Below, piece by piece: positions 1 to 64,000 of a stretch of 64,000 nt of DNA. The DNA comes from Hexactinellida sp. DTS-2022 (lineage: Eukaryota > Porifera > Hexactinellida): contig JAPNXP010000013.1 in assembly GCA_028753945.1 (NCBI GenBank), positions 2,790,001 through 2,854,000 on the forward strand, in the 5' to 3' direction. The position numbers were made by a program, and so were the translations under genes. Under the pieces are notes generated by a model, which made no database searches, was not told the origin of the DNA, and saw only the letters and a program-made list of their open reading frames with translations. How positions within the stretch are numbered: the stretch's first letter is position 1; the number at the start of each line of letters is the position of its first letter.

Positions 1-281
1 AATTCTCTAATTGTATTTCCAGGGTTCTTGCCAGGATTTTTCGTTGTAGGGTTCATGAGAGTGAGATATTACTTAATGTCAATGAATTAATGAAACCTTC
101 AAATATTAATATTGACTCAATGGGTACATGCCCACTCACAACATGTGAATAAAGGGTACAATTGCTTTCAAGAAGGGCATGTACCTTTTGATAGAGGCCT
201 AGCGAGAACACTGTGTATTTCTGTAACTTTTTCAATTGAGAATGATTTTAATTCAATAGATTCTAATGCTATAGCTATCGG

Positions 282-671
282 CAGGGAATTAAAGGTTCAC
301 GGACTTAATTGACGCAATTCAGTTCAGCTCCACCAGCGTTCGTTCAGTTCATTCTCTGGCTAACCCGCGTTCGTTCAAAGTCTGTGGGTCGAACTATTCC
401 GTTTATGATAGACTGTTCAATTCTCCAAGCTGTTATTGAAGTTCAGGTTAAGAAGCTAGAATCTAGGCTAAGAGAGTCCACTAGGGATTTCCGGAATTAG
501 CACTTTTGCAGTCACCTATTATATTTAATGGGTCGATATTTATAATTTATCTTTATTCAGTTTAATTCGTTCAGTTCAGTTCAATTCAGTTCGTTCAGTT
601 GCCTTTTGGAAACCGTTGGCGTTCGTTCAGTTCAAGTGCAATAAGTTAGTTCGTGAACCTTTAATTCCCTG
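282..671. mobile_element. hAT-type MITE with perfect 8-bp TSD
   Basis: A 390-bp element with terminal inverted repeats CAGGGAATTAAAGGTTCACG and its complement at the right end. It is flanked by the direct repeat gctatcgg (74... i.e. 274-281 and 672-679). The 8-bp duplication and CAGGG start indicate hAT mobilisation. It is non-coding, with internal 'gttcagttc' repeats at 320-625. It sits inside transposase relic copy A, so it is younger than that copy. Confidence 0.9.
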
Positions 672-2350
672 GCTATCGGCTATGATTCCAATGGTGATAT
701 TTCGTTAGAACATGCAAATAATAAAACTACTCATGTACGTCACATAATGACTCACATTAATGCATGTGAAAGAAAAGAAATTGGGGAACAATCAATTAAT
801 ATTTCAGCAAGTAATATTTTTCATAGACAATTTATATTGGAAAAGAACATTGAGGCATTTAAAAGGGGTAATTTCTCTAATCTAAAATCCCAACAAACTT
901 TAAGAAGAACTAAATCAGACTTGAACTCTATAGATAGGTTCTTCAATGACGATATAATAGATATTTTGGAAACTCAAAGGCGTTTCCGTTTAGAGTTACC
1001 TGACGATCAAATACCAGGTTACATTAAATTTATGGTTCAAAATCCATTTATTATTAATGTATATACCTTAAAACAGATATAAGTTTTTAAATTCTTAAAA
1101 AATAAAAATATTGTACTGAATATAGACGCCACCGGTTCTATTATCAAAAAGCCATCAATATGTGCAAAATCGAAATACTATTATGCTCTTACTTTACAGC
1201 ACCCTGAATTTTGCACGAGCCCGGTACCTGTTGCAGAAATGATAAGTTATGCCTAGGGATTCTCCGAAATAACTCATTTTTTTAATAAATGGATATTAAC
1301 GTGTAAGCTAATTCTCTATAAGATATAAATATTGACCAAGTTGAAATGGACTATAGTTGGCCATTAATGCATAGTACATGTTTAGCATTCAATAAACAAA
1401 GTATACCCATATATATTTATCTAAATGCTGGGAAATTGTAAACTGTAATTTGTAAAACCAATGGAAAGTTAAATTTACCAACTGTATTGCATCTCTGTTC
1501 GGCACACATAATGCATACATAGTATTAGTTACAAATTAGCTAAGAATTATAAAATTGATAAACAACTCAAACAGATAGTGCTACATGCATGCGGTACTAT
1601 GGTACAAAACAAGTACAAACATCGAAGAAAGAAATATTGTTTTTGCATCCCTGTGTGTTTAATGACAACTGAATCAATGTTACCCCCAGTTACTAAGAGT
1701 TTGTTAGATTTAGAAAGTATAGTGAAAGACGATAACCCTGAAAATTTTGAAAAAGATACCTATATATATAAACTTCCCCATTTGGGAGAAATTTTAAGGG
1801 GGCCTACAGTGAAATCTGTGCTAAGTTTTAAAACTAAAACAATTGACATCTAACAAAAATTTTGTTATTACTTATTACCCACAAATCCTAGAATATATGT
1901 TAACTTATTATATGCCATCGCTACCACTTTGGAGTGGAATTTTATTAAACAAAGTACAGTGCAACCTATATAAGTGGGGGAGCTTGGGACGGGAAAATTT
2001 GAATTGCCCCCCATTCCCCAGTTATAATTTTAAGGTAGCAGTATCCCATGCAGTATACCCTGAAATTTACCAATTTCGGGTACTTTGTCACTTTTAAGTT
2101 TTATATCATTTCTGGTTAGAAGAGCCTATGCCGCATCTCCATTCCAAATTTTGTATAGAAATATTGAAAACTTTTAATAATACCGACTTTTTTGTGACCT
2201 CCACCTAAGCCACTCCTGTAGGGGGTCATTTTTTTCTGACCCCGCCATCTCCAGTCGCAACTTTTGTCGATATGTAAGACACATTTTGGCTCATATACAA
2301 CCTAGAAACAAAATCTCAACGGTTTTGGACAGCTTTCAAAAAGATACATC

Positions 2351-2863
2351 CTGGCTATGTAGCGATTCATTCAATTTGAAAAACTTCATTAGTTTTATCC
2401 TAAGTTGTTTAATACGTCTTTTATTGGCTACGTATTACGTATAATACGTATAATGTAATACGTATTATACGTATACCTTACATATAATATCGAGCTCATG
2501 GAATTTGCTTTGAACAACTTTTGGTTTAATCGTTATTCTTTTATTGTTAATCGACTCGTAGTATAGTTTGTATAGTACAAATATGATTATTTGCTCGATG
2601 TTGTTTTTACAACAAGAATTAGAAATATTATATTGAATTTACTTCAAAAACATTCCTGGTTGATCATAGATTTAACGTATAATACGTACTGGGGATAGCG
2701 TATTACGTATAATACGTATTATACGTATTATACACAATACGCGTATTAAACAACTAGGTTTTATCATTTTTAGATCAATAATTTTTCATTTTCAAACTGA
2801 CATCGGGTAAAATTCTGGAAAACACATAAAAAAATAGTTTCTCCTCAATCGCTACATAGCCAG
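2351..2863. mobile_element. Nested inverted-repeat MITE pair
   Basis: The outer inverted repeat CTGGCTATGTAGCGATT (2351-2367) pairs with 2847-2863. Inside it, a second element at 2399-2758 has ends CCTAAGTTGTTTAATACG and the complement of CCTAGTTGTTTAATACG. The inner element carries ATACGTATTATACGTATT-type palindromic arrays just inside both ends. 'gttttat' occurs next to both inner ends and may be its target duplication. No coding potential. Confidence 0.65.
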
Positions 2864-3104
2864 CGTATAGCTACTCCAGATAAACATTAAATTCAACCAA
2901 TTCATGTTGATAATTTCTTAGGAATCTATTACATGAATATGTGAAAATCCAAAGTATATTTTCTCAATGTTACTTGAATATCAAATATTATTGCGTTTTT
3001 GGCATCTATGCGATGAACCAATTCGACTGTGAAGATTTAAGTTAAATCGGGTCATTCTTTCTCAAAAAGTGCTGGGAAGGATGCTGGCACGGGAGCGCTG
3101 CATT

Positions 3105-3245
3105 TGTTAGAATTTGTGATGTTGTCAATTGTTAGAATTGGTCATGTTATCATTTGTTAGAATCTGTCAAGTTGTCATTTGTTAGAATCTGTCAAGTTGT
3201 CATCTGTTAGAATTTGTCATGTTGTCATTTGTCAGAATTTGTGAT
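3105..3245 (+). repeat. Left-end ~25-bp tandem array of the MULE
   Basis: About five to six imperfect copies of a unit reading 'tttgttagaattygtcatgttgtca'. The same array appears inverted at 5218-5358, so it is the terminal repeat of the MULE rather than an independent satellite. Confidence 0.85.
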
Positions 3246-3391
3246 GTTGCTATAGTACCAACTTCTAAGTTTTCTTATGCTGGTTAAATGAAATCACTAA
3301 CTGTGGAATTAGTAAACAAATCAATTGGTATCTTATGATCAATCGAGTGCATTATGTACATCCATATTAATAAATAGCACATACGTACATA

Positions 3392-3651
3392 CCGTATTTA
3401 CTCGAATAGTAGCCTAGGCGATTATTGTTTTTCCTCCATTTTTGGACCAATAATTTTGAGCAATTTTCTAGAATATCACATTTTATTACAATTTATTTAT
3501 GATAATCGGTTGATAATTCGTATAGTGAGTTATATTAGATATAAATGTTTACTACGGGTAGCAGTAATAAATTTTTATTTCCTACTTTAGGGGGGCGATT
3601 ATTGGAGGTAGGCGATTATTCGAATAGAGGCTACTATTCGAATAAATACGG
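3392..3651. mobile_element. Tc1/mariner-type MITE, TA duplication
   Basis: A 260-bp element. The left end CCGTATTTACTCGAATAGTA and the right end (complement CCGTATTTATTCGAATAGTA) are flanked by TA at 3390-3391 and 3652-3653. It contains a second inverted motif, 'ggcgattatt'. It sits in the 5' part of MULE copy 1. Confidence 0.85.
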
Positions 3652-3950
3652 TATATCCCGACAATATTTCATAATTTCCTTATCTAATATGGAGTACACG
3701 CTTACAACTTATAAACAGAATCGCGGGATAATTTATTAGACTTCTGATGGACATAAGTATATTTCGTCCAAAAGAATGGTCGCTTATAATTATGAGATGT
3801 GTTTTGTTCCGTAACGGTTGTAAATCTACTGGTAAACTGAACCATGATTCGAATTTGATAAGTATCATTTCCTGGCATGGACACAGTGAATATAATAATG
3901 ACATATACTTGGTAAAAGCGAAATGTTAGGAAGCTGCGATTACCTCCATA

Positions 3951-5044
3951 ATGCTTGAAATATCAGAAATTTGTTTTGACGGTATCTTTTTTTACTGTAC
4001 CACTGCAGTTTACCAGCTTTGGACGATCTTTATCGTCATTGATCAACATGTACTCCCTGCTATACATTGTCTTCTGACTGGAAAATCTGAAGAATTATAT
4101 CATGCAGTTCTGTCAGAAATTCAGCAAATTCTTCCACAATTTCAACCTCAAATAGCAATGTCGGACTGGGAACAGCAGCACGTAATGCTTATAGAACGCT
4201 GTTCAATGGGATCAAGTTACAAGGCTGTTGGTTCCATTATACCCAGCAAATTTGGAAGAAGGTTCAGAAAGTAAATCTTGCAACGACATACACCAATAAT
4301 GGTGCATTTCAAAATTACATACGCTGTATTATGGCTCTACCGTTCTTACCTCCAGATGAAATACAGCCTACATGCGATCAAATTAATGCACAAAATCTTG
4401 GTCTCGAAGAGAATCAAATGGATAGAGTGGAGAAACTCAAACAATATGTTCAGAGAAGGTGGATTAATCAAGTTCCACCTGAAGAATTATCTGTTTGGCA
4501 CCAGAAAATGGCCACAAATAATGGAGCAGAAAATTATCACGGAAGACTAAAATCCTTAATAAAGTGTAGCAAGCCAAGAATATGGAATTTTCTGGATACA
4601 TTGAATGAAATTATAGTGGACACAAACAACGAAATTGCAAGATTAAAAGAAGGTTTACGGATTACAAGGGAAAGGAAGAAGAAAAATGTGCTAAACGACC
4701 AGCGGCGACAGAAATATAAAGAATATCTTGTTGAAGGTAAATATACCGCATTGGAATTTGTTAAGGCAATCAGCCTTACAGTGGGTTCTTTTACAGAAAC
4801 AAATGAAAATGACTCCTGTTCAGATGACAATGATTATTCCTCTGTAAGTACATTGAGACATAATATCACTACTACAAACATGTGCTTGGTTTGTTTAAAG
4901 TCACGCGAGACTACATGGTTATTTATGCCGTGCAAACATGCGAATTGTTTCGGAAATTGTAGTGACAAAATCGTACAACTTGGTCAAACATGCCCTGTCT
5001 GTCGTTCTCCCATCGAAAATACTTTTCAGATATTCACTAATTAA
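3951..5044 (+). pseudogene. MULE transposase with C-terminal RING finger, copy 1
   Basis: Frame 1 (3951 to ~4175) contains CFDGIF, the first catalytic Asp block, then MSDWEQ, the second Asp. A single frameshift near 4170-4180 passes to the frame that reads GCWFHYTQQIWKKVQ, the MULE C..H motif. It stays open through TNNGAENYHGRLK, the Glu block, to the stop at 5044. The last ~60 residues form a RING-HC finger: C-x2-C, then CKHANCFGNC, then CPVCRSPI, ending ENTFQIF. It resembles the E3-type RINGs found at the C-termini of IAP and Mind-bomb proteins. The family would cut and paste DNA in the nucleus; a role for the RING is inference. The 5' end, including any N-terminal zinc finger, is absent. 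Confidence 0.85.
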
Positions 5045-5217
5045 TTTACTTGTAATTTCTACAAAATTATTATTTAAATTGTGTATCTGTTGTTCTTCTT
5101 ACTTTCTATTTCTTACCAATCTTTTTTATACTTACAATTTTCTACAAATGAAAACCATATTCCTTATACAACACCTCTACATAAACAGCGGCAATTATAT
5201 GTTAAAGATGGCAACAT

Positions 5218-5358
5218 AATAAATTCTAACAAATGACAACTTAACGAATTCTAACAAATGACAATATCATAAATTCTAACAAACGACAACTTCATAAATT
5301 CTAACAAATGGCAACTCAACAAATTCTGACAAGTGACAACATCGAAATTCTAACATTT
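5218..5358 (-). repeat. Right-end ~25-bp tandem array of the MULE
   Basis: Six imperfect units 'aaattctaacaaatgacaac' separated by short variable bases. This is the inverted partner of the array at 3105-3245. It begins about 175 bp after the transposase stop codon. Confidence 0.85.
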
Positions 5359-5422
5359 GCAGGCGCCTGACTCGCACCTTAAATGGTACATATGGTTTTA
5401 TTATGAAATATACACTTATAAC

Positions 5423-5731
5423 TAGTGTTGTAAGGTCGGAAGATTTCCGGAGAATTCCAAAAAATAGCTAAATTTCCGGAAATTTTACAAGGAGAAATTA
5501 TTATATATACCTAGATTTTTTAATTTTGATAAACCAAATCTATAATGTAGAGTTGTTACTATGCGCTTGTTATTTTCCCTCATGACATTCTAACTTAATT
5601 AGCACAAAAATTTTGGCAATTTCAAATAAAGTTCCTAAGCATAATTTGAAATATGTAATCTTTCCAATAATTTCCGGATATTTTCGGAAATTTCCATAGA
5701 AAACAAAATTTTTGTAAATTTTACAACACTA
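5423..5731. mobile_element. hAT-type MITE (TAGTGTTG ends)
   Basis: 309 bp, ends TAGTGTTGTAA and its complement, flanked by a perfect 8-bp direct repeat cttataac (5415-5422 and 5732-5739). The interior is rich in 'atttccggaaa' motifs. It is inserted in Tigger sequence just right of the MULE. Confidence 0.9.
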
Positions 5732-6293
5732 CTTATAACACATCCATTAATGTAAGTTCTAGTCAGTATTTGTATATTTTGACAATTTAGTTAAATTCTG
5801 ATCCACCGCCGATGATTTCTTAAAAACATTCGAGTAGAGCCATCAAAAATATTTATTCAGTACAACTTTAGATTGTATTTATTAGAAATACAGCATAATT
5901 TATTATATTATGATATAATTTGTCCATCTCCCCCATTTATAGAGGTCATTTTGTTTGGGGATACTAAATCCTTTATAATTAAGGTCCCCACTTCCCCGCT
6001 TATAGAGGATCATTTGTATGGAAATGAAGGAATATGGACCAAAATTCCCCGCTTATAGAGGTTCCCCATTTATAGAGACCCCACTTATAGAGGTTGCACT
6101 GTATATGGAAGCAGGGTTTCAACTGATAGTAATGTTCAGGTAGAGAACTGGTTTAAAATAGTTAAATATTCCATATTTAAATCAAAAGTAAATTTCGAGT
6201 TTGGCGATTTTGTGCGACAAATTATTGTACATATACAGGATAGATTGGCCTCATATGCATTTGCATTTCATCCTTTGGGCCACAGTATTTAAG

Positions 6294-7640
6294 GGTATGA
6301 AAATAAATGTTACAGAAAGAAATATTAAGCAACCGCCCCGTCCCGAAAATATTCAGATCCTTTGACCCGAAAAAACCCGCGGGTTGCCGGTTCCGCAACC
6401 CGCCCCGCGAAGAGGTCTAATCTATTCTAAACAAATTCGCAAAATACATCTTCAAAGAAGACGAATAAGAGAATCTAAAACTCTCTAATCTTACATACAA
6501 AATTTATTCTGCCTTAGGTATTGTCTGTGAGGTAGTATTGTGTATTATTAAAACATCAGTTGTCTTTGTATGAAATAGTAGTAAATAATAATTTAGAGTT
6601 TTAAATGCAGTATAAATGTTAAGCAGAAAATACGAGAACTAGGCTGTATATAATTGACGTCGTGCAGAACTTTACGTAAAATTGGTGAAAATTCCTAGAG
6701 TTACTCTTGGGGGCATTTACGCGACCAATCCCTAGAGTAACTCATGGGGGCATTTTACGTGACTTCCCCCTGGAGTTACTCTTAGAACGATTTTACGCAA
6801 GCAACCTATTGGCGTATTTTATTAACACAGGTGCAGTAGCCTTTATATGGGGGGATTTTACGCGAGTTGGACCTTTCACCTAAATAAGCCTATTTATGAT
6901 TACCTCCCACAGCGTTATGGCCATAATTACCCTCAATGTTATGGTTGAATAATTAGAACTGATTCCACTACTCTAAATGCTGGTCATCGCACCTTATCTA
7001 AGATTTATTCTAAAAAATATGGATAAAATTAGAATTGTCAAATAGAAATATATATCTCAAATATTCGAAATTTATAATTAAGTCTTTGTATTATGAATAC
7101 ATTTTGGCCCCCTGAAAGTTAATAATAAGTGAACCTGCTGACTAAATAAATACGTACAAAATAATATGCCTATTCTGACGTAGATAAGCTATTAAGTAAT
7201 AAATTAACCATATTTTCGTTAGTGAGTTCTTAGTATTTGAGTATAATCCTGCTGGAACCCAAGTAAAGTAATGGTCAGAATTGACTTTGCTAGTTTAATT
7301 GTTTGATATTAAACACTAGAGCGTAATGTCTTTATAATCTAGAAAGCTAATCAGAAATTAAACAGAAATATTGGGTTAGTGGTTTGAACGTATACTGTAA
7401 ATTATAGTGATTATTTTGAGGTTATGATTCGTTCTAATATTTTAGGCAATTAATTTGATATGAACATATTTTCTGAGTAAGTAAGATAATTATATATATT
7501 TAATAAGTGATCAACTGCAGCAACTATAACTAATCGAGAAATAGCTAAAATATTTAGAAACAGATGAGTAATAGGTACCATATCTATAGGAACATCGAAT
7601 GCTACTGTTTCGAGAAAATTATGTAATTGTGTTCAACTAT
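6294..7640. other. Non-coding stretch with short tandem repeat
   Basis: No supportable gene. 6320-6415 is a GC-rich island of 'cccg/cgggt' motifs unlike its surroundings, resembling sequence at 40,450-40,530 and probably a MITE piece. 6690-6800 has three ~45-50 bp direct repeats built on 'agttactcttgggggcattt'. The rest is AT-rich and shows no motif I can interpret. Confidence 0.5.
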
Positions 7641-7666
7641 AATTATAATCAAGTGGAATTCGCTTA

Positions 7667-9233
7667 TTGTTTTTTTATAAAAAGTCCCAAGAGTATATTT
7701 GTATTAATTTTGTTTCTTTATTACCAACTTCGACTATTAGCCAAAGGCGCAAATGGACTCTAACACTTGCTAATAGGCAAACTCCACTACTATATACCGT
7801 ATTGAGTTTATTTGAATTAAAAGCACACAATCACAAGCTTTCAGATTATAGGGCCGAAGTTTACCTCTTAAAATCAAAGTGCTTAATCGTGGCGAGAATC
7901 TCACGTGACAGACTATCTAAGGTGTTTAAACAAGTGATCCGTGATGATCCTGCTGCGACTACTTTATTATATAAAAATTTAGAATCAACAATGTATCGCG
8001 CACGTAGAGAAATTGAGCCACCTATTCCTGGAAGTCCTGCTGAATTTTGTCAAATGATTCCATCATCACAATTTGGTGTCCATTACAAAGGTGAGGTACA
8101 TGTGGGAAATGATATGGAGTAATTTTTTTCTCAGATCAGATGACTGCTACACTATCAGAAGTAGAAGACATTTATTTCGATGGAACATTTTACACAGTCC
8201 CTTCCCAATTCTATCAACTGTGGACAGTTTTTGCACGATTTGGGCGTCACGTACTCCCTGAGATTCATTGTCTGCTTACAGTCAAACAGGAAGAAATCTA
8301 TACTGCTGTTCTAGCAAGAATTCATTAACTTCTTCCACAACTAACACCTATTAATGGGATGTCCGATTGGGAAAGGGGTGCTAGAAACGCTGTAAAACAC
8401 GATTTCCAGGTATTCTTCTTAGAGGATGTCATTTTCACTATTCTCAAAGTGTCTGGCGTAAGATTCAAAGGTTAGGCCTTTCCAATGCATATCACTCGAA
8501 TTCGGAATTTAAAACAGCAGTTAGGTGTTTTATGGCTCTTCCATTTCTTCCCGAAGATCATATTCGACCAATATATAATCACTTAAATTTGGAAGATGTC
8601 ATTCTTACTGCTGAAAATATGGATAACTTTACCATTTTTTAAAATTATATCAGAAAGCAATGGATTGATGGCATTCCTAGCAACGAACTCTCTGTTTTTA
8701 ACTGTCGATTCAGAACGAACAATGGAGCGGAAAACTACCATGGTAGATTGAAAAAGGACATCGTAGTCGCACATCCACGCATTTGGTTCTTTGTAGAAGT
8801 CTTAAATAACACAATCCAGGATACTGATCTAGATATTGAGCGTCTAAGCAAAGGCATTGATATCACTCGCACACGAAAATTGAAAGATATCCAGAAAGAT
8901 TCATTCCTTAGTAACTGCAGAGAAAAGCTTGTGTCAGGTTAATATGATCTAGTCCAATATGTGAAATCAATTGCCAACTCGATTCAACCAGAAACCAATT
9001 CGATTGATATGATACATGGAGATCTTCAAAGCAATTCTTCAATCGATGACGATAATGAGCGTGAAACTCCTCAACAAATTGCTGCTTGCTGTGTGTGCCT
9101 ATTACGTAGAGAAACAACCGTAGTATTTCTTCCCTGCAGGCATGCTAAATGTTGCGAGAATTGCAGCGTACACCTAGAACAATGCCCAATGTGCAGGTCT
9201 ACCATCGAAGAACGATTCCAAATATATACTTGA
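7667..9233 (+). pseudogene. MULE transposase with C-terminal RING finger, copy 2
   Basis: This copy keeps more of the N-terminus than copy 1: KAHNHKLSDYRAEV, then RARREIEPPIP. A clean 44-nt intron fits at 8091-8134 (AAAG|GTGAGG ... TTTCTCAG|AT) and joins the frames at VHYK-DQMT. Catalytic blocks follow: IYFDGTFYT, MSDWERGA, GCHFHYSQSVWRK and NNGAENYHGRLK. The C-terminal RING reads CCVCLLRRET...CRHAKCCENC...CPMCRSTI and ends RFQIYT at 9233. Damage: stops at 8326, ~8638 and 8940, and a frameshift near 8405. The sequence is clearly diverged from copy 1, so this is a separate, older insertion. No terminal repeats were found for it. Confidence 0.85.
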
Positions 9234-9354
9234 ATAATTTTATATTACTCTATTGTTTTTCTCATTTAGTTACTTTTATTTATTCATTTATTCATAGACA
9301 ACTCTGATTGTTTACTCGGTATTAAAGTTCATTGATTAAGCACTAACCATACTA

Positions 9355-9660
9355 CAGGGGCGTAGCCAGGATTTGGGTTGAAGGGGAGGCTTCTGGAATC
9401 TGGAGTCATAGCCCCCAGCGAAATGTTTAAAATTACTGTAACAAACGACAGATTTTGTATATGAGAAATCCTTGCAGTACATAGCCTTTATCCACTAACA
9501 ATGAAACACTTTTAAATATAACTTTTAACATTTGCCGCTTCACTCGTGACTAGTACAATGCTTTTGAAGCGGAAGTAGTCCTCCGTTCCTAATAAAATAC
9601 TTCAGTCTGACAGGATTGGGGGATGCTAGGTCACCTAGGACCACCCTCCCTACGCCACTG
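9355..9660. mobile_element. hAT-type MITE (CAGGGGCGTAGCC ends)
   Basis: The left end CAGGGGCGTAGCCAGGATTT and the right end (complement CAGTGGCGTAGGGAGGGTGG) are the widespread hAT 'GGCGTAG' terminus. The flanks ccatacta and tcacagta match at only 5 of 8 positions, so the duplication has decayed or an end is displaced by a base or two. Confidence 0.7.
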
Positions 9661-9661
9661 T

Positions 9662-9785
9662 CACAGTAAAGTCGATAATTTGCTAACCATAGGAAAGTCA
9701 ATAAATTGCAAACCTTGGAAAGTCGATGAATTGCAAACCTGGGAAAAGTCGATGAATTGCAAACACTATGAGTCGATGAATTGAC
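9662..9785 (+). repeat. ~25-bp minisatellite
   Basis: About five copies of 'aaagtcgatgaattgcaaac' plus a few variable bases, directly between the MITE at 9355-9660 and the inverted P-element fragment. The junction with the P fragment is at ~9790, the same point where P-element copy 2 (54.63 kb) meets its intron-like gap. Confidence 0.8.
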
Positions 9786-9789
9786 GCTT

Positions 9790-10630
9790 CTCCCCCTCAT
9801 CTACTTGTTGGTTTCATAGTCCTTCCGTGGCCGTGGAATTTCCCTGAACCTTCTTCAACCCGAAGTTACTTCTTCAAGTAACTTCGGGTCTCTTGGGAAA
9901 TGAAATGCGGAGGTAGACTCATCTTGGCTTTTATAATTAGACTTGCATCCTGGGACAACACAAGACATGCTATTAGAAGTTTCAAATGAATTGTACTGTT
10001 GGGGAACGTTCTGATGAAGATAAGTGTCGTGAAATGAATTTAACAGTGATTAAAAGAACTTTAACTAAGTATTAAAATAATATATAAATATTATGGTTGG
10101 TTTCGACATTCCTACCTATGTACCATTTTTGGTTAAAATCGATGTAGAATGAATTATAATGGTTAGTTTAGGGCAGTGGTTCCCAACCTTTTCCAAAAAA
10201 TTTCACGATATTACCCCTAACCTATATTTTTGCTATAATTCCCCCCAACACTACAATGTACAATTTTGGTATTGAAATAACTGAAAAACTAAGTGAAATA
10301 TAAATAATACTGTCAATGAGAACTGTCAATATTATTAATACTAGGTATTTTTAATTATTCAGTGATTAAATCGTTCAGTGAGACAAAGCAATCCAGAAAA
10401 TTTCATTAATATTTATAAGTATACCTATGTCGAATTCCTCCCCGAGGATGGCCAAATTCCTCCCGAGGGAGGAATTCCTCCCAGGTTGGCAACCACTGGT
10501 TTAGGGTGTACAATGCTAAATGCTAGCAGTAAATAAGCTTACGCAAAATTTAATTTGACTGACCTAACCAATCCCTGGTCCAAGTCCATCAATCAGCACC
10601 ATTGCCTTATGTATAGAATGCTATAGAGTA
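9790..10630 (-). mobile_element. 5' terminal fragment of a P element (inverted)
   Basis: Read on the - strand, this begins with the terminal sequence also seen at 53,936 (ATAGCATTCTATACATAAGG). It runs through the leader into the start of a THAP-domain protein (MSCVVPGCKSNYKS, near 9965) and stops after the codons for about 50 residues at ~9790. In the THAP part a 15-16 bp inverted piece ('cccgaagttacttcttcaag') interrupts the frame. The homologous stretch at 53,936-54,630 is collinear, so this is a 5'-end relic of the same P family. A hAT MITE (10174-10498) was inserted later. Confidence 0.8.
10174..10498. mobile_element. hAT-type MITE (CAGTGGTTC ends) with empty-site proof
   Basis: 325 bp, ends CAGTGGTTCCCAACC and its near complement, flanked by gtttaggg (10166-10173, 10499-10506). 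The related P-element leader at ~54,050 on the opposite strand has a single gtttaggg and no insert, so it is the pre-insertion state. Confidence 0.93.
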
Positions 10631-10930
10631 ACTTTTGGCACCCGCCAACAAGTTAAGGTTTCCACTCAAATTTTCTCACCTCGACAAACTATGACGTCAG
10701 TGTCACATTTCGAGAACCCTGAAAATTCACTTAATTGCACATAATTCGCGCCCTGTAATTAAATAAAAATCTGAAACTACATTAATGATGCGGACACGTT
10801 GGTCACAACAGATTACCAGTATGCTTACTCATTTTGAAATATAATTTCTGGAATATAGGGGTAACCTTTGGCACCCGACAAGAATTTGAGGTTTCTATCA
10901 GAAATTTCTCACACCTCGACAGGTTTTCTT
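10620..10930. repeat. Direct repeat pair next to the P fragment
   Basis: Two ~60-bp direct repeats, 10626-10690 and 10857-10920, share 'gtaacytttggcacccg' and 'ttctcac(ac)ctcgaca'. Function unknown; no coding potential. Confidence 0.55.
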
Positions 10931-11034
10931 AAGGAAATAACAATATTCCGACTGCTACATTTTATAAATGATCGCTCTGAGCAGGTAGTTCAGAAAAGTG
11001 TGATTGATCATTTCATTGATTGCTCTTAGTATCA

Positions 11035-11350
11035 TAGTTGCATTATACGTAACGTATAACGTATATATGGTACCATTATACGATAGGTGAACGTATAATG
11101 CCATCATACGAAACGTATAATCATCATACAACGTATAGCGCAAGGGCGGCACGTCATTTCGAAAAGTGGTACGGCGGAGAATTTTACAGTATATGAATGT
11201 GGTACGGCAAAGCTGGCAATCCTGAAAAGTGGTACGGCGCTCGCCGCACCAGCCGTACCGGGTATGCCGCCCCTGTAGCGTATAACGATTTTAACGTATA
11301 TATGGTCCATTATACGCTCCCCGAACGTATAATCGTATAATGCATCTATG
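11035..11350. mobile_element. Inverted-repeat MITE split by a second MITE
   Basis: The outer element is made of 'acgtataacgtatatatgg' and 'attatacg' motifs in opposite orientation at 11040-11135 and 11276-11345. It is interrupted by a 135-bp hAT-type MITE at 11141-11275 with ends CAAGGGCGGCA and TGCCGCCCCTG. 'tagcg' is repeated at both junctions. The inner element is related to the one at 58196-58548. Confidence 0.65.
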
Positions 11351-11915
11351 CTTAGTATCATTTTGTGATTATTATGAATATTAATTAAGGAGGCATTTCA
11401 ATAAACTGTAATAGATTATTCTACTCCTGCAAAGAATCGTTGCATATTTATCATATGGAATCTAGCTTTACAAATTACATAATACATGAAAGATATTAGT
11501 TGTGGAGAGAATTAAATTGTGCCCAAATGTAATGTAAAAATGCTATATCTGATTATTATACAGTACATCATGGATAGCGATTTTTGATCAAATTATCACT
11601 ATATCCAATATCAATATTTCCATTATGTACTGTATTACCTAGTTATATCTGGTGGGCAAGTGCACCCCTACCACCCCCTGTATGAAACCCTCCCTTAAAT
11701 ATCATAGGGCTTCGAATTCTATCGACTATAACAATATAATTAAATATTTCGATTGGCTTCATATTATGTACGTCAAGCAATACTCTTCTACTATTTAAAA
11801 CACATTAATACTAATTCACCATTCACCAACCTTGGGCAATATATTTTATTTGGTAGTATTCTAATAATTATAAATATTTTTTGAAAATAATATCTAGTTC
11901 TAATTGTGGTACCAT

Positions 11916-12271
11916 ATGGCTGAATTTATGGACATTAGTATGTTGCCCTCTTCTATACAGGAAAGACTGAAAGGGTTGGACGATGAGCTTGAAGAAGGAG
12001 ACATTACTCAGAAAGGGTACGACAAGAAACGTAAGAAATTATTGGAGCCATATACAGCGGATGTATCTACATGTGGAGGAGGACTAGAAGGTAGATACTC
12101 TCCAACAAGTCACTCCCCAACTATGCCATCCATGGACCTTACGATAGACGATGGAGAAACTATGGGTGAAGAGTTCTCTATTAGCGTTAGAAAAGATGCC
12201 GTGCATGCAGCAATGCAGGCCCTAAGAACTAATGGACCTATCTCCAGTAAACGCTCCAACCCATCCAATAG
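11916..12271 (+). CDS. DIP2: DIP2 (Disco-interacting protein 2) first coding exon
   Basis: Encodes 118 residues and ends in phase 2 at AATAG|GTATTG. The start is the ATG at 11916, giving MAEFMDISMLPSSIQERL; an upstream TTG in the same frame is not needed. Residues ~5-45 (LPSSIQERLKGLDDEL, then EEGDITQKGYDKKRKKLLEP) match the DMAP1-binding-type N-terminal domain that opens metazoan DIP2 proteins. A second DIP2-like stretch, VRKDAVHAAMQALR, precedes the donor. DIP2 proteins are large, with AMP-binding (adenylate-forming-like) modules after this domain; those exons are not seen here. The open frame is undamaged, unlike the surrounding transposon genes. The phase fits the exon at 41188. I see no clear promoter motif. 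Confidence 0.85.
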
Positions 12272-12477
12272 GTATTGTTTATTTCTATTTTGAATTTTCA
12301 AATTACAGTTTTTCTTAATATTTTTCATATAAAAACACAACGTTGCTCATCCGCTCTTCGCGCGTTCTTGCAACTTGCACTCGGTCCTGCGGGCTGCGGC
12401 CACAGCTTGTATTTATAACACATGCCTTTGTAAATTTAATGCGGGTGCACCAGTGTATTATACAGCCATTTGTAAAT

Positions 12478-14051
12478 CAGGGTTGCCAACCCTCCCGCTT
12501 TTTTGCTTTTTTTCTCCCATCCTCCCGACCTCCCGCCAAACTTTTCAAACTCCCGCTTTGGGAAATTGTTTCTATATTATTATTTTATGATATACAGTAA
12601 TACCTCGTTTTACGCGGTTTTTTTTAACGCGTTTTCGTTTTACGCGGAACAATTTTTTATAACCAAAACTTTTTTACGCGATCCTCAACTCGTTTTACGC
12701 GGTTTATCTATGATTTTCATACAATTAATTCTCTTTTTTATGGAGATTTTAGATAATTTTTAATATTCAGTCGAAACAAAGCGATTCTACAATTCCAAAA
12801 AAACAAAAAAATGATTATTTAGGGATAGAAGATAGTTAGCGATATGTATTTGACATATAGTAAGTTTATCCAAATATATTATTGGTCAAATGAATACATA
12901 TTTGCTTCACTATACACACTAAATATACCCGGTTGTGGGAGGTACCCGTAGGTGTAGGGTTGCGGTGTGAAGGGAATTTTAATTCCCTTCACAACACAAT
13001 TCCCTTTCTGTGGGAATTCCCAAATATTCTCACAAGTTGGTTTCTTTCAGGATTCCCATAGGTTAAAATAATTTCCATTCAAATCCCATATTGGAATTCC
13101 CATGGGATTAACATACACACGTATACCTTGGCTATCTGAGAGGTCCGGATGTTGGAGGTTTGGGTGTTTAAACACTAGGTATTTAAAATTTTATTCGATG
13201 TTGATAATTTTTGGAAACGCATCTATTGGTTTAATATGTGTTACTATGAGAATATACCGTTTTTTTTGCGCGATTTCGTTTTACGCGGGCTTTTCAAGGA
13301 ACGCATCTACCGCGTAAAAAGAGGGATACCTGTATAAGTAAATAACGGGATTTTTTTTGCTAAAATTCGTCAAGATACGAGTACCAAGTTTTGTTCTACT
13401 CATGTATACTTACTTGTAAGTAGTTAAGATTATTTAGCCAATTATTACTACACTGTACTATTATGTTTTAATTCGAATTTGGAAGAAATTCTTAAAAATA
13501 TCCCGGATGGCCTTGCGCTACCCTCCAGAAATTTGTTATACTAGATCCGATGCTGAATTTTTTTCTCGTTTAGTTTATAAGTCGATATATGCAACCACGT
13601 GTGGATTAAGTTTACAACACAATTTACAAATCTGATGGCCTAATCTTCATGAATTTCCTTGAAATCTCAAGAAAAATGTTCATAAATTACGAGAACTTTC
13701 TACGTATATCTGAAAAAAAAACATAATATTTGTAAATTTTTTTATAATTCCTTCATCTAGCTATTCCTTTTTTGTTGAATTATTGCATACATTGGGTGAA
13801 TATGAGATACGCGGGAATAAATTTGATAGATAGAACTATCAAAATAAGCGTTTCCTAATACTCGATATCCAGACATAAAAAAATAATCATTTGTATCGTT
13901 CTATTCATGATAGATTCAAAGAAATGGCATATATTTTAAGTCTCCCGCTTTTCTCCCGTTTTTTCATCTCCGACCTCCCGCTTTTTTGGTAAACTCCCGC
14001 CAAAATTGGCAAAATCTCCCGCTTTTTGGTTTTCAGAGGTTGGCAACCCTG
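12478..14051. mobile_element. hAT-type element (CAGGGTTGCCAACC ends), non-autonomous
   Basis: 1.57 kb with ends CAGGGTTGCCAACCCTCCCG and the complement ending GGTTGGCAACCCTG. Sub-terminal 'cctcccgctttttt' motifs lie at both ends. It is flanked by tgtaaat (12471-12477 and 14052-14058). The repeat it sits in has an uninterrupted relative at ~36,695 (opposite strand) with a single ttgtaaat, confirming the insertion. A Tigger-type element (12595-13332) is nested inside. It lies 207 bp downstream of the DIP2 donor site, in the intron. Confidence 0.85.
12595..13332. mobile_element. Tigger/pogo-like non-autonomous element
   Basis: 738 bp. The ends CAGTAATACCTCGTTTTACG and complement CAGGTATCCCTCTTTTTACG are flanked by TA (12593-12594, 13333-13334). 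Internal 'gttttacgcgg' repeats sit near both ends. 12960-13095 holds 'gggaattccc' palindromic motifs that may be a further insertion. Confidence 0.8.
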
Positions 14052-14215
14052 TGTAAATACACTCCTAATCCTGGTCTAATCCAATTTTCATACGTCTATA
14101 TTCAAATTAATGTTCGGTATAGGAGAGGATTCCAATTTTCGCGCTCCTAAATTCAAATTTTCCAAAAATCATGCTCCAAAAGGAGCGTCTCGAGCTCCTG
14201 GATAAATCCTTGGGG
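14052..14215. repeat. Interspersed repeat, inverted relatives at 34.0 and 36.6 kb
   Basis: The segment from 'acactcctaatcctggtcta' to 'catgctccaaaaggagcg' is matched on the opposite strand at about 36,586-36,720, and more loosely at 34,003-34,065. Its left continuation lies at 12,440-12,477, before the hAT insertion. Element class unknown. Confidence 0.7.
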
Positions 14216-14739
14216 TGCACAGTGGCTTAAAACTGTAGTTTATGGGAAATAGGCAATTAGGTTGCAAGTACACAAACTGAAGTATTAATGACATATAGGT
14301 TATTGATAGCTGGGAATTGAATCGTATCATCAAAAATGATGTATGTAGTATCTTAAATTTAGTCCTGGGTGATTTGTTGTAAATCAATGAAATAATATTT
14401 TTTGTAAATCAATGAAATGATATTTTTTGGTTTGTTAATAACACACTTTTAATATTCACACATGGTCATTGTCAAATATCTTGAATTCACGGGAAGATTT
14501 TGTAGATGTCCAATTCCCAAGCAATATAAGGATTTATATACTCATGTAAAGGCGGTAGATGCTTAATGAATATAATTATAATGTGTATTAAACTCAATGA
14601 TACCTTAGATCACTTTTTCTAGCATAGCTGTTTCTGGTGCATGACACAACACAAAACTAACTTCCTTCAATTTCAAAAACCACAAACTAACTTCCTTCAA
14701 TTTCAAAAACCCAATATAGTGTGGCCGATTTGCTAAGAT

Positions 14740-15291
14740 TTCAATAATAATTCTGCATTTAGTGATAAAGGCATCAAATTTTTGTTGTGCAATTAGAAAA
14801 ATGTATATCTAATGATTTAAGATCGGGAGGCACCTAGAATTCGACCTTTATGCTTCCAATATTTTTTAATGCCCATATATGATAAATTGGTAAAATGAAT
14901 AATACTCAGCTACAGTGGCGTAGCCTGCCCCGAGTGATTGCCCGACCACAGAGAGAAGTTGCCCGGACCTGTGCCTCCCAGGTCCGGGCCTGTTTACGCC
15001 ACTGACCCATTGAAAAAATATTGCCCGGGCACAGAGAGAAGTTGCCCGGGCCTGTGATCCCAGGCCCGGGCCTGGCTATGCCACTGCTCAGCTACTTAAC
15101 CTTATATTGCTTCCAAAGGTATTATTTAGGTATAGGAAGTCGGCTATTCTGAACATTTACTGTTTGAAGCTAAATTCTATCTAGTACAGAAAATGTGTTA
15201 GCCAATTAGTTCCAATTATGTCCATATATGGTCATGTGACTAATAATTCGGCTATTTTACGAAATATCGTTTCCGAATGTATTATTTAGCA
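14740..15291 (+). repeat. Interspersed repeat with inverted partner at 23.1-23.4 kb
   Basis: From 'gcatttagtgataaa' to 'cgaatgtattatttag' this matches the reverse complement of about 23,090-23,420 at high but imperfect identity. The left copy carries the MITE at 14913-15086; the right copy does not. The two copies face each other across the Ginger palindrome. Whether they are long terminal inverted repeats of one large element or two separate insertions is open. Confidence 0.75.
14913..15086. mobile_element. hAT-type MITE with perfect TSD and empty-site proof
   Basis: 174 bp, ends CAGTGGCGTAGCC and its near complement GGCTATGCCACTG, flanked by ctcagcta (14905-14912, 15087-15094). The inverted partner repeat has the single unoccupied site tagctgag at 23259-23266. 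Internally it holds two copies of 'cagagagaagttgcccgg'. Confidence 0.95.
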
Positions 15292-15900
15292 GGGTTGGGT
15301 TCAAGACTTCAAGTACATTTCAAAGTACTTAAGTACAAGTACTACTACTTTTCAGATATCCAAGTACAATACAAGTACAAGTACGGGTAAACTTAAAGTA
15401 CTTAAGTACAAGTACAAGTACAATGAAAAATACGAAAATACTTGAGGACAAGTACAAGTACTTCCCAAGCTCTTATGATAAATCTCTCGTACTAATAGTA
15501 GAATTGCTAAATATATAGTTTATATTGTATCATCCAAATCTATTTAAATGAAAGTAGAAGTAGTCCTTGACACGAATACAATTCCTAACATACTAAGTAT
15601 TAAGTAACACTACTTTATTTGAGATGGGATTTGAGGAACATCAATGATGTGTGTTGGAAATATATTGAATGATAAAAAAGTCACGAGTAACAAGTACTCA
15701 AGTAGAAGTGCAAGTACTTTAGAAAAACGAGGAAAGTAATTAAGTACAAGTCAGGGTTGGGGCCGATTACTTTCAGATGATTACGATTACGATTACGATT
15801 TATATTTTTTAAACGATTATGATTACGATTACTATTACGTTCTATAATTTTTAAGTGATTACGATTACGATTACAATTAAAATAAACTTGTATATGATTA
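15292..15900. repeat. AAGTAC-rich and GATTAC-rich simple-repeat elements
   Basis: Two stretches each start with a hAT-like CAGGGTTGGG motif (15292 and 15754). The first is dense in 'aagtacttaagtacaagtac' variants to ~15,750. The second is dense in 'gattacgattacgattacg' to ~15,900. No matching right ends (CCAACCCTG) were found, so these are probably truncated MITEs. Confidence 0.65.
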
Positions 15901-16019
15901 CAATTATGAAAATAACCCAAAATGTATACTAAATGCGGTCTGGCCAAGTCTGATAAATTCGAATCTTAAAGTACTTACAGTAATGAAAAGTGTCAATTTC
16001 ACTGTTACTGTATATGTTG

Positions 16020-16120
16020 TAGGCGAAATTGAGTACCAGGCGAGATTGAGTCTCAATTTCGCCTGAAACTCAATTTCGCCTGCGAGTGTCAGGCGAGATT
16101 GAGTACCAGGCGAAATGGAG
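16020..16120. repeat. Short inverted and direct array of an AGGCGAAATTGAGT motif
   Basis: About five copies of 'aggcgaratt(g)agt' in both orientations within 100 bp. They can fold into hairpins. No gene nearby. Confidence 0.7.
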
Positions 16121-16759
16121 TCATAATACTTATAGAAAATTTATAACTAAATATTATGGGTTGTTAAAAATTGATTATATCCCAGATCTAATCCAGTTAT
16201 TCGTTCACTTATCATACTAGGTAAACAAAGTATCCTGAATACGAATTTGACACTCACAAGTTTCTAATACAAATATTTATTGTTGTTATTGACAATATAG
16301 GTAAACAAGTTTGTAAAATATTAGAATTTACATAGAGATTAGACGATTATTTTAAGTAATTGCATATGCTAAATACGAATTTAGAATTAACTACTTGCAA
16401 ATAAGGGCTGTTTGTTGTTAAAGTTGGGGAATTAATGACTAAGAATAAGATTGAGATTTTAAATTATAAGTAAGTAAGCAAACAAGTATCATATAGAACG
16501 TATATAAATTAATATTGAACATTGTAAAAATGAATACGAGTCCTTTTATAAGTTTATTATAAAGCGAGGTTAAAATGTAAATATATTCGCTAGCAAAAGC
16601 GAACGAGATTATAGGCTCGTAATAAATATCTATCGTAATCTACTCGCGAATTCAAACCATTCCACTCAAGCCACCAGTTTAATCTTCAATACATATTATT
16701 TTAAATACATTTACTAAATAAACAGAATATAATTAAACGGACACATTCTTTACTGATAA
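16121..16759. other. AT-rich stretch without recognisable feature
   Basis: No open frame, repeat pair or terminal repeat that I can support. Confidence 0.4.
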
Positions 16760-17930
16760 GCTGGTTCTTGTTAGTTGGTTTAATAGTTGGCTGGGTTGTT
16801 AGTTGGTTTAATAGTTGGCTGAGTTAATAGTTGGCTGAGTAATAGTTGGCTGGGTTGTTAGTTGGTTTAAGGAGATAGGTCCTCAAATTTTCGACACCCG
16901 ATAACCCCTAATTATTATTGTGTTTTCGAATAGTACTAATTATTCTAAGAAGGACCTAGAAGCTCAGAATTTCTAAAAATCGAAAAATTTGAATTAGATA
17001 TTCATAGTCAAAGTTTAGCCTAATAGTGAATCCATACTAGTCATTATAAATTCTAGCTATTTACTCTAATTGGCGCAAGTTCTATTATAGTGCAAGTTTA
17101 ACTCTACTACATTAGTACAAGGGATTATGCCACACAGAATTTTCAATATCGATTTGATTCTTTTTTTCTATAGATTTTCAAATAATCACTCGATTTTATC
17201 AGAATTTTGGCATTATATAATTATTAACTCTATAAATTTGTATTAAAGTTGAAAATCGACACGGCATAATCCTAAGAACAACTGACAAGGATCATTTTTG
17301 AGGGATAGTTTTTTTCTCTACGACTTATACTTTTTGAGATACACATAAGAATACAAAGGTCACTCTCAGAAAATCTTGCGGAATTTTCTTTAATACAAAA
17401 TAACGGCGACTTTAACCTTTAGTTACGTCAAAAAGGTCGAAGAAATGTCCGAATCAAATTTTTCTTTCGGAATTGGATAGATAGTATATCAAAGTTTAGT
17501 TGGGAGTGCTTAAACAATAATCCATAATTTTTCATGATTTACTAATAATTGAGTGTCTTATCCCCTAATTTGCACAATTCCCCATTCTTTGACCTTCAGT
17601 GACGTCAAAAAGGTCAAAAAAATGTCCGAATTAAAAATTTCTTTCGGAATTAGATAGATAGTATATCAATGTATAGCTAGGCGTGCCAAAAACAATATTT
17701 TTGCGTTTGCAACATTAGTGATTAATTTGAGGACCTATCTCCTTAATAGTTGGCTGAGTTAATAGTTGGTTTAATAGTTGGCTGAGTTAATAGTTGGTTT
17801 AATAGTTGGCTGAGTAATAGTTGGCTGGGTTGTTAGTTGGTTTAATAGTTGGCTGAGTTAATAGTTGGTTTAATAGTTGGCTGGGTTGTTAGTTGGTTTA
17901 ATAGTTGGCTGAGTTGTTAGTTCTTTTGTA
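16760..17930 (+). repeat. AGTTGGTTTAATAGTTGGCTG minisatellite, split in two
   Basis: Units combining 'ttagttggtttaatag' and 'ttggctgagttaatag' occupy 16,760-16,866 and resume at 17,747-17,930. The 872-bp TTAA-flanked element at 16871-17742 sits between the halves, so the array existed first. Confidence 0.85.
16871..17742. mobile_element. TTAA-flanked inverted-repeat element (piggyBac- or Kolobok-like MITE)
   Basis: 872 bp, ends GGAGATAGGTCCTCAAATT and its complement, flanked by TTAA (16867-16870, 17743-17746). A TTAA target is used by piggyBac and Kolobok elements. The right half contains two diverged ~140-bp direct repeats (about 17,405-17,520 and 17,585-17,700). These share 'gacgtcaaaaaggtc' and 'tttcggaattrgatagata'. 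No transposase. Confidence 0.85.
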
Positions 17931-18060
17931 AATTTGGTTTTTTAAAAAACCGGTGCAGTTATTGGTTTGAGGCAAGGTGAGGCGATGGTCGAGGTTTTGA
18001 GGTAATAAGAATGTTAACAGAGATCCCAATTAGAAAAGGAGTAGGCTACGTTACTGCGTA

Positions 18061-19893
18061 ATGACGATTGATGATGTAAAGGTACTATACTACAGGGAAC
18101 AAGATGTCCGAGGTATTCCACGACCCCGTTTACGCGTAGTACCCAAGGAAGACCTATGGGACACACTGGTGCTCGCACATAAGGAGCTGTCTCATGGAGG
18201 ACGCGATAGGATGGAAGCCTACTTCCTAGAGCATATGTACCACATCCCTCGTGAGGTAATACTCCTCTTTCTACGCCTGTGCCCTATCTGTCAGGCAACC
18301 AAAGGGAGAAAGTCCACACAGAAAATAATTCACAAGCCGATCATACCTGCAGGGGTTGGCGTACGTGGACAGGCTGATCTGGTCGACTTGCAGTTAAGTC
18401 CTGATAACGGGTACAAGTTCATCCTCAATTACCAAGACTGCTTCAGCAAGTTCGTCGTCCTGAGACCACTCAAATCCAAGACAGCAGAGGAGGTGTCACA
18501 GTGCTTGGTGCGTATCTTCTGTGAGCATGGCCCGCCTCATATCCTGCACACAGATAACGGCACTGAGTTCGCGAATAAGACACTGATCGCTCTTCTACAC
18601 AAGCTGTGGTCAAGCACACGTATCGTGCACGGCAGGCCTCGTCACCCAGAGGATCAGGGGAGCGTGGAGCGTGCTAATGGCGACTTCAAGAAGCTACTCT
18701 ACGCCCGCCTCAAGGATGAGAAGAAAGCCCAGAACGAGTGGGTGAGTATCTTACATTATGTTCAATACTCTAAGAATATTGCACATCACCGTGGTATTAA
18801 TGCCACTCCCTATTCTGTGCATTTTGGACGAACGCCGCCCGATCTCAGTGTGGACATGTCACTACCCAGGGAAGTGGTCCAGCCACTCGAGACAGAGGAC
18901 CAACTGGAACAAGCCCTCGATAGCAGACAAGTGATTGAGTATGCCTCTCAGGACTCTGCTACGCCCACAGCTCTACCTTCACCCAGTCTCATCCCACTGT
19001 CACATCTATCCTTGCAGGCGTCACCTAGTGAAGCGGATATGCTAGGTGCTACTGCGCCGCCACCTGGGTCCAGCTTCTCGCTGCCTACTTGCTCCTATGA
19101 CCCAGATGCTAACGATTGGCCCTCTGATACTTTTCTCTTAGACTCACAGCAAGCTGGGAGTAGCCAAGATAACGATTCACCAACTGGGTCTCCCCTCCTT
19201 AACCCGCCCTCGTGCTTAGATGTGGACTCTTACGAGGATTCATACGACATGAGTGTGCGCCCACTGATTGGATGTGAGACTACTCCCTTCTTCGACCTCT
19301 CTCCGATAGTTCCTGCACCCTCGGTACAGACGCCACCTACCTGCGTAGTATACCCGCTTGATCCAGTCCCTTCCTGCGGTATATGCCACATTACTGACGA
19401 CAATGAAACTACAGCCTGTAGTCATTGCCGGGCTGAATTATATAGCTGGCATCTTACGTGTATAGCCTCTGTGGCTGCCTATGCGGACGCAGGTGACCAG
19501 TACTTCTGTGAATCGGACCAGTTCTGCAAGAGTGCTCTGGATACCGCCCGCAGACGCCGCAATAGCTGGCTAGCACTGAAGAAACAGGGAGGTAGCATGA
19601 TCGAGTCAAGTAAGAAACGGTTCAAGCCTCTAGAGCTCGGCGACAACGTCCGGATACCTATCCCTAGTGTTGACAGAGCCCCTATTGGCCCTACCAGCCT
19701 GGTTGGCACTGTGACTGACATATACTCAGAGGGAGGCGCATTCCAAGTAGGCACTAAGCATGGTACGATCAAGACTGCTTTCACTCGCTCAGATTTGACC
19801 CCATGTGGTACAAGTCAACTCCTCCTGCCTACTGATGTCCCAGACCAGGAGCTATCCGTCAGAACGGCTGCCAGGTTGGAGGCAGACAGGTAA
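18061..19893 (+). pseudogene. Ginger/KRBA2-like integrase, C-terminally truncated copy
   Basis: A 610-residue open frame. An HHCC integrase zinc motif lies at H40, H45, C74, C77. The RNase-H-like core has D106/D109 (GQADLVDLQ), D165 (HTDNGTEF) and E203 (QGSVERANGDFKK). A low-complexity S/P/D-rich linker follows, then a PHD-type Cys/His cluster near residues 439-480 (CGICHITDD...CSHC...HLTC...C). A basic C-terminal domain closes it. This is the chromosomal 'GIN'/KRBA2 integrase layout shared with Ginger transposons. The frame ends 'RLEADR' where the inverted-repeat arm stops, so the Cys-rich tail present in the other copy is lost. There are no internal stops. The base composition is more GC-rich than the surroundings. 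The start codon is uncertain. Confidence 0.8.
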
Positions 19894-19934
19894 TATACGT
19901 GGGCTCAGTATTTCTACCGGCATACGTATATTAC
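19890..19934. repeat. Hairpin at the centre of the palindrome
   Basis: GTAATATACGT (19890-19900) pairs perfectly with ACGTATATTAC (19924-19934) across a 23-nt loop. It lies between the truncated end of the + integrase copy and the stop codon of the - copy. It may be part of the original element's 3' end. Confidence 0.8.
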
Positions 19935-19942
19935 TGTAGTTA

Positions 19943-21548
19943 TTAATGTTTATTGTTGCACGTAGTACTACTGTGACATTTAGAGTTGCACTTGACCTGC
20001 TTCTTGTAGCACGTGCAGCGTTGGGAGAGGCACGTCTTCTTGCAGTGGCAATATATGATACTAGGGCCACCTGCCTCCAACCTGGCAGCCGTTCTGACGG
20101 ATAGCTCCTGGTCTGGGACATCAGTAGGCAGGAGGAGTTGACTTGTACCACATGGGGTCAAATCTGAGCGAGTGAAAGCAGTCTTGATCGTACCATGCTT
20201 AGTGCCTACTTGGAATGCGCCTCCCTCTGAGTATATGTCAGTCACAGTGCCAACCAGGCTGGTAGGGCCAATAGGGGCTCTGTCAACACTAGGGATAGGT
20301 ATCCGGACGTTGTCGCCGAGCTCTAGAGGCTTGAACCGTTTCTTACTTGACTCGATCATGCTACCTCCCTGTTTCTTCAGTGCTAGCCAGCTATTGCGGC
20401 GTCTGCGGGCGGTATCCAGAGCACTCTTGCAGAACTGGTCCGATTCACAGAAGTACTGGTCACCTGCGTCCGCATAGGCAGCCACAGAGGCTATACACGT
20501 AAGATGCCAGCTATATAATTCAGCCCGGCAATGACTACAGGCTGTAGTTTCATTGTCGTCAGTAATGTGGCATATACCGCAGGAAGGGACTGGATCAAGC
20601 GGGTATACTACGCAGGTAGGTGGCGTCTGTACCGAGGGTGCAGGAACTATCGGAGAGAGGTCGAAGAAGGGAGTAGTCTCACATCCAATCAGTGGGCGCA
20701 CACTCATGTCGTATGAATCCTCGTAAGAGTCCACATCTAAGCACGAGGGCGGGTTAAGGAGGGGAGACCCAGTTGGTGAATCGTTATCTTGGCTACTCCC
20801 AGCTTGCTGTGAGTCTAAGAGAAAAGTATCAGAGGGCCAATCGTTAGCATCTGGGTCATAGGAGCAAGTAGGCAGCGAGAAGCTGGACCCAGGTGGCGGC
20901 GCAGTAGCACCTAGCATATCCGCTTCACTAGGTGACGCCTGCAAGGATAGATGTGACAGTGGGATGAGACTGGGTGAAGGTAGAGCTGTGGGCGTAGCAG
21001 AGTCCTGAGAGGCATACTCAATCACTTGTCTGCTATCGAGGGCTTGTTCCAGTTGGTCCTCTGTCTCGAGTGGCTGGACCACTTCCCTGGGTAGTGACAT
21101 GTCCACACTGAGATCGGGCGGCGTTCGTCCAAAATGCACAGAATAGGGAGTGGCATTAATACCACGGTGATGTGCAATATTCTTAGAGTATTGAACATAA
21201 TGTAAGATACTCACCCACTCGTTCTGGGCTTTCTTCTCATCCTTGAGGCGGGCGTAGAGTAGCTTCTTGAAGTCGCCATTAGCACGCTCCACGCTCCCCT
21301 GATCCTCTGGGTGACGAGGCCTGCCGTGCACGATACGTGTGCTTGACCACAGCTTGTGTAGAAGAGCGATCAGTGTCTTATTCGCGAACTCAGTGCCGTT
21401 ATCTGTGTGCAGGATATGAGGCGGGCCATGCTCACAGAAGATACGCACCAAGCACTGTGACACCTCCTCTGCTGTCTTGGATTTGAGTGGTCTCAGGACG
21501 ACGAACTTGCTGAAGCAGTCTTGGTAATTGAGGATGAACTTGTACCCG
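19943..21548 (-). pseudogene. Ginger/KRBA2-like integrase, N-terminally truncated copy
   Basis: Same protein as the + copy from YKFILNYQD onward, but it continues past RLEA into GGPSIIYCHCKKTCLSQRC and a Cys-rich tail (CTCYKKQVKCNSKC) ending at 19943. It therefore shows the natural C-terminus missing from the left copy. The HHCC zinc motif and the first catalytic Asp lie upstream of the arm and are absent. The open frame runs on to 21628 only through unrelated sequence. Neither copy can encode a complete integrase. Confidence 0.8.
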
Positions 21549-22254
21549 GATAAGATAGCTTCAAAAACCTTAAAAAAATAGTTAAAGAATGGACCTTCCA
21601 TGGTGACAAATGACGTAGGAATCTTCAAAAGGCTATTACATTGAAAGTATAGTCCCGATTGAGTTGAAATTTTCAGTGCAGGTACTACTTATTGTATACT
21701 GTTCAAAAACACTCTAATCTCAATTTATGAAATGTTCAGATAGGGAACTTAATTTTTCAAAATGATTCCCGGAGGCCCTTTGAATTTGTCGCTATAAAAA
21801 AGTTTGCCCAAACTTCCAGAGCGGCGGCATGGGAGCTTAAATCGCGAGATATATCCTAAAGTATCAGAATCAGGCATAAAACTTAACTAGCCAGAGGTTG
21901 GTCACGGAATCTTTATTTTTGACTCCACTATTGGTTTCATAATATAAATCTGTTTACCGCTAACAAATATTTTGTGATAAACGTTTAAAACTTGACACAA
22001 TCAAATTACATGTTCTGATGGACATGTAAACTTAAAGTGGTACCTGAACATTTTATCTGTATTCAGAAGGCCATTACTAGGCCATAAACATCATTTGTGT
22101 ATTTAATATTTATCAGAACATTTTCCTCTAATAACTTAACTAAATGTCAAATATTATATTAAAAATTAGAAAATCCTAAATTAGACCACAAAGTTGTTCA
22201 AAATATAATGCAAATAATCTAAATAATAATAATTTTATCAATTATTAGGCTATA
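21549..22254. other. AT-rich stretch without recognisable feature
   Basis: Starts exactly where arm 2 of the palindrome ends. No open frame or repeat pair that I can support. Confidence 0.4.
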
Positions 22255-22735
22255 TAGCTAGTTCTGCGCACACTCTCCTTCACATGCACAAAGAGCAGTG
22301 CATTGCAGATTAGCTAGTTTGCATTTGCATTGGCCACGAAAACCTTTTTTGCAGGCACAACAGATTAGTCCATAACACCCTTTCGCTGCTTCGGGGAGAG
22401 TATTCTAGTTTAGCTCATACCAGTGGCGCCGCTGGCGCGGTACCACTGGTGGGGCACAGCCTACCTTAGGTGGGGCACACTGGCATTAATTTAAGCCTGT
22501 GCCCCACCTGGCCCCAACCTCCCGCTGCCCCTGGCTCATACAGTGCATCATCATTCTTAATCCATCCCCAGTCTCGGGTGAAGGAAGTACATGAGCTAAT
22601 TTCTGTGTCTACCCCCATATGTGCCCACCTTGGTAGGCTGCTCTCTTGATATGTTGCTCAAGTGAAGCATATGTGGTGGGATGGCTCCTGGTGATCGTTT
22701 CTTGGGGAACTACTTTCTTCTGGATTAATTTATGT
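22255..22735 (-). pseudogene. Cys-rich C-terminal fragment of an unidentified transposon protein
   Basis: On the - strand, a degenerate piece (~22,735-22,540) reads LEQHIKRAAYQGGHIWG and later NDDALYE. After the MITE and one target duplication are removed, it continues in frame (one stop) as LPEAAKGCYGLICCACKKG. The tail goes on CKCKLANLQCTALCACEG, ending at ~22,260. This 'CxCxxxxxxxxCT..C.C' tail closes many uncharacterised transposon-associated proteins. I do not know its family. Only ~110 codons remain. Confidence 0.6.
22421..22533. mobile_element. hAT-type MITE with perfect TSD
   Basis: 113 bp, GC-rich, ends CAGTGGCGCCGC and CCGCTGCCCCTG, flanked by gctcatac (22413-22420, 22534-22541). 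It splits the Cys-rich coding fragment; removal restores one reading frame across the join. Confidence 0.92.
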
Positions 22736-23089
22736 CAGTACATGTGGTTGTGCGTTCATACATGAGTATAACAAATATTTCTATGATGCCTAAGCACTCA
22801 AATGACACATAGCTAGGACCACAAGCTAAACTAAGCAGTTAAAACTAAGCAAACTAAGTGAAAATTCCTTCCATGCTGCCCAGGCAGTTTTCTTACCATA
22901 TCCAACTAAATTAATTGAAATGGTTCGTTTTCGACATACGTATAACACGAATATTCCACTTAGTTTGAAATGTAGTAGATTGGGATGTGGATGATTGTTT
23001 TGCATCCACAAGTTTAAATATTTTGGTCATATTTAGTGCGTATGATAAAGCCCTTCAAATACCAAGCTAATACACTTTGAAACGATGTT

Positions 23090-23420
23090 TCATAAAATAG
23101 CCGAATTATCAGTCACATGACCATATATGGACATAATTGAAACTAATGGGCTAACACATTTTCTGTACTAGATAGAGTTTAGCTTCAAACAGTAAAATGT
23201 TCAGAATCGCCGACTTCATATACCTAAATAATACATTTGGAATCAATATATGGTTAAGTAGCTGAGTATTATTCATATTACCAATTTAACATATATGGGC
23301 ATTAAAATGACATAATTGGAACCATATAGGTCGAATTCTAGGTGCCTCCTTATCTTAAATCATTATATATACATTTTTCTAGTTGCACAACAAAATTTGA
23401 TGCTTTTATCACTAAATGCA
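23090..23420 (-). repeat. Inverted partner of the repeat at 14.74-15.29 kb (empty site)
   Basis: The reverse complement matches 14,740-15,291 without the 174-bp MITE; the target tagctgag is intact at 23259-23266. Homology to the left copy ends near 'aacatcgtttc' (~23,090). There the left copy has a CAGGGTTGGG element instead. Confidence 0.75.
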
Positions 23421-23689
23421 CAATTGTTACACTAATCCGCCCCACTAATAAAAGTTCATAGCTCCTTGATCTGATTCATGAAATTGTCCTTAACGGCTGG
23501 ATTGTTCTCATTATACAATATTTGCCATGCATCTAGTAATAACTAAGATATACTACTGAATAGTCGCGAATAATTTTCATTTTTATAGCAACACAGAGTA
23601 ACAATGGAATTCGCTAAAATATTCAAAGTTGCGCACAGTTTCTGAATCAAGGATTTTCATAACTAATTCTAACAACATACTCTATAACC

Positions 23690-23832
23690 CAGTGGTTCTC
23701 AACAGCGGGGTCGCGACCCCATGTGGGGTCGCCATTAATATTTCTTGGGGTCGCTCCATGTTGGGAGCGACCCCAAGAACCCCATGTTGGGGTCGCTTGG
23801 GGTCGCGAGAGAAAAGTAGTTGAGAACCACTG
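23690..23832. mobile_element. hAT-type MITE with perfect TSD (GGGGTCGC-rich)
   Basis: 143 bp, ends CAGTGGTTCTCAAC and GTTGAGAACCACTG, flanked by ctataacc (23682-23689, 23833-23840). The interior is 'ggggtcgcgacccc' palindromes. Same terminal family as 10174-10498 and 36088-36366. Confidence 0.95.
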
Positions 23833-24138
23833 CTATAACCTGTCAAAATTTCTCGGTGACCTTTTGTGATATTTATTTTTGCGGCCATTTAATATTATGT
23901 CTAAAAGTTAATATTGAGAATCGGACAGTGGCCAATTAAAAATTTCGAATACAACGAAACTTGATGACTTTCAAAGATTAAGTGAGACTAAAAATATGAA
24001 TAAACCATAGACAAAATCATTAGAATGAGTGTTATATGAGTAGTGATGGCAATAAAACTAAAGCTTTGAAGATGCATATAGAAGAGATCCAGGATTTTGA
24101 AGTTATTATTAAATTTAGATGCATTGATTGTTTCTCTA

Positions 24139-24998
24139 AGGAAACCTCTTCAAAACAGGTTAAAGGTACGCAGGGTAAAATGAATTAAATCAAAGGATAA
24201 AATCAATTAGAAAAGTCAAAGCAATTAAAATCAAATTAAAGAATCGATAGCACTAGCATTCAAATATTCTGCAATTCTGCGTACCATTAATCTGTTTGGC
24301 GTACCTTTAACCTTTTCGGTGTACCATCTTTGGCGTACCATTAACCTGTTTGGCGTACTATTAACCTGTTTGGCGTACCATTAACCTCTTCGGCGTACCA
24401 TTAACCTTTTCGGTGTACCATCTTTGGCATACCATTAACCTGTTTGGCGTACCATTAACCTCTTCGGCCTATCATTAACCTCTTCGGTGTACCATTAACC
24501 TCTTTGGTGTACCATTAACCTTTTCGGTGTACCATCTTTGGCTTACCATTAACCTCTGGTGTACCATTAACCTCTTCGGTGCACCATTAAACTCTTTGGT
24601 GACCATTAACCTTATCGGCGTACCATTAACCTGTTTGGCGTACCATTAACCTTTTCGGTGTTCCATCTTTGGCGTACCATTAACCTGTTTAGTGTACGAT
24701 TAACCTCTTCGGTGCACCATTAAACTCTTCGGTGTACCATTAACCTGTTTGGCGTACCATTAACCTCTTCGGTGTACCATCAACCTCTTTGGTGTACCAT
24801 TAACCTTATCGGTGTACCATTACCTCTTCGGCGTACCATTAACCTTTTCGGTGTACCCTTAAGTCAGCATTCAGTGTAGCATTTAACATCCTTGAGTTTT
24901 AATATTTAATCAAGACTATTTATTCTTGCATAATTCCTAATTAACTAGTCCATTCAAATTCTTATGCGTACCTTTAACCTGTTTTGAAGAGGTTTACA
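24139..24998. mobile_element. Inverted-repeat element whose interior is a minisatellite resembling its termini
   Basis: The left end (aaacctcttcaaaacaggtt, then aaaggtacgca) is matched in inverse at 24962-24998 (tgcgtacctttaacctgttt, then tgaagaggttt). The central array's unit, 'gtaccattaacctgtttggc', is a near copy of the right terminus. No flanking duplication is evident. No coding potential. Confidence 0.75.
24280..24860 (+). repeat. ~20-21 bp minisatellite
   Basis: Roughly 28 copies of 'gtaccattaacctcttcggt' and variants (cttcgg, tttggc, tgtttgg). Units are contiguous and there are no unique spacers, so this is not a CRISPR array. It is enclosed by the inverted repeat of the element above. 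Confidence 0.9.
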
Positions 24999-25589
24999 GT
25001 AGTAATTCAGTTATTCACGAAATAGGCATTAATTAACTTGAAATTTGGGGTATATACTCCTTACACATTCTAGTTTCAATTATCATATATGGTGCAATTT
25101 TTATGAACATTTTTTCTCTCTATTTCCTGATATAAACCACTGGGGTGTATTTAATTAAATACTGTGGAACCTGATAGCAATGTCCAGGTAACAGTGGGAA
25201 GTCCCGGGAATTTAAGTCAATTTTAAGTAGTTTAAGTCCAATAATAAATAAGATCATCGTAACAAGCACATTCTAAACGTAGAACACTAAGCGCTAACAT
25301 ATAATTATTAGATACTTTGCTGAAGTAATATAGATTGACGTAATATTATTAATCTTTTAAATATTTGTGGTCAAATTCAACCCCTGATCTCTTATTTCCT
25401 ATAATTACTTTATCATAAGAGTTATTCTTCTAAGATTTCCAGGGATTGTATATAAGATGTTCTTCTTTTTGAATATCCCTTGTTTGAAAACATTTGAAAT
25501 ATAGTATCGTAAGGTTAGCACTTTCAACTTTATTACTTTATTACAAATTTGGACAACCTAGTGACCCATTTAAATTGCATTCATTTTTT

Positions 25590-26830
25590 TTCTAAAAAAA
25601 TCCAAAATTGCAGCTGTGCCGACACATGCTCCTTTGGAGGTACTATATTTTCGTGTTTTGTTAATTGATAGTGCCTCCAAAGGAAAATCCTGTCGGCACA
25701 GTTGCAATTTTGTATTTTTTCGCCATGTGATGAAAGCCTCAAGGTGTTTAAACCCATTTATCCAGTTGTGACGGGACAAAGGAACGATTGATGAGCTTGA
25801 AGTATAGTTCTATCTTAAATCATCTTGAATTTAATGCCATTCATTAATTGTGCATTGATAATAAATTATATATAGTTAATTATTTTAGCAATGTTATCCA
25901 CGGCGAGTTGAGTTAAGTCGACAAATTCCTTATATTATTACTGTGCCGACTATACTGTAGTATAGTGGCCCAGTATTGAATCACTGCCTTTAATATTAGT
26001 ATTTATATTTCTCCGTAGACGGTCCCCTACCCACACCTTTAGACATTGAGGACTGAAACTTGGCATGTAGGTGCGAATTTTCGTCTAATTTGCACCTTGA
26101 GGTTGCTATTTTTGATCAAATAGTTTTAACACCTATTTAAGCTAATTATGGCTCATAACATTAAATAATTAATAGTAAGCTTAATAAATTTTACATATTT
26201 GGATAGATAATTAAATTCTATACCTTTTGGCAATTCACAAATGTTGAATTTGGCCTAAGTTTGTGCCATAGTTGGGGTGCAAATCTCCACTATTTCCTGA
26301 CACTTCAGATTCAGTAAAACTGTTAAATCAATTTCCATTGTTTCAACTTGTTAAAATTATAGTACTAGCCTTTTTATATCTTACTCTATTGTTTCAACTT
26401 GCGATAATTATATTGATTTACTTATGAATCTGAGTTGGTTCTATTTAATTGTGGTACGTATATTACTACACTATGGATTAAATTAAATTAAATATAATAA
26501 GAAATTTGTTGACTTAACTCAACTCACCGTGGATTACATTGCTAAATTCGGTAACTATTTATTTTAATATATTACCTATATATAATTAATGTTTGACATT
26601 AAACGCAAGATGGTTTAAAAACAAAAACAAACCTATTCGTTCCTTGTGGCTCGTTACTACTTGACAAATGGGTCTAAATACCTCTAGACGTTCATGACAT
26701 GTTAAAAATATAAATGCAGCCTGTGCCGAAAGTATTTCTCTTTGAAGGCACTACTAGTTACGCACACACCAAATATATTGCATACAAGGAGAAATGCGTC
26801 GGCACAGGCTGCAATTTTCGATTTATCCGT
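25590..26830. repeat. Fold-back repeat with hairpins in both arms
   Basis: Arm 1 (~25,590-25,950) and arm 2 (~26,480-26,830) are imperfect inverted copies, sharing for example 'gttgacttaactcaactc' in opposite orientation. Each arm contains a ~100-bp hairpin built on 'gtgccga...tcggcac' (25,607-25,708; 26,717-26,813). A third partial hairpin lies at 35,450-35,535. Sequence from 26,055-26,400 recurs directly at about 26,870-27,180, extending the repeat unit. Non-coding. Confidence 0.65.
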
Positions 26831-27329
26831 AGCTCATACACAGAACAAAGTTTTATTAGTTAAGAACCCAAATTTTCAGATAGGTGTCTCATGGGTACAG
26901 ATGTGCATGCACCTGGGGTCACGATTTGTGATTTTATGACACATTTTACACCTGTTTAATGTTAGAAATGGAACAATAAATAGTGCGCAAATATTCAATT
27001 TATATGCATTCAATAGATAATTTAATTCTAACATTTCACAGTGCACGAATTTTAAATTGGGCTTCGTTTGTGCCACGATTGAGTTGCAAATTTCCTTTGT
27101 TACTAACACGTCTGTCAATTGAAAGTGTTAAATCTAATTCTATTGTTTCAACTTGTGATAATTATATTGATTCAACTTGTGAAATCGAGTAGGCTTCTAT
27201 TTTCCCATTGAAAACTAAGATTTACATTCCATAACAACGACAGATTATGTCATTATATTTACTTCTGCTTAGAATATTCTTGCACAATGGATACACTGAC
27301 ATATAAGTATAATTCTAATTAATTGGCAC

Positions 27330-28520
27330 TGTGTTTATCTTGTAGAGACGGTTCCAACGTAGAATTCCTCTTCGTATTTGATTTACTACATAGTCTTAAA
27401 ATTACAATAGTTAATTACACTCTTTGGAAATTTTTTGGCAATAAACTTATTGCATGCTTCCTTCAGCTTACCAACCATATTCTCTGCAACTTTCAACCGT
27501 ACAAATTAAAACTATCAATATTTCCTGTCAAACCAGTATGATAAATTGATACAAATAAACAATTTACATATCCAGGAATTCTCTAACACTTTGAAGGAAA
27601 ATATTCTTTTAAATTCGAATTAACTGGGATATTATTTCTTCTTTGACATGTAGAATCCGACAACTGTAAATCTAAATCTTCACATAATATCTTATTTCCT
27701 CGATATGTAAGTGGTTGGCATGCCGTTAACTTCTATTCCATACTAGCCATTACTACTAATTATAATTCACTAATTATTTCAACTTTCATTGCACGAAAAA
27801 TAGCATCACAAACTGTAGCAACATCGACTGGATTTTCTTCACAAACAGCAGCTACCTCCCTGTTTGTTGAACTTTACTTAAACTTTCTACATTAAAACTT
27901 TACTAGACTTGAAATATGTAAATACCGCACTAACTTTATCAACAGTTTGTTTAGTATAACTAAATTTATTCTTCTTAGATCTTGACCACTCCTCTTTGCA
28001 CTCCTCTTCATTCTCCACCCGTAATTTCTTCATTAAACACTTTATGAGCCAGTAGGGTAAAAGCAAATTTATTCGCTGCGATTCTATCGTCTATCTTATT
28101 ATAAACTGTTCTAATGAATCAGCAGTTCATATCCCGGTCTCTGAATTAAATATGCTGTGTTTAACAATTCTGAACAGTCGCATTACTATCTGTCGCATTC
28201 TCCTACTAATTGACTCTAAATAAAATTATCCAACTCCACAACGGTAGCGATTGCATATAATACGTGAGAAGAAATTAAACTTTCTGGGGGTTATACATCT
28301 TTTTCTATTCCCAACTACATTGGAGATAATTAGAGATATAACATTTATTAAACGCTAAACATGTACTGTGCATTATAGCCCAACTTAAATCGATCTCGAT
28401 CTCCTAATTTTTAACCCAACTGTTGTAAATTATTTTAAATACAAACACCATTTATTCAAGAAGTGTGGAATCTCAGCTGTGCTATGCACAGTGGCCTAAG
28501 CCTAAAAATATACGAATTTT
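27330..28520 (-). pseudogene. DATG-family transposase relic, copy B
   Basis: On the - strand, at ~28,400-28,330, EIDLSWAIMHSTCLAFNK matches the second-Asp block of copies A and C. Downstream, at ~28,160, the catalytic block reads SNATVQN, where A and C have VEN, so the Glu codon has changed to Gln. Further on, RVENEEECKEEWSRSKKNK and KQTVDKVSAVFTYF resemble a C-terminal part. The first-Asp region is missing and stops and frameshifts are frequent. The family is unnamed to me; the link rests on motifs shared within this window. Confidence 0.6.
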
Positions 28521-28797
28521 TTGAGTTCCTATTTACATTAGTAAATGGTTTCAAATCAATCTTGAATGTTTCACTAATGCTCTGTGAAAATTGTAAGTGA
28601 ATCGAACGCCTATAGGCTGTAGAAAAATATTATCAAAGTCAAGCAAATCAAATGTTTCATTTTGAGGTATAGAAGAATTCAAAATAGCTGATATTTTGAT
28701 GTCTATAAATACCATTCAAAGCGATTTATATAGCTAAATTTAGTCTTCCTTATACAATTAAAGTATGCTGAATTTGAATTTGAAGACCACTTGTGAG

Positions 28798-29210
28798 CAG
28801 GGTTGATAAAAATCATGATTTTTTTAAAAAAATCAAAAAAATCCGATTTTTTTGATTTAAATCAGATTTTTTTAATTTAAATCAGAATTTTGATTTTAAT
28901 TGTTTTTTTTTGCAATCTATATCACACTGGCGTATATTATTTGGCTAATAGATTAATTACATTGTTAATGACTCATTATCAAGGTAATTTGATTCATTAT
29001 CAATGTATTTCTTTTTTTTTCCTCAAAAAACAATAGACATAAAAAATCTGATTTAGATCAAAAAGTCCGACTTTTTTGATTTAAATCCGACTTCTTTGAT
29101 TAAAATCAGATTTTTGATTTAAATCATGATTTTTATTAATAAAAATCATTGATTTAAATCATGATTTAAATCAATGATTTAAATCACTTGATTTAAATCA
29201 AACAACCCTG
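28798..29210. mobile_element. hAT-type MITE (CAGGGTTG, GATTTAAATC-rich)
   Basis: 413 bp, ends CAGGGTTGATAAAAATCATG and CAACCCTG, flanked by a perfect cttgtgag (28790-28797, 29211-29218). The interior is dominated by 'gatttaaatca' palindromes. A diverged sibling is at 36988-37398. Confidence 0.95.
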
Positions 29211-29218
29211 CTTGTGAG

Positions 29219-29577
29219 TGAATGAATTATTTTTAATATAATTTTTCTTTGAAGTTCCAAAGTACCAAAAAGGTAAATGATTTCACACAAAAACTTTCAA
29301 AGTGAGCGATAAACAAAAAGTCAGGGAAAGTCAATACCATATTAATACACAGTCATAATCAATGTCTCTAGTATTGTCTTAGAAAATATTAGTCCCCGAA
29401 ACATTGCGCAACATCAAAAATATATCTACATTCCATTCTCTGTTTTGGTATCTATGGAATTCCTTTAACTCGTCTTGTAATGTAATACATATATTTGTTG
29501 ATTCCAATTTATCTATCAAAGATTTATTAGTTTTTAATTAATTAGTAGCTAACATTGTTGATTTGAAATAATTACAT
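29219..29577. other. AT-rich stretch before the P element
   Basis: No supportable feature. Confidence 0.4.
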
Positions 29578-30010
29578 AGCCTACTATACATAAGGCCTCA
29601 CAGTAACAATTGAAATTTGGACCAGGGATGAGGTCGCCGATCGATTATGAAAATGACGATTTATTCTTCCGATTGTCAAATTTGGTCAATCATGGTCTAC
29701 CAAACATAAGACTTCACTTTTTTAAGAGAAATGTGGACCAAGTATGCAATAGTTGATGAAATACGAAATTGATTTATTCTATTTAATTGCCAAATTAAGT
29801 GAATCAGAAAGGGAATTTCTTAAGGATAATGAACAATTAGCACTTTAATTGTTAATAAAATAAACAAATACTATTAGAATTACACAGTGGAGGATGCTAA
29901 AACAATTAATCTAATTATTACAAATAGTAACAAAATGCTTAATCTTCCTTGAACGTGAACTTAAGTAAGAAAAACGTAGAAATGTAGGATCTGTACTGCC
30001 AATGAAAGAA

Positions 30011-32925
30011 CTAAGAATTAAACTTTTTCAATTTTCGTTTCTCTAATCCTTTAGAAATAACCTTAGAATTGTAATTTTTAACTTTATTAGCTATTAAACA
30101 ATTTACTTCAATGAATACAACTTTGCGAAGAATCAAAGACATATTTAATTTGAAAGAGGGACATTGTTCTCTCCAACTTCCATCAACAACTGAACAAACA
30201 AGATCCAGTAGAATCTGCCTAGATGGTCCTTCCGCAAATATGCGCATCAATTCTGTATTTCCTTCGATAATAGTTAATATCTTCCAAACAGCTATTATGG
30301 AATCCAAGAGTAGCTCAGAGGGATATTTCAGACCTCCACGATCAGTAAGTTCCAATAGTCTATACTGAGATCCGGCTGATTCATCAAGTAGGAAATTTTT
30401 ATCAATGATTAATATATCTTGACATATGTGGCATGGTGGACTACGTTTAAGGTATTGGTGTGCGGCATATCCGGCTATAAAAGCTAATGATTGAAGTATT
30501 TGGGCATCACACTCAATGTTGGATAGATCTGAAATTTCATTAAGGAAAGGGTCAAGATCAAAATCAGTATCCGAAAATGCCTTCTCAGAAGAAAAGGATT
30601 GGATAAATTATTGTAAAGAATTACACTACAAGATTCAGACTGATAGGAAAATAGATTTAAAATATTTGAAATTTTCAGACTTCGCTCAGCTTCTAATATT
30701 TGCATATAAGAAATGTGGTAATTGGCACCTGACATCATACGATAAAGTCCGAATCGATGTTCCAAAGGGTCCGTCTGTAAGAAAGAGGTTAAAAGGTATG
30801 AATATCCACATGTGCCCGCCAGATAGTTAGTTATTTGTGGTAAAACAAGGCAGGCATGTCTTAAGCTTGTGAAAGTTTGTTTGCTTAATTTCCCATCTTT
30901 CCCAGGAAGTGAATCCCAAGCGGCTAACCAATAAACTATACGATCTAAAAAGGCAAAGCGGTCGTCATTAAATGTGAATGGTTGAGAGGGCGGATCGTTT
31001 AAACGAACATGCTTGTATGGAGCATTTACATTGAACATTTTCCATAAAGATAAGATAATGTAAAGAAAATCTGAAGTATTAGATTTATATGCAGCACAAC
31101 GTTGGTCATTTTGAATGGTTAAAGCAGATATTGTGGATTCATGTATGACCTTTAAAACTAATTTCACATTCTGACGTTCTAAACAAGAAGGAAAACATGC
31201 TTTAAATGTTAACCTTGGAGCTAGTTTTGCCAAGCTTTCTTTCTCAGAAAGATATAAGGTACGGACATCGCGGAAAGAAGCTGTGCACAGTCTCAAAGGA
31301 TAGGAACAATAATTGGTTTGTATATCTTCTAAATTAGGGTAAATAAAACTCTTACTCTCTGACTTTAGATTCAACCAGTTATTTCGTATTGTCTTCAATA
31401 TGTGCACAAAATCAAAGGTGAGAAATAGGATCCGATTTGAATCAGAAGGATGCGGAACTTGAGTTTCCAGCTTACCATTTTTAGAGAAGAGTTTGAATAA
31501 TTTTACATTGAAAGGATAGTTGTCGGTAGAGATAATATCTACAACTAAACCACAAAGCTCTATATCTTGAATACATAATACCACTATAGCGAATATCGTT
31601 TCCGCTGAAAGAGAAGCACAGGGTAACAAACGAACAATACAGGACCATTTTTTCTGAAGACTGGAGACCATGATAGCGAATACAGTTTTGACCGGATCTT
31701 CTGGTCTTAAACTAGCACCATATTTCTTACCACCAATATATGAAATATCCGATTTGACATGAATTTCACTAGCACCATATATCTTACCACCAATATATGA
31801 AATATCCGATTTGACATGAATTTCGTCCCTTTTGACAATTACATGTTTTTCAGGATTAGAGAAAGAATGAGTCGCTTGTTTGAGGAAGGGAAAATAGTAA
31901 CTTTCAAGGCCAGATGAAGAATATAACTTGAGTAGAGTATTGACATGAGGAAGAGTTAGACAAAGCATCTGCTGGAGATATTTATAACAGGCTGGAGAAA
32001 TTAAATGTGTTTTAAGAGCCAAAACTTGTGTTAGTACATTATATCTACGCCTGTTTTGAGGGACGAGGCTGTTTTCTAACTGGTATTGTATGAACTGCAG
32101 TCTTGAAAGTTCTGGATAATCAGTTGATTCTAAATCGGATTCATTAGTTTGCAAAGTATTGATGGCTTGTTGGATATGGTCTTTTGCTAAAGAGATATGT
32201 GAACCAGTCGTCTCAGAAACAAAAGATTCACAGGGATGTGTTGATTTAGAAATTTCACCAAGAATCGTTTCAAGTTGTCGTATATCACTAATTGAGTTTA
32301 GCGAAAGCGAACAAGGTTCTCCATTACAATTGGCTCTAACAGATAGATCAGAATGTACTATCAAGTACTTATTTACTAGGATATCGCTATTTATTAGACT
32401 AGGGCGCATACAAATTATACTCTTTTCGTCAGGATGCCATAATGACCATGTTTTTGGCAAGGGAAGCAAAGATAACTTGTCAGGAATATCATGTAAACTG
32501 TTAATCTTGAACTTCTCTACCTCTTCAGCTTCTGAATTCAAGCTAAGTGTTAAAGTTTGGTTGAATAGTTCATATTCTCTTAAGTCGAGGGGACGTCTGC
32601 GCTTAGCACTAGATTGATAGTATGATGGACAACCGGGTAGATAAACTGGTACAGCGCCATCTTTCAGCTTTGGGCTGACTCGAGGAATTTCACGGAAAGT
32701 TCCATCTCCATTTGGAACTTTGTGGCTGTATTCTATATCTTCTTCGCGGAAATGTTTCATGCAAATATAAACAGCCTTCAATTCATCTAAATCATCCCTC
32801 CGAAGAGCCCTAAACCAGGAGTGTCTGAGTTCAGGTGGATTTTGTGGTAATTTGAAAACTGGTACAATTTCTGAAGAAGATTTGTAGTTGCTTTTGCAGC
32901 CAGGAGCCGAGCAGCAATTAGGCAT
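30011..32925 (-). pseudogene. P-element (THAP) transposase, one frameshift from open
   Basis: Begins with a C2CH THAP zinc finger: CCSAPGC, W36-type WFRAL, then ICMKHF, and the AVPVYLPG closing motif. It continues through a P-element catalytic core (KRDEIHVKSDISYIGG, IISTDNYPFNVKLF, FDFVHILKTIRNNW). One frame is open from 32925 to 30484. Near 30590, within 'ccttttcttctg', the reading must shift by one base. The other frame then gives DTDFDLDPFLNEISDL, CHICQDILIID and a basic tail ending 30011, about 970 residues in all. Length and order fit THAP9/P transposases. An in-frame 57-bp tandem duplication repeats 19 residues at the first Asp region. Damage is otherwise minimal. No introns are needed. 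Confidence 0.88.
31712..31825. repeat. 57-bp tandem duplication inside the P transposase
   Basis: 31712-31768 and 31769-31825 are adjacent copies differing at few positions. In the protein, EIHVKSDISYIGGKIYGAS is followed by the same 19 residues with K for I. The frame is kept. Confidence 0.95.
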
Positions 32926-33484
32926 TTTTGAAAATTAAACAATACTAAAAGCTAAGGTAGAACAAGTAAACAAAATTAAGTACGGTTAAAACAAAGTTTA
33001 TTTTCCAGAAGAACAGAGAGACTGAATATCCACTGATTACATGACTTACTAAAAACATTATACAATCAAATTATATATTCAAATGAATTTTTTATTGTTT
33101 TGGTAAATTAATTACTACTAAACACTAACTATTTAACATTGTGGTTCATTTAGAAATTACGGCTGCAACCGCATCCTTGGTCCAAATTTCTCTTAAAAAA
33201 GTGAAGTCTTATGTTTGGTAGACCATGATTGACCAAATTTGACAATCGGAAGAATAAATCGTCATTTTCATAATCGATCGGCGACCTCATCCCTGGTCCA
33301 AATTTCAATTGTTACTGTGATGCCTTATGTATAGTAGGCTTATTAACAATACTGCTACCGTATTGTTGTTGACTCCAAGATATCAACACTCTCACTCTTG
33401 CAGCATTTCGCTCTTACATGTTCTCCACATACTTCACAGACAAGCTTTGAACGATATTCAACGAGTACAAGGTCACTTTCAGAT

Positions 33485-33860
33485 GCCAACCTAATGATAC
33501 TTTTTGAGTTTATGAGCTCAGTACCATTTACGAAATACGAGTTAATTATCTCATAAACTCAAAAAGTATTAAAGTAAGGTATAGAAAATGTACTATTGAT
33601 GAATAGAAAGTCACCTATTGCGGATAGATGAGGCGTAGTCTAGTATTCATAAAAATTATACTTTTGGTGTTATGGCTCATTTTAGGAAATACACATTTGC
33701 CTGACAACCGAGGAATGTGTCAACATTACTATTATAATTTTGATATATTTACTTTAACTAGGTCTGGGTATCATCATGTACCAATGTTGATCTTATATTT
33801 CGCGTTTAACTGTGTTAAAACAGGGCTTTAAAAACATGATAATTCGAACGAAAATTGACG
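33485..33860. repeat. Partial copy of the fold-back family
   Basis: It has its own central stem-loop (tactttttgagtttatgag and its complement at ~33,551-33,572). The adjoining arm, to ~33,860, resembles the right arm of the 41.68-42.69 kb palindrome ('accgaggaatgtgtcaacat'). The other arm is missing. Confidence 0.7.
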
Positions 33861-33872
33861 ATTACGTCAAAA

Positions 33873-33970
33873 ACTGTCCGACCGGACAGTTTTTGTCCCC
33901 GGTAAGTTTTTGTCCCCAGACAGTTTTTGTCCCCGGACAGTTTTTGTCCCCGGACAGTTTTTGTCTAAAC
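33873..33970 (+). repeat. 17-bp minisatellite GGACAGTTTTTGTCCCC
   Basis: Five copies, one variant (ggtaagtttttgtcccc). Each unit is itself partly palindromic (GGACA...TGTCC). Confidence 0.92.
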
Positions 33971-33989
33971 ACCGTGACAATAATTTGTG

Positions 33990-35925
33990 ATTTAGGCGTA
34001 TGAAAATTGGGTCACACCAGGATTAATAGCATATTACAAATGGCTGTATAATATATTGGTGTGTAACTATCTGTCGCGAAGCGACCAAGCAGGCAAACGC
34101 GCTATTAAACATCAAATACATTAGTCATTACCTTACTAAATTTTGATTATATTACATCTATGAATTTTCTTCCAAAATCGAAAAACTAATAATTTAAACT
34201 ATAAATCCTACTTTTCAAAATCTAGCTAGGCAACCACAATGTTACATACAACTTAAAATTTGGAAATTTCGGGAAATTTCGGCCATTTAGAATTGGCTCT
34301 AACGAGATAGATTGACAAAACGCGAAAGCTAAAGTTTTGAGTCTTTGTATTCAACTAACAGATGAAATATCTAACACTAAATTTAGCAAATTATTGGAAG
34401 TGATTATTTTATGTGTTATTAGATCTAGGATTAAATATTCACTGTGTTATGAAACAAATTTGTCATTATCTAACAAATTTAGTGCATCATCAATATTTTG
34501 CCACTGTTAGTTGAATTCTTGTTTCAGCTCCACAGTCCACGTCAGATCTCATTCCCGCACGAATATTGTCATAATTGTTATTATTTCCATTATTACACCT
34601 ACATTTCAAATTAAGGCCACTGTTTGTTGCAAATTTATGGTTGGAATAACTATTAACACACTCTAAATTAGAACTTTTGAAAATCATTATTACCTAATGA
34701 TTGCATATATTATTAATATGCACTCACAAATTAGAATATTTGCTCAGATAATTATTAACTATGTCATCATAAATACTGAGATAATGCTAATGAGATCTCA
34801 ACCGCCCGCAACCTCTCAAAGACTTCGTGCGGAGGTCATTTGATGATATAAATTCATATAATTATAAATTTTAACATTATTATTTAGGTAATTTTAAGCC
34901 AATACCCATGAAGTGGCATAGTGTCCCTTCCCCGTGCCATTTGTGTTACAAATGCAGGCCTTCATCTTGCGCTAAGAGATCCGCGCATCTAGGTGATTTT
35001 GATTTACAACATGTCCGCTTCATTATTCTACATCGTATATTAAATTTTAAGATTTTTATCTGGTGGAGGTTGTGAATTATGTGCAGTTAAATTTATTTTC
35101 ACGGTTCTCAAATTTGACAAGAAGTCATCACAGAGAAATTCGAATCGATCACTCAATTTCTTCTCGGGATCTAAAAGTTATCCCTATATACCATTGCGAA
35201 ACTGTCCACTTTCTTCAATCGACTAGGAACATAAATACAAAGCTTTGTGTTTTAATATTATAGATCTGCGGTACCAACCTTGCTGTCCAAAATTGGTTTT
35301 TGGTCCGATTTATATTATGGTAACGGTAACCTCTAGCGGTCCTCCTTAGGTTTATGCACAAAAACTTTCTTAACAGGTAATTTTAATACTCTGAATATTA
35401 TTACAAAATACGTATAGCAGCAAAAATTTCACTACAAATTTCAGCTTTTAATTGGAGTTACTATATTTTTGGATTCGTGAAAATAGTGCCTCCATTAAAT
35501 ATACAACAAGTCGGCACAGCTGTAATTTTAGAATTATTTCTCGCAATGGGCTGAATCTAAATTAAGGCGTCTATAATACGTACAGAATTCGTTGCAATTA
35601 ATTGGATTAATTGAATTTACTTATCCTAGAATATTCCTGCATTGTAATATTTTCACTTAATTGAATTTTTCATATGGATTTTATTACGTTATTATGCCAA
35701 TTTAATGCTATTGTTTCAGAATAGGGTTGTGCCCCCTTAAGCTGTTTATTTATATCCGTGAGCCCTGCCATAAGTATACGTATACGTATAAGGACATAAG
35801 AATAAATTGGGAAATACTGATCAGAACCTGTACTGTTGAATATTTATCCTAATTAGAACTGACAATTTTCTAGATATTAACGCATGTCTGTGTATCATAA
35901 TATAACAACTCCAAATAGAAATAAA
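33990..35925. other. Long AT-rich stretch, few features
   Basis: 34,003-34,065 is a short relative of the repeat at 14.05/36.6 kb. 35,450-35,535 is a partial hairpin related to the fold-back at 25.6-26.8 kb. I see no gene; short open frames here have no recognisable domain. Confidence 0.45.
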
Positions 35926-36087
35926 TATCACTAAGGAACTGTACAACTATGTGGACCCCTGACTTTGGGATGTGGAGAAGTTATTGAATTGATTGGTAAT
36001 AATCAAATAGACACAATGGAAAGTTATAAAACTATGGGAGACACAGGGAACACAATAACTGATTGGATGAATGAACTTCCTCTAGAC

Positions 36088-36366
36088 CAGTGGTTCTTAA
36101 CCTTTTTTATGTCATTTCCCCTTTTGGCCTGTTCACTCTACCCGATTTCCCCCTTCATTTGTAGTATAAGGAATAAAGTTGCCTTGAAATTACAAATTAT
36201 TAGCTGTCTGGCGATAACTGCTTCTTGGCCACCAGCTGATCAATGTTAGGAGGTATTATTTTATTTTGGTTTTATTATTATTATTAATTTTGTCTAATTT
36301 GATTTCCCCCTTATATTCACGAAATTTCCCCCCAGGGGGAAATTTCCCCCAGGTTAAGAACTACTG
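36088..36366. mobile_element. hAT-type MITE with perfect TSD
   Basis: 279 bp, ends CAGTGGTTCTTAACC and GGTTAAGAACTACTG, flanked by ctctagac (36080-36087, 36367-36374). Repeat Z copy 2 has the uninterrupted site (opposite strand, ~60,145). Confidence 0.95.
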
Positions 36367-36416
36367 CTCTAGACCAATTAAATCACAGTCTCAGATAGGC
36401 ATTCTATAACGCAAAA

Positions 36417-36933
36417 CAGGGGCGCGCCAGACTTAGCCACCTGGTGGCGCCAAGGGGGCTCCACATTTTATCTATAATTTGTGACATTATTGAAAATTAT
36501 GTCAGTGAATACATTGGTAGAGGTTGGTTGATAAAGTTATGGTTGCAAGGAGTTATCCAGAGCGCTAGACGATCCTTTTTTGGAGCATGATTTTTGGAAA
36601 ATTTGAATTTAGGAGCGTGAAAATTTGGAATCCACTCCTATTCCGTAACATTAATTTTCGATTTAGGCGTATGAAATTGAATCAGACCAGGATTAGGAGC
36701 GTATTTACAAATAGCTGAATAATACACTGTATGGTTGTTTTGATTGTTCAAACGCCCAGCTAGGGCCGTGACTTCTTTTATTCAATTACTAGCTGCCCTA
36801 AAGATATTATAAATCTGTTTGTTATCTTAATCAAAATTGATGTTTATGATATTTTGATGTTAAATTAATTGAGAGATGGCGCCCCCTAAGGGGCTCCAAT
36901 ATTTTCACAAGGGGCGCCATGGAGCCGCCCCTG
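36417..36933. mobile_element. hAT-like MITE (CAGGGGCG ends) containing an older repeat
   Basis: 517 bp with ends CAGGGGCG and CGCCCCTG, and sub-terminal 'ggcgcc..gggggctcca' motifs in inverse. The flanks acgcaaaa and aaagcaca do not match cleanly. It encloses an inverted relative (36,586-36,720) of the repeat at 14.05 kb, which shows the empty target for the hAT at 12478-14051. Confidence 0.7.
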
Positions 36934-36987
36934 AAAGCACACTTGACTTAACAATTGAGATACACTAAAATCCTTTTATACTAATTG

Positions 36988-37398
36988 CAGGGTTGTTTGA
37001 TTTAAAATTTCAAGTGATTTAAATCATTGATTTTAATAATGATTTAAATCAATGATTTTTATTAATACAAATCATGATTTATTTCGAAAATCTGATTTAA
37101 ATAAAAAAAGTCGGACTTTTTTTATTTAAATCAGACTTTTTTTATTTTGATCCGATTTTTTATATCTATTGTTTTTTGCGAACTAAAAGAAATACATTGA
37201 TAATGAGTCAAATTACATTGATAATGAGTCATTATCAATGTAATTAATCTATTAGCCAAATAATATACGCCAGTGTGATATAGATTGCAAAAAAAACAAT
37301 CAAAATCAAAATTCTGATTTAAATAAAAAAAGTCTGATTTAAATAAAAAAACTCGGACTTTTTTGATTTTTTCAAAAAACATCATTTTTTCAACCCTG
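36988..37398. mobile_element. hAT-type MITE (CAGGGTTG), sibling of 28798-29210
   Basis: 411 bp, ends CAGGGTTGTTTGATTTAAA and CAACCCTG, same GATTTAAATC-rich interior as 28798-29210. The left flank is actaattg. The right flank reads tctaattg only after an extra atatttag. Compared with the empty site in Z copy 2, the duplication is present but displaced by 8 bp. Confidence 0.85.
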
Positions 37399-38052
37399 AT
37401 ATTTAGTCTAATTGAATGCTAGCTGCTAATCCATACTGGAAAACCCTAGAATTTAGTAGGCTAATGGTTTTGTCATCTTTAGGGAAGGGTAGATGTGAAT
37501 ATTTTTCTTAGATATTAGAACTTGTTTCTAGATACACTATTTCCCACCCTCCTGCCAAATTTCAAGCCTATAGCTCTTACCAGTTCCTCAATCAATTCTG
37601 AACAAACATACAAAAACAAAAAAATCATTGTCATTTAATATATAAGATTTCTACCATAAATTGAGCCACATGTTGCTCACTAGTGTATTTGAGTTTTTTG
37701 AGATTGGGACAGTAAACTTCAAAATATATTATGATTCAGCAACTTAATGTACATCTACACTATACATTGTAAATACTAATCTTAAACCATCTATTTACTT
37801 AGTTTTGCTTAGTATTCCTGTATACACTTACTGTTTAGTTTAGTTTACTTTGTTCTCAGAAACTTATTACTTACAGTCAACTCCCGTTATAGCCAAGTCG
37901 GATATAACGAAGTACTTGCTTATAACGAAGTCATTCAATCGTCCGGAAATCTTTCTATTTTATTACACTATTAAAACTTCGGTTTCAACGAAATAGATAT
38001 AAATAAATTCCGCTTATAACGAAGTCATTTAAATCCTATATAGCCTCTAATC

Positions 38053-38548
38053 CAGGGGTGCCCAACCTGTGATTCGCGAATCAAATGTGATTCTTTTCCT
38101 GAAAAATATGATTCGCGAAGCATTTTGTTGCTTTTTAAAAAAATATAATATAATTTTTGAAAAAATCATTTACTTATTTGATCGTAAATACAATTATTAT
38201 TGAATACAGTTAAAATTGATGATTCTACAATTATAATTACGTTATTTCTCTATTTTAAATCGTACGTTTATTTCTTCCAAAAACATTTGAGTAACTATAG
38301 TAACTTTATTTATGGAAGTCAAGGAAGATTGTATCAGCGAAAAAATATTTTGTTGGTATTTCTTTACGAACAATTAACATTTTGACAGATATTACGTTTT
38401 TATCGTAATTTTGGATAACACCTGCTTTTTGTTTATTAATCTTAGTTGGTAAATTAGGGGTTTATGGAACCTCATTGTGGTCTATGATTCGAAAATTATA
38501 TATCAGTTGAAATGTGATTCGCCACATGAGAAAGGTTGGGCAGCCCTG
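38053..38548. mobile_element. hAT-type MITE with perfect TSD
   Basis: 496 bp, ends CAGGGGTGCCCAACC and GGTTGGGCAGCCCTG, flanked by ctctaatc (38045-38052, 38549-38556). The interior has 'gattcgcgaatc' motifs. Confidence 0.95.
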
Positions 38549-38689
38549 CTCTAATCTATTGATTTTATTCCGATTATAACGAATTCTACGTTAACGAACA
38601 CCGGTTAGAACGAAATCCTTTCATTATGAACTCCGGTTACAACGAAATCCAAATTGTATTGAACTCTTTTCAGATCGAACTCCGCTTCA

Positions 38690-39735
38690 CAGTGGTTTAT
38701 TGACAGGAAGTAGTGCAAAATTTCAATGTTCTCAAATCACACTAAACCATTTTTATCGTTTTAAGCATAAGCTAAAACGTAGGGAAATTAAATTTCAGCT
38801 AAAAATTCGATCTTTTAGGAGATATATTGCAACAAATCATCACACAACAGAATCATTTTTTTTAGAATTTTGTGGTTTCATAATCTTGCTTCAGACCATG
38901 CTCATATTTTCGGTAGGCTATGACCTAGGACTTTCAATACATATAATTGTACCTTAGATCATCCTAAAACACTTGAATTTCAAATATATATCACGTCAAC
39001 TCTTAGTGTAGTGGATCATTTCAAAATATGTTTCAATAAAAAGTCCGGACAGCTCGACAGATATATAACTTTTTAGGATGTGCCTAATTTTGTGGTGGTG
39101 CGAAGTGGTGTGTACCCAGACCAGTTTCTATCTTATAATGACCTAATAAACTTCTGTTTTAACTACTTTCTAACCCCGCGCAAACCAAAATCTACTTGTC
39201 TATATACCGGGACTTTGAAAATTAATATACGAAGATTTTAATTTTATTTATCAAAATTTCATCAATTTGTAAACTAAATGAATAATTTAGAAGCGTGAGA
39301 TTACTTTTCAAGCAAGGAATTTATACTGGTTGCTGTAATGCATTAGATAATGCAAGGGTGATCAAATGCCATAATTGGATCAATGAAAAACTGGTAGAAT
39401 CTTTGATGTTAAAAAAGCTGGTTATTTAACTGGCCTAGGCTCTCGAATTACATTATTAATTTAATCTATATCTACACCATGCATTTATTTAGAGTTGCAA
39501 ATAAATGAATTAGCTCTAGTTTATTTGAAAATACTAATTTAGAAAATATTTGTGGAAACTATGGGAGTCTAAAAAATGCTATGACGTCATAACTTGAAAA
39601 TAAGATGCCGTACTAATTTTATGAGTCCATAAATGGATTCACAGGTATCGATAACCCATTGGTATATATTACATTTGATAGGTCTATCTGCCTTGGAAAT
39701 ACCTACTTCCTGTGAATGGTCCAAATAAACCACTG
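38690..39735. mobile_element. hAT-like non-autonomous element (CAGTGGTTTATT ends)
   Basis: 1.05 kb, ends CAGTGGTTTATT and (A)ATAAACCACTG, with a further sub-terminal match 'gacaggaagtag' / 'ctacttcctgt'. The flanks ccgcttca and tgcgctta are similar but not identical. No coding sequence recognised. Confidence 0.75.
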
Positions 39736-39759
39736 TGCGCTTATAACGAACTCCGGTTA

Positions 39760-40086
39760 CCTTATTATCGGAAATTATGGCGCCATGAAATTAACGCGAA
39801 TTGTAGCAATTCGCGTTATCTCCGTCGTATTAATTTCATGGCGCGTTAATTTCCTATAATAAGTTCATTAGACTAGGACAGAATATATCCTGGAGTATAA
39901 TTAGGCTAGAACATAATATACACAGGGGTATAATTAGATTAGGACATTATATACTCGGGGTATACCTTATTATAGGAAATTAACGCGCCATGACGTTAAC
40001 GCGAATTGCTCCAATTCGAGTTAATTTCATGGAGCGTTAATTTCCGTCGCGTTAATTTCATGGCGCGTTAATTTACTATAATAAGG
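39760..40086. mobile_element. TA-flanked MITE with doubled palindromic body
   Basis: The ends CCTTATTATCGGAAATTA and (complement) CCTTATTATAGTAAATTA are flanked by TA. The terminal motif occurs twice more inside (~39,845-39,865 and ~39,966-39,985). Two palindromic units of ~105 and ~125 bp therefore flank a ~100-bp spacer. A related end lies at 42,962-43,110. Confidence 0.75.
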
Positions 40087-40158
40087 TATAACAAAGTCCG
40101 CTTATAACGAAATGACTCTACGGTTTCGAGCACTTCGTTATAACGAGAGGTGACTGTA

Positions 40159-41187
40159 GTTTATTAAGCTTAACATAAAGTTTAGTTAATGCCCCTGAAC
40201 CAATCCGTAAGTTCAATTATTTATTATTTATTAAGATTTAATTGCATTTCCTTGAATTTGAAGTTTCCAGATTGATCTCCCATTCCTAACAAAGGATTTA
40301 GTCCCTTACCTTGCAAAGGATTTAAGTCCCATCACATTCAAAGAGTTATTCATACGTGGGTTGCCGATTCTTTTTCAAGGGCTGCGTTAGCAGTTCAACA
40401 GTTGTCAGGCCATCGCCTGGCCGTTTTCGAGCCTCTCTATTTGAAATATATTTCTTTCAGGTTGGTGCGGGTTAATCACTGTATGTTGCGGGTCCAGGCG
40501 GTCATACAATTGCAAAATCGTGGCGGGTGGGGACCAGCTTTTTAAATCAACAATTAATTTCGATATTTGAAAGGCGAAAACTATTTCAATCGCAACCTCG
40601 TATCACGAATTCTATTCAGTTTTCTCTTAACAACTTATTGCATTTTATATAATTTTCTTTATCTTCATCAATTCATTGATTATATATTTCAAAAATTCTC
40701 TATATTTAATTCCTACGCTGGAGAATGATATTTTTTGAATAAAATTATTGAAATTATGACTTGTTAATTGAATACTAACACTTTTTTATAAAGTCTTGTT
40801 CTATAGTAAAATAGTTAATCTGATCTTATTAGTTTCAAGAACAAATTCGATTGTACGTAATTGTCAAATGAGAAGTGTGAAATTTAACTATTCTTGAGAA
40901 TATAATTAGAAGTTAAAACTGGAATTTAAAATTTACTTTGAATGGTTATAAGTGACATTGATGAGATATCGCTCTCTTATATTTCAACCTAGAAAACAAA
41001 CAAATAGGGTTTCATCCCCACGTAGTTTTGAAAGCAAACCTCTAGGCTTTCGATGACTGATAGTTGCTCTTAAATAATTATTTACAAATTGTGTAAATTT
41101 GCGCCCGTAGCGAGCTCAAACTAAAACTAGCCACGTAGAAATTTTGCCTAGATAAAAGGCTGTTCACTAAAACACTTGTTTTCTTAG
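40159..41187. other. Non-coding stretch (intron side of the DIP2 candidate exon)
   Basis: 40,380-40,540 is GC-richer ('gtgcgggtt', 'gcgggtgggg') and resembles 6,320-6,415, probably a MITE fragment. The rest is AT-rich with no feature I can support. It ends in a plausible acceptor, 'ttgttttcttag'. Confidence 0.45.
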
Positions 41188-41392
41188 ACCCACAGAATTA
41201 TCAGAAAATGCTGGAAATTCTATTCTTCTGACTGACAAATTCAAACCTGTTCCTACAAAAAGCCCTAAGCCTCGCATTGTACAACCCTCTGTTAGGTTGC
41301 CTAATCCTGAAAGTAATGACTCTTTAGATAGATTGGAACTTGGTGATGAAGATCTAGGTGAAGCTACTTTGGCTCCTGGGAAATCTAAACAG
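41188..41392 (+). CDS. DIP2: Candidate DIP2 internal exon
   Basis: A 205-nt open exon bounded by TTTTCTTAG|A and AAACAG|GTATAA. It starts in the phase that completes the AG left by the 11916-12271 exon and ends on a codon boundary. The joined reading passes from SNPSN through a new Arg into PTELSENAGNSILLTDKF. The rest includes KPVPTKSPKPRIVQP and SLDRLELGDEDLGE, a Ser/Pro/acidic linker. DIP2 has a poorly conserved linker between the DMAP1-binding domain and the adenylate-forming modules, so the assignment rests on phase, clean splice sites and composition rather than clear homology. No stops, unlike the neighbouring relics. Other small exons between the two cannot be excluded. Confidence 0.55.
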
Positions 41393-41680
41393 GTATAAAG
41401 TTAGTTTGAATTTTATGTAACTCAATGGTTTTTTCTTGTTTAGATAGTTGGATGGAATTTCTAATTGGTGTTATTCCTCTTCAGAAACCCATATATATTA
41501 TAATTTGTTATTGCATACATGTTTAATTAGTTTAAAAAAGGGGTTGACAACCTTTTGAGCCTGCGGGCAAGATTGAGTCAAATACCACGTTAGTCGGGCC
41601 AGCTAATCACCATCCTTTATTCTTACTCGTAATTTATCCATTCGTTACCCTCGTTATATAAGCCCTTTACACTACTCCGA

Positions 41681-42688
41681 ACCATGGATTACTTATAGGC
41701 CATTGATAAATTGGTGACTTATCTTTAACTCAATAGCTAGTAATGACATACCTGAGAAATGCATTATAATTGTATAGGAAGTTAGGAACATGATATCAAG
41801 GCATACATAACACCCTTTAGAATTGTGATATATCGCCATTTGATTACGTAATCGCTATTTTTCGTGGGAATTATCGTGTTTTTATAGCCTGCTTTTAACA
41901 TGGTTAAACGGGTTATATATGTTCATAATTGGAACATGAGGATGTTCATTACTAGTTGAATAAAATATATCGAAATTATAAATGGAATGTTGACACATTC
42001 CTCGGTTGCCAGGAAAATGCATATTTCTTAAAATGAGCCATAACTCAAAAACTATCTATTTTATGTAAACTATGCTAGTACTGATCTATCCGCAATTGCT
42101 AACTTCCTATTCATTGATAGTACATTTTCTTGGCCTAACTTCAATAATATTAGAGATAATGAGATTATTAGCACTTAATTCTCTAAATGGTAATACACTC
42201 ATTATCTCAAAGATTATTGAAGTTAGGCCTAGAAATTGTATTTTCAATGAATAGGAAGTTACCTATTGTGGATAGATAGGTTCTAGACTGCTAGCATACT
42301 TTACATAATATCGATACTATTTTTTGTGTGATGGCTCATTTTAGAAATATGCATTTCCCTGGCTACCGAGGAATGTGTAAACATTCCATTTATAATTTCG
42401 ATATATTTCATTCAACTAGTAATGAACATCCCCATGTTCCAATTTTGAACTTTTATAACGCGTTTGACAATGTTAAAAGCAGGCTATAAAAACACGATAA
42501 TTCCCACGAAAATAGCGATTACGTAATCAAATGGTGATGCATCACAATTCTAAGGGGTGTTATGTATGCCTTGATATCATGTCCCTAACTTCCTATCTAA
42601 TCATAATGCATTTCTAAGTCTGTCATCACTAGCTATTGAGATAAAGATATGTTAGCTAATAATCATTGGCCTTTAAGTAATCCATGGT
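41681..42688. repeat. 1-kb fold-back (palindromic) element
   Basis: The left arm 41681-42163 and right arm 42198-42688 are imperfect inverted copies separated by 34 nt. The outer ends read accatggattactta / taagtaatccatggt. The inner stem 'gagataatgag' / 'ctcattatctc' is perfect. Partial copies lie at 33,485-33,860 and 53,515-53,935. Non-coding, so a fold-back or MITE-type element. Confidence 0.9.
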
Positions 42689-42689
42689 C

Positions 42690-43187
42690 CAGCAAAATAT
42701 ACTTAGTGGTTTTTCCTTTTTTAACGAAAGTCACGATCCATTGTATAATTATTAATTATGAGTAAATTTGTATTGATTTATATTTCATAATGTTACCACT
42801 CTATTATTATGAAAATATTTCGATTTCAATTGAATGACGGATTCGGAGGTCACGATGAGCATGTTTATTGAGGGCCTTAATTTTCCCCCAATGAAATCCT
42901 TTATCAAACTGTTTCAATTAAATTATGTATGCTATTAAAGCACATTGTTGGTTGTATATGGTATATACCTTATTATAGGGAATTTACGCTCCAAAAAGTT
43001 AACGCGACGGAAATTAAAGCGAATTGAACTGAACAGTTTCAAATTCATGAAATTTACGCGATTGACGTGAAGAACATTTTAATTACATGAAATTAACGCG
43101 ATTATATATTAGAAAAAATTCAATTTTCTATAATTAAATAAATCGAATATAAGGTCCTATTGAAGGACTTATTATTTGTTTAGGACC
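42690..43187. other. AT-rich stretch with a MITE end
   Basis: 42,962-43,110 starts ataccttattatagggaatt and carries 'ttaacgcga' motifs, related to the element at 39760-40086 but lacking a right end. Nothing else supported. Confidence 0.5.
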
Positions 43188-46100
43188 CATAGGCGTCGAA
43201 CTTTCCAATTTTTCTTAAAATCTGGGGGGGGCAGCCAGAGAAGATTTAATAAAAGACATTATTTTTATGTTGTAATTATAAGGTAATAAATAACAATAAT
43301 TTTAATTTTATAACGTAATTATTGCGTCTTGACATCTCCCTGATGAAACTTATTTATTCTCACAGTTGATCTTTCGATAAACTCCTGCATCAAGTCTTCG
43401 ATATTTAGGACCGTTCGAACCCAAGTCCCTGTTACAGTTAGAAATGCAAGGCTGCTCATACGTTCTTGACCTTGAGTTGACCTCAAGTAAGTGTGCAGCC
43501 TTCGTAACATGCTGAAAGATCTCTCAGCTTCGCATGTCGTTATAGGGAGGATAAGATACAAAACTAGAGCAGTGTGTAACCCAGGGAACATGGCCTTCAT
43601 TGCTGGTTCAGACCTGAGTTTCTCCTGTAGAGATTGGTAGGACGTTTCGAGACCTTCAAGGCTACAACGCTGAAACCAAGCCTGCCTTTCCCACCTTAGT
43701 TGCGCAAATTCTGGAAGGTCACCTTCATAGAATCTCGCCAGCTCATTTAAGTCCTCGTCTGCCATTTTCTTATCCTCCAAGGAGCATCTCAAGAGCTCAG
43801 CCACATGAAGATCTTGTTTAGAGTACCGGCTGAATAGAGCCGAAGCTGCTGATCGGAATACCTACATAGAGCCACTAATTAATTGTGTGTTAGTAAATTA
43901 TAAATGAAATGAAAGTTTGAAACCCGATTATATTGTAAACATCCTACTAACCTGCTTGTATATTTCTATATAACGTTGTTGGATCTGAACCTCCACATCT
44001 TGTGTGTCTGTAACCCGTGGGATCGCCCTTTCCACTGTTCGCTCAGCTCTTGTCAGTCGCAGAGGCCTAGGTTGGTCAATTCTAAGATTTCCTGCAGCAG
44101 CCTTTACTTCTTTGAAAAAATCCTCGGCGTTGACATCACAATAAGCTTGACTATTTAGAACATCCATGAGGCTATTAACCCAATTTCTGACATCACCCAC
44201 TGTTACCTCTCTACCCTGACACATAGTATGGATAGGGTTTGTCAGGGACAACATCTTCTTGAATACCATAATTCCAAAATACTTCTCGAATGATTCAAGA
44301 GAACGCAGAAATGAGCGGGATTCGGCACGCTTTTCAGCTTTGAGGCTTCTATCATCTTGTAAAGATTCGAGCAGCTCAAGAACCGTAGTGTAGTGCGCTA
44401 ACAGACTTTCCACACTAGGGAGTCTCATTACCCACCTCGTCGGACAAAGCGGCCTCAACTCCCGCTTGTCAAGGTTGGGGTTATCCAAAGCTGCTGCAGC
44501 TACCAACTGTTTGAACACTTCATATCTTTTAGGGGACGTTTTAATGAAGTTTATTACTGCATGCAGCTTTTCTAGTGCGTTTTCCACCTCTCGCACTGAT
44601 TGCATACTCTCTTGCACCACTAAATTGAGATTATGGCCAAAACAATATATCCACAAGGCTTTAGCGTTCTCAGCTCGCACCTTGGTTTGGAGACCACCGT
44701 GAACTCCAGACATATTAGCTGCCCCCTCATATCCCTGCCCCCTCATCGAATCGAACGGTAAATTCAGAACATGTAATGCATCTTTAAGGATAATCATTAA
44801 AGTATCTGCGTCTGTGGTCTTGGTATGAAAAAAGCCGAAGAAGGTCTCTGTGGGCCTAAGATCACTGTCAACGTGGCGGATGCATACACTGACCTGCTCA
44901 CGCCGCCTGATATCCTGAGTCTCATCCATTATAATTGAATAGAAGAAGCGGCGCTGCTTATTGGCTTCCCCAGCAGTAGAATCATGCTTGATGAGAGTAA
45001 TAATGTGTTTGGTCAGTCTGTCTCTCATTAATTGTATTATTTCGTTCTGAATTTCTGGGCTCATAAATTTCAACCGCGAACCTGCAGTAAAAATGTTTTT
45101 ACATCCTCGTTGAACCTCGAGATAAGAAAGTCAAGGTTCCAGATATTTTAGGTCTCTTTTTCATCCCTGTGCCCACGAAGAGCAAGCCCTTGTGTAGCAC
45201 AGGTCATGACACAATCGAATATTGCTCTGAGAGCAGTCCTGTTAAGTTCAATGTCTTCACGTTTGATTCTATCAAATCTATCATCGATTACTGGTTTATT
45301 TAGCTCCATCAGATATACTGACCAAGCGTTGTGGTGGTCAGATTGGTTTCCTCCCATATGCCTATCAAGTGAATTTTTTCCTTTCTTGATGTCTTTCCAT
45401 CCTTCACCATCGCATGTCTTGAGCCACTTAGAGGTGCCTTGCGTATTGGCCTTCTCAAAGGGACGAATGCGGTTATTAGTGATAACCCACAAACAGACGG
45501 CGCAATGACACGTATCCATGTCTTCGTTGAGTTTGAGCCACTTGTAGTCCACGAACCACTGCTTCTGCATGTATCTCCTATAATTTCTATCGCTCTCAAA
45601 AGGCATTTGTTCAGGAAGTTTCTTGATATCCTGAAGGAAAGGAAGCACACAATCCTTAATGTTTGGATCGTTGAATAAAGTATACGACATACTGGAATTC
45701 TCATAAGCTGAAAGTGAGAAGGGGGCGAGGCATTCTAGCTGTTCGGAAATTTCTTGGTAACCTTTTGAAGGCTGTTCAACTGATGATAGACTGTGTTCTA
45801 AGGATCCCGATGGTCTAGAGTATAATTCTGAACCTCCAGTGACCTCTCCGTCAGCATTATCATCTTCTGTAGCGGTTAATCGCGTTTTCTTGACTGTGAA
45901 GAAAGAGTTTATTAATGACTGTTGCTGTTCTATCGGAAGAAAGACGTTGCGCTTTGACATAGCTAGTTATGGAAGTGTAAATTATATAATTATATATATA
46001 CAGTATTGTATTGGAAATAAAACTTATGATATGATAGGAGTACAAAATGTAACGAAGCGATATAAACGTACAATCGCTTCAGCAGGAATGCTTCTAAGGA

Positions 46101-46503
46101 AAAATTTAAGCGAGTTATTCCTTGTATAATAAGACAAATCAATAAGTAAGATTTATGGTATTCATAACAAAAGGACAAGGGATACACCATACGAAGAACG
46201 AATAAAGTGGGTTGAATGAGCTATAAGGCATCCCCATTCACAGTGAAGGGAAATATATTCAAAAGATTACAAGGGATTTACGCCGTATTAATCTAATATG
46301 TATATTTACTGAGAAAGATTTATGCACCTGGCAATTAAGGGTCATGTTAAAAAGCAAATATATTTCAATGTTTACAATAAATTTCAAAGGAAACACCAGC
46401 TACGGAGACAAAATCTGGGGGGGGCGAGACCTATGCTGCCCCCCCCGATATTTTTCCCGGGGGGGCACGCCCCCCCCGCCCCCCCCGCAACGACGCCTAT
46501 GTA
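43188..46503 (-). mobile_element. Nearly complete autonomous-type hAT element
   Basis: The ends CATAGGCGTCG (43188-43198) and CGACGCCTATG (46493-46503) are exact complements. The flanks ttaggacc (43180-43187) and taagcacc (46504-46511) match at 6 of 8 bases, as expected for an aged 8-bp duplication. G-runs lie just inside both ends (ctgggggggg). It contains one transposase gene on the - strand and was inserted into an older HTH-domain fragment that continues right of 46504. Confidence 0.88.
43319..45960 (-). pseudogene. hAT transposase (TTF zinc finger, DUF4371-type), lightly damaged
   Basis: Part 1 (45960-~45080) has a TTF-type zinc finger (DTCHCAVCLW...HMGG) after a variable N-terminus. 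Its frame meets a TAA at 45148, continues NIWNLDFLISRFNED, then needs a shift near 45095 to enter part 2 (LKFMSPEIQNEI). Part 2 holds the hAT core: IMDETQDI (first Asp), GYEGAANMSG, and LCPTRWVMR. A GT-AG intron of 90 nt (43862-43951, CAAGCAG|GTTAGT ... TATGTAG|GTATTC) leads in phase to part 3, with the dimerisation block CEAERSFSMLRRLH. Where most hATs have GYDGAANMSG, this copy has Glu, so a catalytic Asp appears replaced. Inactive as read. Confidence 0.88.
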
Positions 46504-46504
46504 A

Positions 46505-46880
46505 GCACCCCATAAACAGAATGTCGATCAACAGTTCCTCCTGCGAGGCGAAGATTCATAATGAAGGTTCTGAGTACCACATCTAAATTTTCATCTAACA
46601 TCAATGGTCTCCCTCTCCTCGACGAAATTTGTATCAAGTCTGTGGGTCATTTTCTCTTCAATTCAGCACAAAATTTCGACAACCAACCTCTCGAGGTACT
46701 TTCATTCAAATGTGGGATATCTTTCTTGTAATGCTGAATAGCATTTGTTTTACCTACTTGATTCACCCAAATTGTAATCCTTAATTTGTCTTTTTCAGCA
46801 TAACTGCAGCGTTTGTTTTTTCCCTTTGGGATGATGAGTTGCTTAATTACTAGATCATATTGTTATTTTGGTATCCCGCT
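46505..46880 (-). pseudogene. Helix-turn-helix transposase N-terminal fragment
   Basis: The - strand reads CSYAEKDKLRITIWVNQVGK, then NAIQHYKKDIPHLNEST, then SRRGRPLMLDENLDVVLR and GGTVDRHSVYG before the hAT end at 46503. This is the paired HTH/CENP-B-like DNA-binding layout at the N-terminus of pogo-like or similar transposases. One stop (K-stop-PTDL) interrupts it. The catalytic domain is not found beyond the hAT insertion. Confidence 0.6.
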
Positions 46881-48184
46881 ATCTTCAGCCGAAGGAATCA
46901 CAAGCTCGTTTAATTATCTCCTGTAATATTGTTTCTTTGCTTCGAAAAATAGGCTAATATTGACTTTTCGCTATTCTAATTGGTAAGATACTATTATAAA
47001 ACATTGTTATTTGATTAGGTATCCTACTAGTTTAAATGAAGCAATCTAATTTGGATTATCGTGATTGTGAGAAATATTTATTACACGAATATGAATAATT
47101 GAATTTATTCAGGTAATTACCTACACAGTGAAGTCCTACAACAAAGTTAGCTACTTCTACGTAACAGCAGTCACTGTTACAACTTTCAATGGAAGCTCTC
47201 GATCATTAGTTTCACTTTCCGAAGAGTATTCGTCAGCATCCTTTTAATGAGTATTTCTTGCAAAATAACTTTCGTAGAATCAATATATTCCGTGTAATTT
47301 CTTCTAGAAATCCACAAGCAAAAACCTCCTTTAAGATGCATAAACCATCTGCATGCTCCATTGGACTGTAATAGAAATAGGATTTTCCAGACTACCTTGC
47401 AAAAGCGGAGAACTTCTAGGCTTCGCACACGATACTATTCCGAAATACAAGGACTGTTTTTTTAGTGCGTACCAAAATTATCGACGTATCTCTCTTGGAA
47501 TATGCCAAACTGTTGATATAGTCACTTCCCCGTTAATTTTGTTTGCCCAGCTACTGCGAATCTATCATGAAGATTATTATTCTCCTGGTTTAAGACTATC
47601 CCTTTCCCCAAATCGGTTTCCAGTCTAATTAATAGACATTGTATCCATGGCCGGATCATGAGCCTATGTGATCATAGGCTGGGTTGAATTAGGGGCCCCT
47701 TTCCCCCTTCAACCAAAATATGGATCACAAAATAACTTTGTTTAACTGTACGAGCCCTTCGGTTTCGGTCGCTTTCCCACAGATCGGTGCTGCACACCTC
47801 AAGTTAACGGCCGCTATGCGGCCTTACTCCTCATTAAACAATTGATTACATAGTTAGTAAATATTGTCTTAGTTAAATACATCCCTTTAACCATTTTCCA
47901 CACTTATAATTTGTTTACTTATAATATCCGTTGAAAGCTAAATTCTGTGTCGATTTTGAATTCTCTTTAATTTGTTTACCTATTTGTGTAAACGACAACA
48001 ATAAATATTCATATTACAAATAGAAATTGCGAATTTCGTGTTTAGCATACTTGTTTACCTATAATACCCGTTGAAAGCAAACTTCTAGGTTGATTTTGAA
48101 TGTTAATCTCGTAATCCAATTAACGGCTACCTCGCAGCCAGAATCGAGATCTAAACTTCTGAATATCTGTACGCTATTAATAAA
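46881..48184. other. Stretch without a supportable gene; MITE scraps
   Basis: 47,655-47,710 (catggccggatcatgagcct, then a gggccccttt-type motif) looks like one end of a hAT-like MITE. 47,790-47,835 is 'acggccgctatgcggcc'. Short open frames at 47.2-47.6 kb have no recognisable motif. Confidence 0.4.
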
Positions 48185-48476
48185 CTGGGGCGGCGCCAGA
48201 ACACCCCTTTTGGTGGGGGGGGTGGGGGCGAAAGGGGGCGGACCAATGCACTGGAGGGGCTCCCAAAATTCACATTCAAATCAAAATCGATATTTTTATT
48301 GACTATCTTAGTTAAATAATCTGTCCTATAATACAATACGGTGGAGCATCTCAGCAAAACAGCTAATTATGGACTCCCTGTCCAGGGCGTATAGCATTTC
48401 CGCATTAAAATTAATTACTCCTATATCACACAAGCGAGTTCCAGCCCCCCCGCGCCCCCTCCTCGCGCCGCCAACG
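48185..48476. mobile_element. hAT-type MITE with perfect TSD (GC-rich ends)
   Basis: 292 bp, ends CTGGGGCGGCGCCAG and (complement) CGTTGGCGGCGCGAG, flanked by ttaataaa (48177-48184, 48477-48484). Confidence 0.85.
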
Positions 48477-48879
48477 TTAATAAATTACTAATAGAACTAA
48501 CTAAACTGAAATCATGCTGGTGGACTCTGCATGTAATCACAAAACCTCAACATGTGCAGTTATTTTAATATGTGAATATTTCCAGTGAATTTAACGATAA
48601 TAATAATATTTATTTCCACGCGACGTCATGAACTCATTAATCGGTATACGTGTGTCTCATTTAATGTTGTCTTGCCATCTAAATTGTGGGCGAATCGGAA
48701 AACTAAGGAGGTGTTCACAAATTTGTCCATTTATGACGTCACAATCCCGTTTCTTCGTTTAGAAACCAATAGATCGTTATCAGCGTATAAAATTACCCCT
48801 GCATGCAAGTTTTCAAAATTCTAGAGCTTGTGGTCTTTCCTATTAATTCTGGACAATTACACAAACAAACAACAATCGT

Positions 48880-49261
48880 GATTTTAATACAGTGGATGCC
48901 GGTTGAAAATACTATTGGGGCATGGGGACCCGGCACATAGTTTTGAACTGCGCTCCCGAAACCTTTGATTAGTCCCGTGAGAGAAGGGGTAATTTCATAT
49001 GCACATTCCTTCAGGATCCTCCCAGGCAGTTCATCTGAACCACAATCTTTCGAAGGATCAATTGCTTTCAAAAGTTTTAACACCTCTTCGTCACAAGTCT
49101 GAATAAGTTGTGATCGATTATGTAGACTAGGCAAGGTGGCGAATAATGTTTGATCCTCTGCCTTGAGGAACACGGAGCAGAAAATTTTGTTAAACCGTTC
49201 GGTCTTCTCGATAGAACTAGAAGCTTTCTCTTGGTGCGCTTTACATGCGATTTGCATTTTA
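48880..49261 (-). pseudogene. LINE (non-LTR) reverse transcriptase linker fragment
   Basis: The - strand reads ACKAHQEKASSSIEKTERF, then NKIFCSVFLKAED, then EEVLKLLKAIDPSKDCGSDE and PGRILKECAYEITPSLTGL. This is the segment between endonuclease and reverse transcriptase in many non-LTR elements (FN..F..VF ... L..ID..K..G.D..P.RILKE). It is truncated at 49,261 by the gypsy sequence and decays towards 48,880. Confidence 0.75.
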
Positions 49262-49429
49262 TTACCGTCAGTTAAATTCAGCAACGATAAAGGACGCATA
49301 TGGTCGCGCGAACTCACAATCGATTTTGGACAAGCTTGAGGGGAAGCGATATTTCTCTTGTCTTGACGTTGCTAGCGCTTACTTGTGTGTACCTATGCAT
49401 AAGGCCGACATAGAAAAGACCGCATTCCA

Positions 49430-51293
49430 CAGTGTAGAAAATGGGCATAATAGGCAAAAATTTCACACAGATTATTTAGTCAATTATTATTTTCCTTATT
49501 ATACTTTAATATCAACGGATGAATAAAATGCAATTTTGAGCCATTAAACTGTAGAACTCAGTTAAGACGTACCACCTTGGGAGACAGGAAAATGTACGTA
49601 CTAACCGAGGTACGTCTTATCCGTATGCATAATCCACAAGTCGAAATAATGACTTGTTCAATAATGTGAATCGATGTATGGTATACAAGTATTTAACATA
49701 CTTAACGATATGATTAAAGTATTTTATTTGTCACCTACTCACTTAAACCAAATAATACCTGAGTTCTGCTGATAGTTTTCTAGAGTACGTACTAACCGAA
49801 TTAAAATACAGTACATACATTTTATTTAATTGGGAATATAAATTGGTACGTCTTATCCAAGGTACGTCTTATCCGAGTACGTATTAACCGAATCATTTAT
49901 AATGGATCAGATAGGAGGAAAATCGGTTATTAGAGAACAGTACGTAATGTCCGAGAGTACGTCTAAAGCCGAGTTCGTACTAAGCGAGTTCCACTGCACT
50001 GTAAATCTATTTTGGATAACAATTAAATTGTTGAAAAACCGCAAAAATATGTGCGAATTCGATTTGCTATTCTACATTCATTTTGCTCTTTTATCTAAAT
50101 TGAAGTAGTTTGCATGCTATAATATACCATAGACTGAGAAATTACAAGGATTACATTTAGATTCGATTGTTTGTGGAAACAATTTTCTAGCCAATGTTCT
50201 TCTGTTTTTTCAATTTGGGATCTCTGAATTTTTGCGGTGTGATAAGTGTTGCATCTTTTGGTTGAGGCAATTTGACAAAAAACTGCTTAGTGTGGACTCA
50301 ATCTATATATATTTTTTATTTGATTTTTAAGTGTTATTTGACCCGCCCAAGCCCGCCCAAACCAACATTTTGACGTGAAAAAATCGGCCTGATTTTAATT
50401 TTTTCCTTTGTGATTATTCAACACATTTGACTAATTTCCCTTTTACTTTACAGCTAACAATTATTAATCATAATTTAAATTCATATCGCTTATACATTTT
50501 AACAGATACTAGTGGCTATGGGTTAAAAATATTTCAGAAGAGTTTATGGAAGCATCTTACAAATATATGAAGCCATTTTATAAAAAATTAGCTCGCAACA
50601 CGTCATTTAAAGAGAATGTGCATGATACATCAGTTCGTATATAGGGTAATAGGGACCCTGTACTTGTATAAAATGGTTTCAGAGCTACAAAGGTATATAA
50701 AGATCCTACAAACTGCGTACAAGACACATTTTACATTAATTAACTTATGTAAAGCTATCAATAAATGTCAATTATTACTATATAGTTACTGAATTATTTG
50801 TATTAGCCTCCTAGGTATAATAACTTTGTTCTCCATAAAAATCTTAACATAAGGTAGAGTAGCTATTGCAGTGTCATACATAAGGCGTAGCCTCGAGTTA
50901 AATATTGGTATTATGTATTCTGAGACATCATAGGTAGGGCCTTTTGGGACGATTTTGATTATGTTTAATAGAAAATACTGATTCGGTGTAAATTATTGGT
51001 AGAACCATGGCTCTACCAACCTACCGAAGCCTACGCACATGATACACGATCAATTTTGCTAATTTGCATAAAATATAGAGTGATAAATATTTGATTATTA
51101 TTGACCCATATTAAATTTTTTTAATAATAAATGAATGATGATGTCATTTTCACATATTTTTAGTTGAGTTAGGAAAAAACTTATGATATTTTTGGTTTCT
51201 ACGGAGTCGATTTCCTATCTGTACTAATGCAACTTTTATGCGTACCATTATCGTAAATACCTATTACCCCTAATTGGCCATTTTGCCACACTG
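49430..51293. mobile_element. hAT-type element splitting the gypsy RT
   Basis: 1,864 bp, ends CAGTGTAGAAAATGGGCATA and (complement) CAGTGTGGCAAAATGGCCAA. The duplicated target gcattcca lies at 49422-49429 and 51295-51302, with one extra T at 51294. No transposase is recognisable. It contains an older-looking inverted-repeat segment at ~49,548-50,003. Confidence 0.85.
49548..50003. repeat. Inverted-repeat element with 'gtacgtctta' motifs
   Basis: The left end 'gtagaactcagttaagacgt' and right end 'aagcgagttccactgcac' are approximately inverted. Motifs 'ggtacgtcttatccg' and 'gtacgtactaaccgag' recur about eight times inside. It resembles a Tigger-type MITE, but the TA flanks are not clean. Confidence 0.6.
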
Positions 51294-53301
51294 TGCATTC
51301 CATACACCGAGAGGTTTATGCGAAATATTGGCATGCCGTTTGGCATGGTAAACTCAGGCGCTACTTTTCAGAGAGTTTTGGGTCGGACGTTACAGGGTAT
51401 CAAATTTGCGGAGAGTTACGTGGACGACGTCCTAATTTTTCCCGAGACGTTGAACAATCATATCGAACACCTACGAAGCGTTTTTCTCGGATCTTTGTCC
51501 TCTTCAATGGCTGAGACGTCAGTAGGATCCACGTCACAAGTATGCGCGATAGATTTAGGAGTTGGAGGCACTACCTTATCGAATAGAATATCGTCCGGGA
51601 AACCAGAACAAAACGGCAGACTATCTCAGCCGGGTTCCTCACCTCGACTGTAAAGACGGAGTGGTATATGATGCAGAATTTGAAGGCCATGTCGGACTGT
51701 ACATACTTGGCACATCAAACAGAATTCGGAGACGGATCGTCACGAAGCAAGTGGCAGATCCGGTGATGCAGAATGCTGTTCAACAGTTGCAGAACGAAGG
51801 GACTATTATGACAGGTCAACTATAAAGGGTTACGAATCATTTACGTCTTGACGGACAGATATTGTATTTCGATCATAGTAGTACCTTTGAATCAAAGGAA
51901 GGAGATACTGAGGGAAGTGCACGCACAAGGACATTTTGGCGCTGCAGGTAACCTTGACGCCCTAAGACGGAACTACTTTTGGTCAAAAATGGCAAGAGAT
52001 GCGAAACTGTTCTGTCAGGAATGCATAATATGTCAGCGAGTTAATCCATCGCGTCGATCGAGGGAACCAATAGAACCAATATCACTCGGAAAGGATTGTC
52101 CTGGAGCTACTATAGGGGTTAATATTGGAACGCTCCCATGGAGCGATGGCGAATATAGAAATTTTCTAGTGATTGTCGACCTCTTCACACGCCATGTTGA
52201 GTTAATGCCACTCACGACCAAACAGCTGGTAGTGTAATCGCTGCCTTTGAACAAGGTTGGATTTATAAGGGCCATGGCGTTCCTGAAATCGTGGTTACTG
52301 ACCAAGGTTCACAGCTCGATGGCTCCGAGTTCCGGAAGTTTTGTACACCTATAAATATTGATAAACGCCACACCACACCTTACCATCCGCAATGCGATGG
52401 TATGGCGGAAAGGAACGTCGGGTTCATCAAGCAAGTATTACTTTGTCTGATGTTGGATCGACAATTAGCTAAAGTTCTTGGCCTGCGTTACTTCAAGAGG
52501 CGAGCTTTCACTGTAACTGCATGGCAAATGCGTCCAGTAGAGTTTCACAGTATAAATTGACATACGGCAGACAACCTCGGTCACCCATAGACTTGTGGTG
52601 TAGAAACCTTGGAAGTGGTACTCAGAATTCACATGGTAAATACCTTTATGCGTTAAGTACGACACAGACAGAATTGCACGTCTTGGCAAAAGAAAACATT
52701 GAACGAACTTTAACAAAGGCTATGGAGTCGTTGAATGCTGGAAGGTCGAGTTCAGTAGTTGGAAAGGGAGACAAAGTGATGCTACGAAATTGGGCCAGAC
52801 ATGACTCTTTGGACCAGAGATACGAGGGACCGTACGAGGTCTTAAACAGAAAAGGACCTGATGTGAAGATCAAAATTCAGAGACAGCTCCGAAACAGAAC
52901 TGGGGGCGCTCGAATTCAGCATCGCACAAAATGGATCCATCTGGATAGGTGCAAAGTGTATCATGGTTCTTTAAGTGTCTTAGGTGCACCGGCTCTGGGA
53001 CAGGTAGACAATGAACGAGGGGAGGAGATAGCCTCCAACGAGGAGATGGTTATACAATTTACATAGATCCAAAATGAACAAGAAATTAGGGATGATTTGG
53101 ATAGTGATGCTGTAGTGGTTACCCAGGACATAAACCTGAAAGTTACGGAGGATGAGGCCAGTTTGATAAAGAGAAGGTATCCCGCAAGAAATAGAAGACC
53201 TAGGAAGTAATATGGAGAGGTAGTCTCATGGGATCAAGTCCCCAAGAGAGGTGCAAGAAAGTCGAGTGGGAAGAAAATACTTGATAGGCAAGAGATTAGT
53301 T

Positions 53302-53510
53302 AAAAGGGGGGTGATGTTAGAGATATTATAATAACATAGTTAGTAACATTGTTGTGAACCATAGCAGTAGTTAGTTAGAATCCACTTGAGATCTGTACAA
53401 CTTAGGTAGCTTTTAGTTAGTATCCAAGATTACTGAATTAGATTTCTATACTATTACTCACTTGTATTATTGAACTATATATATTGCTAACGAGCATCCG
53501 ATAGTACTTA
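53302..53510 (+). repeat. Polypurine tract and 3' LTR remnant of the gypsy element
   Basis: The purine run AAAAGGGGGG (53302-53311) is followed directly by TGATGTTAGAG. That is the usual junction of a gypsy polypurine tract and its 3' LTR. The LTR's right end is not identifiable; fold-back sequence begins by ~53,515. Confidence 0.65.
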
Positions 53511-53514
53511 TAAG

Positions 53515-53935
53515 ACATTTATGAAATATACATATCCCTGGCAACCGAGGAATGTGTCAACATTCAATTTATAATTTCAATATACGTATTCATTTAACTA
53601 TTCCTGGGCATCTTGAACATATATTACGCTATTTCGCACCCTAAATTGCGATTACTTAATCATATGACAGTGCCGTAGCCACCAATTAAAAGTGGTCAGG
53701 TTAGACCGGGCTGGATACAGTACCAACAGGACCAAGGGTTCAGGTTAACCTGTCCAACCAACCAAAAGTGGTCAGGTTGAAACCTGACCAACCTGACCAG
53801 TGGCTACGGCCCTGTATGATGAAATAGCACAATTCTGTAGCATGCTATTTATACCTTGATATCAATTTCCTATATAGTTATAGTACATTTATGACGTCTA
53901 TCATAACTAGTTATGGAGATAAATATAAATAACCA
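53515..53935. repeat. Fold-back family copy 3 (one arm)
   Basis: It matches one arm of the 41.68-42.69 kb palindrome (accgaggaatgtgtcaacat; ttgatatcaatttcctat) and is interrupted by the MITE at 53668-53814. It abuts the 5' end of P-element copy 2. Confidence 0.75.
53668..53814. mobile_element. hAT-type MITE (CAGTGCCGTAGCCAC ends)
   Basis: 147 bp, ends CAGTGCCGTAGCCAC and GTGGCTACGGCCCTG. The flanks tcatatga and tatgatga match partially. The unoccupied equivalent site in the 42.5-kb fold-back arm reads aatcaaatggtgatg. The interior repeats 'aaaagtggtcaggtt'. Confidence 0.85.
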
Positions 53936-55945
53936 TAGCATTCTATACATAAGGCAATGGTGCTGATTGATGGACTTGGACCAGGGATTGGTTAGGCCAG
54001 TCAAATCCGTAAAGCTTATTTACTGCTTGCATTTAGCATTGTGACCCTAAACTAACCATTATAATTCATTCTACACCAATTTGCACCAAAAATGGTACAT
54101 AGGAAGCAGGGTATATTATAAGCCCATTTTTTTATTCCTGGCCCATTTTTTAATTCCTATTTTCATTTTTTACTCCCTTGAATAGTGAGTTTTCATCGTC
54201 TGATATCCATTTCAAGACTCCATTTCTACCGAAAATCCATTTTTTTATTCCACGAAAACATTAAAAAACTTTTTTTTAATCCTTATAAAATACTCTGATA
54301 GGAAGGAATGTCGAAAACTTGTGATTATCTAATTTTTAAACAACCATAATATTTATATATTATTTTAATACGTAGTTTAAAAAAAAATTTAATCACTGTT
54401 AAATTCATTTTACGACACTTATCTTCATCAGAACGTTCCCCAACAGTACAATTCATTTGAAACTTCTAATAGCATGTCTTGTGTTGTCCCAGGCTGCAAG
54501 TCTAATTATAAAAGCCAAGATGAGTCTACCTCCGCATTTCATTTCCCAAGAGACCCGAAGTTATTTGAAGAATGGTTCAGGGCAATTCCACGGGCACGGA
54601 AGGAATATGAAACCAACAAGCAGATGAGGTAATTTACATTTCGCTATAGTTAATTAAACCCCCCCCCCCCTGAGGGGGGGATAGATGAAACCCTGGGTAA
54701 GTATCTATAATTTCAATTTATTGATTTCCATATTTACATTAGTTTATTTAGGTATACATTCATCATTTCAAACAAGATGACATCGAAAGGACCATATCCT
54801 ACAATGACGGGGTTCATACTGTTACAGTTTCTAGAGAGAGAATAACTCTGAAGAAGACAGCAGTACCCAGCATTTTCCCAACTGTCCTCCCTATCTTTCT
54901 GAATTTAATACCAAGCCAAAGAGACTATGCCTAGATGACAAAGTCGACTGCTGATGGAATCTGCATACTCCAAGAGCATAACTGACAACGAAGAAACGGT
55001 GGATAAGTTCCTAGTTAATTCACATTATGAGCTTCTTTCTAAGCTAAATTTAATCGACCTACCAAACGGCTGGATAACTAATGTGTCTAATAACACTCCT
55101 TTATTTTTTATAAAAATCGTTATTTTAGAAACCGGACCTTTCATCGACCGATCTGTATTAGTTAACGATGATTTGTACATCAAATCATTTTATAATAAAA
55201 ACGTCACCATTCCCATCTCGCGAATTTTTATTAATGACACTCGCCAAGTTGAGACCAACCTCGGATCAAGTAGATACATTATCACTTACTTCAAACTATT
55301 AACTCTCAAACTGAATGTTCTATTAACAACCATATAAAACTTGCTATCCATGAACTCGATAGTGCAATTAAGCTTGTTGATGGTGACTCGATAGACCTAG
55401 ACATAAATGATTTACATTGCAGTAGCGAATTTCTGAGTATTTCATTCCACTTTAGTTGAACAACTGAGAAATTTGATAAATGCTATAAGTCGTCGACGGT
55501 ACAATATTTTAACTCAACTAATTTCACTAAAAATTCATGGAATATCACCTGCATGTTACCGACTTATTCAATCATCCAATTGCTTAATCTTGCCTCACGA
55601 TAGAAATTTGATTGGTATAAATAACACTCTGGGTATTGAAGGTGATTACTTTCAAATTCTGAAGGAAAAACTTCTAAATTTAGCCATAGGGAACGCCATG
55701 TGTACTTTAAATGGACGAAGTTCACATCCGTAGTGATGCTTCATATAAAGGGGGTAAAGTCTTTGGGCGCCATCGACAACCCTAGCGACCCATCCACAAC
55801 TGTGTTTTCAATGATGATTTCCAGTCTTATGAAAAAGTTTTCTACCATTGTTCTTCTGATACCGTTAGGATCTTCATCCGCGGCTGATTTATATCCAATT
55901 ATTACAAAAACAATTGGAATGGTTAGAAAAAACCGAAAGTAATGG
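53936..55945 (+). pseudogene. P-element copy 2, 5' half, decayed
   Basis: Starts with the P terminal sequence (ATAGCATTCTATACATAAGG) and a leader matching 9.97-10.6 kb in inverse. At 54,475, MSCVVPGCKSNYKS opens a THAP domain that proceeds to NKQMR (54,630). A ~120-bp gap bounded by AGATGAG|GTAATT and TTATTTAG|GT resembles an intron. The continuation IHHFKQDDIERTISYNDG (54,752) is in a different frame from simple GT-AG splicing. Later pieces (RRYNILTQLISLKIHGISPACY; DIKGVKSLG-like) parallel the 30-33 kb transposase up to ~55,945. There P homology ends and MULE coding begins. Several stops. Confidence 0.75.
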
Positions 55946-55959
55946 TTAGAAAAAACCGG

Positions 55960-56880
55960 TTTTAACTGTACAAGAAAACTCAAAAGGCGAACAGTTCCTC
56001 CTTTACGACTCTGGCCCGGAGGTACAGCGAATCCTCATTTTCGGGACACAGCAAAACGTGGAGATGTTGCAGTTATCCCAGTTCTGGTTGGCTGATGAGA
56101 TATTTATGACAGCACCCACCCCATTCACACAGGTGTATGTGGTACGTGCATTGCGTGGTGGGCCTGACCCCATGAAGGATGGCCACTTATTACGTAGTCT
56201 TTTCGTGCTCCTACATAATAAAACAGACGTAACCTACACAAGGATGTGGCCACAAATTCAGCTCCTTTGTCCTGCTGCTCATCCCATTGAGATGATATTG
56301 GACTTTGAAAAAGTGTCTCTCATCAGTTTTGCACACTTCTGGCCTGATACACTGCTAAAATGTTCCTTTTTCCACCTAACGCAAAATGAATGGCGCAAGG
56401 TGTAGGCTGAGGGGATGCAAGCTGAGTACAATCTGCATGGAGATCTGGCTATAAGCATCCGACTGCTACCAGCTCTCGCTTTTGCTCCACCATCCCATGA
56501 ACGACATCTCTTCAAGGAGCTAGCTAGGCAGCTGCCGATGTCACAAGCAGCCGATCTGCTGGCATACTTTGAGGACACCTACATCGGACGCCAGCTCCCG
56601 AGCGGAACTTACCATGAGGCTCTATTTCCTATCGATCTGTGAAATTATTACATTATGACACCATTCGGACTACCTCGAACCACTAATGCTGTTGAGGCAT
56701 GGCATCGCTCCTTCAATTCAACCTTTGGATGTCATCATCCGAACATGTGGAAATTCATCACATCCCTGAAGCGGGAGCAGGGACTAGTCTAAGGACGACA
56801 TGCCAAGTTCGTCGCAGGAGCTCAGCCGTCCTTCAGGAGGAGGTGGCAAGCAACGAACAAGCATTAAAAACGTTGATTGT
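55960..56880 (+). pseudogene. MULE transposase remnant without RING finger
   Basis: Open from ~55,965 with ENSKGEQFLLYDSG. WLADEIF stands at the first-Asp block (usually DGTF). Next is MILDFEKVSL (second Asp), then CSFFHLTQNEWRKV (C..H motif) and TTNAVEAWHRSFN (Glu). Stops at 56,403, 56,640 and 56,790. More GC-rich than the flanks. This is a different MULE lineage from the RING-tailed copies. It directly follows the truncated P element, by insertion with loss of ends or by recombination. No terminal repeats found. Confidence 0.8.
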
Positions 56881-57013
56881 GAGCTATTATTTCCGGCCTG
56901 GATTGGCGTTCTTAAGCGGAGTACGCACCATTTTAGTTTGGGAACGCTTAAGGAGTCAAGATGTGATATGTAGTAAATCATCACTCAATTATTTATTTGT
57001 ATGTCCTTTGAAG

Positions 57014-57198
57014 CAGGCTTTCATCCAGGCAAAATTTCCCGCGCGCCTAGATTATAGTTTGAGCTCGCTCACACGCGCCTAAAATGCTCAATTGTATTAC
57101 GTCTATGGGAGCATCTCTCGAGTTTCGCGCGCCTAGAAAAGTTTCCTTTTGAAATTACGCGCCTGGAGGCGCGTCGCATACGCCTAGATGAAACTCTG
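57014..57198. mobile_element. hAT-type MITE with perfect TSD (CGCGCC-rich)
   Basis: 185 bp, ends CAGGCTTTCATCCAGGC and GCCTAGATGAAACTCTG, flanked by ctttgaag (57006-57013, 57199-57206). The interior repeats 'cgcgcgcctag'. Confidence 0.92.
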
Positions 57199-57223
57199 CT
57201 TTGAAGTATTTTATTATACATAT

Positions 57224-57366
57224 TACTTATATGGAGCTCAGTTACTGGTAATTGAACTGCCATATAAGGAAGTTTTTGAATTATAAAAGAACCATAACCT
57301 CAGAAATTAAATTTAGACATAAATAAAAACCACTTCAGTTACCAGTAACTCAGCTCCATATAAGTA
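57224..57366. mobile_element. Short TA-rich MITE with 28-bp TIRs
   Basis: The ends TACTTATATGGAGCTCAGTT and the complement share ~28 bp including 'actggtaa'. Total 143 bp. The outer TA may be the target duplication (Tc1/mariner-like). Confidence 0.75.
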
Positions 57367-58195
57367 TTTTGTTTATTATAATTAATGTTATACCGTTGTA
57401 TTTAAAGTAACCATTTAATGATTATGAAGTCAAATAAGTGCCATTCTGTTGTGTAACATTTTGTCCAAGTAACATTCTGTCTGTAACGTTATGTCGGTAT
57501 CCCATTAAGTTGAAATGTAATTTGAATATTTAAATAATAATTAAATCAAACATTGGGTACGGCCTGTGCAACCAGAAGAGCACACTCCCATTCGTCTGCG
57601 AGGAGTTTTGATCCTTTAGCTCAGTTGTCCACCTTGGGTTCACGGACGGCATTAGGGGGTCCACAAGATCTCAAATTTCGTTTAACTCTCAATGGAACAG
57701 TATGTCTAATATTTGCTATTTAGGGGTGCGATCAGCTTGTCTTTATTAGTGCTTAATAATTAATTTAGTCAGTTAACGCATTTGTAATACTTTTGAATTT
57801 ATTATCAGTATATTGTATTACATTTTATTCTCGTTTTTCCAAGAAAAAAGTACAAATTTAAATGATTAGTAACAAGGATTTCATTCTTCGTTATGCTGCT
57901 ACTAAAACTAATCGTGTGTAAATTCCTCAAAATTATTATCTTTGCAATTTTGATCTCTTCACAATTTTAGTTGAAGCCTACACCACTTACATTTCATAAC
58001 ATCAAAGATTATTGATTATACTTTCGGTAAGTACAACGATTCATTCTTTTCCTTTTAGTTCCCATTCTATTGAGTTTATCTAAACACTTATTCATCAATA
58101 CGTAATAAATTGTTTTTGATACTTCACATAATTGTACAACAAATCAAATTATTTGAATACAATCTTTCCTAAAAATACATCAATTCACAAATAAC
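57367..58195. other. Non-coding stretch
   Basis: No gene or repeat pair that I can support; 57,430-57,505 has 'cattctgt' repeats. Confidence 0.4.
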
Positions 58196-58548
58196 CAGGG
58201 CGGCATACCCGGTGCGGCAGGTACGACGAGAGCTGTACCACTTTTCAGAGTGGTCCGGCGTCGCCGCACCTCATTTTCAAAAGATTTCCAAATTCGGGGG
58301 CTTTGTCACACAATGCTAAAATGAAATGGACTGAAACCGCTAAAAACAAGTACAAATTCATATGTGGTGCAACAGAAACGGATGCTACGACCATCAAATG
58401 AAAGGTTAACTGTGTAGACAAACACTGGAATAATGAAGATTAAATATTTTATGACAATTTTTGTATCTTGGTAGTCCGTCGTCGCCGTACACTCAGAATA
58501 TTATAAATCGTCCGCCGTACCAATTTTGAAATGGATGTGCCTCGCCTG
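58196..58548. mobile_element. hAT-type MITE (CAGGGCGGCATACC), larger sibling of 11141-11275
   Basis: 353 bp with ends CAGGGCGGCATACCCGGTGC and GCCTCGCCTG. The flanks caaataac and caaatgat match at 6 of 8. 'gtaccacttttcagagtgg' and 'cgccgcacc' motifs are shared with 11141-11275. Confidence 0.75.
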
Positions 58549-59839
58549 CAAATGATTACTCTTGTTACTATCCATTGAAGTTGCTTTTTTAGCAACTTCA
58601 ACTAGGTTATCTAAATTTCATTTCCAAATAATAATTTGGGTAACTTCTAACGACTCCGACTGTATTTTGGTACGTTCTTAATTCAGCCGATTTCCATATC
58701 TCATCAAATATTCGTATCTGCTCTCTTAAAGAACTATAGGATAAATCTCATACCTATTTTTCTTAAAAATATTTATAAATTAGCAACATATGGGAATATA
58801 ACTTACAACAAGAACGTATTAATTCTTCGACTTTATCATTGGTTTGTCATTAATATAAATTTTATTTGCAATTCATTAATTTCAAGGTTTAAATTAATCG
58901 ACTTTTTGATGTTTTGCGATTAATTGTCAATTGATCTCTCCAAACATGCAATATACATATTAGTCACCACTAATTGAGAACTAGATTGAAGTTTGACAGT
59001 GTTTATTAAGAAAGAAATAATAAAAATAGAGACAGTATAATGATTAATTAGATGGAGAACTAGAATTAGAGAAAACTAATTTAACTAGGAAAAGAGAGAA
59101 CTAATTGTTACCAGGGAAGAATTAGAACTATTACTTCATGATTAAGTAGTATGTACGTATGTTTTACTGTTGGACTTTATCATCATATTTCATCAGCCTA
59201 GTATCAACATCAGCAATAAATTACATTTATCTACTTTCATAAAATAGATTAAAGTAGATAGTTTCTTTGTAGTCGATAACATTGTGTCATTGTGTTCATA
59301 AGATTGTTACTGTTAATTACAAGGTATTAATACTGAGGAAAACTTTACATGTGATGTATTATAGTAGTTACTATTTGGAGAATATATTGAGAAAGGTGGG
59401 ATGATAAACAAGTGATTTATTTTGACAGGACTTTAATTGATGAAATAATATAATATTGAGAATTACTATACTAAGTATGATTTCCTAACTTAACAGAAAT
59501 AATTGTCTCATAATGATTAGCCAAATTCTGTATATACAAACCATTTGATGTTGGTGTCTTTATTAGCTGATCAAAACTTAATCCATTTCCAGAAAACTTG
59601 TCCAACGTGTTCCAAGAGGACCCAAATATATCCAAATATCAATATTAAACAGCAGTACAGTTGCGAAAACCTCCTGGTCTGTAGCCCATTTCCCATTCAT
59701 ATTCGTTCCCATTTTGTTAACCCAGTCATGCACATTTCTATAGTTACTCTGAGTGTACACATAATTTGTACGCAAATATTTATTACAGCTCATGCTTATT
59801 TTCCAAGCATCTTTTCAACTATAGGGTTCGTATATCTTA
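58549..59839. other. AT-rich stretch without supportable gene
   Basis: Short frames only, with no recognisable domain and no terminal repeats. Confidence 0.4.
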
Positions 59840-60310
59840 TATTTTAAATCACAATGATTTGTTTGTTTGTTCGGAATTGATTGAAGAACTGGTAAGAGCT
59901 ACATACTTGAAATTTGGCAGAGGGGTAGAAAATATTGTTTCTATGAACAATTTCTAATATCTAATAAAAACATTCACATCTCCCCTCCCTAAAGGTGCCA
60001 AAACTTTAGCCTAATAAATTCGAGCGTTTTCCAGTATGGATTAGCAGCTAGCATTCTATTAGTATAAAATATTTTAGTGTCTCTATCAATTGTTGAATGT
60101 ACATTATATAATGCATATCTGACACTGTGATTTAATTGGTCGAGAGGAATTTCATTCATCCAATCAGTTATTCTTTTCCCTCTGTCTAGCCATACAATTC
60201 TAATAATACATTGTGCCGAATTGATATCCAATTAGTATCAATTAATACAATAACTGTTTCCCATCTGGGTTCAAGGAGTTGTGCAGTTCCGTAATGTTCG
60301 TTAAATTACA
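59840..60310 (-). repeat. Repeat 'Z', copy 2 (uninterrupted)
   Basis: On the - strand an 80-codon frame (60,231-59,989) contains RITDWMNEIPLDQLNHSVRY, FYTNRMLAANPYWKTLEF. The same peptides occur in copy 1 at 36-37.5 kb split by MITEs. Homology continues on both sides of the frame (to ~60,300 and ~59,850). I do not recognise the protein. Conservation of peptide as well as DNA suggests a transposon coding remnant. Confidence 0.7.
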
Positions 60311-60601
60311 ATATTTGGATTATGTATTATACACACGGGCAAGCTCTAAAATCTATAAGATTGTCTGTTTAAGATAGCACCAATATATATATATTCCTTC
60401 GAGTACTTGATTAGTATTTATAAATAATTTACTTTGTCCTTGTAAAAGCTGGGGTTCTCGATATGATGCCACACCTGCTCTGCTATAAATATGCGGTACA
60501 ATAGAATCTGCTAAGTTTTACTCTATTCAACGGTCATTTGTACATAGGCTAGCGGGCTGTTAAGATAAATACTATATGATTTTCCATAATATTACAAACC
60601 T

Positions 60602-60784
60602 GTGTATGAAGCCTTCGAACGTTACGTAAAGCTTCCAAGGGGGAGAAGGATTACGAATGTGGCAGACCGGGCTTTTTATTACAAAATGGCAAAATCGTCA
60701 CGTAAGGAAAGAGAATTTATAGTTTTAGTAATTTTTCGGTACATTTCACAGTATTTAATTAAATACAACCTGCATATAATTTAA
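60602..60784 (+). other. Possible small exon or relic, unidentified
   Basis: A 60-codon frame begins MYEAFERYVKLPRGRRITN and continues VADRAFYYKMAKSSRKEREF. The first ~40 residues are charged and protein-like; the last ~20 look like random AT-rich translation. No clear splice sites and no family recognised. It could be a fragment of a transposon protein. Confidence 0.25.
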
Positions 60785-62062
60785 AAAATTTTTTGCTTTA
60801 AATACAAGCGAGGGTACACAGTGGGCATTTTCAGGGGTATAAGTGGAAATAGGAAAACTATGCTAGATAGACTCTAATGAAGTATTATTGACATATAGGT
60901 TATCGGTAGCTGCGAACCGAATGGCATCATCAAAAATGAAATATGTATTCTCCTAACAGTAGTTTTGGACGATCAATGGTAAATTCATGATTTATTATAT
61001 TTTTGATTTTGTAACAATCATTTATTAATCACCCATGATTATTGATAATACATCTTAAACTTGGGTAAAATAATTGGAATGTTGGTCTTATCCCAGGTAT
61101 TCTATATCTCATTGAATTTATAGAAGGGTAGATGGATGCTGAGTGTAACTATCGCAGGTGGAATTACTCTTAGGAAACCCTAGATAGTTTTAGGTAGCAT
61201 AGTTGTATAATATGGAACATTGCTAGCGCCTAAATTTCTTCCGGATCTCATAAAATTATTTACTGTTATTCAAAAGCATGGATGAATTTCTACTCGGTAA
61301 GCTGATTTAGAGATTTGACTTTAAAATATCATAAACTGCTTTGTTATTCATTATCACTATCAGTTAATGGAGAAATAACTAATTAATTGGATAAATAGTG
61401 GAGAAATTCAATTTACATTATATAAATTTTTTGAGGGGACAATGGTAAATTGAAAAAAAATATCCGGGGTTGGTTTGGGCGGATGCAAAACTAATATAAA
61501 TATTTTGCTAATATGTCTATGTAACATTTAAAAGCATTAGAATATGTGACCACGACCGAGCACCTAATGTTTTTGAACCAAAATGCCAAATAAATTTCCG
61601 TCCGAAATTCATAAATCCTCTCCATAAGATATTGTAAATTTAGCTTCAATTCCACAATGAAATTGTATAATAGCAATGACATCAATAAGTTACAGTCTTG
61701 AGTCTTGATATAAATGACATATTGATAGTATGAATCATCATATGGGTAGAAATCGTACAAGTTTGATTACGATCTTAATATCACAACAGAATTATTGATA
61801 GAAAATATATTTAGATCAGTCATTCCAATTCATATTATTCGTTACCCCGATAGTATATGACTTCGAAAATTAGTATTTCTAGGTTTGAAACAATGGTGAA
61901 TCTGAAAAAATATGATAGTTCGTAATCCAAGGGTGTTGACAAATAACTCTATTTCCCCTGGTTTACCCACTGTGGAGTAATAGGCTCGAGTACAAGTTGT
62001 AAGATCGCGGACGAGCAGCTTGCCGAAATGAAATCCTTCACTTTCGGTTTTAAGGTATGAAA
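60785..62062. other. AT-rich stretch without supportable gene
   Basis: 60,880-60,930 ('attattgacatataggttat' and neighbours) resembles 14,280-14,345, suggesting a short interspersed repeat. Nothing else supported. Confidence 0.45.
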
Positions 62063-62064
62063 TA

Positions 62065-62238
62065 CAGTAGATGTCGGATATAAGCACACCGGTTATAAGA
62101 ACATATCGGATATAAGCACACTGTGTTGGAAAACGTTTGCCATCTACCCTGTATAATTTATGTCGGTTATAAGGACATGCCGGTTATAAGCACCTTAAGT
62201 GCAGTTCCCGACGATGTGCTTATAACCAGCATCCACTG
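62065..62238. mobile_element. Tigger-type MITE
   Basis: 174 bp, ends CAGTAGATGTCGGATATAAG and (complement) CAGTGGATGCTGGTTATAAG, flanked by TA (62063-62064, 62239-62240). Repeats of 'cggatataagcac' inside. Confidence 0.85.
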
Positions 62239-62299
62239 TAGTAGAAAATAGCAATTTCCATCTCCTACTATATATTCCATCAAATGTGGATCATAATTA

Positions 62300-64000
62300 A
62301 GCAAATCTTCCTCGTTGGGTAAGATATCAGAAAAGGAGTATGCCACCTGCTGACAAAATTACAAATTCCATTTTACAAGTTTCAATTTACCACTCAATGT
62401 GAGGTGGACGAAAGTTTGGTAAAGTTTAAAGTATTATACCCGTTTCTACCAATTCTTCATCAGTTATGATGGAAGCTACTTTAACTTCTGGTGATCTACA
62501 ATCCTTATGTAAGGCAGATAATTTTTCATATTTTCGAGGGACAAATTTGTCCTTAGTTTATGTGCTTTATTATCAACTTTGATTTTTTAGTCATATGAAA
62601 TTCATGAATTTTTGGTTTTAAATGGCCACATGTTTGTTTACATTTCCTTGACCACTCTTCAATACTTTGCTCTTCTGAATTGTCTCTAAATCGTTTGTGA
62701 TCTTAAAAACTTTATTAGCTCTCGGATGAAAGGCGAACCGAAATGCACGAATCCTACTTACATTACCGGAATACAATTTTTACTAAGATCTCCAGGTCTT
62801 AAATTAGTTTCAGATAATATTTAACTTTACAATGCGCATCCAATTTTCTACGACAGCATTACTTCAATGAGGATAATTTGAACCTATTGAAATTCTTTTC
62901 AATCCTAATATGATACCACTCCATACCTTAAAATTGGCAAGTAATAAGTTAAGAAGTATCTATAAGATCAAGATTCTAGCAAGGTTGGGATTTACTAATA
63001 TTTTTGAAGCATTATTATTAATATCATTTTCGAAAAGTTTGGCAATGCTAACAAATGTCTCCAAATGGAGATTTTCCTTACAAGTTTACTTCCTTGGTAG
63101 CAATCGAATTCTTGTTTATATAATAAGCTACACTATGCATTAAATGGGTTGAACATAAGTGCAACTACTTGTATTTCTGTTTCTTCCACATTGTTTACTA
63201 CTCTTCTTTCAACACTTATCAAGATAAAGATCGATATCGCACCTAAGAAAAACATTGGATGTACTGTGAATTAAAGCCCAGCTGAAATCTATTTCGATTT
63301 GTGAAATATTAAGATGACCCTCTAGTATTTTCTTTGCATCCAGGGACCATTTGTGTAAAAAATAACTGATTACAGCGCTGGTGTGTCCGGTACTAATCAT
63401 CTCTGCTAGTTGAACTGGGCTAGTTGTGTATGTAGGATGACTTACTTTAAGTGCATATAAAATACTTTTTTTTGTGATGGTTCAATTTTTCTAATTATAG
63501 AACCAGTGGAGTCTATGTGAAAGATTATACTTTTTCTTTGAAAATATGTTAAAATTCGAATTTGATCTTCACTGTATAGATGAATAATAAATGAATTATT
63601 TCCTAAAGATTGAATGTAACCTTTAACATCCCACCTATGTTAATATTATGATAATACTGTTGTAGACTAATTAATTCAGTCCAATTGTCATTATATTATC
63701 TTTGTAAGCTAGATAAATCAAATTTCGCTTTCTGTAAGACTGAACTTCAATTTTATTTAAATTTCCATAGTTAATGCCAAGTCAGTATTTTCGGATGACT
63801 CGAATTGATTATAGAAATATGTAATCACATATGTATCAGTTATTTCTTTTGCAACTTAAATTATTTGCAAATTATATAAATTCCTTGAATGAACAGTTTT
63901 ATTATCTGAATGTTGCTCAAATAAGGCACCAGAAGATATTTACTCTACAATAATAGTAGCATTACTCTTTAAATGATTCAGCCCCTTGATTAAGAATGTA
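62300..64000 (-). pseudogene. DATG-family transposase relic, copy C (runs off the window)
   Basis: On the - strand: VKGYIQSLGNNSFIIHLYS (~63,610), IDSTGSIIRK (first Asp, ~63,510), SPVQLAEMISTGHTS, then EIDFSWALIHSTS (second Asp, ~63,285). Later come SNAVVENWMRIVKLN (Glu, ~62,845) and a C-terminal part to ~62,300. The best-preserved block (63,400-63,209) is open for 63 codons. Stops and shifts interrupt the rest. The motif order matches copy A, including A..MIS and DYSW/DFSW. The 5' part lies beyond the window edge. Confidence 0.7.

Follow-up and report, generated by a model that had tools for sequence, protein, structure and literature searches.

How a transposase gene came to lie in two inverted copies of exactly the same sequence, and why neither copy is complete, is the question raised by a stretch of 64,000 nt (hereafter the window) that is part of contig C5 of a eukaryotic genome of 112.4 Mb in 18 contigs. 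Comparison with related copies across this genome leads to the answer that the locus is probably a defective copy belonging to a subfamily of Ginger2-type DNA transposons that turned palindromic.

A perfect inverted repeat made of two incomplete genes

An earlier, sequence-only reading of this DNA had described two arms of exactly 1,478 bp that appeared identical. Arm 1 and the reverse complement of arm 2 were compared base by base by string equality, which gave 0 differences in 1,478 positions; the arms are 100% complementary, and the length of the match excludes chance. The spacer between them measures 185 nt (Table 1). Both arms had been attributed to one integrase gene, and the Pfam family rve was indeed found in both open reading frames (ORFs), with E = 3e-10 and E = 1.4e-9. 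The left ORF displays an H2C2-type pattern from residue 40 and the residues D106, D165 and E203. When it was compared by sequence with solved structures, retroviral integrases were nearest, with a chain of PFV integrase in first place (2.9e-15). Two further domains gave fainter signals: Integrase_H2C2 reached E = 0.051 in Pfam, below the family cut-off, and the TCR/CXC model gave a weak match to the Cys-rich tail (E = 4.1). A PHD finger was considered and rejected, being a pattern match only, and Pfam gave no PHD family for the two window ORFs.

The two genes are incomplete at opposite ends, as the same reading had held. The first Asp of the left gene lies upstream of the start of arm 1, in the sequence said to supply it together with the zinc motif, and the Cys-rich tail of the right ORF is encoded within the spacer, which had been taken for the natural C-terminus of the opposite copy. 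At its start, the right ORF has ~27 codons that lie outside the transposon, in the different repeat that starts at 21549. Elsewhere in the window, long ORFs are located at 30484-32925, 43319-45960 and 51318-53066; judged by eye, their products presumably resemble THAP-type, hAT-type and gypsy-type transposon proteins.

Table 1. Features of the transposon copy and its surroundings in the window. R is a reference sequence taken from the complete element L009, described in the text.
Feature	Position	Strand	Remarks
Left terminal inverted repeat (TIR)	16015..16180	+	TIR end exact at 16015, right limit approximate; GTATA immediately before it; corresponds to the left end of L009
Left non-coding region and start of 28-bp tandem array	16011..16870	+	R 4-916 of L009, 82%
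Foreign repeat inserted into the 28-bp array	16871..17742	+	boundaries approximate; 84% match to L013 2233-3033
Remainder of 28-bp tandem array	17743..17942	+	tandem-repeat family
Left transposase ORF	18061..19893	+	610 aa; H2C2, DDE and PHD-like pattern; lacks the Cys-rich tail
Palindrome arm 1	18408..19885	+	1,478 nt; R 1591-3068
Spacer	19886..20070	-	L-type; holds the right copy's 3' end with Cys-rich tail, stop and stem-loop
Central stem-loop	19890..19934		found too in the single-orientation copies L011 and L018
Right ORF	19943..21628	-	561 aa; Cys-rich tail present; zinc motif and first Asp missing
Palindrome arm 2	20071..21548	-	1,478 nt; truncated at R 1591
Repeat of another family, ~382 bp	21549..21930		outside the transposon; the element's right end is missing here

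A complete palindromic transposon and its relatives

A DNA search of the genome with arm 1 returned at least 26 matches in 16 clusters, repeat counts in this genome being lower bounds. The analysis covered 15 of the 16 clusters and left out a 42-bp match on C4, as well as a 103-residue piece at C18:3.90 Mb that was listed by the protein search alone. The inverted gene pair is present at three loci: the window, C16:1.41 Mb and C16:1.94 Mb. The full element lies at C16:1408077-1414095 (L009) and its sister at C16:1.94 Mb (L010). Both have 6,019 bp in common at 99.95% identity (2 mismatches and 1 gap), in a block bounded by TGTTGTAGGCG... and ...CGCCTACAACA with TATA at either side; the match ends at the block borders. 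Bounded by TIRs and TATA and nearly invariant, the shared sequence shows that the whole palindromic element of 6.0 kb moved in one piece, and did so recently. Another repeat adjoins both insertions, to the right of one (L009 8097-8560) and to the left of the other (L010 1309-1749), the two being 85% identical.

Within this 6.0-kb transposon, a 4.2-kb palindrome is formed by two convergent integrase-type transposase genes. The order of the parts is TIR, left non-coding region with the 28-bp array, gene, short loop, inverted gene, a different right non-coding region and TIR. When the reference sequences R (L009 2078-5336) and E (L009 7398-8096) are used to describe it, L009 consists of R 1-3259 forward, R 3259-1138 inverted and E 1-699. 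Its TIRs are ~170 bp long (172-bp match at 93%), and its convergent ORFs, listed as 659 and 700 aa, are identical in their last 650 residues. One of the four gene copies in the C16 pair, the right gene of L010, is frameshifted.

The outer junction of the palindrome, R1138(-)/E1, is common to L009/L010, L015 and L023, and its occurrence at these three loci points to an old palindrome that is ancestral to all of them. Gene sequence in right-arm orientation was found in 8 of the 15 clusters analysed, 14 sources having been mapped (the window, L009, L010, L014, L015, L017, L020 and L023); L017 was counted with no left end identified, and L020 has gene sequence exclusively in this orientation. Such sequence is missing from L011, L013, L018, L019, L021 and L022, and by inference from L012, which lay outside the mapping and was classed through its 99.9% identity to L011; L011-L013 are a single insertion within duplicated surroundings.

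These copies bear on the possibility, raised in the sequence-only reading, that the palindrome was created by assembly or library preparation through a folded read or a missed adapter. The perfect arms of one copy would fit such an error. However, the palindrome recurs on other contigs, with target duplications and with two copies that have clean transposon boundaries, and the outer edges and inner ends of L009 have diverged. In the window itself, coding and 3' sequence makes up the 185-bp spacer, and another repeat adjoins the right arm at 21548. An artefact is therefore highly improbable.

Gene pieces on both strands characterise 6 of the 16 clusters of the palindromic subfamily, two of the six being the C16 pair, that is, one arrangement. 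As a control, the single-gene relative L046 gave at least 44 matches in 34 clusters, and only 1 of the 34 had pieces on both strands, where a 98% copy lies head to head with a 68% relative. A second control query from the window, which we take to be a hAT element, gave at least 15 matches in 12 clusters, 0 of 12 on both strands. L046 (33% amino-acid identity over 578 query residues, 176-bp TIRs, TAAA target duplication) was also one of 10 distant relatives (L043-L049 and L051-L053) that were checked for self-matches with 1.5-kb flanks. Its one long inverted pair corresponds to its TIRs, L047 and L048 have short self-matches of 125 and 82 bp, and the other 7 of the 10 have no self-match of at least 80 bp within these limits.

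Other traces of the transposon are scattered over the genome. The 15 bases of the transposon end occur in at least 105 exact copies (56 forward and 49 reverse), and the reversed control in 0. Several facing pairs of ends, 4-11 kb apart, match none among the transposase places listed and may be non-autonomous relatives. At G000:C7:2753388-2757352, two different Ginger-like genes lie head to head, ~1.2 kb apart.

The window copy is a damaged element

The element in the window starts well to the left of the inverted repeat, at the TIR; neither this nor the recurrence of the palindrome at other loci figures in the sequence-only reading. Its left non-coding region (16011..16870) is 95.6% identical to L014. 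Expressed in positions of R, its layout is 4-916, a foreign insertion, 913-3068 forward, 3253-1591 inverted and a foreign repeat. The segment 16871..17742 is regarded as an insertion because the 28-bp array is present on both its sides; the matching part of L013 belongs to a segment that is absent from the near-identical L011, with 5 bases shared at the break.

At the other side, the ~382-bp repeat that starts at 21549 matches more than 30 other places in the genome. Some of its copies form inverted pairs ~300 bp apart, for example at C8:1.24 Mb and C4:3.71 Mb, and it probably represents the terminus of an element of the fold-back type. Rightward of the window palindrome, no right TIR was detected with a 19-mer allowing up to 3 mismatches or with an 11-mer allowing up to 1 mismatch, and mapping to the L009 reference revealed no E segment in the window beyond 21549. 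The window copy is thus a defective derivative with a partly deleted centre, a right end lost at 21548 and two incomplete genes. Since it encodes no complete transposase and has lost its right end, it should be unable to move by the normal two-ended route. That the arms are the element's own long TIRs was ruled out, the ~170-bp TIRs being separate and outermost.

The arms are homogenised within elements over the coding region

Apart from an assembly error, the sequence-only reading had offered two explanations for the identity of the arms, a much younger event or homogenisation, and the C16 element distinguishes between them. When its left and right arms are aligned, 17 of 142 sites (~12%) differ in the first 150 columns, upstream of the gene. 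The next ~1,800 gene columns contain 0 differences, and at the 3' end 7 of 149 sites differ before the loop is reached. Over the stretch in common with the window arms, L009 has 0 differences in 1,478 positions, and L010 has 1 in 1,477 plus one gap. In L015, left and right differ at 13 of 113 sites of the outer edge; beyond it, only 3 sites differ, all of them near the inner junction (3/253 in the common stretch). Comparison between elements gives a different result, with 18 differences in 1,478 positions between the window arms and the L009 arms.

The transition from one regime to the other can be followed in an alignment of the four arms of L009 and L015. Five side-specific sites are located in columns 70-95 and 22 element-specific sites in columns 107-691, and 1 site, in column 98, fits neither grouping; no formal probability is attached to this ordering, an argument made post hoc from linked sites. 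In these columns, the window gene has its start codon at 114, and the left ORF of L009, which is longer, has its first ATG at 87. Because the arms are identical within elements, different between elements and diverged at their outer edges, the pattern amounts to concerted evolution, for which arm-to-arm gene conversion in a mobile palindrome, with a tract edge near the gene start, is the best explanation. Homogenisation is the option that these data favour. Youth was rejected as the cause of arm identity in the family, where it is unneeded and contradicted by L009, whose outer edge and 3' end have diverged and the remainder of whose gene is identical.

Evidence that the encoded protein is under constraint is weak at best, because the left genes of the window and L009 are separated by 13 synonymous and 18 non-synonymous changes over 608 codons. 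Between the window and L011 genes, there are 37 synonymous and 97 non-synonymous changes over 601 codons.

Probable flips and deletions at the centre of the palindrome

The 3' ends of the genes fall into two types, L and R, which are defined by a few bases and by the orientation of the loop. In L009, the order across the centre is L-type, loop, R-type. L023 has the same L- and R-type flanks with the loop reversed between them, and the right arm of the window ends in an L-type 3' end. The sister copy L014 combines a left gene edge that differs from the window at 0 of 137 sites with an inverted 3' segment in right-arm loop orientation, a right end and a TIR. Its inverted 3' end is mixed, with mostly R-type bases and some in common with the window, and two more switches (R 2833-3061 forward and R 2343-2031 inverted) precede E and the right TIR. 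Several R-type 3' bases may be ancestral, since L011 and L018 have them too. In L015 and L020, the mapping jumps across the centre. Taken together, the patterns at these loci are those expected for a palindrome that loses its centre and recombines between its arms.

Rearrangement is visible in other parts of these copies as well. The two-ended copy L014 (3469-6996) has an interior pieced together from gene segments in forward and inverted orientation; a 229-bp segment of it is 100% identical to the window arms and its main gene segment ~98%. In L018 (4105-6325), the gene 3' end and stem-loop are directly followed by the inverted left non-coding region, which constitutes another type of symmetry. 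Near the palindromic element of L015, there is a separate self-palindrome of 1.1 kb (6666-7767; 91% identity).

Descent of the window copy from the ancestral palindrome is something that we infer, because its right arm carries no R-type diagnostic: the outer edge is lost and the 3' end is L-type. A right arm and a spacer that are wholly L-type, arms with 0 differences in 1,478 positions and an inner junction (R3068 to R3253) distinct from that of C16 would also suit an L-type element with a single gene that folded back recently and independently of the C16 palindrome; the identity of its arms would then simply reflect youth. This second origin is considered unlikely, given that L014 already has inverted gene segments, the loop orientation of the right arm and a right end, and that the loop of L023 is reversed between L- and R-type flanks; a flip followed by a deletion can therefore explain the window without it.

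The origin of the ancestral palindrome may be sought at its centre, which coincides with the stem-loop that ends the gene also in the single-orientation copies L011 and L018. These copies could be reduced palindromes themselves, which leaves the age of the stem-loop uncertain. In yeast without Sae2 or Mre11 function, inverted duplications have been reported to arise where inverted repeats close to a break allow fold-back priming (PMC10622511), and repair of the gap left by cut-and-paste elements has been described as prone to template switching (PMC4168063). The ancestral palindrome could have arisen in a similar manner by DNA synthesis that ran through the gene and folded back at its 3' stem-loop, most likely during post-excision repair. 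The returning synthesis would have run back along the gene to a point shortly before its start codon and then joined the right end. Gene conversion would have maintained the identity of the arms, and occasional exchanges between them would have flipped the centre. The window copy has lost the 3' end of its left gene and, at 21548, its right end. The sequence-only reading had proposed a template switch on one full-length element. As a model for the ancestral palindrome, centred on the gene's 3' stem-loop, this is reasonable, but it leaves the arm ends now seen in the window unexplained; the equal lengths of these arms stem from two unrelated cuts, the loss of ~185 bp from the 3' end of the left gene on the inner side and the truncation of the right gene at 21548 on the outer side.

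Possible consequences of a palindromic transposon

Transcription of the + strand from the left end of the window copy would yield an RNA with a perfectly paired stem of 1,478 bp and a loop of 185 nt. The left gene of the window has no AATAAA, and none is found on the + strand through 23000; L009, by contrast, has one AATAAA per gene just before the centre. By analogy with what was proposed for Mu killer of maize, the window copy could be a source of hairpin RNA that silences intact palindromic elements, a role that we regard as rather doubtful, since the long-hairpin model has been questioned for Mu killer itself (PMC3440606). A broader scheme, put forward here tentatively, is that of a transposon lineage whose transmissible form is a palindrome with two transposase genes, in which conversion between the arms would use one transposase copy to correct the other, and recurrent deletions of the centre would yield defective, hairpin-forming copies that might silence the palindrome.

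Long perfect palindromes are, as a rule, unstable, and an inverted transposase copy is commonly read as a dead or self-silencing derivative. In contrast, the palindrome described here has moved intact and is older than the divergence of several copies, and inside elements its arms are kept the same or almost the same. Mammalian Y-chromosome palindromes undergo gene conversion between their arms, and if the above scheme is true, the palindromic transposon would be a miniature of them. The element provides a compact natural system for the study of gene conversion between palindrome arms, where tract edges can be seen and several copies are independent of one another, and in which it can be tested whether two self-correcting transposase copies prolong the survival of a transposon or feed RNA silencing.

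Classification and comparison with known systems

The ends, TIR length, target site and domain content of the element fit Ginger2/Tdd as described by Bao, Kapitonov and Jurka in 2010 (PMC2836005), with TGTNR ends, TIRs of 50-180 bp, a 4-bp target duplication and a preference for RTATAY. Like that group, the subfamily has ends of the type TGTTG or TGTCG (the window copy contributing a left end only), TIRs of ~170 bp and a 4-bp AT-rich, RTATAY-like target. TATA is duplicated in all four two-ended copies inspected (L009, L010, L014 and L019), the exact length of the duplication being uncertain in L009, where the flanks are TA-rich. As in Ginger2/Tdd, the gypsy-like integrase core with its DDE residues is present, and the H2C2 zinc-finger pattern is found in the left copy of the window and in both L009 copies. 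YPYY and GPY/F motifs, which that group lacks, were absent from the left copy of the window, both L009 copies and L046 when searched with simple regular expressions, and the right ORF of the window has one GPF inside its non-transposon first codons. Ginger1, with its CCGG/CCGT target, GPY/F and OTU or Ulp1, was rejected on the TATA target and the lack of GPY/F; neither OTU nor Ulp1 was detected by Pfam up to E = 10 in the two window ORFs.

The present element departs from Ginger2/Tdd in its internal palindrome with two convergent transposase genes, a contrast that rests on the description in PMC2836005, in whose main text the string 'palindrom' has 0 occurrences, and that excludes the ~6.1-kb families Ginger2-1_BF and Ginger2-1_LS. 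No earlier description of a palindromic transposon was found among the listed titles and abstract starts returned by searches of open PubMed Central papers.

Three known systems come close to this architecture in different respects. Mu killer of maize is likewise a partial inverted duplication (~1.3 kb) of the transposase gene of an internally deleted DNA transposon, but it is described as a single MULE-derived locus with two copies of the same transposon end (PMC3440606), whereas the palindromic form found here is itself mobile and possesses both of its own ends. Galileo belongs to the P superfamily and has long TIRs of the Foldback kind. It shares the long and structurally variable inverted repeats within a cut-and-paste element, and template switching in the course of gap repair is named for it; its repeats, unlike those of the present element, are terminal, with the transposase segment between them in the scheme given there (PMC4168063). 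Finally, sex-chromosome palindromes, in which arm-to-arm gene conversion occurs (PMC7023750), resemble the element in the near-identity of the arms within each palindrome, and differ from it in being chromosomal, the present case being a 6-kb transposon.
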